64,000 nucleotides of DNA. It comes from Ruegeria marisrubri. GTDB taxonomy: Bacteria > Pseudomonadota > Alphaproteobacteria > Rhodobacterales > Rhodobacteraceae. The notes beneath the pieces were generated by a model that saw nothing but the letters and a program-made list of their open reading frames with translations, ran no database searches and was not told the DNA's origin. The stretch is taken from contig NZ_LQBQ01000035.1 in the NCBI RefSeq assembly GCF_001507595.1, positions 124,001-188,000 of the forward strand. Direction: 5' to 3'. The first letter of the stretch is position 1, and every line of letters begins with the position of its first letter. Of this stretch, positions 1 to 64,000 are shown piece after piece. A program made the translations under genes and the position numbers.

Positions 1-1897
1 CGGTCAGCGGCAGGCTTTCGACGGCGCGTGCTTCTCCGTCGCGGCTCAGCGCGGTGACATGGATGGTTTCGCCCGCGCGATAGGCGCCCCGGTCGGTGCT
101 CAGGAACACGTCCACCGGCCCGGCGGGCGCACGCCCCGCGACACCGCGATCCGACAGATCGAAGGCCGGGTCGATCAGCGACAGAAAGCTGAAATCCGCA
201 TCACCCTCCGAGGCCATGATCAGTGCCGGCGCGGCGGCCCCCTTTCCGCGCGTCAGGCCGGGTTCGAACAGGGCCTGCCCCTGTTCGTCCGTTTCGGTCC
301 TGGCGATCACGGCATTGGCCCGCGAGATCAGGGAAACCTCGATACCGGCCCGCGGTGCGGCATCGTTCAGGCCGCGCACGACCACATGCAGCCCGTCCGT
401 GCCCGAGACCGAGCTGATGCCCAGATCGGACAGGACGAACCATTGCGTCGCGCCGGGATCGTCATAGGGATCGGCTCCGGGAATGCGGGCGGTCAGCGCA
501 TAGATCCCGGCGGGCTGGCCCGCGATGGCCTCTGCCATCGGCAGGCGCGAGGTCATGTCGCGATTGAGTTCCGATGGCACCTCGGCGGTGCCCGTCCAGA
601 CCTGTTGCGCGATCTCGTTCGAGAACACCCGGTCCTGCCACTGGCTGAGCGGGCGGCCAAAGAACCCGTCCTGCACCGCGCGCAGCAGGTTGCGGTCGCT
701 GATCCGGCGCAGCGCCAGCTCCAGTTCCGTCAGGTTGACCGTCTCGACGGGCAGAGCCGCATCGGCCGATTTCGGCAGAACATAGCTGCGGCCGGGAAAG
801 CGGACCGCGGGCGCGCGGTCGCGGACGTAATGCGTCAGGTCCACGTCCTTCAGCAGCACCTCGCCCGACGCCGCAGGCAGACCCTTGCGAAACGTGATCC
901 GGTACCGGGTTCCGTGCGCGACACCATCGACGCAGAGCTGGCGACCCTCGGCCTGAACCACGAGGTCCGGTTCGGGCAGTTGCACGAAGGGCTCGTAATC
1001 CACGCCCGCCTTGACCAGCGGCTCGGAGAATTCGGCACAGATGCGCGGCAGGGCCGCGTCGCTTTCCACCGAACTGTCGATCATGCGAAAGCCGTATTTT
1101 CCGACGGCCTCTTCCAGGGCCGCCAGAATGTCCGCGCGCGGTTGCAGGCCTTCGGCCAGCCGCAGGGCCGATACCGTATCGCGGCCCCGATCGAGTTGTT
1201 CCAAAGCCCGGGACATGACCTCGAGCGCGTTGACCTGCGCGGCCGGGGTTTTAGCCCGCAGATAGCCGTTGATCGCAGCCGACAAGGCCCGTTCCACCCG
1301 GGCCTGGTGGCGGTTCCCGCTGTCGTCCGATGCGGCAAGCGACAGGTAGGCGTATTCGGTCCACAGATCGGCGCGGTCGGTGATCGAGACCGCCGCCCCG
1401 GTCCAGGCCAGCGCATCCGTCAGGTTTTCCGACGCCTCGGCGGCTTTCAGCACCGCCTCCAGATCCAGCCCGCCGCCGGGATGCCGCAGCCCCAGATCGC
1501 GGGCGAGAGAACGGGCGCGCCCGAAATCGTCATCGTCCAGAAATGTCAGGTCCCTCGCGCGCTCGACAGACAGTGCGAGGACATCCTGCCCCGTCGCCAC
1601 CTTGCGGGCCGATATCGCGCCCTCGTAAGGCTCCTCCTGGCTTGCACCGCTTTTGGGGAAACAGGCGTTCGAGCGACTGTTGAACGTGAAGGCCGCGCAG
1701 TCCCGGTTTGCCGAACAGGCCCGCACGCAGGAGGGCAGATCGGTGTCGAACAGGGCATCCAGATCCGAGCCATGGAAGTCGGCGTCGCGCGTCGCGACAT
1801 AGCGAAAGTCGGTGGTCGTGCCCTCGGCCATGAGGCTGGCCGCGAAGAAAATACACGAAACAAGAAAAGCGGTTGCAGAAAATGCAGTGGATCGCAT
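1..1897 (-). CDS. Alpha-2-macroglobulin family protein with N-terminal PAN domain (C-terminus outside window)
   Basis: The gene runs off the left edge; about 632 N-terminal residues are visible. It starts at ATG 1897 behind an AGGAG box. A signal peptide of about 24 residues is followed by a cysteine-rich PAN/Apple-like segment (about residues 25-85, six cysteines, with SCVRACSANRDCAAFTF). A long helical and beta region follows, then macroglobulin-type beta domains with the motif VDVFLSTDRGAYRAGETIHV near the window edge, typical of bacterial YfhM-like macroglobulins. Family members are periplasmic, about 1,500-1,900 residues long, and thought to trap proteases, often paired with penicillin-binding protein 1C. 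Whether a thioester is present and whether a PBP1C gene follows cannot be seen. The gene is divergent from the histidine kinase with a 135-base gap. Confidence 0.9.
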   Translation of the reverse strand, partial: MRSTAFSATAFLVSCIFFAASLMAEGTTTDFRYVATRDADFHGSDLDALFDTDLPSCVRACSANRDCAAFTFNSRSNACFPKSGASQEEPYEGAISARKVATGQDVLALSVERARDLTFLDDDDFGRARSLARDLGLRHPGGGLDLEAVLKAAEASENLTDALAWTGAAVSITDRADLWTEYAYLSLAASDDSGNRHQARVERALSAAINGYLRAKTPAAQVNALEVMSRALEQLDRGRDTVSALRLAEGLQPRADILAALEEAVGKYGFRMIDSSVESDAALPRICAEFSEPLVKAGVDYEPFVQLPEPDLVVQAEGRQLCVDGVAHGTRYRITFRKGLPAASGEVLLKDVDLTHYVRDRAPAVRFPGRSYVLPKSADAALPVETVNLTELELALRRISDRNLLRAVQDGFFGRPLSQWQDRVFSNEIAQQVWTGTAEVPSELNRDMTSRLPMAEAIAGQPAGIYALTARIPGADPYDDPGATQWFVLSDLGISSVSGTDGLHVVVRGLNDAAPRAGIEVSLISRANAVIARTETDEQGQALFEPGLTRGKGAAAPALIMASEGDADFSFLSLIDPAFDLSDRGVAGRAPAGPVDVFLSTDRGAYRAGETIHVTALSRDGEARAVESLPLT

Positions 1898-2032
1898 CGG
1901 AGTCTCCTGATTTGCCGGAAGGGTCGCACGGGCCTTCGCGACTTTGCAACGGTGCGCAGGCGGAATTCGGCACTTAAGCACTTCTTCATCGAAGCGTGGG
2001 ACCTTGCCGGAGCAAGACTAGGGGAACTGGTG

Positions 2033-4315
2033 ATGAGCCTTGCCGAAAAACTCGCGCAGGAACGCCGCGCGCGGCTGGCCGCCGAGCGCCTGTTGCAGTT
2101 GAAGCAGGCCGAACTCTCGGCGGCGAACCGCAAGCTGGGCCAGCACGCGCTGGCCCTGACAAGGGAAATCGGTGAAACGCGGGCCGAGGTGGCCAATGTC
2201 AGGGTCGAAAACGAGAAGGTAAAGACCGATCTGACCGAAGCACATGCCAAGATCGAGATTGCCGAGCGCCGTTTGTGGCATTCGATTCAGACCATTCAGG
2301 ACGGGTTTGCGGTTTTCGGCAGGGATGACCGGCTGATCTGCGCCAACACCGCCTATCTGAGCGTGTTTGACGGTCTCGACGAGGTCGCGCCGGGCATTTC
2401 CTACACGCGCATCCTCGAAATCCTGACCGAAGAGGGAATCGTCGATCTTGGTGAAACGCCTGCCGATGAATGGCGCGCCAGGATGCGGGACCGCTGGCTT
2501 TCGACCGATCCGGCACCCACTGTCATACAGCTCTGGAACGGTACCTGCATCAAGCTGATCGACCGGCGCGGTCCGGAAGGGGACGCGGTGAGCCTTGCTC
2601 TCGACATCACTGCGACGGTGCGGCACGAGGCGGAATTGCACGCTGCCCGCGAAAGGGCCGAGGCGGCGAACCGGGCGAAATCGGCCTTTCTTGCCAATAT
2701 GAGCCACGAGATCCGGACACCGCTGAACGGCATCGTCGGCATGGCTGAGCTTTTGGCCGAAGGCACGTTGGACGAAGAGCAGCAGCTTTACGTCAACACG
2801 ATCAGAAACTCGGGCGAGGCGCTTCTGGTCATCATCAACGACGTTCTGGATTATTCGAAGATCGAGGCCGACAAGCTGTCTCTGCACAGCGACGCCTTTG
2901 ATCTCGAGCGTTGCATTCACGATGTCGCCATGCTCTTGCAGCCAGCCGTTCGGGGCAAGAGGTTGAATCTGCTGGTTGACTACGACCTGTTCCTGCCGAC
3001 GCGCTTCATTGGTGACGCCGGGCGGATCCGGCAGGTGCTGACCAATCTGGTGGGCAACGCAGTCAAGTTCACCTCTCAGGGGCACGTTCTGGTCCGTGTG
3101 ACCGGCGTTCCGGACCCCGACAGCGAAAGCTGTCTGGTGCATGTCGCGATCGAGGACACGGGGATCGGCATCGCACCGGAAAAGCTGGATCACATTTTCG
3201 GAGAATTCAACCAGGTCGCGGACGCCCGCAATCGCCAGTTCGAGGGCACCGGGCTGGGGCTTGCCATCACCCGGCGTCTGATCCAGTTGATGGGCGGCAG
3301 GGTCTGGGCCGACAGCGAAGAGGGCAGAGGGTCGTGCTTCGGCTTTCGCGTGACATTGCCGACCGCCGGGGGGGCACAGCCAATTCCACCCCGCATAGAA
3401 GGCAAGCTGCGCCACGTGCTGGTGGTGGATGAACTGGCGGTGAACCGCGGGATTCTGGAAAAGCAGTTGGGCTGTCTGGGCTCCCGGGTGACGTCCTGCC
3501 GATCCGGGGCCGAGGCGCTGGCCTTGATCGACGGCAGCGTCAAACTGGTGCTGTGTGATCATCAGCTGGCTGACATGGAAGGACTGGCGCTGGCCAAAGC
3601 CCTGCGCGACAGCGGTTGGAGAGACGTTCCGTTCATCCTTCTGTCCTCCAATCCGGGTGCGGTTCGGTCCGATCCTGCCCGTGGCCTGATCCAGGGGGTG
3701 ATGCAAAAACCCATCCCCCGTGCCGAGTTGTTCTCGCGCCTGTCAACGCTCGGGGACGCGGTGCTGCATACGCCCCAGACCACCGATGCCAAGGCCGAAG
3801 GGTCAAGCACGCCGCCGGCGGTTCAGTCGGATCCGGGGCGGCGGGCGATGCGGCTGCTTGCGGCCGAGGACAACCGCACCAACCGGCTTGTGTTCGGCAA
3901 GATGGTCAAGGACCTCGACATTGAACTGCGCTTTGTCCGCAATGGGCGCGAAGCGGTGGCGGCCTATACCGAGTTTCGGCCCGATCTGATCTTCATGGAT
4001 ATCTCGATGCCGGAAATGGACGGCAAGCAGGCGACCAGGGAAATCCGGCGGATCGAGGCGGAAAGCGGCACGCATGTTCCCATCATCGCCCTGACCGCCC
4101 ACGCCGTTTCCGGAGAGTTGGAGGGCATCCTGTCGGGGGGACTGGATCGTTGTCTGAGCAAACCGCTGCGCAAAGCGGAACTCCACGCCATGATCGAAGA
4201 ATTCTGCCCAAGTTGTGCGCGGCCGGTTCACCGGAACAAGGAGGAGCACGCGCAAGACGGCAAGCGCGGCGAAACCACCGGCACGCAACCGGATCAGTCT
4301 ACCGTTCAGGCCTGA
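2033..4315 (+). CDS. Hybrid sensor histidine kinase with PAS-like domain and two receiver domains
   Basis: A 760-residue protein without an obvious transmembrane segment, so probably cytoplasmic. Order: coiled coil (about 5-82), PAS-like sensor (83-195), dimerisation/phosphoacceptor helix with the H box [11 protein letters not shown] (His225), ATPase domain with N box near 331-347, DTGIGI at 375 and GTGLGLA at 405, receiver 1 (about 460-575, acceptor Asp509) and receiver 2 (about 606-725, acceptor Asp656 in [11 protein letters not shown]). ATG 2033 is chosen because AGGGGA lies just upstream; the open frame continues to base 59 but that stretch is antisense to the macroglobulin. The signal and output are unknown and no response regulator is adjacent. 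The 3' end overlaps yaaA on the other strand by 10 bases. Confidence 0.93.
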
Positions 4316-5076
4316 TAGGGGCGGACGAAGACCGGCTTTTCCGGCTCGGACAGGTCTGCGCGATAGACATAGCCTCCGGTGTCGAAATCGGTCAGAGAGG
4401 CGGGATCGGTCAGCCGGTGCTGGATGACATACCGCGCCATGGCGCCGCGCGCCTTCTTGGCAAAGAAGCTGACGATCTTGGGCGTGCCGCCCTTGTCCTC
4501 CATGAAGACCGGGGTAATGACCCGCAGCTTCAGGGCCTTGGGGTCGACGGCGCCGAAATATTCCTGGCTGGCGCAATTCACCAGCGTATCGGTGCCCAGT
4601 GCCTCGGCCTGCGCGTTCAGCGCCTTGCTCAGCCGGTCGCGCCAGTAGTCATACAGGTTCTTGCCGCGCCGGGTCTTCAGCCGGCTGCCCATTTCCAGCC
4701 GATAGGGTTGAATGGCGTCCAGCGGGCGCAGCAGCCCGTAAAGCCCCGACAGAATGCGCAGATGATCCTGCGCCCAGGCCAGTTCCTCGGCCTCCAGCGA
4801 GGCGGCTTCGAGCCCCTGGTAGGTGTCGCCGGCAAAGGCCAGCGCGGCCGGGCGGGTTGCCTCGGGCTGCGGCGCGTCGGCAAAGGCGCGGAACCGGTCG
4901 CGGTTCAGCCGGGCCAGATCGTCGCTGAGGCTCATCAGCTTTTTCAGATCCCCCAGCGTCAGGTTGCGCGCGGTTTTCGCCAGCCGGATCGCGTCGTCCT
5001 GAAAATCGGGCTGGGTCGGTGCCACGTCCCGCTCTGCCCAGTCCAGCCGCTTGGCCGGAGAGATCACCACCAGCAT
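4306..5076 (-). CDS. yaaA: Peroxide stress protein YaaA
   Basis: A 256-residue protein of normal length for the YaaA/UPF0246 (DUF328) family. It begins MLVVISPAKRLDW and carries the family signatures TYQGLEA, LSGLYGLLRPLD, YRLEMG and the C-terminal FFAKKARGAMARY. In E. coli YaaA limits free iron and oxidative DNA damage during peroxide stress; its fold has a DNA-binding helix-hairpin-helix. It is convergent with the hybrid kinase and lies 34 bases downstream of recQ on the same strand, so it may be cotranscribed with recQ as a DNA-protection pair; that coupling is inference. Confidence 0.95.
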   Translation of the reverse strand: MLVVISPAKRLDWAERDVAPTQPDFQDDAIRLAKTARNLTLGDLKKLMSLSDDLARLNRDRFRAFADAPQPEATRPAALAFAGDTYQGLEAASLEAEELAWAQDHLRILSGLYGLLRPLDAIQPYRLEMGSRLKTRRGKNLYDYWRDRLSKALNAQAEALGTDTLVNCASQEYFGAVDPKALKLRVITPVFMEDKGGTPKIVSFFAKKARGAMARYVIQHRLTDPASLTDFDTGGYVYRADLSEPEKPVFVRPYQA

Positions 5077-5110
5077 GTCTGCCCCCTTGTTCGTGCCTGC
5101 CCGTCGATAC

Positions 5111-7150
5111 CTAGCCCGCTGCGCGCAGCACGTCCAGAAAGGCGGCCGCGAAACGTTCGGCGCGGCGGTCGCCCAGAATCTGCTCCAGCGCGCGTTCGTC
5201 TCCGGGGCGCATCTGCGCCACCTTGGCCAGTTGCGCGGCAGAGCAGCTCAGCGGTTTGTCGATCCCGTCCGGGCCTCGGGCCAGTTGTGCCTGCACCTCG
5301 AGCAGACGGTCGTAGATATCGCCCTGTTCGCGCCCGGCCAGCTTGCGGCGCGCCGGATGCAGCGCCTGCGCCTCGCCCGCGATCACCTCTAGGAAGGTGT
5401 CGCCGTATCGGTCCAGCTTTTTCGCGCCGACACCGCCGATCCGGGCCATCTCGTCCAGGGTCATGGGGCGTTTTTCCGCCATCTCGATCAGCGTGCGGTC
5501 GGGGAAGATGACATAGGCGGGCACCCGGGCGGCCTCGGCCAATGCCCGGCGCTTGGCCTTGAGCGCCGACAGCAGGGGCGCGTCCTCTTCCGAGACCATC
5601 ATCTTGACCGCGGGCCGTCGGGTGGCCTTGCGCAGCGTGTCCTTGCGCAGGGTGATCTGCGCCTCGCCCTTCAGGATCGGCTTGGCGGCCTCGGTCATGC
5701 GCAGCGCGCCGTGGCGTTCGGGGTCGGGGCGCACCAGGTCGTGGCCCATCATCTGCCGGAAGATCGCCTGCCATTGCGGGCGCGACCAGTCCTTGCCGAT
5801 GCCGTAGGTGGGCAATTCGTCATGCCGCCGGGCGCGGATCTTGTCGGTGTCATTGCCCAGCAGGATGTCGATCAGGTGGCCAGCGCCGAACCATTCCTCG
5901 GTGCGCAGGATCGCAGACAGGGCCATGCGCACCGGGGTGGTGCCGTCGAACAGCTCGGGCGGGCTGTCGCACAGGTCGCATTTGCCGCAGGGCTGGGCCT
6001 CTTCCCCGAAATAGCCCAGCAGGGTCTGCCGGCGGCAGTGCAGCGCCTCGGCCAGACCCAGCAGCGCGTTCAGGCGGGCATGGTCGGCGGCGCGGCGCTC
6101 GGGCGGGGCCAGACCCTCGTCGATCTGGCTGCGGCGCAGGCGGATGTCGTCGGGGCCGAACAGGGTCAGGGTCTCGGCCGGCCCGCCGTCGCGTCCGGCG
6201 CGGCCGATTTCCTGGTAATAGGCCTCGATCGATTTCGGCAGGTCCGCATGGGCGACCCAGCGGATGTCGGGCTTGTCGATGCCCATGCCAAAGGCCACGG
6301 TGGCCACCACGATCAGCCCGTCCTCGCGCGCGAAGCGGGTTTCGACGATGCGGCGGTCCTCGGCCTCCATCCCGCCGTGATAGTGGCAGGCGCTGTGGCC
6401 CTGTTCGCGCAGCGCCTGCGCCAGCACTTCGGTCTTGTTGCGGGTGCCGCAATAGACGATGCCCGACTGGCCGCGGCGGGCGTCGGCGAAATCCAGGATC
6501 TGCTTGCGCGGGCTGTCCTTGGCGGCAAAGGCCAGGTGGATGTTCGGCCGGTCGAAGCCACGCAGGAACTTGCGCGGGGCCATGCCGTCGAACAGTTTCT
6601 CGACGATCTCGTCCTGCGTTTCCGCATCCGCCGTGGCGGTAAAGGCGGCCAGCGGCACGCCCAAGGCGCGGCGCAGCTCGCCGATCCGCAGGTAGTCGGG
6701 GCGGAAATCATGGCCCCACTGGCTGACGCAATGGGCCTCGTCCACGGCGATCAGGCCGACATTGATCCGCCGCAGCATCCCCAGCGCCGACCCGGCCGCC
6801 AGCCGTTCGGGCGCCATGTAGAGCAGTTTCAGCCGCCCGGCCTCGAGCGCCTCCCACACGGCGTCGGTTTCCTCGGGCGTGTTGCCCGAGGTCAGCGCAC
6901 CGGCTTCGACCCCGGCCTCCTGCAATGCGCGCACCTGGTCGCGCATCAGGGCGATCAGCGGCGAGATCACCACCGTGACTCCGTCGCGCAGCAGCGCGGG
7001 CAGTTGATAACACAGGGATTTGCCGCCCCCGGTGGGCATGATGGCCAGCACGTTCTCGCCGGCGGTCACGGCATCGACGATCTCTTCCTGCCCGGGGCGG
7101 AAGTCATCGAATCCAAAGACATCTCGCAGCAGAGGCGCGGCGTCGAACAT
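5111..7150 (-). CDS. recQ: ATP-dependent DNA helicase RecQ
   Basis: A 679-residue 3'-5' helicase. The SF2 motor has Walker A MPTGGGKSLCYQLP (Lys44), the DEAH box at residues 137-140 followed by the RecQ aromatic-rich loop CVSQWGHDFRPDY, and motif VI QEIGRAGRDG. A zinc-binding RQC region follows (CRRQ, then CGKCDLC), then an HRDC domain around residues 515-590 and a further helical tail to residue 679. Length and domain order match proteobacterial RecQ, which acts in recombination and replication-fork restart. It lies 76 bases downstream of the yggT-type gene on the same strand, with yaaA following. Confidence 0.97.
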   Translation of the reverse strand: MFDAAPLLRDVFGFDDFRPGQEEIVDAVTAGENVLAIMPTGGGKSLCYQLPALLRDGVTVVISPLIALMRDQVRALQEAGVEAGALTSGNTPEETDAVWEALEAGRLKLLYMAPERLAAGSALGMLRRINVGLIAVDEAHCVSQWGHDFRPDYLRIGELRRALGVPLAAFTATADAETQDEIVEKLFDGMAPRKFLRGFDRPNIHLAFAAKDSPRKQILDFADARRGQSGIVYCGTRNKTEVLAQALREQGHSACHYHGGMEAEDRRIVETRFAREDGLIVVATVAFGMGIDKPDIRWVAHADLPKSIEAYYQEIGRAGRDGGPAETLTLFGPDDIRLRRSQIDEGLAPPERRAADHARLNALLGLAEALHCRRQTLLGYFGEEAQPCGKCDLCDSPPELFDGTTPVRMALSAILRTEEWFGAGHLIDILLGNDTDKIRARRHDELPTYGIGKDWSRPQWQAIFRQMMGHDLVRPDPERHGALRMTEAAKPILKGEAQITLRKDTLRKATRRPAVKMMVSEEDAPLLSALKAKRRALAEAARVPAYVIFPDRTLIEMAEKRPMTLDEMARIGGVGAKKLDRYGDTFLEVIAGEAQALHPARRKLAGREQGDIYDRLLEVQAQLARGPDGIDKPLSCSAAQLAKVAQMRPGDERALEQILGDRRAERFAAAFLDVLRAAG

Positions 7151-7226
7151 GTGCGGGGGTGCCCTGTTTCAAGATTTGACTGCTCTTGAACGGACAATCA
7201 CACAGTCGGAATCGGGGAACAAGAGG

Positions 7227-7514
7227 TCAGTAGAAATAGGCCATGTTGTTGATCAGGACGATCCGCAGCGCATAAACGGCGATCAGCAGCACCAGCGGCG
7301 CCAGGTCAATCCCGCCCATCGGTGGCAGGATGCGCCGGATCGGGCCGTATAGCGGCTCGAGGATGCGGTTCAGCCCATACCAGATCTGCGCCACGAACTG
7401 CTGATGCAGGTTCAGCACCTGGAAGTTGATCAGCCAGCTCATGATCACATGGGCCAGGATGAAGAACCAGACCACGTCAAGGACCAGCAACAGGATTTGG
7501 ATCAGCGACAGCAT
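7227..7514 (-). CDS. YggT family membrane protein
   Basis: A 95-residue protein with two hydrophobic segments (about 5-30 and 70-92) around a loop containing the YggT signature LNRILEPLYGPIRRILPP and then GGIDLAPLVLL. Start ATG 7514 gives the family's usual length; the frame stays open further upstream but that extension has no family character. Bacterial YggT proteins have been linked to osmotic tolerance and cell envelope or division functions, and the chloroplast relatives (CCB3/YlmG) to cytochrome assembly and nucleoid distribution; the role here is not known. It is upstream of recQ on the same strand. Confidence 0.92.
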   Translation of the reverse strand: MLSLIQILLLVLDVVWFFILAHVIMSWLINFQVLNLHQQFVAQIWYGLNRILEPLYGPIRRILPPMGGIDLAPLVLLIAVYALRIVLINNMAYFY

Positions 7515-7606
7515 GGGAACCTCGTTTTCCGCGTTGATCCGAGACCTAAGCAGAGCAGGCGGAAAGGGCAAGGGCCGATAGGCAAATGCGAAAGATCGCT
7601 GTCGCG

Positions 7607-9214
7607 TTACTGCGTCAACCGCAGTTTCTTGATCGACGAGGCGATCGAGGTAAAGGCCTTTTCGATGTCCAACCCTTCCACGTCGTACACATGGCTGGGA
7701 GAGCTGGCGCAATCGCTGATCAACTTGAAGCCGGACGCCGGTGCCTCGAAGGCAATCCCGTAGACGATGATGCCCTGCCGCTTGGCGGCCCGGCACACGT
7801 GTTTCGAGCGTTGGTCCTTGGCCTTCCAGTTGATCTTGGAAAAGGCGGCCTGATACCATCTGCCCCAGTTGTTCGGCAGGAATCTGTAGTTGTATTCCGC
7901 GTTCCAGGCGAGAGACGCGCGTGCGAACAGCTCGGGATATGTCAGGCGGACTGCGGTTCCCTTTTCGTTGTCGCCGTAGGGGTGGTTGGCCCACTCGCCC
8001 CGTCGGCCGGGACGGGGCCAGTAGTAATTCTTTTTGCCTTGCGAGTGATACACCGAATACCGCCCGGCCGTTTTGTTGTACCAGACATCCGACAGCCCCG
8101 AGCGCAGGGACGGGTTCAGCAGATACTGATCGGTGTTCTGGCCGTCGGTCATCACGATCACGACCTTGAGTACGTCCTCGTCGTAGTTGACCGGGCGATT
8201 GGCGAATTCAGCCGGAACGATGCCGTCGGCGCTGAGGTCGCCCACGATGTCGCGCATGCTTGGATCCAGCAGGGCGACGCCCCATTTCATGCCGATGTCG
8301 ATGGACGTGTTGCCCTTGGCGGTCAGCGCGTCGATCTGCTTGTTCAGCACGGAAATGTTGTTGGTCAGCGGCGTGATGGCGCTGCCGTCGCGCACCGGGC
8401 AGACCGGTATGTCTATGACGCCTTCCGAATAGGTGAACGGGTCGAAATGCGCCGCGCGTTCAAGGCGGTCGCCCCGGTGCAGGTCGCTGTCGCTGAACTG
8501 TTCTGGGATGAAATTCACGCAGTGCGAATAGTCATGCTCTTGCGTGACATTGGTGAACTTGTCCAGCAGCGCCTCGCCCACGTTGACCTGCGAGGCATAG
8601 GGGATGATCGAAATCGATGTGTCGGTCTGGTCGGAGTTCTTCAGAATCTGCGCGACGAACTCCTTGGCCGCGGTCTTGAGGTGCGAGAGCTTGGTGCGAC
8701 CGCTGCCACGCGCCGTTTCGCCCATCGAGCCGGAAATATCCAGAACCAGAGAGATCTCTACCGCCTGTACGGATTCCTCCGCGGTGCTGGCAGTGTTGGC
8801 CGTCAGCGAGTCGACACCGGACAGATGCATGAACTGGGTCGGGAAGCCGTATTGGGCGACGGCAGTCACCTTTCGGAACCCCAGCCCTTCCTTCACCTGC
8901 ACGGATTTCAGGCTGTCCGGAAAGCCCGCCTTGTCCAGATAATCCTGAACGACCGATTTGGGCGACAATTCCTGATCGAGATCCGCGGCAGCCAGAACCG
9001 CCCGGTCCAGGGTCGTCTGCAAAAGCGCTCTCTCGCGCTCGAACCGCATCAGGTCGATGCCGATGCCGGCCGTCATCAGGATGATCAGGAAAATGAAGAC
9101 CCCGAGAATCGTCATCGAGCCTTGTTCGCCTTGCAAGGCCCGCAGAAAATCCGGGTGGGGTTGCCGCCGATGGCATTTTTCGCCGCCGGCCCGTGTGCGG
9201 TGGAGTGGTCTCAT
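7607..9214 (-). CDS. TadE/TadG-like pilus assembly protein with VWA domain
   Basis: About 535 residues. The N-terminal tail ends in GEQGSMTI and is followed by one hydrophobic helix (about residues 35-55 from this start), then RFERERALLQTTLDRAVLAA, the Tad pseudopilin/TadG arrangement. A von Willebrand A domain follows with MIDAS motif VLDISGSMG and, far downstream, VVIVMTDGQN. TadG-like proteins are envelope proteins of tight-adherence pilus systems and related alphaproteobacterial surface structures. No other tad gene lies nearby. ATG 9214 is preferred over an in-frame GTG at 9226; neither has a good ribosome site. The C-terminal half is long, with many Tyr and Trp residues. Confidence 0.88.
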   Translation of the reverse strand: MRPLHRTRAGGEKCHRRQPHPDFLRALQGEQGSMTILGVFIFLIILMTAGIGIDLMRFERERALLQTTLDRAVLAAADLDQELSPKSVVQDYLDKAGFPDSLKSVQVKEGLGFRKVTAVAQYGFPTQFMHLSGVDSLTANTASTAEESVQAVEISLVLDISGSMGETARGSGRTKLSHLKTAAKEFVAQILKNSDQTDTSISIIPYASQVNVGEALLDKFTNVTQEHDYSHCVNFIPEQFSDSDLHRGDRLERAAHFDPFTYSEGVIDIPVCPVRDGSAITPLTNNISVLNKQIDALTAKGNTSIDIGMKWGVALLDPSMRDIVGDLSADGIVPAEFANRPVNYDEDVLKVVIVMTDGQNTDQYLLNPSLRSGLSDVWYNKTAGRYSVYHSQGKKNYYWPRPGRRGEWANHPYGDNEKGTAVRLTYPELFARASLAWNAEYNYRFLPNNWGRWYQAAFSKINWKAKDQRSKHVCRAAKRQGIIVYGIAFEAPASGFKLISDCASSPSHVYDVEGLDIEKAFTSIASSIKKLRLTQ

Positions 9215-9257
9215 ATCGCAATGCACTGCAATCTATACGGAAAATCTCGGTGTTCCG

Positions 9258-9464
9258 ATGAATTCGTTAGAAATGGAGTGTGACGAGAATTGGGCATTTG
9301 GGTTAAAGGCTACAACTTTAGATAGTTTATTACGCGAGGTAAGCCATCTATGGGTGTTGAAGCTGTCTGCGCAATTCGCGGCCGAATACTGCATGGACAA
9401 CAAGGACGCAGGCCGGTTTCATACTCAGGAAAGGCTTGCCACTGCGCTAGGCCGCCGCCCATAA
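9258..9464 (+). CDS. Possible small hypothetical protein (68 aa)
   Basis: A weak candidate in the gap between the VWA gene and the MFS gene. The frame from ATG 9258 encodes 68 residues starting MNSLEMECDENWAFGLKATT and ending ATALGRRP, with a mildly helical, cysteine-containing composition. The first half of the stretch is more AT-rich than the surroundings. No ribosome-binding site is seen before the ATG and I recognise no family. The same DNA may simply be the promoter region of the downstream transporter. Confidence 0.25.
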   Translation: MNSLEMECDENWAFGLKATTLDSLLREVSHLWVLKLSAQFAAEYCMDNKDAGRFHTQERLATALGRRP

Positions 9465-9489
9465 GTAAGAAAGAAACAACGAGGCGGGC

Positions 9490-10854
9490 ATGGCAGTGAT
9501 TTCAAAGCGCAAGCGCATCTGGGGCTGGTGGTTTTTCGACTGGGCCAGCCAACCCTATCACACCCTGCTGATCACCTTCGTGTTCGGTCCCTATTTCGCC
9601 GGGGTCGCGGCGGAATACTTCGCCAACACCGGGATGGATGCGCAGGCCGCCGCCGCGCAGGCACAGAGCGTCTGGGCGCGTTGTCTGACCATCACCGGCC
9701 TGATCATTGCATTCGGCGCGCCTCTGTTCGGGGCGCTGGCGGACGTGTCGGGGCGCAGGATACCGTGGATCTTTGGCTTTTCGGTCATGTATGCGGTTGG
9801 TTCGGCGGCACTCTGGTTCACGATGCCGGACGGGTCGAACATGTGGCTGATGCTGTCCGCCTTCGGCCTGGGCTTCGTGGGGGCCGAATACGCGCTGATC
9901 TTCATCAATTCGCAGCTGCCCGATCTGGGAGACGATCACGAGGTCGGCGAGATCTCGGGCTCGGGCTTTGCCTTCGGCTATTTCGGCGGCTTGCTGTCGT
10001 TGGCGATCATGCTGGCGCTGTTCGTCGAACAGCCCAACGGCAAGACACTGATCGGGCTGGACCCGCTTTTCGGCCTCGACGCCAGCCAGCGCGAGGGCAC
10101 GCGTTTCGTCGGCCCCTTCACCGCGGGCTGGTTCGTTCTGTTCATGGTGCCCTATTTCCTCTGGGTCCGCGACGGTGAGCGCGCGTCAAAGCCGGGCAGT
10201 TTCGGGGATGCGCTGCGGCTTCTGGGGAAATCCGTGGCCAACCTGCGCCACCGCACCAGCCTCAGCGCCTACCTGGGATCGTCCATGTTCTACCGTGACG
10301 CATTGAACGGGCTGTACAGCTTTGGCGGCGTCTATGCCCGGCTGGTGCTGGAATGGGACCTGATCAAGATCGGCGTCTTCGGCATCATCAGCGTGCTGGC
10401 CTCGGCGGTGTTCGCCTGGATCGGCGGCAAGCTGGACCGCAAGTTCGGACCCAAGCCTGTCATTCTGGCGACGATCTGGATCCTGATCCTGGTCTGCAGC
10501 ACGATCGTGTCGATGGACCGGACGCAGATCCTGGGCATCGCCCTGCCCGAAGGATCGAGCCTGCCCGACATGGTGTTTTTCGGCTGCGGCATCCTGATCG
10601 GCGGCATGGGCGGCATCCTGCAATCGGCCAGCCGGTCGATGATGGTGCGCCACACCGACCCGGCCGCCCCGGTCGAAAGCTTCGGTCTCTATGGCCTGTC
10701 GGGCCGCGCCACCGCCTTTGCCGCGCCTCTTTTGATCGACATTGCCACAGTGGCGACGGGCAATGCCCGGCTGGGGGTGTCGCCGATTGTTCTGTTGTTT
10801 ATTCTGGGACTGTTTCTGATGCGCTGGGTCAGACCTGAAGGGGACCAGACCTGA
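9490..10854 (+). CDS. MFS transporter, UMF1 family
   Basis: A 454-residue, about 12-helix membrane protein. The opening WGWWFFDWASQPYHTLLITF and the later GAEYALIFINSQLPDL are typical of the UMF1 branch related to Atg22, a family of mostly unknown substrate. The MFS loop GALADVSGRRIPW is present after the second helix. The start has a GAGG element about 8 bases upstream. The stop overlaps the start of mepA by one base (TGATG), so the two are translationally coupled; the substrate could therefore be linked to cell-wall material, but that is inference. Confidence 0.92.
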   Translation: MAVISKRKRIWGWWFFDWASQPYHTLLITFVFGPYFAGVAAEYFANTGMDAQAAAAQAQSVWARCLTITGLIIAFGAPLFGALADVSGRRIPWIFGFSVMYAVGSAALWFTMPDGSNMWLMLSAFGLGFVGAEYALIFINSQLPDLGDDHEVGEISGSGFAFGYFGGLLSLAIMLALFVEQPNGKTLIGLDPLFGLDASQREGTRFVGPFTAGWFVLFMVPYFLWVRDGERASKPGSFGDALRLLGKSVANLRHRTSLSAYLGSSMFYRDALNGLYSFGGVYARLVLEWDLIKIGVFGIISVLASAVFAWIGGKLDRKFGPKPVILATIWILILVCSTIVSMDRTQILGIALPEGSSLPDMVFFGCGILIGGMGGILQSASRSMMVRHTDPAAPVESFGLYGLSGRATAFAAPLLIDIATVATGNARLGVSPIVLLFILGLFLMRWVRPEGDQT

Positions 10855-11717
10855 TGATTTTACTGCGAATTTTGACCATTTTAGGAACCTTGATTCTGGC
10901 CAGTTCGGTCGGCGCCGAACCCTTGGCCAAACAGCTGTTCGGAGCGCAGAAGGCGGCCTCTCGGCAAAAAAGCGCCGCTTACGGCAGCTATTCCAAGGGT
11001 TGCGGGGCGGGCCTGGTCCAGTTGCCCGAGACCGGGCCGACATGGCAGGCCATGCGCCTGTCGCGCAACCGCAACTGGGGGCATCCCGAGGCGATCGACT
11101 TCGTGCAGGACCTGAGCCGCTACGCGGCCAGCCTCAGGGGGTGGAGCGGCCTTTACATCGGCGACATCAGCCAGCCCCGCGGCGGCCCGATGTTGACGGG
11201 GCATCGCAGCCATCAGATCGGGCTGGACATCGACATCTGGATGCGCCCGGCCAACAACCTGCGCCTGTCGCGGCAGGCGCGCGAGAACATCTCGTCGATC
11301 TCTCTGCGCCGCGCGGGCGGGGCCTATGTCAACGACAACTGGACCGGAAAGCACCACGCGATCCTGCGCGCGGCGGCCAAGGACAGGCGTGTCGCCCGCA
11401 TCTTCGTCTTTCCGGGCGCCAAGGTGCGGATGTGCCAGGATGAAACGGGCAACCGCGCCTACCTGCGCAAGATCCGCCCGTGGTGGGGGCATCACTATCA
11501 CTTCCATGTGCGCCTGAAATGCCCGCGCGGCTCGCGCGGTTGCGTCGATCAAGCCGCGCCGCCCAAGGGGGACGGATGCGCCGAGGCGCAGCAATGGGTG
11601 AACAACATCCTCAACCCGCCGCCACCCGACCCGAATGCGCCGCCTCCGAAAAAGCGCCGGGAATACGTGCTGGCGGATCTGCCGAGCCAATGCGTCTCCG
11701 TTCTGCGATCCAACTGA
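10854..11717 (+). CDS. mepA: Penicillin-insensitive murein endopeptidase MepA
   Basis: A 287-residue secreted LAS-type zinc peptidase. A signal peptide (about residues 1-21, ending VGA-EP) is followed by the metal-site motif GHRSHQIGLDID (His117, His120, Asp127) and the C-terminal WWGHHYHFHV (His213-His218). MepA cleaves D-Ala-mDAP cross-links in periplasmic peptidoglycan. The extra C-terminal tail has a proline run (about residues 255-267) and two cysteines. Its start overlaps the MFS stop and its end overlaps the next gene by 28 bases, indicating an operon of transporter, endopeptidase and phytase-like protein. Confidence 0.95.
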   Translation: MILLRILTILGTLILASSVGAEPLAKQLFGAQKAASRQKSAAYGSYSKGCGAGLVQLPETGPTWQAMRLSRNRNWGHPEAIDFVQDLSRYAASLRGWSGLYIGDISQPRGGPMLTGHRSHQIGLDIDIWMRPANNLRLSRQARENISSISLRRAGGAYVNDNWTGKHHAILRAAAKDRRVARIFVFPGAKVRMCQDETGNRAYLRKIRPWWGHHYHFHVRLKCPRGSRGCVDQAAPPKGDGCAEAQQWVNNILNPPPPDPNAPPPKKRREYVLADLPSQCVSVLRSN

Positions 11718-12574
11718 TCACGGCCCTTCTGATCGCCGGGTCCGCGCAGGCGCTCGATGTCAAGAAGGCGCAATGGATCGGCAGCTACACCCTGCGCCAT
11801 GACGCGGCATGGTTCGGTGGTCTGTCGGCGCTGGAACTGTCCCAGGGCGGCCAGCGCGCCACCGTGCTCAGCGACCGGGCGACCATCGCCACCGCCCGGA
11901 TCCATCGCGAGGGGGACAGCATCACCGCGGTCGAGATCGAACGGAACTGGCCCGTGCGCTCCAGCAAGGACCGTCCGTTGCTGGGTCCTGCAGGCGACTC
12001 CGAAGGGCTGGCGATCGCCGATGACGGCACCATCCATATCTCGTTCGAAGGCGTTCACCGCGTGGCCCGCTACACCGAGCTTGGCGGCCGCGCCCATGTC
12101 CTGCCCCGCCCTGCCGCATTTCGGGATCTGGCGGCCAACGGTTCATTCGAGGCGCTTGCGATCGACGGGCAGGGCAGGCTCTACACCATGCCCGAGACGA
12201 ACCGGACCCGCGACAACCGCATTCCCGTCTACCGCTGGAACGGGCGTGACTGGTCGACCCCGTTCACCCTGCCGCCACGCGGAGGCTTTCTGCCGGTGGC
12301 CGCGGATTTCGGGCCGGACGGCCGGCTCTATGTCCTCGAACGCAAGCTGTCCCTGATCGGCTTCCGCGCGCGCCTTCGCAGATGGGAGATCGCCGACGGC
12401 CTGCCACGGGCCGAGGAAACGCTGTTCGAGACGAATGGCGGCACCCATGACAATCTCGAAGGCCTGTCGGTCTGGCGTGACGAGCATGGACGGCTCAGGG
12501 CCACGATGATCTCGGACGACAATTTCCTGCCTTTGCAACGCACCGAGCTGGTGGAATACATCCTGCCCGGGTGA
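11690..12574 (+). CDS. Esterase-like activity of phytase family protein
   Basis: A 294-residue protein with a signal peptide (about 20 residues, ending GSAQA-LD). The body shows beta-propeller-like repeats with GDSEGLAIADDGTIHISFEG, SFEALAIDGQGRLYTMPE and THDNLEGLSVW, the pattern of the phytase-like esterase family (PF13449). It is probably periplasmic; the substrate is unknown. ATG 11690 is used because it begins the signal peptide; it lies inside the mepA 3' end (28-base overlap), so expression is likely coupled. Confidence 0.88.
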   Translation: MRLRSAIQLITALLIAGSAQALDVKKAQWIGSYTLRHDAAWFGGLSALELSQGGQRATVLSDRATIATARIHREGDSITAVEIERNWPVRSSKDRPLLGPAGDSEGLAIADDGTIHISFEGVHRVARYTELGGRAHVLPRPAAFRDLAANGSFEALAIDGQGRLYTMPETNRTRDNRIPVYRWNGRDWSTPFTLPPRGGFLPVAADFGPDGRLYVLERKLSLIGFRARLRRWEIADGLPRAEETLFETNGGTHDNLEGLSVWRDEHGRLRATMISDDNFLPLQRTELVEYILPG

Positions 12575-12635
12575 CTTGCGAGCCGTTGCCGGAATGGGTA
12601 GAAGGCCGCCTTTGTAAAAAACAGGGCATCGGAAC

Positions 12636-13286
12636 ATGAAGCGCGCGCATATTCCCGGCATTCTCGCCATGGCCACCATCGTGGTGGCCTCGAACATCCT
12701 GGTGCAGTTCCTGTTGCTCGACGGTCTGCTGACCTGGGGCGCGTTCACCTATCCCTTCGCCTTTCTCGTCACCGATGTCATGAACCGGGTCTATGGCGCG
12801 GGCCCGGCGCGCAAGGTGGTCCTTGCCGGGTTCGTCACGGGCGTCGTCTGTTCGCTGATCGGCAGCCAGATCATGCTGCAAGGCGACGGCTACACCTACG
12901 CCGCCGTTCCGCTGCGCGTCGCGGTGGCCTCGGGCACGGCGTTTCTTGCGGCGCAGCTGACCGACGTGGCCGTGTTCAACCGCTTCCGCGGCGGCCGCTG
13001 GTGGCGCGCACCGCTGGTCTCGACCCTGGTCGGCTCGGCGTTGGACACGGCGCTGTTCTTCACCATCGCCTTTTCCGCCTCGATCACGCTGTTCGGCCCC
13101 GCTGCCGATGCCGCGATCAGCTGGGCCTGGGAGGCTTCCCCCTTCATGCTCACCGGCCCCGAGGCGCCGCTCTGGGTGTCGCTGGCCTTTGCCGACTGGC
13201 TGGTCAAGCTGCTTTTGGCGCTGGTCGCGCTGGTCCCGTTCCGGGTCATCGTGCGCTGGCTGGACCCGTCATCGCGCCCCACCTGA
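12636..13286 (+). CDS. yhhQ: Queuosine precursor transporter, YhhQ/VUT family
   Basis: A 216-residue inner-membrane protein with about six helices. The family markers are FLVTDVMNRVYG in the first third and AFADWLVKLLLALVALVPF near the end. YhhQ in E. coli imports 7-deazaguanine precursors (preQ0/preQ1) for queuosine tRNA modification. The 61-base leader before ATG 12636 has a run of six A followed by CAGGG. No other queuosine gene is in the window. Confidence 0.92.
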   Translation: MKRAHIPGILAMATIVVASNILVQFLLLDGLLTWGAFTYPFAFLVTDVMNRVYGAGPARKVVLAGFVTGVVCSLIGSQIMLQGDGYTYAAVPLRVAVASGTAFLAAQLTDVAVFNRFRGGRWWRAPLVSTLVGSALDTALFFTIAFSASITLFGPAADAAISWAWEASPFMLTGPEAPLWVSLAFADWLVKLLLALVALVPFRVIVRWLDPSSRPT

Positions 13287-13324
13287 CCCTTCCCGACGCT
13301 GCGCGCCGCCTGTAAGGTCAGGCC

Positions 13325-13744
13325 ATGTTGCGCGTGACCGACGATATCATCCTGCAGGACTGGGAACTGACCGAGAGCTTCATGCGCGCCTCGGGGCCCG
13401 GCGGGCAGAACGTCAACAAGGTGTCGACCGCCGTCGAACTGCGCTTCGAGGCGGCGCGGTCTCCCTCCCTGCCCGAGCCGGTCAAGTCACGGCTCAGGCG
13501 TCTGGCCGGGCGGCGCTGGACCAAGGACGGCGCCATCGTGATCCAGTGCGACGAAACCCGCTCGCAATCGCGCAACCGCGAGATCGCCCGCGAACGTCTC
13601 GCCGACCTGATCACCCGCGCCCTGGTCAAGCCCAAGCGGCGGATTGCCACGAAACCCACACGTGGTTCAGTCAAGCGACGGCTGGCTGCCAAGAAGGCGC
13701 GGGGCGAGGTCAAGGCGCTGCGCGGAAAAGTCTCCGAGGAATAG
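13325..13744 (+). CDS. arfB: Alternative ribosome-rescue factor ArfB (peptidyl-tRNA hydrolase)
   Basis: A 139-residue class I release-factor homolog lacking the codon-recognition domain. The catalytic GGQ lies at residues 26-28 in SGPGGQNVNKVST. A basic C-terminal tail (about residues 105-135, rich in Lys and Arg) is the part that enters the empty mRNA channel of stalled ribosomes in characterised ArfB. It hydrolyses peptidyl-tRNA on non-stop ribosomes. SmpB, the partner of tmRNA, is encoded 4.6 kb downstream. Confidence 0.95.
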   Translation: MLRVTDDIILQDWELTESFMRASGPGGQNVNKVSTAVELRFEAARSPSLPEPVKSRLRRLAGRRWTKDGAIVIQCDETRSQSRNREIARERLADLITRALVKPKRRIATKPTRGSVKRRLAAKKARGEVKALRGKVSEE

Positions 13745-13810
13745 TCTGGCATCTTTCCGGCACGTTGCTACTCTTCGCCCGAGGTCCGAGAGAAGAGGGG
13801 AGGCAAGGCC

Positions 13811-14557
13811 ATGAGGCTGGAGGGAAAAACCGCGATCGTCACCGGCGGGGCATCAGGGTTCGGGGCAGGCATCGCCGCCAAGTTCCTCGCCGAAGGCGCG
13901 CGGGTGATGATCGCCGACATCAACGTCGCCGCCGCGCAGGACAAGGCCGCGGAACTCGGGGCCGGCACGGTGGCGCAACAGGTGGACGTTGCCGACGGCG
14001 CATCCGTCGAGGCGATGGCGCAGGCGGCGCTCGACACTTTCGGCCACCTCGACATCCTCGTGAACAACGCGGGCGTCACGCACCTGCCGACCCCCCTGGA
14101 GGACGTCAGCGAAGAAGACTTCGACCGCGTGTTCAACGTGAACATGAAATCGGTCTACCTGACCGCCCGCGCCCTCGTGCCGCACATGAAAGGCCGCGGC
14201 ACCGGTGCGATCCTGAACGTCGCCTCGACCGCCGGCCTTTCGCCGCGCCCCAAGCTCAACTGGTACAACGCCTCCAAGGGCTGGATGATCACCGCCACGC
14301 GCACCATGGCGGTGGAACTCGCCCCGGCAGGCGTGCGCGTCAATGCCATCTGCCCGGTGGCGGGCGAAACGCCCCTGCTCAAATCCTTCCTGGGCGAAGA
14401 CACCCCCGAGATGCGGGCCAAGTTCCTTGCAACCATCCCGATCGGCCGCTTCTCGACCCCCGAGGACATGGGCAACGCGGCCTGTTTCCTCTGCTCGGAC
14501 GAGGCCAGCATGGTGACCGGCGTCGCGCTCGAGGTGGACGGCGGCCGCTGCATCTGA
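13811..14557 (+). CDS. SDR family oxidoreductase
   Basis: A 248-residue classical short-chain dehydrogenase. The cofactor motif TGGASGFG lies at residues 11-18, NNAG at 85-88, and the catalytic Ser139, Tyr152 and Lys156 in the usual YNASK context. An Asp at the end of beta-2 (ADIN, about residue 36) favours NAD(H) over NADP(H). The C-terminal VTGVALEVDGGRCI is typical of the family. A strong GGGAGG lies upstream of ATG 13811. The substrate is unknown. A hairpin follows the stop. Confidence 0.95.
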   Translation: MRLEGKTAIVTGGASGFGAGIAAKFLAEGARVMIADINVAAAQDKAAELGAGTVAQQVDVADGASVEAMAQAALDTFGHLDILVNNAGVTHLPTPLEDVSEEDFDRVFNVNMKSVYLTARALVPHMKGRGTGAILNVASTAGLSPRPKLNWYNASKGWMITATRTMAVELAPAGVRVNAICPVAGETPLLKSFLGEDTPEMRAKFLATIPIGRFSTPEDMGNAACFLCSDEASMVTGVALEVDGGRCI

Positions 14558-14563
14558 CCCGCG

Positions 14564-14617
14564 TCTTCATCTGGCCCCAAATACCCCCGCCGGAGGCAGC
14601 GCGCATCAGCGCGCTTT
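14564..14617 (+). terminator. Rho-independent-like terminator in a Rhodobacterales-style intergenic element
   Basis: Right after the SDR stop lies a CTTCATCTGGCCCCAAATA-type stretch, which resembles a leader seen in many Rhodobacteraceae 3' regions (from memory). It is followed by the perfect stem AGCGCGC/GCGCGCT (14598-14604 with 14609-14615, ATCA loop) ending in TTT. It probably ends SDR transcription before the peptidase gene. Confidence 0.6.
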
Positions 14618-14641
14618 CCCGCAGAAAAGGACGAGACCCCC

Positions 14642-15661
14642 ATGATCCCCGGACCGAAGAACCTGATCACCGATGTCCCCGGCCTGCTGGTCGGCAATGC
14701 GCAGGATGACCGGCTGAAATCCGGTGCCACCGTCCTGACCTCGGACCGGCCCTTCACCGCTTCGGTCCACGTCATGGGCGGCGCGCCCGGCACCCGCGAG
14801 ACCGACCTTCTTGCCCCGGACAAGTCGGTGGCGCAGGTCGACGCCATCACCCTGTCGGGCGGTTCGGCCTTCGGGCTGGATGCCTGTTCCGGTGTCTCCG
14901 ACGGGCTGCGGGCTAAGGGGCGCGGATTCCGGGTGGCCGACGCGATCATTCCCATCGTTCCGGGGGCGATCATCTTCGACCTGCTGAACGGCGGCGACAA
15001 GTACTGGGCCGAAAACCCCTATCGCGCCCTGGGCCGCGCCGCGCTCGACGCGGCATCCGACAGTTTCGCGCTGGGCACCGCGGGGGCGGGGACCGGCGCG
15101 CTGACGGCGATGCTCAAGGGCGGGCTGGGCTCAAGCTCGCTGGTGCTGGAAGACGGAACCACGGTCGGCGCGCTGGTGGCGGCCAACCCGATGGGCAGCG
15201 TCACGACACCCGGCGACCGGCATTTCTGGGCCGCCCCGTTCGAGATCGGGGACGAGTTCGGCGGGCTCGGCCCCGATCCTTCGGCCGGACTGGGGCGCAG
15301 GCTCGAAAGCCGCCGACTGGAACTGATGGAGGCGCAGGCATCGGAACGCGCCAACACGACCATCGCCATCGTCGCCACCGACGCTGACCTGACCAAGGCC
15401 CAGTGCCAGCGCATGGCGGTTGCCGCCCATGACGGGATCGGACGCGCCACGGTGCCCGCGCATTCCCCCAGCGACGGCGATCTGGTGTTCAGCGTCAGCA
15501 CCGGGGAACGTCCGATGACCCTGCCCGAACGTGATCTCGCGCTCGTCGGCCACGCCGCCGCACTCTGCCTCGCACGTGCCATTGCGCGGGCCATCTATCT
15601 GGCAACCCCGGCCGACGGCGATCTTTTGCCGACCTGGTCGTCCATCTCTGGCAATCAATGA
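14642..15661 (+). CDS. P1 family peptidase (DmpA-type aminopeptidase)
   Basis: A 339-residue protein of the DmpA/P1 Ntn-hydrolase family, which includes L-aminopeptidase/D-esterase and endo-type 6-aminohexanoate-oligomer hydrolase. Signatures: ITDVPGLLVGNA at the start, ITLSGGSAFGLDA and GTAGAGTGA. The segment GLGSSSLVLEDG is where the family precursor is normally self-cleaved before a Ser or Thr to create the nucleophile. No signal peptide is visible. The substrate is unknown. Confidence 0.92.
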   Translation: MIPGPKNLITDVPGLLVGNAQDDRLKSGATVLTSDRPFTASVHVMGGAPGTRETDLLAPDKSVAQVDAITLSGGSAFGLDACSGVSDGLRAKGRGFRVADAIIPIVPGAIIFDLLNGGDKYWAENPYRALGRAALDAASDSFALGTAGAGTGALTAMLKGGLGSSSLVLEDGTTVGALVAANPMGSVTTPGDRHFWAAPFEIGDEFGGLGPDPSAGLGRRLESRRLELMEAQASERANTTIAIVATDADLTKAQCQRMAVAAHDGIGRATVPAHSPSDGDLVFSVSTGERPMTLPERDLALVGHAAALCLARAIARAIYLATPADGDLLPTWSSISGNQ

Positions 15662-15776
15662 CTGTTTTGGCCCGCGAAAGCTGCGACATGCTGCCCGAGC
15701 GCGGCAATCTGCCGGTTGACTGATCGTCGATCCGGCCTCTGTCTTGTGCAATCTGAGATTCAACGGAGATTGTGCC

Positions 15777-16190
15777 ATGAACCGAATTGTTGCGTCCGCC
15801 ATCATCGCCGTTCTGGCGGTGCCCGCCTTTGCCGAGGGGGATGCCGCGAAAGGTGAAAAGGCGTTCAAGAAGTGCAAGGCCTGCCACACCATCGAGAACG
15901 ACGCGGGCGAGGCCATCGTCAAGGGCGGCAAGACCGGGCCGAACCTCTACGGGGTTGCCGGGCGGCCGGCTGGTTCGGTCGAAGGCTTCAAATACAGCGA
16001 CAGCCTGGTCGCCGCAGGTGAAAAGGGTCTGGTCTGGGATGAAACCACCTTCGTGGAATACACCCGCAACCCGAAGGAATTCCTGCAGACCTATCTCGAG
16101 GATTCCGGCGCCAAGTCGAAAATGACCTTCAAGCTGAAAGAGGGCGGCGAAGACATCTTCGCATTCCTGCAAAGCGTCGCTTCCGAGTGA
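15777..16190 (+). CDS. cycA: Cytochrome c2
   Basis: A 137-residue periplasmic class I cytochrome c. ATG 15777 is preferred to an upstream in-frame start because GGAG precedes it and the product then opens with a clean signal peptide (MNRIVASAIIAVLAVPAFA, cleaved before EG). The heme site is Cys33-Lys-Ala-Cys36-His37 and the distal ligand is probably Met116 in SKMTF. The extended loops, compared with mitochondrial cytochrome c, match long cytochrome c2 of Rhodobacter and Paracoccus, which shuttles electrons from the bc1 complex to oxidases or a reaction centre. A strong terminator follows, so it is probably monocistronic. Confidence 0.93.
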   Translation: MNRIVASAIIAVLAVPAFAEGDAAKGEKAFKKCKACHTIENDAGEAIVKGGKTGPNLYGVAGRPAGSVEGFKYSDSLVAAGEKGLVWDETTFVEYTRNPKEFLQTYLEDSGAKSKMTFKLKEGGEDIFAFLQSVASE

Positions 16191-16213
16191 CGTAACGCCT
16201 GAGTTTGATGCTC

Positions 16214-16242
16214 CGAAAGGTCGCAGCCCCTGCGGCCTTTCG
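16214..16242 (+). terminator. Hairpin terminator after cytochrome c2
   Basis: A 13-base stem with one wobble pair, CGAAAGGTCGCAG (16214-16226) against CTGCGGCCTTTCG (16230-16242), with a 3-base loop, 24 bases after the cycA stop. No strong T run follows, so it may also act as a 3' stabilising hairpin. Confidence 0.65.
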
Positions 16243-16411
16243 TGCGCTTGATCGGGGCATGGATCGCCGCCAATTTGGTGTCCAAAGCAGGCCGGTTGCA
16301 GTGACGCCGGTCCGTCGATCAATCCGTTTTGACGCAATCGCAGGGTCGCCAGGCCATCCCGAAGTCCGTGCAAGACGCCCATCCGGCGCAGCGGCAGCAG
16401 GAGAAACCAGA

Positions 16412-16954
16412 ATGGGAATCATGATCCCCGCATGGGTCGAAGGCGAACTGACCCCGGTGGACAAGCTGGAAGCGCACGAAAAGGGCCTCAAGCACAAGGC
16501 CGTGTCCGTCTTCGTCGTGCGCGGCACCGAGATCCTGATGCAGCGCCGGGCGTTGGGGAAATACCACACGCCGGGCCTGTGGGCGAATACCTGCTGCACC
16601 CATCCGGACTGGGATGAAACCTCGTCGATCTGCGCCGTGCGCCGCCTGCAGGAAGAGTTGGGAATCACCGGGCTCTACCCGGAATACCGGCACCGGCTGG
16701 AGTATCATGCCGATGTCGGCAACGGCATGGTCGAGAACGAGGTCGTGGACGTGTTCCTGGCCCATGCCCGTCGCCCGCTGAAGATCGAGCCCAATCCCGA
16801 CGAGGTGATGGAGACCCGCTGGATCGACTACCACGACCTGCTGGCCGAGGTGAAACGCCACCCCGAACGCTTCACCCCGTGGCTCAAGATCTACCTGCAC
16901 AACCATGCCGACACGATCTTTGGCCCGGACCTGATCATTTCCGCCAAATCCTGA
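16412..16954 (+). CDS. idi: Isopentenyl-diphosphate delta-isomerase, type I
   Basis: A 180-residue Nudix-fold enzyme interconverting IPP and DMAPP for isoprenoid synthesis. Catalytic Cys lies in NTCCTHP (residues 59-65), the Nudix-like helix is AVRRLQEELGI, and the acidic motif MVENEVV (Glu108, Glu110) supplies the metal/catalytic glutamates. ATG 16412 has AGGAG about 9 bases upstream. In photosynthetic Rhodobacter species idi is in the photosynthesis cluster; no photosynthesis genes are seen here, so a role in quinone or carotenoid supply is likely. Confidence 0.95.
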   Translation: MGIMIPAWVEGELTPVDKLEAHEKGLKHKAVSVFVVRGTEILMQRRALGKYHTPGLWANTCCTHPDWDETSSICAVRRLQEELGITGLYPEYRHRLEYHADVGNGMVENEVVDVFLAHARRPLKIEPNPDEVMETRWIDYHDLLAEVKRHPERFTPWLKIYLHNHADTIFGPDLIISAKS

Positions 16955-17012
16955 GGCTTGAACCTTTCCCCTTGGCCTGCTTCTCTGCCCCGGAGGTTAG
17001 GGGAGTGAGGCC

Positions 17013-18272
17013 ATGACCATCTTGATCGCGGGGGGCGGCATCGCCGGGCTCAGCCTGGGTCTGACATTGCACCAGATCGGGGTTCCGTTCCGCATCTACG
17101 AGGCGGTGCGCGAGATAAAGCCGCTGGGCGTGGGCATCAACCTGCAACCCAACGCCGTGCGCGAGTTGCTGGATCTGGGGCTTGGCGAGGAACTCGACGA
17201 GATCGGCGTCAAAACCCGGCAATACGGGTTCTATTCCAAGCTGGGCAAGACCATCTGGGAAGAGCCGCGCGGCACCTGGGCCGGCTATGCCTGGCCGCAA
17301 TATTCCGTCCATCGCGGGCATTTCCAGATGATGCTCTATCGCGCGCTGCTCGACCGGGCCGGCCCCGACTGCGTGGTGACCGGCGCGCGCGCCACCGGCT
17401 TCGAGGACACCGGTGACGGCGCGACACTGCTGCTCGAGGATGGCCGCCGCATCGAGGGCAGCCTGCTGGTGGCGGCCGACGGCATCCACTCGGCGATCCG
17501 GGCGCAGATGTATCCCGACGAGGGCGAGCCGATCTGGAACGGCCGTGTCCTGTGGGATCCCACGACCCGGGCGCCGGCCTATTTCGGCGGGGCCGCGATG
17601 GTGATGATCGGGCATGACGACCTGCGGCTGGTGGCCTATCCGATCTCCGACCCCGACCCGGAGGGATACGCCACGATCAACTGGATCGCCGAGAAGCGCT
17701 TTCCGCTGGATGCCGCGTGGAAGAAAGAGGACTGGAACCGCGCCGCCGACATCAACGATTTCCTGCCCGATTTCGAAGACTGGCGTTTCGACTGGATCGA
17801 CGTGCCCGCCCTGATCCGGGGCGCCGAAGTGGTCTATGAATACCCGATGGTGGACCGCGACCCGCTGCCGCGCTGGACGCATGGCGCGGTGACGTTGATG
17901 GGCGATGCCGCGCATCCGACCTATCCGGTGGGCTCGAACGGCGCCAGCCAGGCCATCATCGACGCCCGCGTGATCGGGGCGAAACTGCTGCAACGGGGGG
18001 TGGCTCCCGGCGCGCTGGCCGCCTACGAGGCCGATATCCGCCCCGTGACCACCGCCGTCGGGCGGGCCAACCGGGCCGGTGGCGGGCCCGATGGCGTGTT
18101 GCAGCAGGTCGAGGACCTGTGCGGAGGGGATTTCGAGGATATCGAGCAGGTGATCCCGCGCGCCGATCTGGCCGCGCACGCCGAGAAATACAAGGCCGTC
18201 GCGGGCTTTTCGATCGCGGAACTCAACGCCCGACCACGGACCATCCCCGAAGGCGCCCGGATCCGGGTCTGA
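17013..18272 (+). CDS. FAD-dependent monooxygenase
   Basis: A 419-residue group A flavoprotein hydroxylase. It has the N-terminal dinucleotide motif IAGGGIAGLSLGL, the mid-protein LLVAADGIHSAIR (DG motif) and the C-terminal GDAAHPTYPVGSNGASQAI that binds the FAD ribityl chain. It resembles salicylate-hydroxylase and PhzS-like enzymes. The substrate is probably an aromatic or heteroaromatic compound but cannot be named. A GGTTAGGGGAG stretch precedes the start. It stands between idi and smpB on the same strand with no catabolic partners. Confidence 0.9.
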   Translation: MTILIAGGGIAGLSLGLTLHQIGVPFRIYEAVREIKPLGVGINLQPNAVRELLDLGLGEELDEIGVKTRQYGFYSKLGKTIWEEPRGTWAGYAWPQYSVHRGHFQMMLYRALLDRAGPDCVVTGARATGFEDTGDGATLLLEDGRRIEGSLLVAADGIHSAIRAQMYPDEGEPIWNGRVLWDPTTRAPAYFGGAAMVMIGHDDLRLVAYPISDPDPEGYATINWIAEKRFPLDAAWKKEDWNRAADINDFLPDFEDWRFDWIDVPALIRGAEVVYEYPMVDRDPLPRWTHGAVTLMGDAAHPTYPVGSNGASQAIIDARVIGAKLLQRGVAPGALAAYEADIRPVTTAVGRANRAGGGPDGVLQQVEDLCGGDFEDIEQVIPRADLAAHAEKYKAVAGFSIAELNARPRTIPEGARIRV

Positions 18273-18329
18273 CGAATTGCGGCCGGCGTGGCTTGCAAGC
18301 GCCGCGCAGGCCGCCTAAATCAACGCGTC

Positions 18330-18806
18330 ATGGCCAAGCAGAAAACAGACCCGAACTACAAGGTGATATCCGAGAACCGGCGCGCCCGCTTCGATTACGC
18401 GATCGAAGAGGATGTCGAGTGCGGCATCGTGCTGGAAGGGTCCGAGGTCAAGGCGCTGCGCGCGGGCGGGGCCAACATCGCCGACAGCTACGCAGCGGTC
18501 GAGGATGGCGAGCTGTGGCTGGTCAACAGCTATATCCCGCCCTACGAGCAGGCCAAGGTGTTCAAGCACGAAGAGCGCCGTCGCCGCAAGCTGCTGGTCT
18601 CGCGCAAGCAGTTGGCGGACCTGTGGAACGCGACCCAGCGCAAGGGCATGACGCTGGTGCCGCTGGTGCTGTATTTCAACCACAAGGGCCTGGCCAAGGT
18701 GAAGATCGGCATCGCCAAGGGCAAAAAGACCCATGACAAGCGCGAAACCCAGGCCAAGCGCGACTGGTCACGCCAGAAACAGCGATTGCTGAAAGAGCAG
18801 GGCTGA
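18330..18806 (+). CDS. smpB: SsrA-binding protein SmpB
   Basis: A 158-residue tmRNA-binding protein. It contains the family motifs [26 protein letters not shown], and the C-terminal [12 protein letters not shown], with a basic tail that sits in the decoding centre during trans-translation. ATG 18330 gives the usual length; the frame is open 42 bases further upstream without support. The stop lies 4 bases from the stop of the sulfatase gene on the opposite strand. No ssrA gene was recognised in the window. Confidence 0.96.
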
Positions 18807-18810
18807 CGCC

Positions 18811-20475
18811 CTACTGCTGGACCGACGCCCGCTTGATCTGAAAGGCTTCGACGGCACGGGCCGTTTCCGGTCGGATGTTCTCGACGCCTTCGTAGGGCAC
18901 GCCATGGGCCGGCGGCGTATCGGGGTATTTTTCCTTGCGGGCCAGGTGCCGGCCCAGAATGCGGACGAATTCCTGGCCGCCCCACGCGCCCACTTCGGTC
19001 GAGACCGGGTATTTCTCGTGCGTGTCCCGGTAGAGGTCATAGAACTCGGCAAGGATCGGGCTTTCGCCGGGGGCGGGCAGGTTCAGGCGCAGCTTGTCCT
19101 TCACGATGGCCTTGGGCTTGTCCACGGAATAGATGATCACGCTGTCCCTGCGGCCTTTGCCCTCGTCCGCAAACAGGATCGAGGCGGACTGGTCCACGCC
19201 ATCGACCAGCCTGTCGGTCGGAATGAACCCCGTCGCCCCGGCAAACCGCGACAGCGTCGTATACAGGTCCGAGACGTGGATGATGTTGTTGATCAGCGAA
19301 TCCGCTTCGATCATTCCCGGCCAGCGAATGAAGGCGTCGACGCGCACGCCGCCCTCGGACGTATCCCCCTTGCCGCCCTTGTAGATCATGGGCGAAAACC
19401 CCGACTGCGGCGCATATTTTGTGAAATGGCCGTTGTCGCCCATCACGACGACGACGGTGTTGTCCGCCAGGCCCAACGCGTCGATTTCCGCGAACAGATC
19501 GCCCAGCCACTGGTCCAGCAACTGCATCTTGTCGACATAGAGCCCGCCGTTCGGGCTCTGCGGCCCATCCCGGCCCGCGCGGGTGTTGTCCAGGGGGATC
19601 ATGGGCCAATACTGCAGAAAGAATGGCTTTTCCGCCGCGGCCAGCCGCTTCAGCTCATCCAGCGTCTTGTCCTGAAAGGCCTGGTTCATCTCGTCATACT
19701 TGGCCGCATTCCAGCGCTCGCCGGCCTCCATGCGGATTTCCCGGATGGGGCCCTCTGCCGTGCCTTCGATCACCGTCATCATGGCCGAGGCATCGGGGCG
19801 GAACAGGTCGTCCAGGGTGTAGATTGGGTCGAAATCGGCGATCCCGACCGAGACCTGCTCTCGGATCGCGTCGTCGTGAAAGATGGTCAACTGGCCCTGT
19901 TGATGGATGGCGTGCTGGGCATAGTCGAACCCTTGGTTCATCGCCCAGCTTTCGGCGATGTCACCCAGGTGCCATTTGCCCACATGGCTGGTGGAATAGC
20001 CCGCGCCCTTCAGGACTTCGGCCAGGGTGACTTCGTCTTCCGGCAGGCCGAAACCCGCGATGTCCACCGTCGTGTCGCCCATTCCCATCCGCACCGGCAG
20101 GCGCCCCGTCATCTGCGCCACGCGCGTCGGCGTGCAGGACGGCTCGGTATACATCCGGACCATGCGCATCGCCTCGTCCGAGAACGCGTTGATATTGGGG
20201 GTTTCATATCCGCGCACGGCATTCAGCTCGGGAATTCCCATTTCGCCAAAGCCAATGTCGTCGATCAGCACGCTGACGATGTTCGGAGGCTGGCCGCCGT
20301 TGCGCTCTCGGAACGCGGCCAGCGCGGCATCGACGGCCGCATCGTCCTGCACCCATTGTTCCGCGTGCTGCGCCTTGAGGATGTAATATTCCGCATCGTG
20401 GGCAAGTTCCGGGCCCTGAGCCCAGACGCAGGTCGCTGCCAGACTGGCGGCAAGTGCTGAAATCACGGTCTTCAT
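18811..20475 (-). CDS. Arylsulfatase (FGly-type sulfatase)
   Basis: A 554-residue secreted sulfatase. A signal peptide (about 19 residues, ending VWA-QG) is followed by a metal-binding VLIDDIGFGEMG (Asp72, Asp73) and the sulfatase signature SCTPTRVAQMTGR, in which Cys114 would be converted to formylglycine. Further metal/active-site motifs are HVGKWHLGD and VVMGDNGHF. It hydrolyses sulfate esters in the periplasm; the exact substrate (algal sulfated glycan, aryl sulfate) is unknown. It follows the DUF3179 gene by 13 bases on the same strand, so the two form an operon. The formylglycine-generating enzyme is not in the window. Confidence 0.92.
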   Translation of the reverse strand: MKTVISALAASLAATCVWAQGPELAHDAEYYILKAQHAEQWVQDDAAVDAALAAFRERNGGQPPNIVSVLIDDIGFGEMGIPELNAVRGYETPNINAFSDEAMRMVRMYTEPSCTPTRVAQMTGRLPVRMGMGDTTVDIAGFGLPEDEVTLAEVLKGAGYSTSHVGKWHLGDIAESWAMNQGFDYAQHAIHQQGQLTIFHDDAIREQVSVGIADFDPIYTLDDLFRPDASAMMTVIEGTAEGPIREIRMEAGERWNAAKYDEMNQAFQDKTLDELKRLAAAEKPFFLQYWPMIPLDNTRAGRDGPQSPNGGLYVDKMQLLDQWLGDLFAEIDALGLADNTVVVVMGDNGHFTKYAPQSGFSPMIYKGGKGDTSEGGVRVDAFIRWPGMIEADSLINNIIHVSDLYTTLSRFAGATGFIPTDRLVDGVDQSASILFADEGKGRRDSVIIYSVDKPKAIVKDKLRLNLPAPGESPILAEFYDLYRDTHEKYPVSTEVGAWGGQEFVRILGRHLARKEKYPDTPPAHGVPYEGVENIRPETARAVEAFQIKRASVQQ

Positions 20476-20488
20476 GACAATCCCCTTT

Positions 20489-21718
20489 TCACGCGGCCCG
20501 CGCCATTTTGGACATGCGATTGATGTCGGTATGCGGGAAAAACTCGGCCCAGACGTGCCAGAACAGTCCCGGTTTCAATGTATCCACCCGCTGAAGCTTG
20601 CCCGCGGGTGTTTCTCCGAAGAAATCGATCTGCGTCACCGGGGCGCCGGTATCGTTGAACCAGGCGCCAAGGCTTTCATATCGGGGATGCCAGGCGATCA
20701 CGACGGGGCGGCCGCCGACCTGGGCGTTGAAGATGTTGCCCTGCTCGATCACGAAATCGTCGGTCCAGCAGACGGCATCATCCCCTATGTCGATCCCCCA
20801 GACATAGGTCTTGTTCTCCAGCCGGTCATCGTGGCGGCTCATGTTGTCCATGATCGGCGCGGCCTCGCGGTGTTGCCTGCCGATCTCGGCCGAGAACAGT
20901 TTTTCCGTGAACGCGTCGAACAGGAACAGCAAAGGATTGCCGGACGGCTTGTTCAGAAACACCTGCCCGTCGGGATAGGCCTTGCGAAAGCCCCGGAACG
21001 TCATCCGGAACGTCGGCCAGGGTTTCATCGCCAAAGAAGGTTTCAGGGGGCAGGCGGCGCCGGACTCGGTCCGGGTGCCATCGGCCTCGCGGAACCCGTA
21101 GATCTGCTGTATGGGCTCGCCGGTTCTGTTGTCACGCAGGATCAGGTTGTTGCCGTGCTGGGCCATCACTTCGAGATCGAGGGCCTGCCCCTCGACCTCG
21201 GGCGTGTATCCGATGCCGAGGTTGGCCATCGCGCAATAGGTCATGATCACGTTGTGGCCATCCAGCCCTTCGTCATTGCCGGCCAGGTGCGGACGCATGA
21301 TCTGTGCGTCCGGAAAGGCCCGCGCCTGGCCGCCGCTTTCGATGACCAGAACCGGGCTGGTCGGGCTGACGAATTCCCTGGCTTCGTCGATGCTGTAGAA
21401 TTGCGCGTTCGATTTCTGGTTCCGCAGGCCGACATGGACCCACACGTAGGGGAAGGCGATCAGGAACAGCCCCAGTGCCAGTGCCGTCCAGCACAGCCAG
21501 CCGGGCCCGGCATCGAACGCGAGGTGGACGAATACCATCACCGCCAATGCCGCCAGAGCCGTTCCGATCAGTTTGTATTCGTGGCGAATGAAACGCAGCA
21601 TGTTGTCGCGTTTCACCTTCACGACCATCTGGCTGACGTCGCCGAGGTCGCGGAAATACAGAACTCCAATCCCAAGCGAAATGATGAGAGACAGATAAAA
21701 AACAATGTTGGAAATCAT
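20489..21718 (-). CDS. DUF3179 domain membrane protein
   Basis: A 409-residue protein with three N-terminal hydrophobic segments (about 2-20, 45-65 and 70-90) followed by a soluble domain of the DUF3179 type (motifs VIMTYCAMANLGIGY, RDNRTGE, KPWPTFRMTF, DDAVCWT, VVIAWHP). ATG 21718 is chosen because GGGAG sits 8 bases upstream; an earlier in-frame ATG at 21745 has none. The biochemical function of DUF3179 is unknown to me. The gene directly precedes the sulfatase on the same strand, which suggests a shared envelope role. Confidence 0.88.
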   Translation of the reverse strand: MISNIVFYLSLIISLGIGVLYFRDLGDVSQMVVKVKRDNMLRFIRHEYKLIGTALAALAVMVFVHLAFDAGPGWLCWTALALGLFLIAFPYVWVHVGLRNQKSNAQFYSIDEAREFVSPTSPVLVIESGGQARAFPDAQIMRPHLAGNDEGLDGHNVIMTYCAMANLGIGYTPEVEGQALDLEVMAQHGNNLILRDNRTGEPIQQIYGFREADGTRTESGAACPLKPSLAMKPWPTFRMTFRGFRKAYPDGQVFLNKPSGNPLLFLFDAFTEKLFSAEIGRQHREAAPIMDNMSRHDDRLENKTYVWGIDIGDDAVCWTDDFVIEQGNIFNAQVGGRPVVIAWHPRYESLGAWFNDTGAPVTQIDFFGETPAGKLQRVDTLKPGLFWHVWAEFFPHTDINRMSKMARAA

Positions 21719-21760
21719 TGGGCAAACTCCCGATTCCCTGACCATGTTATGCCAAAGAAG

Positions 21761-21781
21761 GTCTGCAGTGATAGTCTGCAG
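21761..21781. repeat. Direct repeat GTCTGCAG x2 upstream of the DUF3179-sulfatase operon
   Basis: GTCTGCAG occurs at 21761-21768 and again at 21774-21781, 13 bases apart start to start. Each copy contains the palindrome CTGCAG. The pair lies 43-63 bases upstream of the DUF3179 start, where a regulator could bind. Confidence 0.4.
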
Positions 21782-21820
21782 GCCTCGGGCAGGTCCCGGC
21801 CGGGCCGTGTCGGGAGGCCG

Positions 21821-21842
21821 GGGGCGGCCTTGTGGCCACCCC
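21821..21842 (-). terminator. Possible terminator hairpin after glpK
   Basis: In the minus-strand transcript GGGGUGGCC pairs with GGCCGCCCC (one G-U pair) around an ACAA loop, 14 bases past the glpK stop. There is no U run, so termination strength is uncertain. Confidence 0.4.
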
Positions 21843-21855
21843 GTTCCGGTTTTGC

Positions 21856-23334
21856 CTAGAACGCCATTGCGGCCTGCACCGCGCGCTGCCAGCGGGCATA
21901 GGCCGCGTCACGCGCGTCGGCGGGCATGGCCGGCTCGAACCGGCGATCCAGCGCCCAGGTTTCCGCGAATCCCGCCTGATCGGGATAGACGCCCGCCCGC
22001 ATCCCGGCCAGCCACGCGGCACCAAGCGCCGTCGTCTCCTGCATCACCGGGCGATCGACCGGCGCGCCCAGCAGATCGGCCAGCCCCTGCATCGCCCAGT
22101 CCGAGGCGCTCATGCCGCCATCGACACGCAGGATCACGTGCGCATCGGAACCCCAGTCGCCCTGCATGGCCTGCCACAGGTCGCGGGTCTGGTAGGCGAT
22201 GCTCTCCAGCGCGGCGCGGGCGATCTCGGGACGGCCGGAATTGCGGGTCAGCCCGAAAATCGCGCCCCGGCAGTCGGGCTGCCAATAAGGCGCGCCGAGG
22301 CCGGTGAAGGCCGGCACCAGAACGACCTTTTGTGTCGGGTCCGCCTGCGCCGCCAACTCGCCGCTTTGGGCGGCATTCTCGATGATTCCCAGCCCGTCGC
22401 GCAGCCACTGCACCGCCGCGCCGGCGATGAAGATCGAACCTTCCAGCGCATAGCTCCGCTGGCCGTCCAACTGGTAGGCGACCGTGGTCAGCAGGCGGTT
22501 TTGCGACTCGACCGGCGTCGTGCCGGTATTGAGCAGCGCGAAACAGCCGGTGCCATAGGTGGATTTCATCATGCCCGGACGGAAACAGGCCTGCCCCATC
22601 GTCGCCGCCTGCTGGTCGCCCGCGACCCCGAGGATCGGGATTTCCCCGCCCAGCAGCGTCGTGTGCCCGAAATCAGCCGCGCAGTCGCGCACCTCGGGCA
22701 GCATTTCCATCGGAACGTCCAGCAGGTCGCAGATCTCTGCGCTCCAGGTGCCGTCATGGATGTCGAACAGCAGGGTGCGTGCGGCATTGGTGGCGTCCGT
22801 CGCATGCACCCGGCCTTCGGTCAGGCGCCAGATCAGGAAAGAGTCGATGGTGCCGAACAGCAATTCGCCCGCCTCGGCCCGGTCGCGCGCGCCGGGGAGG
22901 GTGTCGAGCAGCCATTTGACCTTGGTGCCCGAGAAATACGGATCCAGCAGCAGGCCGGTCTGGGCGGTGACGTCATCTTCGCAGCCGGCACTGCGGAACC
23001 GCTCGCAGATCCCGGCGGTGCGTCGGTCCTGCCAGACGATGGCGTTGTGCACGGGCCTGCCGGTGGCGCGGTCCCAGACCACGGTGGTCTCGCGCTGGTT
23101 GGTGATGCCGATCCCGGCGATCTGCGAGGCCGACACGCCCTGCGCCGCCATCACGTCGCGGCAGACCTTGAGGGTGCTTTCCCAGATCTCCTCGGGGTCG
23201 TGCTCGACCCAGCCTTCCTGCGGGAAATGCTGGGTGAATTCCATCTGCGCCGTGCCCACGGCCCGCATCTGCGCGTCAAACAGAATGGCCCGAGTCGACG
23301 TCGTGCCCTGGTCGATGGCCAGAATATGGGTCAT
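21856..23334 (-). CDS. glpK: Glycerol kinase GlpK
   Basis: A 492-residue FGGY kinase making sn-glycerol 3-phosphate from glycerol and ATP. N-terminal phosphate loop [15 protein letters not shown], glycerol-site motifs [13 protein letters not shown] and WQDRRTA, ATP-domain [14 protein letters not shown], and C-terminal [14 protein letters not shown] are all present. Length is standard. It lies 68 bases downstream of panC on the same strand; no glycerol transporter or glpD is adjacent, which is unusual for a dedicated glycerol operon. Confidence 0.96.
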
Positions 23335-23402
23335 GCCCGCCCTCTCCCTGTCGTTTTGCCGGGAGACTAGCGCGAAGCGGCCCGATCCGGCCAGCCCTCA
23401 GT

Positions 23403-24254
23403 TCAGGCGGGCGGCACCTCGATATTGTCGATCAGACGCACGCCGTCGACCCAGGCGGCGGCGAACAAGCGCGCCGGGCGGGTCGCGCCGGTAAGCGGTT
23501 CCAGCGTTTCGGCGCAGCGCAGGTCGAGATATTCGACCTCGGAAAATCCCGCCAGCCGCAGATCGTCCATCGCCTTGCGCGCCAGCGCCTCGAACGCCGC
23601 GCCCCGGCCAAGCGCCTCGGCCACGTCGCGCATGACGGCGTTCATCCGCGCCCCGACCTGCAACCCCTCGGGCGACAGGCGCAGGTTGCGCGAGGACATC
23701 GCCAGCCCCGAGGGCTCGCGCACGGTGGGGCAGCCGATCACCTCGATCGGGATGTCCAGGTCTCGGGCCATGCGGCGCACGACCATCAACTGCTGATAGT
23801 CCTTTTCCCCGAAATAGGCCCGGTCCGCGCTGGTCTGCAAAAACAGCTTGGCGACCACGGTGGCGACCCCGTCGAAATGGCCGGGCCGGAACTCGCCCTC
23901 CATCACGTCGGTCAGCCCGGCGACCGATACGGTCGAGGCAAAGCCCGCGGGATAGACTTCCTCGGGTTCCGGCACATAGATCACGTCAACGCCATAGGGG
24001 GCGAGCTTGATCGCGTCCTCGGCCTCGGTGCGGGGGTATTTCTCCAGATCCTCGGGATTGTTGAACTGCTTGGGGTTCACGAAGATCGTGACGATCACCC
24101 GGTCGCAGTCCGCCCGCGCCGTCTCGGCCAGCGACAGGTGCCCCTGATGCAGCGCGCCCATGGTGGGCACGACGCCGATCACCTCGCCCGCGCGGCGCCA
24201 TTGCGATGTTTTCGCGCGCAGATCGGCCAGCCGGCGCAGGATGGGGGCAGTCAT
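23403..24254 (-). CDS. panC: Pantoate--beta-alanine ligase PanC
   Basis: A 283-residue pantothenate synthetase that condenses pantoate and beta-alanine with ATP. It contains the nucleotide-binding HIGH-like region [14 protein letters not shown] near residue 30, [20 protein letters not shown] and [11 protein letters not shown]. Its ATG overlaps the panB stop by 4 bases (ATGA), the usual panBC arrangement. The aspartate decarboxylase PanD is not in the window. Confidence 0.97.
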
Positions 24255-25090
24255 TTCCTTGATCCTTTCGCAGGGGCCTGATCGGCAAAGACATGTTCGG
24301 CGGCCGGGAAGGTGCGGGCGCGCACCTCGGCGGCGTATTCGGCGATGGCGGCCTCGGCCAGCGGGCCGAGCTCGGCATAGCGTTTGACGAATTTCGGTTT
24401 GAAGGCGGTGAAAAAGCCCAGCATGTCGTCGACCACCAGGATCTGCCCGTCACAGCCCGCCGAGGCGCCGATGCCGATGGTGGGGATCGGAATTTCGGCA
24501 GTGATCCGGTCGGCCAGCCCTTGCGGAACCTTCTCGAGCACGACGGAAAACGCCCCGGCCTCGGCCACGGCGCGGGCGTCGGCCAGCACCGCCTCGGCCT
24601 GGTCGTCGCGGCCCTGCACCTTGTAGCCGCCCAGCGTGTTGATCGATTGCGGCGTCAGCCCGATATGCGCCATCACCGGGATGCCGCGCCTGACCAGAAA
24701 GCGGATCGTCTCGGCCATCTCGACCCCACCTTCCAGCTTGACCGCGCCCGCGCCGGTCTCGGCCATCAGCCGCGCGGCGTTGCGGAAGGCCTGTGCCGGG
24801 CCTTCCTCGTAGCTGGCAAAGGGCATGTCGATGACCATCATCGCCTTCTCCAGCCCGCGCGCGACGGCCTGGCCGTGCAGGATCATCATCTCCATCGTCA
24901 CGCCCAGGGTCGAGGTCAGCCCATGCAGCACCATGCCGACGCTGTCGCCCACCAGGACGAAATCGCAATGGGCATCCATCAGCCGCGCCATCGGTGTCGT
25001 ATAGGCGGTCAGGCTGACCAGTGGCTCGCCGCCCTTTCTTGCTCGGATATCCTCGGCGTTCGGGGCTTTCTTGCGGGCTGTCGCGCTCAT
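24251..25090 (-). CDS. panB: 3-methyl-2-oxobutanoate hydroxymethyltransferase PanB
   Basis: A 279-residue TIM-barrel enzyme that makes ketopantoate from alpha-ketoisovalerate and methylenetetrahydrofolate, the first step of the pantothenate branch. Motifs: [27 protein letters not shown] (Mg2+ ligand Asp), [15 protein letters not shown] and [17 protein letters not shown] 25090 has AGGA upstream and gives the normal length; the frame runs further upstream without family similarity. It is divergent from the ABC transporter operon with a 172-base gap that must hold both promoters. Confidence 0.96.
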
Positions 25091-25262
25091 TTCGGGTCCT
25101 GTGGACAAGTCATGTTGCAGCGCGGCATAGCAGAGCGCGCCCCCATTTTCAAAGACCGGTTGCGCCAACAATTCCTTGATTGACCTGAGGTTTGGGGGAA
25201 CAGTGATTGCAGGCGGCCACGAAAAACCGGGCTGCGACGGAACCAAAGGGGAGGGAATTTTC

Positions 25263-26750
25263 ATGACGAAATCAAGGTATCGCACCTTTGCGTCCGCCTT
25301 GGCGGTGGGCGCCAGCCTGTTTGCGACCCAGGGCTGGGCGCAGTCGGACATCACCATCGCAATGCAGCTCGAGCCGCCGCATCTGGACCCGACCAGCGCC
25401 GCCGCGCAGGCCATCGACTCGGTGGTCTATGCGAACGTGTTCCAGGGGCTGACCCGCTTCATGGGGGATGGCTCGATCGTGCCGTCGCTGGCCGCAAGCT
25501 GGGACATTTCCGAGGACGGCAAGACGTATACGTTCAAGCTGCATGACGGCGTGACCTTCCATGACGGCACCACGATGGATGCCGAGGACGTCAAGTTCAG
25601 CCTCGACCGCGCCCGCGCCGAGGACAGCGCGAACGCCCAGAAGGCCCTGTTCGCAGGGATCGAGACCGTCGAGGCCGTGGACCCGCTGACCGTCAGGATC
25701 ACCCTGAAGGAGCCGAACGGCAATTTCCTGTTCAACCTGGCCTGGGGCGACGCGGTGATCGTGGCGCCGGAAAGCATCGAGAACATCAAGACCAGCCCGG
25801 TCGGCACCGGCCCCTACACCTTTGCCGAATGGGTGCAAGGTGATCGGGTGGTGCTGCAGCGCAACCCCGATTACTGGGGCGAACAGCCGGCGCTGGAAAA
25901 AGCGACCTTCAAGTTCATCTCGGACCCGACCGCGGCCTTTGCCGCCGTGATGGCCGAGGACGTGGACGTGTTCACCGGCTTCCCCGCGCCCGAGAACCTG
26001 CCGCAATTCGAGGCCGATCCGCGGTTCCAGGTGCTGGTCGGCTCGACCGAGGGTGAAACGATCCTGTCCACCAACAACAAGCAACCTCCGTTCGACGATG
26101 TCCGGGTGCGCAAGGCGATGGCCCATGCCATCGACCGGCAGGCCATCATCGACGGGGCGATGTTCGGCTACGGCACCCCGATCGGCACCCATTTCGCGCC
26201 GCACCACCCGGCCTATGTCGATCTGACCGGCAATTCGGCCTATGACCCGGAACAGGCAAAGGCCCTGCTGGCCGAGGCGGGCTTCCCGGACGGGTTCGAA
26301 ACCACCCTGCACCTGCCGCCGCCCTCCTACGCGCGGCGCGGGGGCGAGATCATCGCCGCGCAGCTGGCCGAGGTCGGCATCAAGGCCGAGATCATCAACG
26401 TCGAGTGGGCGCAATGGCTGGAAACCGTGTTCAAGGGCAAGGATTACGGCCTGACCATCGTCAGCCATACCGAGCCGATGGATATCGGCATCTACGCCCG
26501 GCCGGATTACTACTTCCAGTATGACAACCCCGAGTTCCAGAAACTGATGGAAACGCTGAACGCCACGACCGACGAGGCCAAGCGGACCGAGTTGCTGCAG
26601 CAGGCCCAGCGGATCATCGCCGAGGATTACGTCAACGGCTACCTGTTCCAGCTGGCGGCGCTGAGCGTGGCCAAGGCCGGTGTCCAGGGCCTGTGGGTCA
26701 ACGCGCCGACGGCGGCGACCGACCTTGCCGCGATTTCCTGGTCCGAGTGA
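25263..26750 (+). CDS. ABC transporter substrate-binding protein, dipeptide/oligopeptide (family 5) type
   Basis: A 495-residue periplasmic binding protein. ATG 25263 follows GGGAGGGA and begins a signal peptide (about 26 residues, ending GWA-QS). The mature protein opens with the cluster C pattern [13 protein letters not shown], then [36 protein letters not shown] and [12 protein letters not shown], all typical of DppA/OppA-like proteins that also bind amino-sugar, opine or polyamine-like ligands. It is the first gene of the operon; a strong hairpin follows it, so it can be made in excess of the membrane components. The ligand is not deducible. Confidence 0.93.
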
Positions 26751-26761
26751 CCGCAAAGGCA

Positions 26762-26785
26762 GGAGGCCCGGACGCCCGGGCCTCC
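26762..26785 (+). terminator. Hairpin between binding-protein and channel genes
   Basis: A perfect 10-base stem GGAGGCCCGG/CCGGGCCTCC with loop ACGC, 11 bases after the binding-protein stop and 27 bases before the channel start. There is no T run. It probably attenuates read-through or protects the upstream mRNA 3' end, giving more binding protein than downstream products. Confidence 0.7.
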
Positions 26786-26811
26786 GCATTCACCCCAAGT
26801 TTCTGATCCAC

Positions 26812-27894
26812 ATGTATTTCCTGCGCCTTTCGCGTCTTCTGATCTTCAACTTTGCCCTGCTGCTTGCCGGGCTGTTCCATTCGCCCGGTCCGGCCGGCGC
26901 CCAGGACATGTTGTCCGAAGGCTTTGCCACGAGGGTGGAAATCCCCGACGAACCCTTGCAAGTCGGCATCGGGATCCAGATCGACCAGATCACCGGCGTC
27001 GATCAGAAGGCCGAAAACTATGGCGCCGTTGTGGTCATTCGTGGCGAATGGAAAGACCCGGAGCTGGCCTTCGACCCGGAAGAAAGAGGGCGAGAGGTTC
27101 TGGTGGTCGATCCCAAGAAGCTTGCCGATTACGCGGCCTCCATCGGAGCGGTCATTCCCGTCTTCGTCATCCAGAACCAGCAGTCAAACCGCTGGATCCA
27201 CGAATCCGTGGCCGCGGTCCATAGCGACGGCCATGTCGTCTATGTCGAGAAATCGTCCCTGACGTTGCAGGCACCCCATTTCAACTTCCTGCAATACCCG
27301 TTCGACACCCAGGAGTTCCATTTCAAGGTGGACTCGATCCTGCCGTCCGAATTCGTGTCCTTCGTGCCGCTGCACGAATTCTCGGGGCTGGGCGATCAGC
27401 TGGGGGAAGAAGAGTGGATTCTCGACAACGACAGAATGGAGAAGAACCACATCATCGGCGTGTCGGGGCGGATCAGCGACCAGGTGGATCTGGTTTTCGA
27501 GGGCAGGCGCCACCTGACCTATTACATCATCCGGGTCTTTCTGCCGATGCTGGTTCTGGTCACCGTCAGCTGGGCCCTGTTCTTTCTGGACGAATACCGC
27601 AAGCGGATCGAGATTTCCGGGGCCAACCTGCTGGTTTTCGTCGCCTTCAACTGGGCGATCTCGGCTGACCTGCCCAAGCTGGGGTATCTCACTTTCGTCG
27701 ACTTCATCCTGCAGTGGATGTTCCTGGTGACCGGCGCGATCATCGTCTTCAACGTGGTGCTGCGAAAGATCAAGGTTTCGGGGCGCGGCGACCTGGCCCG
27801 CAAGCTCGACAACTACGTCATCAAGTGGATCTATCCGCTGGGCTATGCCGCCATCGTCGGCTGGGCTGTTTATGCCTATCTGCTAGCGCCTTAG
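26812..27894 (+). CDS. Prokaryotic pentameric ligand-gated ion channel (Cys-loop receptor homolog, GLIC/ELIC type)
   Basis: A 360-residue protein. A signal peptide (about 1-30, ending AGA-QD) precedes a beta-rich extracellular domain (31-232). The Cys-loop equivalent FLQYPFDTQEFHF (159-171) has no cysteines but keeps the YPFD core, as in GLIC. Four membrane helices follow: M1 (about 235-258, FLPMLVLVTVSWALFFLDE), M2 (about 266-284, with VAFNWAISADLPKLGYLT matching the AFN...LPK..Y.T pattern of GLIC M2 and the M2-M3 loop), M3 (294-316) and M4 (338-358). The short M3-M4 linker is typical of bacterial members. The pore start has basic RKR (263-265) and a Glu (267); ion selectivity cannot be inferred. 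Unusually it sits inside an ABC transporter operon between the binding-protein and permease genes. No clear ribosome site precedes ATG 26812. Confidence 0.9.
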   Translation: MYFLRLSRLLIFNFALLLAGLFHSPGPAGAQDMLSEGFATRVEIPDEPLQVGIGIQIDQITGVDQKAENYGAVVVIRGEWKDPELAFDPEERGREVLVVDPKKLADYAASIGAVIPVFVIQNQQSNRWIHESVAAVHSDGHVVYVEKSSLTLQAPHFNFLQYPFDTQEFHFKVDSILPSEFVSFVPLHEFSGLGDQLGEEEWILDNDRMEKNHIIGVSGRISDQVDLVFEGRRHLTYYIIRVFLPMLVLVTVSWALFFLDEYRKRIEISGANLLVFVAFNWAISADLPKLGYLTFVDFILQWMFLVTGAIIVFNVVLRKIKVSGRGDLARKLDNYVIKWIYPLGYAAIVGWAVYAYLLAP

Positions 27895-27934
27895 GCGCTG
27901 GACCCGGGGCGAAACCGCGCCTAACGTGGCGCTG

Positions 27935-28882
27935 ATGCTTCGCTATGCGCTCAAACGCCTGATCTCGCTGGTTCTCAGCCTCGCGGTCGCCTCGGTGGTC
28001 ATCTTCGCGGTGATCGAGGTGGCCCCCGGCGATCCGGCGTCCTTCATGCTGGGGGTGAACGCGCAGCCCGACACCCTGGCGGCCTTGCGCGCCGAGCTTG
28101 GCCTGGATGTGCCCAGGCTCGAGCGGTATTTCACCTGGGTCGGCGGGATGCTGACCGGCGATTTTGGCACCTCCTACACCTACCGCACGCCCGTTTCGAC
28201 CATGATCGCGGACCGGATGTGGGTGTCTCTGCCGCTGGCGCTCTATGCGCTCACGCTGTCGACGGCCATAGCCTTTCCGGCGGGCATCTATGCGGCCTCG
28301 CGGCGCGGCCGCCCCGGAGACATCGCGGTGATGGGCGCCACCCAGCTGGGCATCGCGGTGCCGAATTTCTGGTTCGCGATGATGCTGGTGCTGATCTTTG
28401 CGATCAATCTGCGCCTGTTCAACGCCGGAGGCTTTGCCGGGTGGGAAAACGGTATCTGGGCCGGCCTGCACTCGCTGACCCTGCCCGCCATCGCGCTGGC
28501 GCTACCGCAGGCGGCGATCCTGGCGCGGGTGATGCGCTCGGCGCTCTTGGACATACTGGGCGAGGACTTCATGCGCACCGCCCGCGCCAAGGGCCTCAGC
28601 AGCCGTCAGGCGCTGTGGCGGCACGGGGTGCGCAACGCGCTGATCCCGGTGCTGACGATCATCGGGCTGCAGTTCTCGTTCCTGCTGGCCGGTGCGATCA
28701 TCATCGAGCAGGTCTTCTACCTGCCCGGGCTCGGGCGGCTGGTATTCCAGGCGATCTCGTCGCGCGACCTGATCGTGGTCGAGTCGGTGGTGATGCTGCT
28801 GGTCTTTGCGGTCATCACCGTCAATTTCCTCGTCGATCTGGCCTATGCCGCCGTCGATCCCCGGCTGAGGAGCCGCACATGA
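27935..28882 (+). CDS. ABC transporter permease, DppB/OppB type
   Basis: A 315-residue inner-membrane permease with about six helices. N-terminal LKRLISLVLSLAVASVVIF, the GDPA motif and the EAA loop in MRTARAKGLSSRQALWRHGVRNALIPV identify the DppB/OppB group. It pairs with the next permease to form the channel of the peptide/opine-type transporter. ATG 27935 is preferred; an in-frame GTG lies 9 bases earlier. The stop overlaps the next start by 4 bases (ATGA). Confidence 0.93.
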   Translation: MLRYALKRLISLVLSLAVASVVIFAVIEVAPGDPASFMLGVNAQPDTLAALRAELGLDVPRLERYFTWVGGMLTGDFGTSYTYRTPVSTMIADRMWVSLPLALYALTLSTAIAFPAGIYAASRRGRPGDIAVMGATQLGIAVPNFWFAMMLVLIFAINLRLFNAGGFAGWENGIWAGLHSLTLPAIALALPQAAILARVMRSALLDILGEDFMRTARAKGLSSRQALWRHGVRNALIPVLTIIGLQFSFLLAGAIIIEQVFYLPGLGRLVFQAISSRDLIVVESVVMLLVFAVITVNFLVDLAYAAVDPRLRSRT

Positions 28883-29694
28883 GCCGCAACCTCATCCTCG
28901 GCGCCTGCCTGTCGTCTCTGGTGGTTCTCGCGGCGCTCGTGTCCTTTGTCTGGACGCCCTATGACCACGCGGCACTGAACATTCCCGACAAGCTGCAACC
29001 GCCCAACGCGCGGCACTGGTTCGGCACCGACCATTTCGGGCGCGACATGTTCTCGATGATCATGGTGGGCGCGCGCACCTCGATCGCGGTGGCGCTGGTG
29101 GCGGTGGGCATCGGTGTGGGCTTTGGCGTGCCGGTGGGACTGACGGCGGCGGCGCGCAAGGGGTCGTGGCTGGATGAGCTGATCATGCGCGGCAACGATC
29201 TGGTCTTTGCCTTCCCCTCGCTGGTCATCGCCATCCTGATCACCGCCGTCTTCGGCGCCGGCGCGATCAACGCGATCATCGCCATCGGCATCTTCAACAT
29301 CCCCGTCTTCGCCCGCATCACCCGCGGCGCGGCGCTGTCCCTGTGGGAGCGCGAGTTCATCCTGGCCGCCCGCGTGGCGGGCAAGGGCGCGGCGCGGATC
29401 TCGGCCGAGCACATCCTGCCCAACGTGGCCAACCTGCTGATCGTGCAGGGCACCATCCAGTTCAGCTTGGGCATTCTGGCCGAGGCGGGTTTGTCCTATG
29501 TCGGTCTGGGCGCGCAACCGCCCACGCCCAGCTGGGGCCGGATGCTGGCGGATGCGCAGACGATGGTCAGTTTTGCCCCGCATCTGGCTCTGATTCCGGG
29601 GCTGGCGATCATCGTCACGGTGCTGGGACTGAACCTGATGGGTGACGGGCTGCGCGACTGGCTCGACCCCCGCATCCGGGTGGCGCGTGCATGA
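28879..29694 (+). CDS. ABC transporter permease, DppC/OppC type
   Basis: A 271-residue permease. The N-terminal helix is followed by the DppC-type GTDHFGRDMFSMIMVGARTS, and the EAA loop ILAARVAGKGAARISAEHILPN is present. It is somewhat shorter than typical DppC (about 300) because the N-terminal tail is short. ATGA overlaps on both sides (with the first permease and with the ATPase gene) show tight translational coupling of the three membrane-complex genes. Confidence 0.93.
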   Translation: MSRNLILGACLSSLVVLAALVSFVWTPYDHAALNIPDKLQPPNARHWFGTDHFGRDMFSMIMVGARTSIAVALVAVGIGVGFGVPVGLTAAARKGSWLDELIMRGNDLVFAFPSLVIAILITAVFGAGAINAIIAIGIFNIPVFARITRGAALSLWEREFILAARVAGKGAARISAEHILPNVANLLIVQGTIQFSLGILAEAGLSYVGLGAQPPTPSWGRMLADAQTMVSFAPHLALIPGLAIIVTVLGLNLMGDGLRDWLDPRIRVARA

Positions 29695-31289
29695 GCCTGC
29701 TCGAGATCCATAACCTGTCGCTGTCGATCCACTCGGTCGGGATCCTCAAGAATGTGAGCCTGTCCGTCGAGCCCGGGCAGATCGTGGCCGTCACCGGCGA
29801 GAGCGGCTCGGGCAAGTCGATGACGGCGCTGGCGGTGATGCAGCTCTTGCCCAACGGGGCGCGGACATCGGGGGCGCTGCGACTGGACGGGCAGGACCTG
29901 CTGGGCCTGCCCGAGGCCGAGATGTGCGCCCTGCGCGGCGCGGCGATCGGCATGGTGTTCCAGGAACCGATGACGGCGCTCAACCCGGTCCAGACCATCG
30001 GCGCGCAGGTGATGGAAACCATCCTGATCCACAAGGCGATGCCGCCCGATCAGGCCGAGGCCCGCGCCCGCGAGGTTCTGACCCGCGTCGGCCTGCCGCC
30101 CGAGAAGTTCCCGCTGGACCGCTATCCGCACGAACTGTCGGGCGGGCAGCGGCAGCGGGTGGTGATCGCCATGGCCATCGCGCTGCGCCCCCGGCTGCTG
30201 ATCGCGGACGAGCCGACGACCGCGCTGGACGTGACCACGCAGGCGCAGATCCTCGACCTCCTCAAGGGGCTGGTCACGGAATATGGCATGGGCCTGCTGA
30301 TGATCACCCACGATCTGGCGGTGGTGGCGGGCATGGCCGACCGGATCGTGGTGATGCGCAATGGCGAGGTGGTCGAGGCCGGGCCGACGGGCCACCTGCT
30401 GACCAACATGCGGCACCCCTATACGCGGATGCTGTTCGAGGCCTCGAACCATCAGGTCGAACTGCCCGCAACGGTGGCCCCCGCGCCGCTGCTTTCCGTC
30501 TCGGATGTGGTGCGAGACTATCGCCTGCCGCGCACACGGCTGTTCGAAAAGCCCGGCCATCACCGGGCCGTGGACCATGTCAGTTTCACGCTGAACCGGG
30601 GCGAACGCCTTGGACTTGTGGGCGAGTCCGGCTGCGGAAAATCGACCCTAACACGGGCCATCTTGGGGCTGGAGGAGGTTCAGGGCGGGCAGATCCTGCT
30701 GGACGGCCAGCCGGTATTCACCGGGCACAAACCCAATCTGGCCGTGCGCCGCAAGATGCAGGTGGTGTTCCAGGATCCGTTCGGCAGCTTCAACCCCCGC
30801 CACCGTGTCGCCCGCCTGATCACCGAGCCCTTTCACCTGCTGGAAACGCCGCCCACAGGCACCGAACGGCAGGATCGCATCGCCGAGATGCTGACCGCCG
30901 TGGGGCTCTCGCCGGACGATGCAGGGAAATACATCCACGAATTCTCGGGCGGGCAGCGCCAGCGCATCGCCATCGCCCGCGCCCTGATCATCCGGCCCGA
31001 GCTGATCCTGTTCGACGAGGCCGTCTCGGCGCTGGACGTGTCCGTGCGGGCGCAGATCCTCGACCTGCTGGCCGAGCTCTGCGCGGTCTATGACCTGACC
31101 TACCTGTTCATCAGCCATGACCTGAGTGTGGTGCGCACGATCACCGACCGAGTGATGGTGATGCAGGCAGGAAAAATCGTCGAACAGGGTGAAACCGAGG
31201 CCGTCTTTGCCGATCCGAAACACCCCTACACACGGGCGCTTCTGGCGGCGGCTCCGCGCCTGCCGGAGATCGGACAGGGGGCGGCTTGA
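29691..31289 (+). CDS. ABC transporter ATP-binding protein with two fused ATPase domains (DppD-DppF type)
   Basis: A 532-residue protein carrying both nucleotide-binding domains of the transporter. Domain 1 has Walker A GESGSGKS (residues 36-43), signature LSGGQRQRVVIAMAIA and Walker B LLIADEPTTALD. Domain 2 has Walker A GESGCGKS (about 310), signature FSGGQRQRIAIARALI and Walker B LILFDEAVSALD. In that last motif Ala-Val replaces the usual Pro-Thr of DEPT, which is common in the second domain of this family. Fusions of this kind are frequent in Rhizobiales and Rhodobacterales peptide importers. It is the last transporter gene; an aldehyde dehydrogenase follows after 76 bases. Confidence 0.95.
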   Translation: MSLLEIHNLSLSIHSVGILKNVSLSVEPGQIVAVTGESGSGKSMTALAVMQLLPNGARTSGALRLDGQDLLGLPEAEMCALRGAAIGMVFQEPMTALNPVQTIGAQVMETILIHKAMPPDQAEARAREVLTRVGLPPEKFPLDRYPHELSGGQRQRVVIAMAIALRPRLLIADEPTTALDVTTQAQILDLLKGLVTEYGMGLLMITHDLAVVAGMADRIVVMRNGEVVEAGPTGHLLTNMRHPYTRMLFEASNHQVELPATVAPAPLLSVSDVVRDYRLPRTRLFEKPGHHRAVDHVSFTLNRGERLGLVGESGCGKSTLTRAILGLEEVQGGQILLDGQPVFTGHKPNLAVRRKMQVVFQDPFGSFNPRHRVARLITEPFHLLETPPTGTERQDRIAEMLTAVGLSPDDAGKYIHEFSGGQRQRIAIARALIIRPELILFDEAVSALDVSVRAQILDLLAELCAVYDLTYLFISHDLSVVRTITDRVMVMQAGKIVEQGETEAVFADPKHPYTRALLAAAPRLPEIGQGAA

Positions 31290-31365
31290 TGAGACACACC
31301 CGCAAGACCTGCAAAAATTCCCTGTTTAGAGCCTATTTTCTCCTTCCTGCCGAAAGGAACCTCTC

Positions 31366-32817
31366 ATGACAGACCCGATCTGGTTCGACCCGACCCTCTG
31401 CCTCATTGGCGGCAAGTGGCAGCCCGCAGCCCAAGGCGAGACCCTGCCGCTGATCAACCCGTCCGACGGAACCGAGATCTGCCGGATCGCGCGCGGGGGG
31501 GCGGCCGACATCGACGCGGCCGTGGCGGCGGCGCAAGAGGCAAGGGACGGTGACTGGGGCCGCATGACCGCCGTCGAGCGGGGCCGCATCCTGACCCGTC
31601 TGGGGCAGCTGGTGCTGGCGCGCACCGACACCCTGGCGGCGCTCGAGGCGATGGACGTGGGCAAACCCCTCAGCCAGGCCCGCGCCGATGCGCTGGCGCT
31701 GGCGCGCTATTGCGAGTTCTACGGCGGCGCGGCGGACAAGGTGATGGGCCAGACCATCCCCTATCTCGACGGCTACACCGTCTATACCCTGCGCGAGCCG
31801 CATGGCGTGACCGGCCATATCGTGCCTTGGAACTATCCGATGCAGATCATCGGCCGCTCGGTGGGGGCGGCGCTGGCGATGGGCAATGCCTGCGTTCTGA
31901 AACCGGCCGAAGAGGCCTGTTTGACCGCGCTGGCCTTTGCCCATCTGGCGGTCGAGGCGGGGCTGCCCGCCGGTGCGCTGAACGTGGTGCCGGGGCTCGG
32001 CGCCGAGGCCGGGGCGGCGCTGTCGGGCCATCCGGGCGTGCATCACATTTCGTTCACCGGCTCGGTCGCCACGGGCGCGCTGGTGCAGCAGGCGGCAGGG
32101 CGCAACGTGGTGCCGGTGACGCTGGAGCTGGGCGGGAAATCCCCGCAACTGGTGTTTGACGACGCCGATCTCGACGCGGCTCTGCCCTTCCTCGTCAACG
32201 CGGGCATCCAGAACGCGGGCCAGACCTGTTCGGCCTCGTCCCGCATCCTCGTGCAGCGCGGTGTCTATGACGCGGTGCGGGCGCGGATGGCCGAGGCCTA
32301 TGCGCAGCTCACCGTCGGACCCGCCGCCGAGGATCTGCGGGTCGGGCCGCTGATTTCCGAGCGCCAGAAGCAGATCGTCGCCGGGTTTCTCGACAAGGGC
32401 CGGGATCTGACCATCGCGGCGCAGGGCAGGATCGTCGATCACGCGCCGGAAACGGGCGCCTATGTGCAGCCGACCCTGTTCGCCGACGTGCCGCCCGATC
32501 ACCTGCTGGCGCGCGACGAGATTTTCGGACCGGTGCAGGTGCTGATCCCCTTCGACACCGAGGACGAGGCCGTCGCGATCGCCAACGGAACCGATTACGG
32601 GCTGGTGGCCAGCATCTGGAGCCGCGACGGCGCGCGGCAGATGCGGCTGGCCAGGCGGCTGCGCTCGGGGCAGGTGTTCATCAACAACTATGGCGCCGGT
32701 GGGGGCGTGGAACTGCCCTTCGGCGGCGTCGGCAAGTCCGGTCATGGCCGCGAAAAGGGGTTCGAGGCGCTATACGGCTTTTCGCAGTTGAAAACCGTGG
32801 CCGCCTATCACGGTTAG
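31366..32817 (+). CDS. Aldehyde dehydrogenase family protein (transporter-linked)
   Basis: A 483-residue NAD(P)-dependent aldehyde dehydrogenase. Motifs: PWNYPMQ for cofactor binding, FTGSVATG, the general-base Glu in LELGGKSP, the catalytic Cys in NAGQTCSASSRILV, and EIFGPV. AAAGGAA lies upstream of ATG 31366. It oxidises an aldehyde to the acid. Placement directly after the ABC transporter suggests that the imported compound, or its deaminated product, yields the aldehyde; the substrate is not known. The 3' end faces pncB, 35 bases away on the other strand. Confidence 0.93.
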   Translation: MTDPIWFDPTLCLIGGKWQPAAQGETLPLINPSDGTEICRIARGGAADIDAAVAAAQEARDGDWGRMTAVERGRILTRLGQLVLARTDTLAALEAMDVGKPLSQARADALALARYCEFYGGAADKVMGQTIPYLDGYTVYTLREPHGVTGHIVPWNYPMQIIGRSVGAALAMGNACVLKPAEEACLTALAFAHLAVEAGLPAGALNVVPGLGAEAGAALSGHPGVHHISFTGSVATGALVQQAAGRNVVPVTLELGGKSPQLVFDDADLDAALPFLVNAGIQNAGQTCSASSRILVQRGVYDAVRARMAEAYAQLTVGPAAEDLRVGPLISERQKQIVAGFLDKGRDLTIAAQGRIVDHAPETGAYVQPTLFADVPPDHLLARDEIFGPVQVLIPFDTEDEAVAIANGTDYGLVASIWSRDGARQMRLARRLRSGQVFINNYGAGGGVELPFGGVGKSGHGREKGFEALYGFSQLKTVAAYHG

Positions 32818-32852
32818 GATCGGCGGGTTTGCCAGCTTGCCGGCGGTGACCG

Positions 32853-34145
32853 TCAGACCTCGACCTTGATCGCCTTCTGCTTGCCGACGTGAAAGACGCG
32901 CTTGTAGCGTTCGATCTCGTCCTTGGGCCCCATCGCCTTTTCCGGGTTGTCCGACAGCTTGACCGTCGGCCTGCCATTCGCCGAGGCCGCCTTGCAGACC
33001 AGCGAGAAGGGCGCCAGCCGGTCTCCGGGCACGAGGCCGCGGAAATCGTTGGTCAGCAGGGTGCCCCAGCCGAAGGACACCTTGGTGCGGCCGGAAAACT
33101 GCTTGTGCAGCTCGATGATCTTGTCCACGTCCAGCGCATCGGAAAAGATGATCCGCTTCTGGGTCGGATCCTCGCCGCGCGATTTCCACCAGTTGATCGC
33201 GATCTCGGCGCCTTCCGCCGGGTCTCCGCTGTCGACCCTGACGCCGGTCCACCCGGCCAGCCAGTCGGGCGCGTTCTCGAGGAAACCCTTCGTTCCGTAG
33301 GTGTCCGGCAGGATGATCCGCAGGTTGCCTTCGTGCTCTTCGTGCCAGTCGCTCAGAACCTCGTAGGGTGCCCTGGCCAGTTCCTCGTCATTCTCGGCCA
33401 GTGCGCAATAGACCATCGGCAACTCATGGGCGTTGGTGCCGATCGCCTCGACCTCGCGCCGCATGGCGATCAGGCAGTTCGAGGTGCCGGTAAAGGCATC
33501 ACCCAGGCCCTCGATCATCGCCTGAACGCACCAGTCCTGCCAGAGGAAGGAATGCCGCCGCCGCGTGCCGAAATCGGCGATGGAGAGGCCTTCGAGCTTC
33601 TGCAGTTTCTCGATCTTTTCCCAGACGCGGGTCATGGCGCGTGCGTAAAGCACCTGCAGCTCGAACCGGCGCATCTCGTTCAATACCGCGCGCGAGCGCA
33701 GCTCCATGATCACGGCCAGCGCCGGGATCTCCCACAGCATGACCTCGTGCCATTTGCCCTCGAAGGTCAGCTCATACTGGTCGCCCTTGCGCTCCAGGTG
33801 GTAGGGCGGCAGGCGCAGGTTCTCGAACCACTCCATGAAATCCGGCCGGAACATCTGGCGCTTGCCGTAGAACATGTTGCCGCGCAGCCAGGTGCTTTCG
33901 CCCCGGCTGAGGCTGAGCGAGCGGATGTGATCGAGCTGTTCGCGCAGTTCGCCCTCGTCGACCAGCTTGGCCAGAGGAACGTGATTCGAGCGGTTTATCA
34001 GCGAAAACACCACGTTCGTTTGGGGCTTGTTTCGAAACACTGACTGGCACATCAGAAGTTTGTAGAAGTCAGTATCAATCAAAGATCGAACAATAGGGTC
34101 GATCTTCCACTTGTGGTTGTAAACCCGTGTTGCAATATCAACCAT
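32853..34145 (-). CDS. pncB: Nicotinate phosphoribosyltransferase PncB
   Basis: A 430-residue enzyme making nicotinate mononucleotide from nicotinate and PRPP, with ATP hydrolysis. Family motifs: SLIDTDFYKLLM near residue 20, FGTRRRHSFLWQDW (the phosphorylated-His region), TGTSN, RVDSGDP and SFGWGTLLTND. It is the second step of nicotinamide salvage; the first enzyme, PncA, is encoded 0.7 kb away on the same strand, with an unknown gene on the opposite strand in between. The divergent spacer contains ACCAATC and GATTGGT half-sites (34172-34178 and 34207-34213). Confidence 0.96.
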   Translation of the reverse strand: MVDIATRVYNHKWKIDPIVRSLIDTDFYKLLMCQSVFRNKPQTNVVFSLINRSNHVPLAKLVDEGELREQLDHIRSLSLSRGESTWLRGNMFYGKRQMFRPDFMEWFENLRLPPYHLERKGDQYELTFEGKWHEVMLWEIPALAVIMELRSRAVLNEMRRFELQVLYARAMTRVWEKIEKLQKLEGLSIADFGTRRRHSFLWQDWCVQAMIEGLGDAFTGTSNCLIAMRREVEAIGTNAHELPMVYCALAENDEELARAPYEVLSDWHEEHEGNLRIILPDTYGTKGFLENAPDWLAGWTGVRVDSGDPAEGAEIAINWWKSRGEDPTQKRIIFSDALDVDKIIELHKQFSGRTKVSFGWGTLLTNDFRGLVPGDRLAPFSLVCKAASANGRPTVKLSDNPEKAMGPKDEIERYKRVFHVGKQKAIKVEV

Positions 34146-34292
34146 TTCGGACCCCCGCTATTTCTCTTGTTAGACCAATCGGCGTGATGCTTGGCAAGAG
34201 TGTGCGGATTGGTGACAATGCCGTGGACCAGTCACATTCTCGGCTAAAATGGCTTGATTGCATCGCCGATACTGGGGCCGGGAGTGTCAGTG

Positions 34293-34856
34293 TTGAGTTT
34301 GTTTTCTATGGGTCTCAGGTACGATTTCGACATTTTTACGATTTTGCCGGACGAAGTCTTCGAGAATGAGAAACTTCTGGAGATGCTTCGGGAAAGCGGC
34401 ATTCAGCAGGGCACCACGAAAAACAAGGTCGCCCTGTTTCGGGACGTGAAAACCGCAGATGCCTTGCGCAGGGCATCGCCCGGAATCCGGCGCCTGTTCG
34501 TGAATTCCGGTTTCGGGTTGAACACCTATGACAGCGGGGTGCCGGACGGGTTCTACCCGGCCGAAGACGAGGCCGTGAGAAACCGGATCATCAGGCAGTT
34601 CATCAAGAACATGAAAGAGACGCCGCTGACGGGGGAATATTGCGGCGAATTCGATATTTCGGAATTCCTCAGCTACATACTTGCCGCCAGGCCCTTTCCG
34701 GCAACCGACAGCCGGAGGCGCAGTCGAGAACCCGTGGACACCGGAGCAGACCCTGCGCACCCGGCGCGCAGGGTCGCGCTCTACCGCATCGGATTTGCCG
34801 TCGGACTGGCCGTGCTGGCCTTTGCCGCGATCAAGCTGGTGGAAGCGATGTTCTGA
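34293..34856 (+). CDS. Hypothetical protein with C-terminal membrane helix
   Basis: I recognise no family. From TTG 34293 (GGGAG 8 bases upstream) it encodes 187 residues; an ATG at 34308 is the alternative start. The N-terminal three quarters are soluble (LRYDFDIFTILPDEVFENEK, then LRRASPGIRRLFVNSGFGLN and a basic helix RNRIIRQFIKNMKE). A low-complexity Arg/Pro linker leads to one hydrophobic helix at the extreme C-terminus (IGFAVGLAVLAFAAIKLVEA), a tail-anchored arrangement. It lies between pncB and pncA but on the opposite strand, converging on pncA with a 20-base gap. Confidence 0.7.
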   Translation: MSLFSMGLRYDFDIFTILPDEVFENEKLLEMLRESGIQQGTTKNKVALFRDVKTADALRRASPGIRRLFVNSGFGLNTYDSGVPDGFYPAEDEAVRNRIIRQFIKNMKETPLTGEYCGEFDISEFLSYILAARPFPATDSRRRSREPVDTGADPAHPARRVALYRIGFAVGLAVLAFAAIKLVEAMF

Positions 34857-34876
34857 CGGCCTGTGCCGACAGCGCG

Positions 34877-35470
34877 TCACACGAGCCTGACACCCGCCTC
34901 CCGCATGGCCTCTTCCGCCGCGGCGAGCGATCCGTCCAGGTCGATGGCCCGGCAGGCATCCATCCTGACCGTCACGTCGAATCCCAGCGTCGCCGCATCC
35001 ACAGCGGAATAGTGAACGCAGAAATCGGTAGCGAGCCCGACGAGGGTCAGCATTTCGATCCCCCGCGTGCGCAGATAACCCTCCAGCCCGGTCGGCGTGG
35101 TGCGGTCGTTCTCGAAAAAGGCCGAGTAGCTGTCGATCGCCGGGCGGAAGCCCTTGCGCAGGATCAGGTCGGCATCGGTGCGCAGATCCTTGTGAAACTC
35201 CGCGCCTTCGGTTCCCTGCACGCAATGATCCGGCCACAGCACCTGCGGGCCGTATGGCATGTCGATCAGGTCAAAGGGCGACTTGCCCGGGTGCGTGCTG
35301 GCAAATGACGAATGTCCCGCCGGGTGCCAGTCCTGGGTCAGGATGACCGCGTCGAACTGGTCCATCATGGCTTTGATCGGCGCGACCACCTCGTCGCCGC
35401 CCGGCACGGCCAGCGCGCCACCGGGGCAGAAATCGTTTTGAACGTCGATCACGAGCAGGGCATGGGTCAT
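34877..35470 (-). CDS. pncA: Nicotinamidase PncA
   Basis: A 197-residue isochorismatase-like hydrolase converting nicotinamide to nicotinate (bifunctional with pyrazinamide in characterised members). The triad is Asp9 (VIDVQNDFCPGG), Lys106 (LRKGF) and Cys151 (GLATDFCVHYS). Metal ligands are Asp47 and His49 in QDWHP, with a further metal-site His82 in PDHCVQGT. ATG 35470 is supported by a perfect AAGGAGG ribosome site 7 bases upstream. With pncB it forms the NAD salvage route. Confidence 0.95.
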   Translation of the reverse strand: MTHALLVIDVQNDFCPGGALAVPGGDEVVAPIKAMMDQFDAVILTQDWHPAGHSSFASTHPGKSPFDLIDMPYGPQVLWPDHCVQGTEGAEFHKDLRTDADLILRKGFRPAIDSYSAFFENDRTTPTGLEGYLRTRGIEMLTLVGLATDFCVHYSAVDAATLGFDVTVRMDACRAIDLDGSLAAAEEAMREAGVRLV

Positions 35471-35623
35471 GGCAGCCTCCTTGGATACCCTATCGGTAGG
35501 GCGCGGGATTGTGCAGGTCAATCCGGTGACTGTACGGCCGCGTGGGGCCTTGGACAGTTCGAGGTTGCGGAATGGGCGTGCGCGCCAGATGATCGGACCG
35601 ATGCATATCATCGCGAGGCGCTC

Positions 35624-36124
35624 ATGTCCCAGGATCCGAATTCGCTGGAAGAATGGAAGACGACGCTGCTGGCCGCCGCAGGCCTGATCGTCGTCAGTTT
35701 CATCGCCTATTACATTCTGTCGCGTCTCGGCGATGACAGGGCAGGGGACAGGGTCGGATCAATCGCCACGGTGGGTCTGATAGTGTGGCTCGTCTCGCAG
35801 ACCTGGTACTACATGACCCAGGTTCACTCGCCCCGGCGTCAGTTGCTGCTGATGGGCATTTCCTTCATCCAGGTCGTGCCTTTCCTGTTTGCGGCGGTCT
35901 ATGGCTCGTTCGGGTACTACGATCTGTGCGTGGTCGGGGCCAAGACATCGACCGACGTGCTCTATTTCTCTTATGTGACCTTCACCACGCTCGGGTTTGG
36001 CGACCTGCGCCCCGTGGGCATGTGCCGCGCCATTGCCGTCGCCGAGGCGATCTCGGGCTATGTCCTGTTGGGGCTCTTTGTTGCGGCGGCCGTGGGCATC
36101 TACAGCCGCAACAGGACCTCCTAG
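35624..36124 (+). CDS. Small potassium-channel-like protein (Ion_trans_2 family)
   Basis: A 166-residue membrane protein with about four hydrophobic helices (about 14-33, 46-64, 74-93, 139-160). Between the last two is a pore-loop with the filter-like sequence FTTLGFGDLRP (residues 120-130), a variant of the potassium channel TVGYGD. Extracellular Cys102 and Cys134 could bridge. No cytosolic RCK/TrkA-N gating domain is present. ATG 35624 starts the first hydrophobic unit; the frame is open further upstream but overlaps the pncA promoter region. Function could be monovalent cation leak or conductance; direct evidence is limited to the filter and topology. Confidence 0.8.
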   Translation: MSQDPNSLEEWKTTLLAAAGLIVVSFIAYYILSRLGDDRAGDRVGSIATVGLIVWLVSQTWYYMTQVHSPRRQLLLMGISFIQVVPFLFAAVYGSFGYYDLCVVGAKTSTDVLYFSYVTFTTLGFGDLRPVGMCRAIAVAEAISGYVLLGLFVAAAVGIYSRNRTS

Positions 36125-36153
36125 CAACCAGTCCCGTATCCTGTTCAGTTTTG

Positions 36154-36171
36154 ATTGACTGGCCAGTCAAT
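36154..36171. promoter_or_regulatory. Perfect 18-base palindrome, TetR/BetI-type operator candidate
   Basis: ATTGACTGGCCAGTCAAT is a perfect inverted repeat 75 bases upstream of the betaine aldehyde dehydrogenase start. Its TTGA...TCAA form fits operators of TetR-family regulators such as BetI, which controls bet genes in response to choline. No betI gene is in the window, so a regulator encoded elsewhere must act here. Confidence 0.6.
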
Positions 36172-36245
36172 AATGACTACCCGCGTTGGAAGAGGTTCCA
36201 CCGCACGTCTCGTGCCCGAGGCCGTGCCAACGCAAAGGACGCAGC

Positions 36246-37700
36246 ATGAAGTTTCAGCCCGAGGCCAGCCATTTCATCGATGGCGCCTATGTCGAAGACA
36301 CCGCAGGCACCCCGATCGACGTGATCTACCCGGCGACCGGCGAGGTCATCGCCCGCCTGCATTCGGCCACGCCGCAGATCGTCGAACAGGCTCTGACCAG
36401 TGCCAAACGCGCGCAAAAGGCCTGGGCGGCGATGACCGGGACCGAGCGCGGCCGCATCCTGCGCCGCGCCGCCGACATCATGCGCGACCGCAACCGCGAG
36501 CTGTCGATCCTCGAAACCCATGACACCGGCAAGCCGCTGCAGGAAACGCTGGTGGCGGATGCGACCTCGGGCGCGGATGCGCTGGAATATTTCGGCGGGC
36601 TGGGCGGGTCGCTGACCGGCGAGCACATCCCGCTGGGTGGCGGCGATTTCGTCTATACCATCCGCGAGGCGTTGGGCGTCTGCGTCGGCATCGGCGCGTG
36701 GAACTACCCGACCCAGATCGCCTGCTGGAAGGGCGCCCCGGCGCTGGCCTGCGGCAATGCGATGGTGTTCAAACCCTCGGAAACGACGCCCCTGTCGGCG
36801 CTGAAAGTGGCCGAGATCCTGATCGAGGCCGGCGCCCCCAAGGGTATCTACAACGTGGTTCAGGGCTATGGCGATGTGGGCGCCGCGCTGGTGACCGACC
36901 CGCGCGTGGCCAAGGTGTCGCTGACGGGCTCGGTGCCCACGGGCCGCAAGGTCTATGCCGCCGCAGCCGAGGGCATGAAACACGTCACGATGGAGCTGGG
37001 CGGCAAGTCGCCCCTGATCGTGTTCGACGACGCCGATATCGAAAACGCCGTCTCGGGCGCGATCCTGGGCAATTTCTACTCCTCCGGTCAGGTCTGTTCC
37101 AACGGCACGCGGGTTTTCGTGCAGAAAGGCATCAAAGAGGCCTTCCTGACTCGGCTGACCGAACGCCTTGCCAATGTGAAAATCGGCGACCCGATGGATG
37201 AGGCCGTGAATTTCGGCCCGATGGTCAGCGAGGCCCAGATGAACATCGTTCTGGGCTATGTCGAGAAGGGCAAGGCCGAGGGCGCACGGCTGGTCCATGG
37301 CGGCGCGCGGCTGGATCGCGCGGGCTTCTACCTACAGCCCACCGTCTTTGCCGATGTGACCGACGACATGACCATCGCCCGCGAGGAGATCTTCGGCCCC
37401 GTCATGTCGGTGCTGGATTTCGAGACCGAGGACGAGGTGATGACCCGCGCCAACGCCACCGAGTTCGGCCTGGCCGCCGGCGTGTTCACCAACGACCTGA
37501 CCCGCGCCCACCGCGTGGTGGCCGGGTTCGAGGCGGGCACCTGCTACATCAACACCTACAACCTCGCCCCGGTCGAGGCGCCGTTCGGCGGGTCGAAAAT
37601 GTCTGGCGTCGGGCGCGAGAATTCGAAACTGGCGATCAATCATTTCTCGGAAATGAAAACCGTCTATGTCTCGATGAACGATGTCGAGGCACCATACTGA
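36246..37700 (+). CDS. betB: Betaine-aldehyde dehydrogenase (BetB-like)
   Basis: A 484-residue aldehyde dehydrogenase closest in look to Bet[49 protein letters not shown] and the catalytic Cys in [14 protein letters not shown]. The WNYP, ACWK and CSNGTRV elements are characteristic of betaine aldehyde dehydrogenases, which finish choline oxidation to glycine betaine. The start is ATG 36246. Upstream is a perfect palindrome; downstream lies a dimethylglycine-dehydrogenase-like gene, consistent with a betaine catabolism locus. Other aldehyde specificities (for example aminobutyraldehyde) cannot be excluded. Confidence 0.88.
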
Positions 37701-37730
37701 TCCGGCGGCGCGATTGAAAACCGGCCGATC

Positions 37731-37769
37731 ATGCTCTGTTCCCGACATTTCGCGTCGGGAACAGAGCAT
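37731..37769. repeat. Perfect 16-base inverted repeat with 7-base loop
   Basis: ATGCTCTGTTCCCGAC (37731-37746) is exactly complementary to GTCGGGAACAGAGCAT (37754-37769). It lies 30 bases past the betB stop and 85 bases before the next gene. As RNA it forms a very stable hairpin. There is no T run, so it could be a terminator/stabiliser or a large operator. Confidence 0.75.
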
Positions 37770-37772
37770 ACG

Positions 37773-37786
37773 CAGGGTAAACCCTG
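37773..37786. promoter_or_regulatory. Palindrome CAGGGTAAACCCTG, operator candidate
   Basis: A perfect 6+2+6 inverted repeat immediately after the long hairpin and 68 bases upstream of the flavoprotein start. It is compatible with a dimeric repressor site for the dehydrogenase-PrpD pair. No matching regulator gene is nearby. Confidence 0.4.
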
Positions 37787-37854
37787 TGGCTCACTCCTGA
37801 CAAACGGCGTCGGCACTTGGGCCGCGCCACGCATTGTCCGGGAGTATCGACGAC

Positions 37855-40272
37855 ATGAAGAGCCATGCCCAGGCGGTCGTGATCGGGGGCGGCCTTGCCG
37901 GCTGCTCGATCCTGTATCACCTTGCCAAACTCGGTTGGACCGACGTGATCCTGCTCGAGCGGGACGAGCTGACCAGCGGCTCCACCTGGCATGCGGCGGC
38001 CAACATCCACGGGCTGCACGACAACAACAACGTCACCCGCATCCAGCACTACACGATGAACCTCTACAAAGAGCTGGAAAAGGAAACCGGGCAGGGCTGC
38101 GGGGTTTTTCAGCCGGGCTCGCTGTATCTGGCCCAGACCGAAGCGCGCGAGCACCAGCTGCGCCTGCAAGAGGCCAAGGCGCGGTTCTACGGCCTGAACT
38201 TCCATGAGATCAGCCGCGAACAGGCGATGGAGCTGCACCCGCTGGCGCAGTTCGATGATGTCCGTTGCATCATGTATGAACCCGACGGCGGCAACGTAGA
38301 CCCCTCGGGCGTGACCCATGCCTATGCCGCCGGCGCGCGCGCGCTGGGGGCCGAGATTCGGCGGTTTTGCCCCGTAATAGGGACTGAAGCGCAGCCCGAC
38401 GGCTCGTGGATCGTGCGCACGAAAAAGGGCGACATCCACACGCAATGGGTGGTCAACGCAGCCGGCCTGTGGGGCCGCGAAGTGGCAGCGCTGGCCGGGC
38501 TGGAACTGCCGCTGCAACCAACCGAACACCAGTATTTCGTGACCGAGGCGATTGACGAGGTCGCAGCACTCGGCCGTCGCCTGCCTTCGATCGCCGACCG
38601 CGATGGAGAGTATTACTTCCGGCAGGAAGGCAACGGGTTGCTGATCGGCGCCTATGAGAAAGACATGCGGTTCTGGGCCGAGGACGGCACGCCGCTGGAT
38701 TTCGCGCATGACCTCTTCCCCGACGATCTGGACCGGATCATGGAAAACGTGATCCGCGCGACCGAGCGTGTGCCGGTGGCCGCGACCGCAGGCGTAAAGC
38801 GGGTGATCAACGGCCCGATGATCTGGTCTCCGGATTCCAACGCCATCTGGGGGCCGGTGCCCGAGCTGCGCAACTATTTCTGCTGCACCGGCATCATCCC
38901 CGGCTTCTCGCAGTCCGGCGGGCTGGGCCTGCTGGCCGCGCAATGGATGATCGAAGGCGAGCCGCAATACGACATGTTCGCCTGGGATCTGGCGCGGTTC
39001 GGCGACTGGGCCGACAAGAAATTCACCAAGGCGCGGGTCGCCGACCAATATTCCCACCGCTTCGCCATCCATTTCCCGAACGAGGAACGCAGCGCCGGCC
39101 GCCCTGCTCGTGTGCGCCCTGCTTACGAGATGCAAAAGCAGATGGGCGCGGTCTTTGGCCTGAACTGTGGCTGGGAACACCCGCTGTGGTTTGCCGATCA
39201 GCCCGGAACGTTCGAAACCATCGGCTTCACCCGCCAGAACTGGTTCGAACCGGTGGGGCAGGAGGCCCGGATGCTGCGCGAGAGCGTGGGTGTGATCGAC
39301 ATCTCGAACTTTGCCAACTACGTCATCAAGGGGCCGGGCGCGCATGACTGGCTGGATCGGCTGGTGGCCAACCGGGTGCCCACGCAGGTGGGCCGCTCGT
39401 GCCTGACGCCGCTGATTTCCGTGCGCGGCGGCGTGGCGGGTGATTTCACCATCACCAAGACGGCCCAAGACGAATATATGATGATCGGCTCGGGCATGGC
39501 CGAACGCTATCATCAGCGGTTCTTCAACATGGTGGAGCTGCCCGAGGGCACCACCTTCGAGGTCGCCACCAACCGCATCGCCGGCTTCAACGTCGCCGGC
39601 CCGAAATCCCGCGAGATGCTGCAACGGCTGACCAACATGGACCTGTCGAACGCGGCGTTCCGTTTCATGCGTTCGGCTACGATCGAGGTTGCCGGGGTCA
39701 CCTGCCTGGCCATCCGCGTCAGCTTCACCGGCGATCTGGGATGGGAGCTGCACTGCGCCGAAGAGGACCAGACCCGGCTCTATGCCGGGCTCTTGGACGC
39801 CGCGCGCAAGTTCAACGGCGGTCCCGTGGGCAGCCGTGCGCTGGGGGCGCTGCGCATCGAAAAGGGCTATGGCTCCTGGGGCCGCGAATACAGCCAGGAA
39901 TACTGGCCGCAAGAGGTCGGGCTGACCGGCCTCATCAAGCTCGACAAGGATTTTCTGCACAAGGACGCCTACCTGTCCGTCCGCGACAATACCCCGCGCG
40001 AAGCGCTGTCGATCTTCGAGGTCGAGGCCATCCACGACGCGGACGCCAGCGGAGGCGAGCCGATCTTTGCCCCTGACGGCACGCCGGTCGGTCGGGTGAC
40101 CTCGGGCGCCTATGGCTATTCGGTCGGCAAGTCGCTGGCGCTGGGCTTCCGCAACCCGCAGGTCGCCCGGCCGGGTGACGAGGTCGAGGTTTTCATTCTC
40201 GGGAAACCGCACAAGGCAAGGGTTCTGGAACAGCCGCCATTTGACCCCCAGGGCGCCCGCCTGCGCGGGTGA
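37855..40272 (+). CDS. FAD-dependent oxidoreductase with GcvT domains, dimethylglycine/sarcosine dehydrogenase-like
   Basis: An 805-residue two-part enzyme. The N-terminal DAO-type flavoprotein domain has VVIGGGLAGCSILYHLAKLGW and the motif SGSTWHAAAN, whose His46 corresponds to the histidine that binds FAD covalently in DMGDH. The C-terminal half (about 430-805) is a folate-binding GcvT/aminomethyltransferase module (RIAGFNVAGPKSREMLQRLT, FTGDLGWELH, ALGALRIEKGYGSWGREY). Such enzymes demethylate N-methylated glycines and pass the C1 unit to tetrahydrofolate. ATG 37855 has GGGAG upstream. Roseobacters carry several paralogs, so dimethylglycine, sarcosine and related amines all remain possible. 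It overlaps or abuts the PrpD gene. Confidence 0.9.
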   Translation: MKSHAQAVVIGGGLAGCSILYHLAKLGWTDVILLERDELTSGSTWHAAANIHGLHDNNNVTRIQHYTMNLYKELEKETGQGCGVFQPGSLYLAQTEAREHQLRLQEAKARFYGLNFHEISREQAMELHPLAQFDDVRCIMYEPDGGNVDPSGVTHAYAAGARALGAEIRRFCPVIGTEAQPDGSWIVRTKKGDIHTQWVVNAAGLWGREVAALAGLELPLQPTEHQYFVTEAIDEVAALGRRLPSIADRDGEYYFRQEGNGLLIGAYEKDMRFWAEDGTPLDFAHDLFPDDLDRIMENVIRATERVPVAATAGVKRVINGPMIWSPDSNAIWGPVPELRNYFCCTGIIPGFSQSGGLGLLAAQWMIEGEPQYDMFAWDLARFGDWADKKFTKARVADQYSHRFAIHFPNEERSAGRPARVRPAYEMQKQMGAVFGLNCGWEHPLWFADQPGTFETIGFTRQNWFEPVGQEARMLRESVGVIDISNFANYVIKGPGAHDWLDRLVANRVPTQVGRSCLTPLISVRGGVAGDFTITKTAQDEYMMIGSGMAERYHQRFFNMVELPEGTTFEVATNRIAGFNVAGPKSREMLQRLTNMDLSNAAFRFMRSATIEVAGVTCLAIRVSFTGDLGWELHCAEEDQTRLYAGLLDAARKFNGGPVGSRALGALRIEKGYGSWGREYSQEYWPQEVGLTGLIKLDKDFLHKDAYLSVRDNTPREALSIFEVEAIHDADASGGEPIFAPDGTPVGRVTSGAYGYSVGKSLALGFRNPQVARPGDEVEVFILGKPHKARVLEQPPFDPQGARLRG

Positions 40273-40292
40273 GCGCGGAAAGCGAGGACCGC

Positions 40293-41663
40293 ATGACCGA
40301 CACCTTCCACCGCGTCGCCGATTTTGCCCTGAACCGAGGGCCCGAGGACATGCCCGCCAGCGCCCGCGACGCGGCCGCGCTGATGGTGCTGGACACGATG
40401 GGCATTCTCATCGCATCCGCCCCGATGGAGGCCGGTGTGATCGCGCGGGACACCGCGGCGCTGCTTTACGCCTCGACCGATCCGCGCTTCTCGGCGCGGA
40501 TGCTGTTCGACGGGCGTCAGGTCAGCCTGGCGGGTGCGGCCTACGCGGCGGCGACGCAGACCGACAATCTCGACGGTCACGACGGCTACAACCCGACCAA
40601 GGGGCATATCGGCGTGGTCGTCGTTCCCGCCCTGGCGGTTCTGGCCCAGCACTGCCCGGACCTGACAGGCCCCGAGGCGCTAGCGGCGGTGATCGTCGGA
40701 TACGAGATCGCGGGCCGCGCCGGCATCGCGCTGCACGCCACCGTCAGCGACTATCACACCTCGGGCGCCTGGAACGCGCTGGGCGTCGCCGCGATGGCGG
40801 CGCGCCTGCGCGGGCATTCGCCGGACCAGTTGCGGCAGGCGCTGGGCATCGCCGAATACCACGGCCCCCGCAGCCAGATGATGCGCGAGATCGCCAACCC
40901 GACCATGCTGCATGACGGCTCGGGCTGGGGCGTGATGGTGGGCATGTCGGCGGCGGTTCTGGCCGAGCGCGGCTTTACCGGCGCCCCCGCCATCACCATC
41001 GAGGAGGACCGCGCCGCGCCCTTCTGGCAGGATCTGGGCCGCTTCTGGCAGATGGAACATCAATACGTGAAACCCTATCCGATCTGCCGCTGGGCCCATG
41101 CCGCCATCGACGCCACCCGCGCGTTGATGCAGGCGCATGACCTGACCCACCGCCAGATCCGGCACCTTCAGGTAAACAGCTTTCACGAAGCCGCCTGCCT
41201 GTATCCCGGCATCCCCGCCACCACCTCGCAGGCGCAGTATTCGCTGGCCTTCGCCGTGGCGGTTCAGGCCGTGCACGGGCGGATCGGGGTCGAGCACATC
41301 TCAGGCGGCGGGTTGAGTGATCCGACGGTTGCGGGGTTCCTGCAGCGCATCGCGATCAGCGAATCCCCCCGGCACAGCGCGCGGTTTCCGGACGGGCGCT
41401 GGGCGGACGTGCAGATCACCACGACCGATGGCCGGGTTCTGGATTCGGGTGACACCCATGCCCGCGGCGGGCCCGAGGCCCCGATGAGCCGGCAGGACGT
41501 GATCGGCAAGTACCTGGATTTCGCCGCCCCGGCCATCGGCGAGGCCCGCGCCGCCGCGATCCGCGACGCCATTCTGGGGCTGACCGATCCGGACAGCCGG
41601 TTTTCCGACCTGGCCGGGCTGCTTTACGATCCGGCGAAGTCCCGAGACGCGGTGAGCGGGTAG
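40293..41663 (+). CDS. MmgE/PrpD family protein
   Basis: A 456-residue protein of the 2-methylcitrate dehydratase/aconitate decarboxylase superfamily. Motifs: AALMVLDTMGILIAS at the N-terminus, NLDGHDGYNPTKGHIG, AGRAGIALHATVSDYHTSGAWNALG and KPYPICRWAHAAIDA. The His/Asp of DGHDGYN and the KPYPICR segment align with the active-site region of the family. ATG 40293 is used; a GTG at 40269 overlapping the upstream stop (GTGA) is also possible. No methylcitrate cycle genes are nearby, so a substrate other than 2-methylcitrate is likely. The end overlaps thpR on the other strand by 40 bases. Confidence 0.9.
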   Translation: MTDTFHRVADFALNRGPEDMPASARDAAALMVLDTMGILIASAPMEAGVIARDTAALLYASTDPRFSARMLFDGRQVSLAGAAYAAATQTDNLDGHDGYNPTKGHIGVVVVPALAVLAQHCPDLTGPEALAAVIVGYEIAGRAGIALHATVSDYHTSGAWNALGVAAMAARLRGHSPDQLRQALGIAEYHGPRSQMMREIANPTMLHDGSGWGVMVGMSAAVLAERGFTGAPAITIEEDRAAPFWQDLGRFWQMEHQYVKPYPICRWAHAAIDATRALMQAHDLTHRQIRHLQVNSFHEAACLYPGIPATTSQAQYSLAFAVAVQAVHGRIGVEHISGGGLSDPTVAGFLQRIAISESPRHSARFPDGRWADVQITTTDGRVLDSGDTHARGGPEAPMSRQDVIGKYLDFAAPAIGEARAAAIRDAILGLTDPDSRFSDLAGLLYDPAKSRDAVSG

Positions 41664-42160
41664 TCCATTAGGCATTCGTACCGGGCACCTTCGGGGTGCA
41701 GGGTCGAGGCGAACAGCGCAAAGTGATCGACAGGCATGTTTTCGTAGCGAAACCCGGCAACCTCTCCGCGCAGCCGCCGCAGCCTCGTTCCGGATTTCAG
41801 GCGGATGATGGTGACGTGCGGGCGGAAACGGCGGCGGGGCAGGGAGATGCCCGCGCGGTTGACGGCCCGGTTTATACGGTCGTGCAGGTCGGTCAGGGGC
41901 GGCGTTTCGGGCACGGCCAGATGAACCGCGCGGCCGTGTTGGCCAAGCCCTGACAGGGAAATGGCAAACGGCTCACAGTGGATCCGAAGAAGCTCTTCGT
42001 GCAGGGTTCCCAGGGTTTCCTCGGGTTGATCGCCCAGAAACGCCAGGGTCAGGTGCAGGTTGTCCCGCGGCACGCGGCGCCCGACGTCCAGGCGCCGCTG
42101 CACTGCCGCCAGCGCCCTAGCGGCGTCATCGGTCAAGGGAATCGCTACAAAGCTGCGCAT
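41624..42160 (-). CDS. thpR: RNA 2',3'-cyclic phosphodiesterase ThpR (2'-5' RNA ligase family)
   Basis: A 178-residue 2H phosphoesterase. It starts MRSFVAIPL and has the two catalytic HxT motifs, HLTLAF (His36) and HVTIIR (His115). The family hydrolyses 2',3'-cyclic phosphate RNA ends and can reversibly ligate tRNA halves by a 2'-5' bond in vitro. Start ATG 42160 gives the normal family length. The 3' 40 bases overlap the convergent PrpD gene. Confidence 0.94.
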   Translation of the reverse strand: MRSFVAIPLTDDAARALAAVQRRLDVGRRVPRDNLHLTLAFLGDQPEETLGTLHEELLRIHCEPFAISLSGLGQHGRAVHLAVPETPPLTDLHDRINRAVNRAGISLPRRRFRPHVTIIRLKSGTRLRRLRGEVAGFRYENMPVDHFALFASTLHPEGARYECLMDYPLTASRDFAGS

Positions 42161-42618
42161 GAAAACGATAATAGGCGATTGAACGGGTGGCCGGGAAACC
42201 CTTCCGGACGCAGCGGGGGCGGCGCATCGGGCGGAACGCCGCGGCCGAGGATGAAACCACCAGGATGGTCCGTCAGGCCACGCGCGGCGCTCCCGATGGG
42301 CGGTTCGCGCGGCCCGGGAATGCCCGGTTCCCATCCGACGGAGGCGGCGTCGCGCCGGTCATCGCCGGGCGGTCGCTGCCCGGTCGACCGCGGCATCGGC
42401 CCTGGCAGAGGGATCCCGGCCCCTGCCCGCGCCTCCAGACCGTCCTCGAGGGCATGGAGCAGCGCGGTTCATCTCGGCAGCGAAGTCGGCAAGATCGCCA
42501 CTCGCCGGAGTGAAACGGCATTGCCCGGCCCGGGCGGTATCTGTCCCGTTCTCCTTGCCGTGGCGCATGCGCGGCCCGTTCCTGCAACGGGGCTTTGGCA
42601 AACCCTTGGGCTCGACGA
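42161..42618. other. 458-base stretch without a convincing gene
   Basis: Between the thpR start and the end of the flagellar-locus gene no frame has a recognisable protein. Minus-strand frames give arginine- and proline-rich translations without ribosome sites (for example a Pro-rich frame at 42145-42396). This is the boundary where a Rhodobacterales flagellar cluster would often continue with export genes, so it may be a decayed or rearranged junction; I could not match the translations to FlhA or FliI. Confidence 0.5.
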
Positions 42619-44817
42619 TCAGGAACCCTCCGCGCCTTGCTCGAGTGCATGCAGCATCTCGGCGATCGAGTCACGCGTGCGGCTGCTGTTCTCCAGCAGG
42701 TATTCGGCGTGGGCCAACGGTGTCGTCGGCGGGCGTTCCAGATCCGCCGACAGGTCGCGGCTGAGGCGGGCGATCGCACCGTATCTGGTGTTCACCGTCT
42801 TCGCCGCCTCTTCCCAGGCCCCGGCCAGCCAAAGGTTTCGTGCAGCCGAGTGCGGATCGTCTATCTGCAACAGGTGCTCCGCCGCGGCCCGAAACTCTCC
42901 GATCTCGGATGCCGCCTGCGCGCGCAGACGCAAGGCCTCTTCGGTGTCCATCGTTGCCAGTTCGAGCTCGGTCTGACGCGGCCGCCCCGAGGCAAGCGCG
43001 GCCCGGGCACGGGCCAGTTTTCCCGCGGGTGGCAGATGCCGGTTCCCGGGGCGCGCCGTGAATGTCAGGGCGAGGGAGGGAAATCCCAGAGACGTCAACC
43101 GGTCGGAAATGGCAATCGCCGTTGGCGCGGACAGCGCCGCTGTGATTTCCGGGCCGGGTTGCGTCACGTGGGCCAGAAAGGTGATGTCGTCCGCCCTTTC
43201 GGCCAGCAGGACCGCAACACGATCCGCGGTCCGGGTCCACTCCGGGGCGCGCCCTGTTTCGGCAAGCAGGGCAAGCCTGTCGCTCGCCCTGTCGAATTCC
43301 TGACCCAGCGCCAGGGCCAGCGCATGCGCCAGCGCCATTTCCTGCCCGATTTCCGACTGGCGATACTCCTGCGCAAAGGATTCGGCCAGTTCCAGCTCGC
43401 TCTCCGATATCGCGCCCCTTTCGGACCAGCGTTTTTCGACCAGCCGGGCCAGCGCAAGAGGAGCTTCGGCCGGAGCCGCCTGCGCCGTGACCACCTCGGT
43501 CAGCCGGTGCTCTTCCGTTTCCGTATCGCCTGAGGCAGCGGCCAGTTCTGCCTCGGCAAGGGCCACCTCCGAGCGCCTGTCAGAGCCGCTCCGCGCGACC
43601 GATCGCAGGATCCGCCTGGCCGCTTCCGAATGGCCCGCCCTTGTCATGATCCGGGACAAGTCGGGGCCGAAATGCCCCTTCAAGTGATCGGGGAGCCGTG
43701 CAAAGGCCTGTTCGACCGGGCCGGGCGAAACACGGCCTTCAATCTCTCCCGTGGTCAGAACTGCCCAAAGGGAGGCGTTGCCTTCGCAATGCTGCATGCC
43801 CGAAAATGGATTGTCGGCAATTTGAGCCCGGCCCTCTATGGCGGCCGCTATCGCCCAGATCTGCCTCGCGCCCTCGGCAGGGGGATCCATCAGGGACAGA
43901 ACGCGGATCGCCTCGGAGCCGAATCCAAAATAGGCGTAGGTCCTTGCCAGTTGCAAAGCCGCGGCACGATCGAGCCGGTCGAACTCCTGGAACAACGCCC
44001 GGCGCGCGGTCGAAACCTGTTCGGAAAAGGATGACCCGTCGGACCAGTTCGCAAAGTCCAACTCCTGATCGCTGATACAGGCCCGCCGCCGTTCCTGCAA
44101 AGGTTTACGTGCCGCAGCCCCGCCCCGCGCCTCATCCAGAACCGACCCGACGGCGATGTTTCGCAAGTCCGGCAGGGGCGGACGCATCGCGGAATTTCCA
44201 AGGACAAGGGACCGTCTCGGACCGACTTCCGCGATATCCAGGTCGACAACCTCGCGATCCGCGTTTTTGACAATCTGCGACAGCAATTGCTGTTCGATCG
44301 CCGCGAGCGGAAGGGAGTGCGGCGAAACTGGCAGCCCGCCTTGCGGGAACGAGAGCAGATCGTCGGCTCCGGACCGCGCCGACCCGTCCGACGATGCCGC
44401 CGCCCGCAGCAGTTCGTCGGCCGCAGGCAGCGGGATCACCGGGGGCGCGGCGGGCACAGGCGCCGGACCGATGTCCACCACGATCATGTCGGGGGCGTAG
44501 AGAAACCCGGTTGCGGTGCAATCGCAGGCAAACGTCATCTCCAGGCTTGCCCCGGGCTTTGCCTGTCGCAGGGATTTCAAGCGGCTTCGTGAAATGCGGT
44601 CGAATACCCCGTCGGTGGAAAACACCGCGTTCGGCAGATCGACGGTCAGCCCCGCGCCCCGGTCGCGGTGGCTGAGACGCCAGACCGTGTCCGGCGGAAT
44701 TCGGAACACCAGCCGCGTGAAACCTTCATGGTCACCCGATCGCACCGGGATCTCTTGCGAAGCTGCCGGTGTCGCCATCAAGACCAGGGCAAGGAGTGCG
44801 GTCGCCAGGCATCTCAT
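42619..44817 (-). CDS. Large secreted protein of the flagellar/motor locus, unknown function, helical repeats
   Basis: A 732-residue protein. A signal peptide (MRCLATALLALVLMATPAASQ) is followed by a small beta domain (about 22-120, RSGDHEGFTRLVFRIP...WRLSHRDRGAGLTVDLP, AMIN-like in look), a low-complexity linker, then a long alpha-helical, Ala/Glu/Leu-rich repeat region (about 250-720) like TPR/SEL1 solenoids. The start overlaps the motA stop by 4 bases (ATGA), so the protein is made with the motor. A periplasmic structural role around the stator or basal body is inferred. The symbol and biochemical function are unknown to me. Confidence 0.8.
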   Translation of the reverse strand: MRCLATALLALVLMATPAASQEIPVRSGDHEGFTRLVFRIPPDTVWRLSHRDRGAGLTVDLPNAVFSTDGVFDRISRSRLKSLRQAKPGASLEMTFACDCTATGFLYAPDMIVVDIGPAPVPAAPPVIPLPAADELLRAAASSDGSARSGADDLLSFPQGGLPVSPHSLPLAAIEQQLLSQIVKNADREVVDLDIAEVGPRRSLVLGNSAMRPPLPDLRNIAVGSVLDEARGGAAARKPLQERRRACISDQELDFANWSDGSSFSEQVSTARRALFQEFDRLDRAAALQLARTYAYFGFGSEAIRVLSLMDPPAEGARQIWAIAAAIEGRAQIADNPFSGMQHCEGNASLWAVLTTGEIEGRVSPGPVEQAFARLPDHLKGHFGPDLSRIMTRAGHSEAARRILRSVARSGSDRRSEVALAEAELAAASGDTETEEHRLTEVVTAQAAPAEAPLALARLVEKRWSERGAISESELELAESFAQEYRQSEIGQEMALAHALALALGQEFDRASDRLALLAETGRAPEWTRTADRVAVLLAERADDITFLAHVTQPGPEITAALSAPTAIAISDRLTSLGFPSLALTFTARPGNRHLPPAGKLARARAALASGRPRQTELELATMDTEEALRLRAQAASEIGEFRAAAEHLLQIDDPHSAARNLWLAGAWEEAAKTVNTRYGAIARLSRDLSADLERPPTTPLAHAEYLLENSSRTRDSIAEMLHALEQGAEGS

Positions 44818-45683
44818 GCCGCGGCCTGCTTGAGTTCTCTGAGCGCGTCTTCGAGCTCGGAAAAGCCCGGACGGTTGTGTGCCGGCGTGTTCTGGCGTCC
44901 GACCTCGATGCACATGGCGGCAGAGTGATTGTGCAGATTGGCAAGCAGCACTTCCTTGATGAGCTGATAAAAATGCTCGTCCTCTTCGGCGATGGCCTTC
45001 AGCTTGCTGGCGAAAGGGCCAACGAGGCAATAGGCCAGAAACACTCCCAGAAACGTGCCGACCAGCGCGCCGCCGATGAGTTTCCCCAGGATCTCGGGTG
45101 GCTGATCGATCGATCCCATCGTCTTGATCACGCCCAGGACCGCGGCCACGATTCCCAGCGCGGGCAAACCGTCGGCGGCGGTTTGCAGGGCATGGCTGGA
45201 ATGCATCCTGTGGCGGAACAGCGCCTCCATCCGTTTTTCCAGAACGACCTCGACCTGCAGGGGATCGTCATAGTTCATGGCGGCCGAGCGCAACGTGTCG
45301 CAGATCAGTTCAACCGCCTCATGATCGGACTGGATCTTTGGGTATTTTGCGAACAGCGAGGAGTTCTCGGGCTCCTCGACGTGCTGCTCGACCCCGACGG
45401 GATCCGTCCGCGCCATGCGGATCAGAGAGAACAGGAGACACAGAAGGTCACGGTAGTCCTCGGGCTTCCACTTGGGGCCCTTGAAGACCTTTCCGATGTC
45501 CTTGACCGTGTGCTTGACCTCGCCCAGGTCGTTGCTGATCAGAAAGGCGCCAACTGCGGCGCCGCCGATCATCATCATTTCGAAAGGCAGTGATTTCAAG
45601 ATGATCGCCATCTTGCCGCCGGCGGCCAGATAACCGCCGAAGACCATGGCGAAGACGACGGCAATTCCTATGAGTCCAACCAT
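44814..45683 (-). CDS. motA: Flagellar motor stator protein MotA
   Basis: A 289-residue inner-membrane protein with four helices; it starts MVGLIGIAVVFAMVFGGYLAAGG. The cytoplasmic loop contains the charged RMEALFRHRM torque segment, and the third and fourth helices contain DGLPALGIVAAVLGVIKTMGSI and GGALVGTFLGVFLAYCLVGPF, with the conserved prolines in both. MotA forms the proton-driven stator with MotB. MotB is not in the window, so the stator partner must be encoded elsewhere. Confidence 0.96.
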   Translation of the reverse strand: MVGLIGIAVVFAMVFGGYLAAGGKMAIILKSLPFEMMMIGGAAVGAFLISNDLGEVKHTVKDIGKVFKGPKWKPEDYRDLLCLLFSLIRMARTDPVGVEQHVEEPENSSLFAKYPKIQSDHEAVELICDTLRSAAMNYDDPLQVEVVLEKRMEALFRHRMHSSHALQTAADGLPALGIVAAVLGVIKTMGSIDQPPEILGKLIGGALVGTFLGVFLAYCLVGPFASKLKAIAEEDEHFYQLIKEVLLANLHNHSAAMCIEVGRQNTPAHNRPGFSELEDALRELKQAAA

Positions 45684-45717
45684 TCCCTATCTCCGGAAAA
45701 TCAGCTTGCCGAAAACC

Positions 45718-46314
45718 CTATTCTCTGGGCGCCGCAGCGTTGCGGCCAGCCAGTACGACGCTGATCGTATAGGCCGCCTGCGGGCTGAGGCCGGCCATGA
45801 TGCCCGCCGCCGTCTCGGGCGGCATGCGGGCGAGGAATCCGGCCGCGAAACCCGGGTCCATCTCTTCCAACAGCGCCGCCGCCTCCTTCGGCTTCATCTT
45901 GGCGTAGACATCGGTCAGGCGTGCCAGGTCGTTCTCGGCTGCGACTTCGGCCATCGCCATCGTGGCCCGGAGTGACTCTTCGGCCTCTGCTAGGGCCAAC
46001 AATCTGCTCTCGATCGCCTGATCCGCGATTTCCAGCGCCTTGAGCCTGTCCTGCATCTCGGTTTCCTGCCGCTTCAGGGCCTCGTCACGCTTCAAAAGCT
46101 CCTGCAGCACCTTGTTCAAGCGCGCGTGTTCGGTCGTTTCCCGGGTTTGACCGGGTTGCGCATCCGATGGGGGTGCCGCCAGTTCGCGGGCGAGAGCCGG
46201 CCCCGCCTGCAGGCCCAGTCGAAGCAGCGCCGAGCCGATCATGAGGACGGCAATGAAGAACAGGGGGCCGCCCCGTGACTGCCGCGAAGGGCCGGATCTT
46301 GCCGAAAACATCAT
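45718..46314 (-). CDS. motE: MotE-like protein (MgtE N-terminal-type domain, flagellar locus)
   Basis: A 198-residue protein with one N-terminal membrane helix (about 17-35), a coiled coil (about 65-125) and a C-terminal MgtE_N-type helical unit: LARLTDVYAKMKPKEAAALLEEMDPGFAAGFLARM, then PETAAGIMAGLSPQAAY. This is the layout of alphaproteobacterial MotE, which in Sinorhizobium acts as a periplasmic chaperone of the motor protein MotC. No motC was seen here. It lies 34 bases before motA and overlaps the preceding gene by 4 bases. Confidence 0.82.
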   Translation of the reverse strand: MMFSARSGPSRQSRGGPLFFIAVLMIGSALLRLGLQAGPALARELAAPPSDAQPGQTRETTEHARLNKVLQELLKRDEALKRQETEMQDRLKALEIADQAIESRLLALAEAEESLRATMAMAEVAAENDLARLTDVYAKMKPKEAAALLEEMDPGFAAGFLARMPPETAAGIMAGLSPQAAYTISVVLAGRNAAAPRE

Positions 46315-46739
46315 CGCTGGACCCCGTCGGTTCCGCGCTCGCGGCGATAGAACACCGGTTCCGCAGCGGGTTCCGGTCCGTCGTGGTCCTGTTCCCGGTC
46401 CTTCGGCTCCTCCGGCGCCGCGTTGCCCTTCCGGCGATCATCCTCCGCCCCGTCAGGAAGAACGTCGTGCATGGATGCCATCATCAGCTCCAGCCTCTGG
46501 GCGACGGATTCGGCACGCTCCGTGAGACCTTCGAGGGCCACGTTCGATTGATCCGAGGCGGACCGCGCCGCGGCGAGCGACCTGTTGAGTTCCTCCGCCT
46601 GTGACGCAAGAGCCGCCACCGCGCCTCCGACACCCTTTTCAAGATCGGTGAAGCGTTTCAGCCGCCGCGCCAGAACGAAACAGTAGAGACCAGCGCCCAA
46701 TGCACCGGCGACCAGAAGGATATCCGCAATGAGTTCCAA
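46311..46739 (-). CDS. Uncharacterised flagellar-locus membrane protein with coiled coil
   Basis: A 142-residue bitopic protein: N-terminal helix MELIADILLVAGALGAGLYC, then a heptad-rich cytoplasmic coiled coil (about 28-90, with ALASQAEELNRSLAAARSAS), then an acidic/proline-rich tail. It resembles the DUF6468-type/PflI-like proteins found beside fliL and motE in alphaproteobacterial flagellar loci; that assignment is from layout and position. Flagellar positioning or motor assembly is a possible role. ATGA overlap with the MotE-like gene. Confidence 0.72.
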   Translation of the reverse strand: MELIADILLVAGALGAGLYCFVLARRLKRFTDLEKGVGGAVAALASQAEELNRSLAAARSASDQSNVALEGLTERAESVAQRLELMMASMHDVLPDGAEDDRRKGNAAPEEPKDREQDHDGPEPAAEPVFYRRERGTDGVQR

Positions 46740-46748
46740 TTCCGTCTC

Positions 46749-47249
46749 CTAGTTCAGCACGAATTCGCCGACCAGAACGTCGCGCACCCGCCCCTCGCCC
46801 ACGACAATGTTGATCCGGCGCAGCAAGTGCCCCCGCAGGCGGGTCAGGGCGAGCGGGTCCTTCAGGTCGGCCACCTCGACCGCCCGAAGATATCCGTTGA
46901 GAACATCCATGATGCGGGGGCGCATCCTTTCCACGTCGGCGGCGTGTTCCTCGGCAACCTCCAGCTGGGCGTGAAATCGCAGATGCCCCATGCCTCCGCC
47001 CGTCTGCAGGTCGACGACGACCGGCGTCAGGTCCACGAATGCAACGGCCGGAAACGCGGCGGGAGAGGAATGCGATCCACCGGCAGCGGCGTCGGCCTTG
47101 CCGGTGGCAAGGCCCAGCGGAACCACGCCGGACGTCATCAGGAAAAACCCGCCCGCAGCTCCGGCGAGAGCGAGCAGTATGCCTGTGATCAGCCCGGCCT
47201 TGCCGGATTTCTCGGGTCGATCTCCTGTCTCTGCGGCTGTATCGGCCAT
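46749..47249 (-). CDS. fliL: Flagellar basal body-associated protein FliL
   Basis: A 166-residue single-pass inner-membrane protein: cytoplasmic tail, helix LITGILLALAGAAGGFFLM (about 19-38), then a periplasmic SPFH-like domain with FVDLTPVVVDLQ, LRFHAQLEV and the C-terminal INIVVGEGRVRDVLVGEFVLN. FliL rings surround stators and affect torque. First gene of the minus-strand half of the flagellar block, divergent from fliF across a 118-base spacer carrying a CtrA-like box. Confidence 0.92.
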   Translation of the reverse strand: MADTAAETGDRPEKSGKAGLITGILLALAGAAGGFFLMTSGVVPLGLATGKADAAAGGSHSSPAAFPAVAFVDLTPVVVDLQTGGGMGHLRFHAQLEVAEEHAADVERMRPRIMDVLNGYLRAVEVADLKDPLALTRLRGHLLRRINIVVGEGRVRDVLVGEFVLN

Positions 47250-47294
47250 GGCATCCTCTTTGCTGCGTGCGACCGATTCATAACCGCTCAGGCA

Positions 47295-47309
47295 CTAACC
47301 GATTGTTAA
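47295..47309. promoter_or_regulatory. Near-consensus CtrA box between fliL and fliF
   Basis: CTAA-N7-TTAA (CTAACCGATTGTTAA) differs from the CtrA consensus TTAA-N7-TTAA at one base and lies in the shared promoter region of both flagellar half-operons. CtrA activates flagellar genes in Caulobacter, Rhodobacter and roseobacters. Confidence 0.6.
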
Positions 47310-47367
47310 GCGCCATCGTCCAAACAGAAGGCGAGCCACGCAGAACGGTGGCGGGACGGAGGTGCAT

Positions 47368-48981
47368 GTGCAGCAGATCAAGGCTGTCTGGTCGCGGTTG
47401 GACGGGCGCAAGCGGATTACGGTGGTCGGTGCCGCTCTGGCGGTGTTCCTGATCCTTCTGGTTCTTTCACGCCTGGCGACGACGCCGTCGATGACCCTGC
47501 TTTTTGCCGGGCTGGAAAGCGGCTCGGCCGGGGACATCGTGCGCGCGCTCGACCAGCGCGGGGTGCCCTACGAGGTTCGGGGCGGCTCGATCTACGTGCC
47601 CGCCGCCCGGCGGGACGAACTTCGCATGACGCTGGCCAGCGAAGGCCTGCCCGCCAATGGCTCCAAGGGGTATGAACTGCTCGATTCGCTCAGTGGCTTT
47701 GGCACCACGTCGCAGATGTTCGATGCCGCCTACTGGCGCGCCAAGGAAGGTGAACTGGCCCGCACGATCGTGGCCAGCCCCCATATCGGACAGGCGCGTG
47801 TTCACATCGCGCACGGGTCGGCCAACCCGTTTCAGCGTGGCGTGGAACCCACGGCTTCGGTCTATCTGGTCGCGGCGGGGGCTCCGGTCACTCCTGCGCA
47901 GGCGAAGGCGGTTCGGTTCCTCGTCGCCTCGGCGGTCAGCGGCCTGTCGCCTGAAAAGGTCGCGGTGATCGATTCCGCCGGCACCGTGATCGGGGCCGAG
48001 GAAACGGCCGGCGGCGCCGGAAATGCCGAGGATCAGGCGCAGCGTCTTCGCGAACGGGTTCTGCGTCTGGTCGAGGCGCGGGTCGGTCCCGGCAACGCGG
48101 TGGTCGAGGTCAGCGTCGAAACGGTCACCGAAACCGAATCGATCCGTGAACGGCGCATCGACCCCAACGGGCGCGTCGCCATCAGCACCGATGTGGAAGA
48201 GCGGTCGGACAGCTCCCGCAACCAGTCCTCCGAGGTGACGGTGGCGTCGAACCTTCCCGACGGTGACGCGGCCGACGGCGACCGGTCCGACGCCACGTCC
48301 AGCCAGACCCGCGAACGGGTGAATTACGAGGTTTCGGAAACCGAGCTCGAGGTGGTCCGGGTTCCGGGCGCGATCAAGCGCCTGACGGTTGCCGTTCTCG
48401 TGAACGGGACGCGGAGCACGGATTCATCCGGCGCCGAGGTCTTCGTGCCGCTTCCCCAGGAAGAGCTGGATTCCCTGAGTGAACTGGTGGCTTCGGCCGT
48501 CGGCTTCGACGCCGAGCGCGGCGATGTCATCACGTTGAAATCGCTCGACCTGCCGGCCTTCGAGCCGCAGGGCACTCTGGCGAAGTCGAGCCTTTGGCAG
48601 AAGTCCAGCCTCGACATGATGTCGCTGATCCAGATGGCGACGCTGGCAATCGTGGCGCTGTTTCTGGGCCTGTTCGTGATCCGGCCGATCCTGACCAATC
48701 CGAAACCCCTGCCGGCCTTGCCCGCCGCCGATCAAGGTGGTGAGGCAGCGGCCGGCGGGCTGCGGGTGCTGGACGGAGAGATCGCGGCGGCAGAGGGCGA
48801 GGAGGTCGCCGCCGTTCCAGCTGAAATCGGGGCGGGCCAGGGGCGCCCGCCGGTTGCCGCGATTTCCACGGCCGGAACGGAACAGGCCGTCGAGCGTCTG
48901 CGGGAGCTGATCGGCGACAAGCAGGAGGAGACGGTCGAGATCCTGCGCAGCTGGCTTGAAGAGAGCGAGGAGGAGGCTTGA
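47368..48981 (+). CDS. fliF: Flagellar MS-ring protein FliF
   Basis: A 537-residue MS-ring protein. It has an N-terminal membrane helix (about 18-36), ring-building domains (LFAGLESGSAGDIVRALDQRGVPYEV, then SQMFDAAYWRAKEGELARTI), a central variable stretch, a second membrane helix (about 410-432, MSLIQMATLAIVALFLGLFVI) and a C-terminal cytosolic tail (RLRELIGDKQEETVEILRSWLEE) that binds FliG. GTG 47368 is preferred because GGAGG lies 5 bases upstream; another GTG at 47362 is too close to it. The stop overlaps the next start by one base. Confidence 0.95.
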   Translation: MQQIKAVWSRLDGRKRITVVGAALAVFLILLVLSRLATTPSMTLLFAGLESGSAGDIVRALDQRGVPYEVRGGSIYVPAARRDELRMTLASEGLPANGSKGYELLDSLSGFGTTSQMFDAAYWRAKEGELARTIVASPHIGQARVHIAHGSANPFQRGVEPTASVYLVAAGAPVTPAQAKAVRFLVASAVSGLSPEKVAVIDSAGTVIGAEETAGGAGNAEDQAQRLRERVLRLVEARVGPGNAVVEVSVETVTETESIRERRIDPNGRVAISTDVEERSDSSRNQSSEVTVASNLPDGDAADGDRSDATSSQTRERVNYEVSETELEVVRVPGAIKRLTVAVLVNGTRSTDSSGAEVFVPLPQEELDSLSELVASAVGFDAERGDVITLKSLDLPAFEPQGTLAKSSLWQKSSLDMMSLIQMATLAIVALFLGLFVIRPILTNPKPLPALPAADQGGEAAAGGLRVLDGEIAAAEGEEVAAVPAEIGAGQGRPPVAAISTAGTEQAVERLRELIGDKQEETVEILRSWLEESEEEA

Positions 48982-49580
48982 TGCCGATCGCGCATCTGCT
49001 GGAGCATTTCGACGCGGACCCAAGGGGTGGCGTGACGGTTCACCCGATGTCGGAAGAGGCACTGGAGGAAGAGCGCCTGGCGGCTTTCGAGCGCGGCTAC
49101 GCCGCCGGATGGGAAGACGCCCTGAGCGCCCAGCAAGTGAGCCGGAACCGCATCGAAGCATCGCTTGCCGAGACCCTGGAAACCCTTTCCTTCACCTATC
49201 ACGAGGCGTTGCACCGAATGACCCTGTCGCTGGAGCCCTTGTTCCACAGCCTTGTGAAGATCGCGCTGCCGCAGATGCTGGAGCAGGGTTTCGGGCAGCA
49301 GATCGTGACACAGCTCAAGGAGATGGCCGGCGACCAGATGGCCCAGCCGGTCGAACTGGTCGTGCCGCCGGGCGTCGGCGGGGAACTGCAGCCGCTGCTG
49401 GAGCGGGAGTTTTCGATGCCGGTGCAACTGATCGAGGACGCGGCGCTTCTGCCCGGCCAGGCCGGTCTGCGCGTGGGCACGGCCGAATGCGAGGTGGACT
49501 GCAGGGCTTTGCTCGCCGCCATCGACGAAGCCTTTGACGCATTCTTGTATCAGGCAAAGGAGGGAGCATTGCATGAGTGA
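48981..49580 (+). CDS. fliH: FliH-like flagellar export regulator
   Basis: A 199-residue protein of FliH character: an acidic N-terminus with FERGYAAGWEDA, a helical stalk (about 50-110) and a C-terminal globular part (GLRVGTAECEVDCRALLAAIDEAFDAFL). FliH binds and restrains the export ATPase FliI and links it to FliN. Sequence conservation in this family is low, so the name rests on position between fliF and fliN and on the C-terminal motif. ATG 48981 overlaps the fliF stop. Confidence 0.82.
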   Translation: MPIAHLLEHFDADPRGGVTVHPMSEEALEEERLAAFERGYAAGWEDALSAQQVSRNRIEASLAETLETLSFTYHEALHRMTLSLEPLFHSLVKIALPQMLEQGFGQQIVTQLKEMAGDQMAQPVELVVPPGVGGELQPLLEREFSMPVQLIEDAALLPGQAGLRVGTAECEVDCRALLAAIDEAFDAFLYQAKEGALHE

Positions 49581-49860
49581 AACCGAAAAAAACGGCACCA
49601 CCAAACCGAACCCGTTCGACGCGGTGCCGATCGAGGTCATCGTCTCGGTGGGGCGCGCCCGCCCGTTGATCCGCGATCTGCTGAGTCTGGGCGAAAACGC
49701 GGTTCTGACGCTCGACAAGCGGGTCGAGGATCCGGTCCATCTCTATGTCGGGGATCAGCTCGTCGCCCGCGGCCAACTCGAGGAAATCGAGGGCGACCAG
49801 CCCGGCCAGCTTGCGGTGCGCCTGACCGAGATCACCGACCTCGGGGACGGTATCGGCTGA
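49573..49860 (+). CDS. fliN: Flagellar motor switch protein FliN
   Basis: A 95-residue SpoA-domain protein: IPIEV-like core VPIEVIVSVGRARPLIRDLLSL, GENAVLTLDKRVEDPVHLYV, GDQLVARGQLEEI, RLTEI. It forms the lower C-ring with FliM and receives FliH. ATG 49573 overlaps the fliH end by 8 bases and its stop overlaps fliP by one base (TGATG). Confidence 0.94.
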   Translation: MSETEKNGTTKPNPFDAVPIEVIVSVGRARPLIRDLLSLGENAVLTLDKRVEDPVHLYVGDQLVARGQLEEIEGDQPGQLAVRLTEITDLGDGIG

Positions 49861-50597
49861 TGCGCGCAATTCTCCGGGTGCTCGTGGCGGCGGCCGTGGT
49901 CGCCCTGTTGCCGTCGGTCGCCGCGGCGCAGGAGGTGACGCTGCATTTGGGAGAGGGCGGCTCGATCTCCGCCCGCGCCATTCAACTGATCCTTCTGATA
50001 ACGGTTCTGAGCCTGGCGCCCGGGCTGTTGATCATGGTCACCTGCTTCCCCTTTCTGGTGACGGTGCTGGCGATCCTGCGGCAGGGCATCGGGCTGCAGC
50101 AATCTCCGCCCAACATGCTGATCGTGAGCCTTGCCCTGTTCCTGACCTATTTCATCATGGAGCCGGTTTTCTCCGAGGCTTGGGTGACGGGCATTCAGCC
50201 CATGCTCGACGAGACGATGGAGATGGAACCGGCGCTGGAGCGCGCGATGCAGCCGTTCCGCGCCTTCATGGCGGCGCGCGTCGATCCCGACACCTTCCAC
50301 TCCATGGCCGCGCTACGGCCGGATACCGAAACGGCCGAGCTTTCGCCCGCATCGCCGGTTTCGGTTCTGGTGCCGTCCTTCATGCTGTCGGAAATCGCCC
50401 GGGCGTTTCAGATCGGCTTTCTGATCTTCCTGCCGTTCCTGATCATCGACCTGGTGGTGGCGGCGATCCTCATGTCGATGGGCATGATGATGGTGCCGCC
50501 GGCCATGGTCGCGCTGCCGTTCAAGCTGGCCTTTTTCGTCGTCGCCGACGGCTGGGCGCTGATCGCGGGGGCGCTGGTGCGCAGCTACGCCCCCTGA
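49860..50597 (+). CDS. fliP: Flagellar type III export protein FliP
   Basis: A 245-residue export-gate subunit. A cleavable signal peptide (about 23 residues, ending AAA-QE) is followed by four helices with LLITVLSLAPGLLIMVTCF, TVLAILRQGIGLQQSPPNMLI, FMLSEIARAFQIGFLIFLPFLIID and VPPAMVALPFKLAFFV, the FliP/SctR signatures. The usual partners FliQ, FliR, FlhB and FlhA are not found in the window. Convergent with the aminotransferase gene, 16 bases apart. Confidence 0.96.
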   Translation: MRAILRVLVAAAVVALLPSVAAAQEVTLHLGEGGSISARAIQLILLITVLSLAPGLLIMVTCFPFLVTVLAILRQGIGLQQSPPNMLIVSLALFLTYFIMEPVFSEAWVTGIQPMLDETMEMEPALERAMQPFRAFMAARVDPDTFHSMAALRPDTETAELSPASPVSVLVPSFMLSEIARAFQIGFLIFLPFLIIDLVVAAILMSMGMMMVPPAMVALPFKLAFFVVADGWALIAGALVRSYAP

Positions 50598-50613
50598 TGC
50601 GGGTCGCTTCCGG

Positions 50614-51960
50614 TCAGAGCGCCGAGAATCCGGCGTCCAGCGCCGCCAGGATGGCGTCCACGTCCGAGGCGCTCAGCACAAGCGGCGGCGACATGATCAG
50701 GTTAGCGCCCGAGACGCGCACCATCACGCCGTTCTGATAGGCCACGTCCTGAACCTTCAGCGGAACCGGCTTGTCAGCCGCGGCCTTGGTCGCCCGGTCG
50801 CCGACCATCTCGATCGCGACCATCAGCCCATAACCACCGCGCACGTCGCCGATGACCTCGTGTTTCTCCATCAGCGCCTTGCAACCCTCGAACATCTGGG
50901 CGCCCCGCGCGGCGGCGTTCTCGACCACGTTCAGCCGCTCGGTCTCGGCCAGGCAGGCCAGCGCGGCGGCGGCGCCGACCGGGTGGCCCGAATAGGTATA
51001 TCCATGCCCGATGGATGCGTTGGCATTGCCCTCGAAAGCCTCGATCATCCGGTCGCCGATCATCACCGCGCCAAAGGGGAAGAAGCCGTTGGTGATGGCC
51101 TTGGCCGTGCACATCATGTCGGGCTTTACCCCCCACAGCCGCGCGCCCGACCAGGCGCCGGTGCGGCCATAGGCGGTGATCACCTCGTCCGAGATCAGCA
51201 GGATCCCGTGCCGGTCGCAGATCTCGCGGACCATCGGCATGAAGGAGGCGTGCGGCGGGATCACGCCGCCCGCACCCAGGATCGGTTCCATGATGAAGGC
51301 CGCGATCGTGTCGGCCCCCTGAAACGCGATCTCGTCCTCCAGCGCCGCCGCGCAGAGCTGCGCCAGTCGCTCGGGGTCGCTCTCGTTGAACGGGTTGCGA
51401 TAGGTGTAGGGGGCCGGAATGTGATAACAGCCCGGCAGCAACGGCTCGTAGGCGGTGCGGAAATTGGCGTTGCCGTTGACGCTCGCGCCGCCGAAATGGG
51501 TGCCGTGATAGCCCTTCTTGAGGCTCAGGAACTTCACCCGCCCCGGCTCGCCCCGCAGCTTGTGATATTGCCGCGCCAGCCGCAGCGCCGTCTCGACGCT
51601 GTCCGAGCCGCCCGAGGTGAAAAAGGCGCGGCTCAGCCCGTCGGGGGCAAAGAACCGGGCCAGTTCCCAGGACAGTTCGATCACCGCGTCATTCGAGGTG
51701 CCCCGGAAGGTCGAGTAATAGGGCAGCCGGTCAAGCTGCGCCGCAATCGCCTGTTTCACCGGCTCGCAGGAATAGCCCAGGTTGACGTTCCACAGCCCGC
51801 CGACCGCGTCGATGGCCTCGTGCCCGTCGATGTCGCGGATGCGCACCCCTTCGCCCCCAGTGATGATTTTCGGAGGGTTCACCCGGCTGTCCTCGGGCGA
51901 GGTCATCGGGTGCCACATGTGGCGGGCGTTGTTTTCCTTCAGAAAGTTCGAATCCTTCAT
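50614..51960 (-). CDS. Class III aminotransferase (omega-amino acid type)
   Basis: A 448-residue PLP enzyme. It has HMWHPMTSP at the N-terminus, FFTSGGSDSVETALRLARQYH for phosphate binding, the metal-independent EPILGAGGV, SDEVITAYGRTG and the PLP lysine in CTAKAITNGFFPFGAVMI. The opening resembles taurine:pyruvate, putrescine and beta-alanine:pyruvate transaminases. It would turn an omega-amino compound into an aldehyde, which suits the aldehyde dehydrogenase of the divergent operon. ATG 51960 overlaps the stop of the IclR gene by 4 bases. Confidence 0.92.
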   Translation of the reverse strand: MKDSNFLKENNARHMWHPMTSPEDSRVNPPKIITGGEGVRIRDIDGHEAIDAVGGLWNVNLGYSCEPVKQAIAAQLDRLPYYSTFRGTSNDAVIELSWELARFFAPDGLSRAFFTSGGSDSVETALRLARQYHKLRGEPGRVKFLSLKKGYHGTHFGGASVNGNANFRTAYEPLLPGCYHIPAPYTYRNPFNESDPERLAQLCAAALEDEIAFQGADTIAAFIMEPILGAGGVIPPHASFMPMVREICDRHGILLISDEVITAYGRTGAWSGARLWGVKPDMMCTAKAITNGFFPFGAVMIGDRMIEAFEGNANASIGHGYTYSGHPVGAAAALACLAETERLNVVENAAARGAQMFEGCKALMEKHEVIGDVRGGYGLMVAIEMVGDRATKAAADKPVPLKVQDVAYQNGVMVRVSGANLIMSPPLVLSASDVDAILAALDAGFSAL

Positions 51961-52766
51961 CTTGCCGCATCCTCTCTGGGCATGGGGGTGAGGGTGTCCG
52001 CCCAGGCGGCTTCGACCACGGCCGGCACCGTCCCTCCCCAATTTCGCGTGATCTGGCGGGCCGCCTCGACAAGCGCGGTCCGGTTCGTGAATTCCTGTTC
52101 GGCGGTCATGCGGGTCGCGACGCTGGCCACCGCGACCGCCCCGGCCAGCGCCCCCGACTGGTCGTAGATCGGCGCGGCCATGCCGTGAACGCCGGCCTCG
52201 AAACCGCTGTCCGAGGTGCTGATCCCGGTGCGGCGCGCCTCGGCCACGGCGGCATCCAGCGCCTCGGGGGTGGTTGGCGTGAAGTCGGTGAAACGGTTCA
52301 TGTTCGCCAGCGCCGCATCGCGCAGCTCGGGGGCGCCGAAGGCAACCGCGCTGATCCCCGAAGCGGTGGCATGCAGCGGCAGAATCGCCACGTCGATCAC
52401 CACGCGCGTGCTGTGCCGGGTCGATTCGTGCACCGCCAGCGAATGCAGGGACGACCCCGACAGAACCGAGACATGGGCGCTTTCCCCGGTCCTGTCCGCC
52501 AGCGTTGCCAAGGGCTGCAACACGCCGTCCCGGCGCGGCACCGTGGCCTCTCGCAACTCGGCCAGGCGCAGCGCCGCCGGACCGATGCGATAGGCCCTGG
52601 TGGTGGGGTTTTGCTCAACCAGCCCAACGGCTTCCAGCGCGGTGAGGTGCCGATAGGTCGTCGCCTTGTCGCGGCGTGCAAGGCGGCAGAACTCCGACAG
52701 GCCGATCTCGGGCCGGGCCGTGGAAAAGTGATTCAGAAGACCGATGGCCTTTTCGACTACCGACAT
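51957..52766 (-). CDS. IclR family transcriptional regulator
   Basis: A 269-residue regulator: N-terminal winged HTH (about 1-65; VVEKAIGLLNHFS, ATTYRHLTALEAVGLVEQ) and C-terminal ligand-binding GAF-like IclR domain with SAVAFGAPELRDA and GISTSDSGFEAGVHGMAAPIYDQSGALAGAVAVA. It probably represses or activates the flanking operons in response to a pathway metabolite. It is cotranscribed with the aminotransferase and divergent from tctC; a perfect palindrome lies in the spacer. Confidence 0.94.
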   Translation of the reverse strand: MSVVEKAIGLLNHFSTARPEIGLSEFCRLARRDKATTYRHLTALEAVGLVEQNPTTRAYRIGPAALRLAELREATVPRRDGVLQPLATLADRTGESAHVSVLSGSSLHSLAVHESTRHSTRVVIDVAILPLHATASGISAVAFGAPELRDAALANMNRFTDFTPTTPEALDAAVAEARRTGISTSDSGFEAGVHGMAAPIYDQSGALAGAVAVASVATRMTAEQEFTNRTALVEAARQITRNWGGTVPAVVEAAWADTLTPMPREDAAR

Positions 52767-52849
52767 CGCCGCGTGGTATCCTCTCGTGTGATTTTCGGAA
52801 AAAGATTGACAGAAGATATTTCACAACGCAATCTATTTTTCAAACCAAT

Positions 52850-52866
52850 GGTTCATATAATGAACC
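52850..52866. promoter_or_regulatory. Perfect palindrome GGTTCAT-ATA-ATGAACC, probable IclR operator
   Basis: The 17-base site lies 21 bases before the tctC ATG and downstream of a TTGACA (52806-52811) that could be the -35 element of the tctC promoter. The site would then overlap or follow the transcription start, suggesting repression. Size and spacing suit IclR-type dimers. Confidence 0.65.
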
Positions 52867-52886
52867 GATGCAGCAGGGAGAAAGTG

Positions 52887-53831
52887 ATGAAGACCTTTGC
52901 AAAGACATTGGGCGCCGCCGCCTTGGCCGCCCTTGCCGCGGCCGGCGGCGCCCTGGCCGAATACCCGGAAAAGCCGGTCGAGTTCGTGGTGCCCTGGCCT
53001 CCGGGCGATCTCGAGGATGTGCTGACGCGCATGATCGCCGAGGATTTCCAGACCAAGTATGGCGTGGCCGCGGCCGTGGTGAACAAGCCCGGCGGGGGCG
53101 GTGGCCCGTTCCCGGGCGCGGTCGAGGTGGCGAATGCGCCGGCCGACGGCTACACGGTGGGCTCGTTCATCATCGCCATCCCGACGGTCGGCCCCCAGAT
53201 CGGCATCCCCGATCTGAACCCGGACCCGTTCGAGCCGCTGGGCAACTTCCTGACCTATCCCTTCGTCATCGCGGCCTCGGGCGATGCGCCCTATGACGAC
53301 ATGGCGGGGCTTGCCGCCCATGCCAAGGAGAACGACGTGGTGCTGGGCCATTTCGGCGTGCCGCTGGTTCCGACGCGGGTGACCTTGGCGCTGGCCAAGG
53401 AAATGGGCTTTTCCTACGCCTCCGACGCGCCCTTCGACGCGCTCGACTGCAACACGCTGGCCTCGGGTGACGTGGACGTGATCAACACCACGCTGCAACT
53501 GATCCTGCCCTGCCTCGATGACGTCAAGGTGCTGGCCTCGATCGGGTCCGAGCGCATCTCGCTGACGCCCGACACCCCCACCGTGGCGGAACTGGCGCCG
53601 AACCTGAACGTGTCGCTGTGGAACGGCCTCTTCGTGCACAAGGACACCCCGCAGGAGGCGCGCGACAAGATCATCGCGGTGGCCAAGGAAACCGTGATGT
53701 CCGAACGCGCGCAAAAGCTGGCCGAAGAGACCGGCGCCCTGGTCTACTGGCAGGATGCCGATGCAGTGAAGGCCCAGATCGAAGCCGACATCGAGACTCT
53801 GGCCCGCATCGACGAGATGCTTGGCCGCTGA
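52887..53831 (+). CDS. Tripartite tricarboxylate transporter substrate-binding protein (TctC type)
   Basis: A 314-residue periplasmic binding protein. A signal peptide (about 24 residues, ending ALA-EY) precedes YPEKPVEFVVPWPPGD, NKPGGGGGPFPGAVEVANAPADGYT and PTVAELAP. TctC/Bug proteins bind carboxylates, often via an Asp in the PGG.xD loop; here the loop reads PWPPGDLEDV, slightly unlike the usual PGGxxD. The ligand is not deducible. AGGGAG precedes ATG 52887. First gene of the five-gene operon. Confidence 0.93.
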   Translation: MKTFAKTLGAAALAALAAAGGALAEYPEKPVEFVVPWPPGDLEDVLTRMIAEDFQTKYGVAAAVVNKPGGGGGPFPGAVEVANAPADGYTVGSFIIAIPTVGPQIGIPDLNPDPFEPLGNFLTYPFVIAASGDAPYDDMAGLAAHAKENDVVLGHFGVPLVPTRVTLALAKEMGFSYASDAPFDALDCNTLASGDVDVINTTLQLILPCLDDVKVLASIGSERISLTPDTPTVAELAPNLNVSLWNGLFVHKDTPQEARDKIIAVAKETVMSERAQKLAEETGALVYWQDADAVKAQIEADIETLARIDEMLGR

Positions 53832-53907
53832 GCGGCACTTGATCCATGATACCGACAGGGCGCCCGCCGGCGCCCTGTTCCAGGACACCGGCCAGAGGCT
53901 TTCCCAT

Positions 53908-54447
53908 ATGTCACGCGTCAAGACACTTCAGGCCCTGTTCAAGCGATACAGGCGCCCCGGCGACATCGTGTTTGCCTGGCTGTTCCTGGCCTTTGCCCTG
54001 TTCCTGCTGTTCCACCTGACGTCGCAGACCCAGTACAAGCCCGGCGGCAAGGTCTTTGCCCAGCCCCGGTTCTGGCCAGCCGTCTCGCTGATCGGCATGA
54101 CCGTCTTTGCCGCGCTGCACCTGCTGGGCTCGGCCCTGTCCGAACGGATCGAGGGCCGCTGGCGCGAGGTGGGCTTCTGGTTGCGGTCGCTGGAATACGC
54201 CGGATGGTTCATCGCCTATGCCGCCGCGGTTCCGTATCTGGGCTATCTGCCCTCGACGGTTCTGGCTGCGCTGCTGCTGGCGATCCGGGCGGGGTTCGGC
54301 AGCCCGCGCGTTCTCGGCGCAGCGGTGCTGTCGGCCATCGCCATCGTGCTGCTGTTCAAAAGCTTTCTGCAGGTCAAGCTGCCCGCCGGGCAGGTCTATG
54401 AATACCTGCCCGACGGGCTGCGGCAGATCATGCTGACCTATTTCTGA
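53908..54447 (+). CDS. Tripartite tricarboxylate transporter TctB family protein
   Basis: A 179-residue small membrane subunit with four hydrophobic helices (about 21-38, 55-75, 95-117, 123-150). It has the TctB layout GDIVFAWLFLAFALFLLFHLTSQ and PRFWPAVSLIGM. ATG 53908 is supported by AGAGG upstream and position between tctC and tctA. It forms the membrane complex with TctA. Confidence 0.9.
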   Translation: MSRVKTLQALFKRYRRPGDIVFAWLFLAFALFLLFHLTSQTQYKPGGKVFAQPRFWPAVSLIGMTVFAALHLLGSALSERIEGRWREVGFWLRSLEYAGWFIAYAAAVPYLGYLPSTVLAALLLAIRAGFGSPRVLGAAVLSAIAIVLLFKSFLQVKLPAGQVYEYLPDGLRQIMLTYF

Positions 54448-54461
54448 CGGGATGTGACTGC

Positions 54462-55979
54462 ATGGAAAACTTCCTCGCCGGTTTCGAACTGCTTGCCCGT
54501 TGGGACGTGGGCCTTGCCCTGCTGATCGGTTCGATCGGCGGCGTCATCATCGGCGCGATCCCCGGCGTCGGACCCGCGGTGGCCATCGCCATCCTGCTGC
54601 CTGCCACCTTCTCGCTGGAACCGATCGTGGGGCTGACGATGCTGTTGGGCATCTACGGCTCGTCCATGTATGGCGGCGCCCTGCCGGCGGTGCTGATCAA
54701 CACGCCCGGCACGGCGGTCAACGCGCTGACATCCTACGACGGCTATCCCATGACCAAGCGGGGCGAGGCATTGCGGGCGGTGTCGCTGGCCTATTTCGCC
54801 TCGTTCTGGGGCGGGCTGTTCGGCATTCTCTGCCTGATCCTGCTGTCTCCGGTTCTGGCGATCATCGCGCCGATGTTCGGCAGCCGCGAGATCTTTCTGG
54901 CCGCCGTTCTGGGCATCCTCCTCGTGATCCTCGCCCATCGCGGTCAGGTCATGGCCGCCGGGATGCTGGCGATGTTCGGCATCTTCCTGCAGACCATCGG
55001 GCTGGACGCCGTCACCTATACCAAGCGTTTCACCTTCGACATGACCTGGCTGAGCTCCGGCGTGAACCTGATCGTGGTGGTACTGGGCCTGTTTGCGCTC
55101 AGCCAGGCCTTCATGCTGCTGATCAGCCCGAATGACAGCCCGCATCCGCAACCGGTGCAGGGCCGCCCGTCCAAGGGGCTGCGCGAACTGTTGCGCCACA
55201 AGCGGGTGGCGACCGCCGCATCCGGCTTTGGCGTGCTGATGGGGATGATCCCCGGCGTGGGCGAGTTCACCGCCCAGTTCATGAGCTACACCTACGCCCA
55301 GCGGACCTCGAAACAGCCCGACCTGTTCGGCAAGGGCTCGCCCGAGGGGCTGATCGCCTCCGAGGCGGCCAACAACGCGGTGCCCGCCGCCGCGATGGTG
55401 CCGCTGCTGGCGCTGGGCATTCCGGGCGAGGCGCTGACCGCGATGATGCTGTCGGTGTTCTACGTCCACAACGTGATCCCCGGCCCGCAGCTGTTCCAGA
55501 ACAATATCGACCTCGTCTATGCGCTCTATATCGCGCTGATCCTGCTGAACGTGGTGGTCATCTGCTTCCTGATGGTCTCGACCAACCTGCTGACCAAGAT
55601 CATCCAGGTGCCGACGCGTCTTCTGGGCATCCTCATCCTGATCCTGTCCTTCGTCGGCGTCTATTCCCTGCGCAACTCGCTGACCGACTGCATGATGGCG
55701 GCCGGTTTCGGCGTACTGGGGCTGATCCTCAAGCGGCTGAACCTGCCGATCGTTCCGATCATCCTGGGCATGGTTCTGGGCGGCATCATGGAGGTCAAGC
55801 TGCGTTCCGCCATGGCGCGGGTCAAGACGCCCCTCGACATGATCGACCGGCCGCTGGCCTTCATCATCTTCCTGACCATCCTGCTGGTCCTCGCCCTGCA
55901 TGTGCGCACCCTGATCCGGGAACACCGCGCGCGTGAACAGGAAACCGACCACGACATGCACGACACCCAGTTGAGGTAA
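54462..55979 (+). CDS. Tripartite tricarboxylate transporter permease TctA
   Basis: A 505-residue, 11-12-helix permease. The TctA signatures are IGGVIIGAIPGVGPAVAIAILLP at the N-terminus, GIYGSSMYGGALPAVLINTPGTA, and the second half-repeat GVLMGMIPGVGEFTAQFMSY, EAANNAVPAAAMVPLLALGIPGEALTA. It imports a solute delivered by TctC, driven by an ion gradient. The next gene starts 5 bases after the stop. Confidence 0.95.
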   Translation: MENFLAGFELLARWDVGLALLIGSIGGVIIGAIPGVGPAVAIAILLPATFSLEPIVGLTMLLGIYGSSMYGGALPAVLINTPGTAVNALTSYDGYPMTKRGEALRAVSLAYFASFWGGLFGILCLILLSPVLAIIAPMFGSREIFLAAVLGILLVILAHRGQVMAAGMLAMFGIFLQTIGLDAVTYTKRFTFDMTWLSSGVNLIVVVLGLFALSQAFMLLISPNDSPHPQPVQGRPSKGLRELLRHKRVATAASGFGVLMGMIPGVGEFTAQFMSYTYAQRTSKQPDLFGKGSPEGLIASEAANNAVPAAAMVPLLALGIPGEALTAMMLSVFYVHNVIPGPQLFQNNIDLVYALYIALILLNVVVICFLMVSTNLLTKIIQVPTRLLGILILILSFVGVYSLRNSLTDCMMAAGFGVLGLILKRLNLPIVPIILGMVLGGIMEVKLRSAMARVKTPLDMIDRPLAFIIFLTILLVLALHVRTLIREHRAREQETDHDMHDTQLR

Positions 55980-55984
55980 CTCCG

Positions 55985-57469
55985 ATGGATCAACACAGCA
56001 TCGACCTCCTGCGCGCCCGGCCCGTCGCCCCCCGCCGGCACCTGATCGACGGCAAGCCGGTGCCGGCCTCGGATGACGGCGTGATCGAGGTCCTCTCTCC
56101 GATCGACGGCCAGCCGCTGACCACCATCGCGCGCGGCACGCATGCGGATGTCGAGCGCGCCGTGGTCTCGGCCCGCGCCGCCTTCGAAGACCGCCGCTGG
56201 GCCGGGCAACCCCCGGCGGCGCGCAAGAAAGTCCTGCTGAAATGGGCCGAGTTGATCGAGGCCGAGGCCCTGTCGCTAGCGGTTCTGGGCGTGCGCGACA
56301 ACGGCACCGAGATCAACATGGCGCTCAAGGCCGAGCCGCTCTCGGCCGCCGGCACCCTGCGCTACTACGCCGAGGCGATCGACAAGGTGTATGGCGAGAT
56401 CGCCCCCACCGCCCCGGAGGTGCTGGGCCTTGTGCACAAGGAACCGGTGGGCGTGGTCGGCGCCATCCTGCCGTGGAACTTCCCGCTGATGATCGGTGCC
56501 TGGAAACTGGGCCCGGCGCTGGCGGCGGGCAACTCGGTGGTGCTGAAACCGGCCGAGACCGCCTCGCTGTCGCTGCTGCGGCTGGCGGAACTGGCGCTCG
56601 AGGCCGGTCTGCCCCCCGGCGTGCTGAACGTGGTCACCGGCGAAGGCCCCGTCGTGGGCGAAGCGATGGGCCTGTCGATGGGGATCGACGTTCTGGTTTT
56701 CACCGGCTCGGGCGGCGTCGGGCGGAAGCTGCTGGAATACGCTGCCCGCTCGAACCTCAAGCGCGTGTATCTCGAGCTTGGCGGCAAATCCCCCAACATC
56801 GTCTTTGCCGATGCTCCCGATCTGGACGAGGCGGCCCGGGTCGCGGCGACGGGGATCTTCCGCAACTCGGGGCAGGTCTGCGTCGCGGGCTCGCGCCTGC
56901 TGGTCGAGGATGCGATCCACGACGATTTCACCGCCGCCGTCCGCGCCCATGCCGAGGCCATGCGCGTGGGCGATCCGCTGGACCTGTCCAGCGACATCGG
57001 CGCGGTCAATTCCGAGCGCCAGCTGGAACAGAACCTGCGCTTCGTCGAAACCGCCGCGGCCGAGGGCGGCTCGGTCGTGACCGGCGGCGGCCGCATCCTG
57101 ACCGAGACCGGCGGCTATTACATGGCGCCCACCGTGGTGACCGATGTGGACCCGCAGGCGACGCTGGCGCAGCAAGAGGTGTTCGGGCCCGTGCTGGCCG
57201 TGACCCGCTTTGCCGACGAGGCCGAGGCCATCCGCATCGCCAACAGCACCGATTACGGTCTGGCGGGCGGCGTCTGGACGGCGAACCTGTCGCGCGCCCA
57301 CCGGATGATCCGCGCCATGCGCACCGGGGTCGTCCACGTCAACACCTATGGCGGCGCGGACATCACCGTGCCGCTGGGCGGCGTCGGGCAGTCGGGCAAC
57401 GGGCATGACAAGTCCCTGCACGCGCTGGACAAATACCTCGACCTGAAAACCGCCTGGATCAAGCTCTGA
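55985..57469 (+). CDS. Aldehyde dehydrogenase family protein (TTT operon)
   Basis: A 494-residue aldehyde dehydrogenase. Cofactor motif ILPWNFPLMIGAWK, FTGSGGVG, general base in LELGGKSPNIVF, catalytic Cys in NSGQVCVAGSRLLV, and QEVFGPVLAV. The pattern is close to gamma-glutamyl-gamma-aminobutyraldehyde/PuuC-like enzymes. Together with the divergent class III aminotransferase it suggests the route amine or omega-amino acid to aldehyde to acid. It follows tctA by 5 bases. Confidence 0.93.
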   Translation: MDQHSIDLLRARPVAPRRHLIDGKPVPASDDGVIEVLSPIDGQPLTTIARGTHADVERAVVSARAAFEDRRWAGQPPAARKKVLLKWAELIEAEALSLAVLGVRDNGTEINMALKAEPLSAAGTLRYYAEAIDKVYGEIAPTAPEVLGLVHKEPVGVVGAILPWNFPLMIGAWKLGPALAAGNSVVLKPAETASLSLLRLAELALEAGLPPGVLNVVTGEGPVVGEAMGLSMGIDVLVFTGSGGVGRKLLEYAARSNLKRVYLELGGKSPNIVFADAPDLDEAARVAATGIFRNSGQVCVAGSRLLVEDAIHDDFTAAVRAHAEAMRVGDPLDLSSDIGAVNSERQLEQNLRFVETAAAEGGSVVTGGGRILTETGGYYMAPTVVTDVDPQATLAQQEVFGPVLAVTRFADEAEAIRIANSTDYGLAGGVWTANLSRAHRMIRAMRTGVVHVNTYGGADITVPLGGVGQSGNGHDKSLHALDKYLDLKTAWIKL

Positions 57470-57491
57470 CCCACCAATGCCGGAGAAACAC

Positions 57492-58721
57492 ATGGACAAG
57501 ACGATTCTGGTGATCGGCACCTATGACACCAAGGATGACGAACTGAATTTCCTGGCGGACGCGATCCGCGGGCAGGGCGGCAAGGTGCTGACGATGGATG
57601 TCAGCGTTCTGGGCGATCCGGCGAACCCCACCGACTATTCCAAGCATGACGTGGCGGCCGAGGGCGGCAGCTCGATCCAGGCCGCCATCGACAGCGGCGA
57701 CGAGAACCACGCCATGCAGATCATGGCGCATGGTGCGGCGCTGCTGACCGCGCGGCTGTATTCCGAGGGCCGCTTCGACGGCATGATCGTTCTGGGCGGC
57801 ACGATGGGCACCGATCTGGCGCTGGACGTCTGCGCGGCCCTGCCGCTGGGGGTGCCGAAATACATCGTCTCGACGGTGTCCTTCTCGCCGCTGATCCCCT
57901 CCGACCGGCTGGCCCCCGATGTTCAGATGATCCTCTGGGCCGGCGGGCTTTACGGCCTGAACTCGGTCTGCAAGGCCTCGCTCAGCCAGGCCGCAGGCGC
58001 CGTTCTTGGCGCGGCGCGGGCGGTGCAGATGCCCGACCGCAGCAAGCCGCTGATCGGCATGACCTCGCTGGGCAAGTCGGCGCTGAAATACATGGTGGCG
58101 CTGAAACCCGCGCTCGAGGAACGCGGATACGAGGTGGCGGTGTTCCACGCCACCGGCATGGGCGGCCGCGCCTTCGAAAGCCTTGCGGCGCAGGGCGCCT
58201 TTGCCTGCGTGTTCGATTTCTGCACGCAGGAACTGGGCAACCACATCCACGGCTCGAACATCTCGGCCGGCCCCGATCGGCTGACCAATGCCGGGCTCAA
58301 GGGCATCCCACAGCTTGTCTCGCCGGGCTGCTACGATCTGGTGGACATCGTCGGCTGGCAACCGGTTCCCGAAAAATGGGCTGCGCACCCCCAGCACGCG
58401 CATAACCGCCTGCTGACCTCGATCGTTCTGGACCACGACGAGCGCAAACAGGTGGCCCGCGCCCATTGCGAGCAGTTGTCCAAGGCCAAGGGGCCCACCG
58501 CGCTGCTGTTGCCCAAGGGCGGCTGCGGCGAATGGGATCGCCCCGGCGCCGACCTGCATGACCGGGCGGGGCTGGAGATCTTCCTGCAGGAAATTACGGC
58601 AAACTGCCCGCCCAATGCCGAGCTTGTCGAGATCGACGCCCATATCAACGACGCGGCCTTTGCCGAAAAGGCGCTGGAAATCTTCGACCGCTGGCGGGCC
58701 GAGGGCATCGTGCCGGGATGA
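57492..58721 (+). CDS. Tm-1-like ATP-binding domain protein (UPF0261 family)
   Basis: A 409-residue protein of the UPF0261/Tm-1 family. N-terminal ILVIGTYDTKDDELNFLADAI, DGMIVLGGTMGTDLALDVCAALPLGVPKYIVSTV, IGMTSLGKSALKYM, and the C-terminal LLLPKGGCGEWDRPGADLHD. In plants the Tm-1 N-terminal domain binds ATP and inhibits a viral replicase; the bacterial role is unknown. In many bacteria it precedes a TIM-barrel PEP-hydrolase-like gene (from memory); none follows here. ATG 57492 has GGAG upstream. A strong hairpin ends the operon. Confidence 0.9.
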   Translation: MDKTILVIGTYDTKDDELNFLADAIRGQGGKVLTMDVSVLGDPANPTDYSKHDVAAEGGSSIQAAIDSGDENHAMQIMAHGAALLTARLYSEGRFDGMIVLGGTMGTDLALDVCAALPLGVPKYIVSTVSFSPLIPSDRLAPDVQMILWAGGLYGLNSVCKASLSQAAGAVLGAARAVQMPDRSKPLIGMTSLGKSALKYMVALKPALEERGYEVAVFHATGMGGRAFESLAAQGAFACVFDFCTQELGNHIHGSNISAGPDRLTNAGLKGIPQLVSPGCYDLVDIVGWQPVPEKWAAHPQHAHNRLLTSIVLDHDERKQVARAHCEQLSKAKGPTALLLPKGGCGEWDRPGADLHDRAGLEIFLQEITANCPPNAELVEIDAHINDAAFAEKALEIFDRWRAEGIVPG

Positions 58722-58726
58722 TCGAA

Positions 58727-58751
58727 GGCCCGGCCCGGTTCAGGCCGGGCC
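58727..58751. terminator. Bidirectional terminator between the TTT operon and mlaC
   Basis: A perfect 9-base stem GGCCCGGCC/GGCCGGGCC with a 7-base loop, 5 bases past the Tm-1-like stop and 15 bases from the mlaC stop on the other strand. It can serve both converging transcripts. Confidence 0.65.
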
Positions 58752-58766
58752 GGCGGGGCCGAAAAA

Positions 58767-59375
58767 TCAGCCGTAACTCTTCAGATCGCGGATCAGCTGA
58801 TCCAGATTGCCCCTGCGCGCATCCAGCATGGCACCGATCTCGGTGCGCTCGGTCAGCAGCATGTTCACGCCTTCGATGAACATGTTGTAGAACTTGTCCT
58901 TGCCGGATTTGTCCGACACCAGGAAGGTCACCTCGAACGGCGCCTCGCCGCGCAGCTTGACGGTGCTGCGCACCTCGTAGCCGGCCTTGATCTTGCGCGC
59001 GCCGGTGACGGTGACCTGCCCGCCGATGAACTCGCGGAACCGGCGGCCGTATTTGCGGGAAATATAGTGCTGGAACGCGCTGGTGAACTGGCGCATCTGC
59101 GACTTGCTTGCCGAGCGCGCATCCGGCCCAAGGGCATAGCGGGCCATGATCGGCACATCTCCGTAGCGCACGAAGATCTTTTCGAAATCCCTCAGCATGG
59201 CGCTTTCGGACTTGCCCGAGGCGATCACTTTGTTGATCTCCGCGACCACGCTGTCGACCAGCTTTTTCGCGGCCGTCTCGGTCATCGCCAGGGCAGGCAG
59301 GGATGTCGCGGCCAGACCGATACCGGCCAGGGCGGTCGTCACGAAAGCACGGCGGGTGATCGCATTACTCGGCAT
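58767..59375 (-). CDS. mlaC: ABC transporter substrate-binding protein MlaC (phospholipid carrier)
   Basis: A 202-residue periplasmic lipid carrier. ATG 59375 follows AGGATCC and starts a Tat-like signal (TRRAFVTTALAGIGLAATSLPALA). The mature part has the Ttg2D/MlaC pattern: LVDSVVAEINKVI, RYALGPDARSASKSQMRQFTSAFQHYI, RRFREFIGG and the C-terminal EGVNMLLTERTEIGAMLD. It carries phospholipids between MlaA in the outer membrane and the MlaFEDB inner-membrane complex. The start overlaps the mlaA stop by 11 bases. MlaDEF genes are not in the window. Confidence 0.92.
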   Translation of the reverse strand: MPSNAITRRAFVTTALAGIGLAATSLPALAMTETAAKKLVDSVVAEINKVIASGKSESAMLRDFEKIFVRYGDVPIMARYALGPDARSASKSQMRQFTSAFQHYISRKYGRRFREFIGGQVTVTGARKIKAGYEVRSTVKLRGEAPFEVTFLVSDKSGKDKFYNMFIEGVNMLLTERTEIGAMLDARRGNLDQLIRDLKSYG

Positions 59376-60174
59376 ATGGATCCTCATACGGGTCTAGATA
59401 GGGGTCGTCGGCAGCACCCGAACCGGTCTCGGCATAGGGGTCCGTGTAGAGACCCAGATAGGACTCCTCGTCGTCCCTCGCCAGTTCGAAGCGCCGGTTT
59501 TGCAGATAGATCAGGCGGGCCTGCGCGTAACTGTCCGCGCTTTCGTACAGAATCGAGTCCACCGTCTGCGAATACCGGCCCCGGTCGCTCATGCGCCGGA
59601 CCAGTTCGGTGTAAAGCCCCAGGTTGTCGACGGGCCGGGTCGGCGCCAGGTCGATCGGGTTGGTGAAAAGGTTGACCACGACCCCGATTGCATCGCGCGT
59701 GGTCGAGGGGCCGTAGAGCGGCAGCTCGACATAGGCGCCTTCGCCAAAGCCCCAGACATGCAGGGTTTCACCGAAATCCGTATCCACCTGCGGAATCTTG
59801 AGGTCACTGGCCGGATCGGACAGGCCGGCGATACCGACCGTCGAATTGACGGCAAAGCGCAGCAACGCATACCCCATTTCCTTGGGCTTGCCCTGCAGCA
59901 GGTAATCGACCGCCTGTCCCGGCAGCGAGATGTTCTCGGCGAAATGGTTGAAGCTGGTCACGATCGGTTCGGGAAAGACCGAGACATATCCCTTGGATGC
60001 CGGCCCGAACAGATACCTGTCCACGCCCAGGTTGAACCTGTGAATCGCCCGGTTGGTGTTTTCGTAGGGGTCGAAGATCTCGCCGCGCGCGGCCTCTTCG
60101 GGTGGTTGCGTCGCACAGGCCGCCAGCGCCGAAAACGCGGCCAGGGCAAGAACAAGTTTCGGGACAAAACGCAT
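59365..60174 (-). CDS. mlaA: Outer-membrane lipoprotein MlaA (VacJ family)
   Basis: A 269-residue lipoprotein. The signal peptide ends in a lipobox (ALAAC). The family core is present: FDPYENTNRAIHRFNLGVDRYL, FAENISLPGQAVDYLLQGK, RFAVNSTVGIAGLSDPAS, DFGETLHVWGFGEGAYVELP and GPSTTRDAIG. MlaA sits with porins and removes mislocalised outer-leaflet phospholipids to MlaC. The C-terminus is extended by an acidic tail of repeated DPY units (about residues 245-269), unusual for the family. An upstream ATG at 60198 is an alternative start. Confidence 0.94.
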   Translation of the reverse strand: MRFVPKLVLALAAFSALAACATQPPEEAARGEIFDPYENTNRAIHRFNLGVDRYLFGPASKGYVSVFPEPIVTSFNHFAENISLPGQAVDYLLQGKPKEMGYALLRFAVNSTVGIAGLSDPASDLKIPQVDTDFGETLHVWGFGEGAYVELPLYGPSTTRDAIGVVVNLFTNPIDLAPTRPVDNLGLYTELVRRMSDRGRYSQTVDSILYESADSYAQARLIYLQNRRFELARDDEESYLGLYTDPYAETGSGAADDPYLDPYEDPYAE

Positions 60175-60497
60175 CAACACAGGTCTTCGATACTCCATGG
60201 CCACCTTTGGGGTGACGCTGGCGGGTCAAATCAGAAAAGGCTCGCTTGCTCAATGCGATTGGCGGCTGGTTGCAGACAGATACCCGCTCCGTGGCGGATT
60301 TGAAACAGACACACCTGTATCCCATAGTGCGGACCGAGGCAAAGGGGGGGCCAAAAGCGGCCATCGAATGAGAGAGGACCCGCGCATTGCCTTTCCCTGC
60401 CAACGCAAAGGGGCCGGCAAATGCCGGTTTCCGGCTTTCCCGGGCGGCCGTTCCCGGTTAGCGTCCGCGCAAACCTGACTGTTGGAGGACGAGAATC
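60175..60497. other. 323-base divergent spacer between mlaA and ridA-like gene
   Basis: No gene is seen. It should hold the two divergent promoters. It contains GC-rich inverted fragments around GGCCGGCAAATGCCGG (60413-60428) upstream of the RidA gene and a GGAGGA ribosome site at 60483-60488. Confidence 0.6.
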
Positions 60498-60956
60498 ATG
60501 AGCATCGCGGCGAAACTGGAAAGCCTTGGCGCCACCCTGCCGGACGCACCGGCTCCGGCGGCGAACTATGTGCCCTTCGTGCGGGTCGGAAACATCGTCT
60601 ATGTGTCGGGCCAGATCTCGATGGACGAGAGCGGCCTGATCACCGGCAAGCTTGGCGACAACATGGATGTCGAGGCAGGTGCCGCGGCGGCCCGGACCTG
60701 TGCGATCAACCTTCTGGCGCAGGTCAGGGCGGCCTGCGACGGCGATATCGAACGTCTGGTGCGCGTCGTCAAGCTGACCGGCTTCGTCAACTCGACCGCC
60801 GATTTCACCCAGCAGCCGCAGGTGATCAACGGCGCCTCGGATTTCATGGTCCAGGCGCTGGGAGATGCCGGGCGTCACTCGCGCTCGGCCGTCAGCGCCG
60901 CGGCGCTGCCGCTGGGCGTGGCGGTCGAGATCGAGGGAATCTTCGAAGTCCGATGA
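60498..60956 (+). CDS. RidA family protein
   Basis: A 152-residue YjgF/YER057c/UK114 protein. It has the VGNIVYVSGQI entrance, a VRVVKLTGFVNST strand, and C-terminal GRHSRSAVSAAALPLGVAVEIEG with the conserved Arg that contacts imine intermediates in RidA deaminases. At about 150 residues it is of the longer RidA subgroup (Rid4-7-like), whose members may not deaminate. Its stop overlaps the next start (ATGA). Confidence 0.92.
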   Translation: MSIAAKLESLGATLPDAPAPAANYVPFVRVGNIVYVSGQISMDESGLITGKLGDNMDVEAGAAAARTCAINLLAQVRAACDGDIERLVRVVKLTGFVNSTADFTQQPQVINGASDFMVQALGDAGRHSRSAVSAAALPLGVAVEIEGIFEVR

Positions 60957-61723
60957 CCTCGCGCCTTCCACGCGCCTTTCTCGAGCGCCCGATCGCGCAC
61001 CGGGCGCTGCACGATGCCTTGCAAGGCCGGCCCGAGAACAGCCGCGCGGCGATCCGCGCCGCCATTCAGGCCGGCTATGGCATCGAGATCGACCTGCAAC
61101 TGACCGCCGACGGGCAGGCGATGGTGTTTCACGACTACGACCTCGGCCGCCTGACCGGCCAACGCGGGCCGATCCGCCAGATCACCGCCGCCGAGGCGGG
61201 CGCGATTCCGCTGCTCGATTCGGATGGCGAGGGCATTCCCACCCTGTCCGAAGTGCTGGGCCTGGTGGCCGGCCGGGTGCCGCTGCTGATCGAGTTCAAG
61301 GATCAGGACGGCGCGATGGGCCCCAATGTCGGCCAACTGGAGCAGGCGGCGGTCGAGGTTCTGGCGGGCTATGACGGGCCGGTGGCGCTGATGTCCTTCA
61401 ACCCGCACAGCGTCGCCGAACTGGCGCGGCTTGCGCCCGACCTGCCGCGCGGGCTGGTGACCAGCGCCTACGATCCGTCCGACTGGCACCTGCCGCGCAA
61501 GGTCGGCGACCACCTGCGCGAGATTCCCGATTTCGACCGGGTCGGGGCCGATTTCATCAGCCACGAGGTCGCCGACCTGAACCGCCCGCGCGTGGCCGAG
61601 CTGAAGGCGCGCGGCGTGCCCATCCTCTGCTGGACGGTCCGCTCGCCCGCGCAGGAGGCAGAGGCCCGCAAGGTCGCCGACAACATCACCTTCGAAGACT
61701 ATCTGGCGGCGTTCCCGGCTTGA
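60953..61723 (+). CDS. Glycerophosphodiester phosphodiesterase family protein
   Basis: A 256-residue TIM-barrel GDPD. Catalytic motifs: IAHRALHDALQGRPENS (with His and Glu-Asn), GIEIDLQLTADGQAMVFHD (metal Glu/Asp and His), LLIEFK, and the C-terminal GVPILCWTVRS. It hydrolyses glycerophosphodiesters to glycerol 3-phosphate and an alcohol. No signal peptide, so cytoplasmic. ATG 60953 overlaps the RidA stop by 4 bases. Confidence 0.93.
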   Translation: MTSRLPRAFLERPIAHRALHDALQGRPENSRAAIRAAIQAGYGIEIDLQLTADGQAMVFHDYDLGRLTGQRGPIRQITAAEAGAIPLLDSDGEGIPTLSEVLGLVAGRVPLLIEFKDQDGAMGPNVGQLEQAAVEVLAGYDGPVALMSFNPHSVAELARLAPDLPRGLVTSAYDPSDWHLPRKVGDHLREIPDFDRVGADFISHEVADLNRPRVAELKARGVPILCWTVRSPAQEAEARKVADNITFEDYLAAFPA

Positions 61724-61770
61724 TCCGGACCCGCCCCGCGACAAATAGTGGTCAGGCGCGCGGAGGATGC

Positions 61771-62954
<1,184 letters not shown>

Positions 62955-62958
<4 letters not shown>

Positions 62959-63248
62959 CCGAACGCTTGTCAAACGAGGCCCGGGGGCCGCTTCTGGACC
63001 CGCTGTTCAAGAACGGCTGGACCATGGTCGAGGACCGCGACGCCATCACCAAGACCTTCATCTTCGACAATTTCGTCGAGGCTTTCGGCTGGATGACGAG
63101 GGTGGCGATCTGGGCTGAGAAATGGGATCACCACCCCGAATGGTCCAATGTCTACCGCACGGTCGAGGTGGTGCTCTCCACCCACGACGTCGGCGGCCTG
63201 TCGGCGCTGGACGCCAAGCTGGCGCGCAAGATGGACGCCATGCTCTGA
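62955..63248 (+). CDS. phhB: 4a-hydroxytetrahydrobiopterin dehydratase (PCD/DCoH)
   Basis: A 97-residue pterin-4a-carbinolamine dehydratase. It contains the active-site pattern [20 protein letters not shown] with the two histidines, then [19 protein letters not shown]. It recycles the pterin cofactor of aromatic amino acid hydroxylases or has a molybdopterin-linked role. No phenylalanine hydroxylase gene is nearby. It overlaps the upstream gene by ATGA. Confidence 0.94.
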
Positions 63249-63266
63249 CCGAACCGGGTCGCCCCG

Positions 63267-63614
63267 TCAGTCGAGCGCCCCGTCCCCGTCACGGTCGGCC
63301 GCTTTGAAATCCTCGGCCATCTGGGCTGAGAATTCGCTTGCGGAAATGGCGCTGTCGCCGTTCTCGTCCGCCTGTCTGAACAGATCACCGCTCATGTAGG
63401 CCTCGGTTTCCGCCCGGCTCAGAGCACCGCTCTTGTCCGTGTCCATCGTCTGGAACGCGAACTCGGAAAAGGCGTTGTATTCGGCCTTGGACAGAACATC
63501 GTCATCGTTCTTGTCCACGGCGTCCAGTTGCGCCTCGCCGAACGCGCTTTCCTGTGACAGGGCGGCCGAAGCGGTCAGGGCAAGCGCGAAGCCGAAGATG
63601 ATACCCGTTTTCAT
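63267..63614 (-). CDS. Secreted EF-hand protein
   Basis: A 115-residue protein. A signal peptide (about 20 residues, ending ALS-QE) is followed by EF-hand loops DKNDDDVLSKAE, DTDKSGALSRAE and DENGDSAISASE, plus a fourth, DRDGDGALD, cut short by the stop codon. It is probably a periplasmic calcium-binding protein. GGAGGG lies upstream of ATG 63614. Gene order suggests cotranscription with the small lipoprotein gene 12 bases upstream. Confidence 0.9.
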   Translation of the reverse strand: MKTGIIFGFALALTASAALSQESAFGEAQLDAVDKNDDDVLSKAEYNAFSEFAFQTMDTDKSGALSRAETEAYMSGDLFRQADENGDSAISASEFSAQMAEDFKAADRDGDGALD

Positions 63615-63626
63615 GTCACGCCCTCC

Positions 63627-63872
63627 TCAGCATGAATACCGATGACCGCCGGCCGCGCCGACACCGGCCCCCACGGCGGTCAGCGCGCCGCGGCCCGAGC
63701 CGCCTCCGAACTGGTTGCCGATTGTGCCCCCGATCAGCGCCCCGCCCAGCGTTCCGCTCAGGCAGGCGATCTCGTGCTGCCGGGCCGCCTGTGCCTGGGG
63801 CGTCGGAGCGGGCTCGCAGGCGGCCAGCACGCTCGCCGCGGCAAACGCAAATACAAGGGTTTTCATTTGCAT
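63627..63872 (-). CDS. Glycine-zipper lipoprotein
   Basis: An 81-residue lipoprotein: signal peptide with lipobox LAAC (Cys19), a short linker, then a glycine-zipper hydrophobic segment (LGGALIGGTIGNQFGGGSGR, then GAGVGAAGG). Such small 2TM glycine-zipper lipoproteins are outer-membrane structural or stress proteins. ATG 63872 has AAGGG 8 bases upstream; an in-frame ATG at 63866 is possible. Confidence 0.85.
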   Translation of the reverse strand: MQMKTLVFAFAAASVLAACEPAPTPQAQAARQHEIACLSGTLGGALIGGTIGNQFGGGSGRGALTAVGAGVGAAGGHRYSC

Positions 63873-63908
63873 GAGTTTCGCCCTTTTCTTGGTGATCAGA
63901 ATGTCCTG

Positions 63909-64000
63909 TCAGTCTGACACCTTGGCGGGCAGCAGGCCAGCTTTCCGTTCGCCGGCCGTGGTGGGCAGGCCCCGACCGGATCGGGGCCGCCGCCTCAGAT
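63909..64000 (-). CDS. Possible C-terminus of a gene entering from the right edge
   Basis: A minus-strand frame is open from the window edge to a TGA at 63909-63911 and ends AGLLPAKVSD. About 29 codons are visible; no family can be named. Two other frames also run through, so this is only a placeholder for a partial gene. Confidence 0.2.
   Translation of the reverse strand, partial: LRRRPRSGRGLPTTAGERKAGLLPAKVSD

Follow-up and report, generated by a model that had tools for sequence, protein, structure and literature searches.

The closest solved relatives of the channel described here are sTeLIC, from a Tevnia endosymbiont (PDB 6fl9, 9ex6), and DeCLIC, from Desulfofustis (PDB 6v4a, 7q3g, 9eva). 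According to its PDB title, sTeLIC is gated by alkaline pH, and it has been solved with 4-bromophenethylamine at a vestibular site (9ewa title; available text of PMC11988449). DeCLIC is a protein of 642 aa with an N-terminal domain of about 300 residues, which the available part of PMC12664993 describes as a pair of jelly-roll lobes and not as a binding-protein fold. Its calcium is located near E347 in the β1-β2 loop and near E479-E481 in loop F (PMC9897478, available text). GLIC and ELIC belong to the same superfamily and have the same fold.

Neighborhoods of channel genes and genes for periplasmic binding proteins (ART-LGIC/PBP-II pairs) were reported as predicted operons by Tasneem et al. 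(2004), who proposed that both products cooperate, with the binding proteins concentrating or sensing ligands for channels that act as chemoreceptors (PMC549065, available text). The idea of a ligand shared between channel and binding protein is thus twenty years old in outline. Roseobacters (Silicibacter, Rhodobacter) are not named in the available text of PMC549065, and PMC4795631 holds no mention of operon, synteny, neighbor, periplasmic, Ruegeria or Rhodobacter. No paper on a roseobacter channel of the present kind was found in searches that covered few subscription journals and, where matches were numerous (57-903), their best 15-25; no electrophysiology of the window protein and no transcript data on co-expression came to light. 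Within the literature searched, the roseobacter branch, its single-insertion history, the calcium site in a channel without the N-terminal domain and the empty-gap comparisons are new here.

The window, i.e. the whole stretch of DNA analyzed, comprises 64,000 nucleotides of Ruegeria marisrubri (contig NZ_LQBQ01000035.1, positions 124,001 to 188,000). Like the pairs of Tasneem et al., it carries a channel gene and a periplasmic binding-protein gene in a predicted operon; it differs from them in that the importer is an SBP_bac_5 ABC system and the channel belongs to the DeCLIC/sTeLIC subfamily. The channel gene is a 360-codon frame on the + strand, with its ATG at 26812 and its stop at 27894. 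An initial annotation, made from the letters of the sequence, had read it as a Cys-loop receptor homolog, and Pfam, phmmer, AlphaFold2 and Foldseek all agree. Of the two domain models that the annotation had pointed to, the ligand-binding one (Neur_chan_LBD, PF02931) scores 48.2 bits (E 1.2e-12; cut-off 26 bits), while Pfam gives no membrane-domain model at E ≤ 0.001. The NCBIfam models LGIC_1 and LIC match at about 1e-25, yet under both curated cut-offs. Against solved structures, phmmer retrieves sTeLIC (1.9e-72, 247 bits) and DeCLIC (1.6e-71, 244 bits), followed by GLIC from 1.3e-27 at about 100 bits. The relatives named in the annotation, GLIC and ELIC, were hence right for the superfamily but are not the nearest ones.

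Structure prediction of the monomer returned the pLGIC fold (AlphaFold2, mean pLDDT 80.2, pTM 0.65), with an N-terminal helix, a β-rich domain and the four C-terminal helices that the annotation had expected (residues 235-256, 262-284, 291-322 and 326-358). The first 26 places in Foldseek are all taken by sTeLIC or DeCLIC chains, with TM-scores of 0.72-0.76 by query and up to 0.86 by target, identities of 36-39% and an E-value of 3.5e-31 to sTeLIC; GLIC has 23-24% identity in the same search. The quoted motifs YPFD, FLPML...SW, AFN, LPK and YLT are all present in the translation; YPFD forms the pro-loop at residues 162-165, in which P163, F164 and D165 are invariant in 45/45 syntenic sequences. 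The gene (26812..27894, +) is therefore confirmed as encoding a real pentameric ligand-gated channel subunit of the sTeLIC/DeCLIC subfamily, 360 aa long, which presumably assembles as a homopentamer. Residues 1 to about 30 (26812..26901, +) look by eye like a putative export signal; the model has a helix at 2-22 and a low-confidence stretch at 27-39. The own genome holds one match to the channel at E ≤ 0.001. A second channel-like gene of the window, at 35312-36124 (+), matches Ion_trans_2 (E 2.6e-9), has a two-helix pore of the potassium-channel type and lies near nicotinamidase and nicotinate phosphoribosyltransferase genes.

Homology to sTeLIC extends over the whole core (39% identity), and the core is 36-38% identical to that of DeCLIC. 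With sTeLIC the window channel shares the lack of an N-terminal domain, the GEEEW motif in loop F and an acidic residue at position 2' of M2, whereas GLIC lacks GEEEW in the alignment. The two differ at 16', which is Phe in sTeLIC and Trp in the window channel, and at the vestibular Trp75 and Arg86 of sTeLIC, which map from the alignment to Ile115 and Asn126. The N-terminal domain of DeCLIC is missing in all 23 window-group rows of the channel alignment, the window protein included. The four glutamates E347, E479, E480 and E481 of the DeCLIC calcium site are all conserved: in the alignment, Glu68 (27013..27015, +) in the β1-β2 loop corresponds to Glu347, and Glu199-Glu200-Glu201 (27406..27414, +) on the loop F side to Glu479-Glu480-Glu481. 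Each of these positions is Glu in 45/45 syntenic sequences. Nine near relatives keep E68, E199 and E200 in 9/9 and E201 in 8/9, and 12 far relatives have Glu at these positions in 1/12 (E68), 0/12 (E199), 8/12 (E200) and 0/12 (E201). Calcium is always high in seawater, and conservation of the site is no proof that calcium acts as the natural signal of the channel.

The pore helix M2 was delimited at residues 262-284 (27595..27663, +) from the model helix, with Glu267 at 2', Leu274 at 9' and Trp281 at 16' on what we take to be the GLIC/ELIC prime numbering. All 54 syntenic and near sequences have an acidic residue (E or D) at position 2', where 12/12 far ones have G or S, and such an acidic ring suggests a cation-selective channel. 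Residue 281 (27652-27654) is Trp in 45/45 syntenic sequences and Phe in 9/9 near relatives; the syntenic clade thus has its own residue at a position known as a gate, and gating may differ from that of DeCLIC. Conservation by segment was expressed as mean pairwise identity among 19 thinned syntenic sequences. M2 reaches 0.87, and loop F, at 0.83, ranks top among the sensor-domain segments measured, against 0.61 for the whole sensor domain and 0.49 for the loop C tip; residues 180-192 (0.43) and 83-100 (0.48) vary as much as this tip.

Pfam calls agree with the annotated position of the channel between a peptide-type binding-protein gene and its permeases, all on the + strand. The binding protein (25263..26750, +; 495 aa) is of the SBP_bac_5 type (PF00496, E 2.4e-98), and the channel starts 61 bp behind its gene and ends 31 bp before the first permease gene. 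Two BPD_transp_1 permeases follow (Pfam), at 27926..28882 (+) and 28879..29694 (+), the second scanned from 28885 and given a start at the ATG that overlaps the stop of the first. The next gene encodes a fused double ABC ATPase of the dipeptide/oligopeptide type (29691..31289, +; Pfam), for which PRK11308 and the nickel models NikD/NikE score above their cut-offs, and a Pfam-called aldehyde dehydrogenase gene follows at 31366..32817 (+), with 4ywe as the best solved relative of its product; none of the best 25 of its 44 NCBIfam models reaches the cut-off. As to the substrate of the importer, no listed NCBIfam model is above cut-off for the binding protein and the two permeases: the best matches of the binding protein, GsiB, NikA and DppA, each stay below, and solved relatives are diverse. 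We take SPO0097-0101 of R. pomeroyi to be the same operon. PMC4809877 (available text) lists an antisense RNA for SPO0098, which it calls a peptide/opine/nickel ATPase. SPO0097-SPO0101 are absent from the main text of a transporter-mutant paper (PMC10130141), and SPO0098, SPO0099 and SPO010x are all unmentioned in PMC9870897.

Just past the stop codon of the binding-protein gene, fold prediction places a stem-loop without a T-run (26759..26787, +). After removal of identical stretches, 64/93 distinct 50-nt stretches behind this stop, taken from the window and related loci, have z < -2, compared with 3/38 control windows inside the channel gene. The split is 30/37 for channel-bearing and 34/56 for other loci, with a few channel-bearing copies counted among the latter. 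The stem-loop varies in sequence and is predicted in most related loci, whether the gap behind it is empty or filled. Its position would put the channel on the downstream, presumably lower-expressed side.

A pattern scan with one genome per species yielded 47 loci with channel relatives; since channels were what it sought, the frequency of importers without a channel is not readable from these loci. Thirty-eight of these loci (L031-L068) have an intact channel gene immediately after the binding-protein gene. The permease starts 1-40 bp behind the channel in 34/38 (31 bp from stop to start in 29/38), at 1.3 kb in three Leisingera loci and at 6.5 kb in L059. Across syntenic loci the binding protein is 79-90% identical. 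One further contig (L073) begins inside the channel and continues into the permease, and in Jhaorihella (L076:7929-9085) the channel in the slot is split over two overlapping reading frames; such a frame may mean that the channel can be lost while the importer stays, or it may be a sequencing error. No binding-protein homolog was detected at 1e-10 near L069, L070, L071, L072, L074, L075 and L077, some of which have little flanking sequence. L075 is a channel fragment of this subfamily on a contig of 3.3 kb that was binned, perhaps in error, as the archaeon Methanofollis. In Leisingera L056, a histone-deacetylase-like gene (L056:9045-10367), 83% identical to the copy in L120, separates channel and permease, and L057 and L060 have channel-permease gaps of similar size. 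The roughly 6.5 kb in Ruegeria G043 (= L059; L144:4136-10683) include a 981-aa frame that we presume to be a sarcosine oxidase alpha subunit from its appearance.

The gap between binding protein and permease was then surveyed from the importer side in 295 family genomes from 294 genera. A channel match at 1e-3 occurs in 25 of these, half of them weak, a close binding-protein relative in 178 and a close permease relative in 183. For 141 of the 178 and 137 of the 183 the match was placed; 133 genomes had both genes, 113 of them on one contig and strand and 107 in the right order within 10 kb. In these 107 genomes the gap is empty (<300 bp) in 48, holds other inserts in 48 and a channel in 11, one of which is the broken Jhaorihella copy. 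Sequence was read for 37 of the 48 otherwise filled gaps, and ten insert proteins were scanned with Pfam. The inserts are mixed, and several of them lie on the opposite strand: arginase-family genes occur in two genomes, and M24, M32, tannase, GMC, cupin and exchanger genes each in one to a few. A histone-deacetylase-like gene recurs on the opposite strand in eight loci (L120, L122, L123, L126, L129, L137, L142 and L145; one confirmed by Pfam, the others by BLAST grouping) and may hint at an acylated amine as substrate of the importer. The gap is also empty in Ruegeria sp. TM1040 and in G031, which stands beside the Ruegeria group on the binding-protein tree. As the gap is empty or variously filled in most family genomes measured, we consider it an insertion slot, with the channel as one occupant among several.

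In a tree of 66 channels built with a quick method, the 45 syntenic sequences form one clade (SH-aLRT 98). This tree has long branches among its outer rows, with program warnings, and leaves out second copies from the same genome, fragments (L014, L024, L030, L073, L075) and broken copies (L013/L027/L076/L084, L015/L029). Three family members at other places (L010, L026, L012) are nearest to the syntenic clade, and the 632-655 aa proteins of Chloroflexota and Thiocapsa and Aliiruegeria L069 are farther out. With all syntenic channels in one clade, a single insertion explains their adjacency to the binding protein. Repeated independent insertion into the slot was rejected, as a single change on the channel tree accounts for all syntenic rows. 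On the binding-protein tree, the presence of the channel takes 7 to 8 changes; its 94 rows, selected by the presence of a channel, a long gap or high identity, form a biased sample. Together with the one channel clade, we read these changes as one gain and several losses. Cases of loss or decay are the split Jhaorihella channel and the empty gaps of G031 and TM1040, and a channel copy outside the slot in G007 carries three stops.

The channel is under purifying selection, with a pooled dN/dS of 0.064 over 13 close pairs chosen by hand among the 38 named loci, a value within the range of the neighboring genes (binding protein 0.041, permeases 0.034 and 0.029, ATPase 0.077, dehydrogenase 0.061). 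Its GC content is below that of both neighbors in 37/38 named loci and amounts in the window to 58.4%, versus 64.9-69.4% for the operon genes. We do not take this as proof of a foreign origin, because membrane-protein composition could contribute. Plasmid-borne spread of the channel was rejected: tblastn at 1e-5 found no channel match among 72,556 plasmid records, 102 of which hold a binding-protein relative at 1e-80, seven at ≥ 60% identity.

Outside the slot, a total of 30 proteins near 19 channel loci were scanned. A binding-protein neighbor occurs in one (L158) and in none of the scanned neighbors of the other 18, so that such a neighbor recurs rarely in this sample. The synteny survey proposed in the initial annotation accordingly gives a divided answer: orthologs of the slot clade share the binding-protein context, and other relatives mostly lie elsewhere. 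In L158:336-4864, genes for a TAXI-type binding protein (NMT1_3) and a DctM permease directly precede a channel of 28% identity; this channel belongs to an unrelated lineage, and its surroundings are a further, independent case of a channel next to transporter genes. The remaining neighbors are BipA, PGI, GCV_T, GTP cyclohydrolase, PhaC, ABC_trans_aux, urate oxidase, Omp85 and two-component proteins, or none. L156:1958-7059 and L163:2491-6827 each have another kind of pentameric channel, flanked by a urate oxidase gene (called as Urate_ox_N in L156 and by eye in L163) on one side and an Omp85/POTRA protein on the other; the recurrence of this setting may give a hint of its role. In a wider sample, 5 of 385 genomes of the class have a PF02931 match.

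With belief and doubt in about equal measure, we favor the view that the window encodes a cation channel regulated by calcium and perhaps by pH and co-expressed with the importer. Of this view, the fold, the subfamily, the conservation of site and pore, the single insertion and the purifying selection are backed by computation, while the homopentamer, cation selectivity, calcium gating, cellular role and co-transcription are inferred. The protein would form a homopentameric, cation-selective channel of the inner membrane, with its β-sandwich sensor in the periplasm and without the N-terminal domain of DeCLIC. Calcium bound between subunits at Glu68 and Glu199-201 would most likely favor the closed state; its loss, perhaps aided by alkaline pH or a small modulator, would open the channel, and the passage of Na+ or K+ would then change the membrane potential. 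A single insertion, in a forebear of several roseobacter genera, most likely brought the gene into the gap, and many of these genera have kept it. The link between channel and importer would most likely be co-expression, presumably from a common transcript, and not a common ligand.

The foremost alternative, which we consider possible though rather unlikely, is pure accident: a gap that tolerates insertions received the channel in one landing, and channel function is unrelated to the importer. The 48 empty gaps and the 48 with other inserts among 107, several on the opposite strand, are what it would lead one to expect, as are the single clade of syntenic channels and the assorted neighbors outside it (BipA, PGI, GCV_T, GTP cyclohydrolase, PhaC, urate oxidase, Omp85). 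It fits poorly with the purifying selection on the channel and with its position directly behind the binding protein in 38/38 intact loci, even in the four where 1.3 or 6.5 kb separate it from the permease.

That same constancy of position could also mean a ligand link. The initial annotation had taken the operon placement as a hint that the channel senses the ligand captured by the binding protein, and close to the proposal of Tasneem et al. (2004), the channel would open on the solute of the binding protein, so that the cell senses and imports one nutrient. We regard this as unlikely. Adjacency is retained across several roseobacter genera, and the unrelated channel of L158 also lies behind a binding protein and a permease; amines are possible channel ligands given the sTeLIC structure with 4-bromophenethylamine, though at its vestibular site, and the aldehyde dehydrogenase of the operon and the arginase-family gap genes in two other genomes would fit amine catabolism. 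The hint is nevertheless weak, as the arrangement goes back to one old insertion into a variable slot, and after the slot survey and the channel tree, adjacency was set aside as direct evidence of a shared ligand. The importer occurs without a channel in the gap in many genomes, including Ruegeria sp. TM1040, and the tip of loop C, the classical ligand loop, ranks with the most variable channel segments, while the binding protein is highly conserved in the same loci. Loop C can vary in receptors that keep their ligand, and its variability is evidence against a shared classical ligand rather than proof. A ligand common to channel and importer is not supported so far and has modest odds. Less probable still is that the roseobacter channel, being without a sensory domain, relies on the binding protein encoded upstream or on its solute, by which one operon would both sense a nutrient as a membrane-potential signal and import it.

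The weakest alternative, that the loaded binding protein docks onto the channel and gates it in place of the N-terminal domain of DeCLIC and other relatives, is very improbable: binding proteins of other systems do act on membrane sensors, and four near relatives of 632-655 aa from Chloroflexota and Thiocapsa (L070, L071, L072, L074) carry a large N-terminal extension that the 23 window-group rows are missing, but sTeLIC, the closest solved relative, lacks the domain too and has, to our knowledge, no link to a binding protein, the non-slot relatives L010, L012, L026 and L069 also lack it, and the jelly-roll lobes of DeCLIC are not a binding-protein fold.

The roseobacter family offers a way to approach the still unsettled question of what bacterial pentameric channels do for the cell. 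In Ruegeria and Leisingera the channel is strongly conserved in a fixed operon, and genomes with the same importer and an empty gap provide natural comparisons. For the co-expressed, calcium-regulated channel that we favor and its alternatives, the question splits into two: calcium or pH as gates, and the solute of the importer as ligand. An effect of this solute on the channel would connect genome context with a natural ligand. Gating by calcium or pH alone would make the operon an example of co-expression and would advise caution in guessing ligands from gene order.
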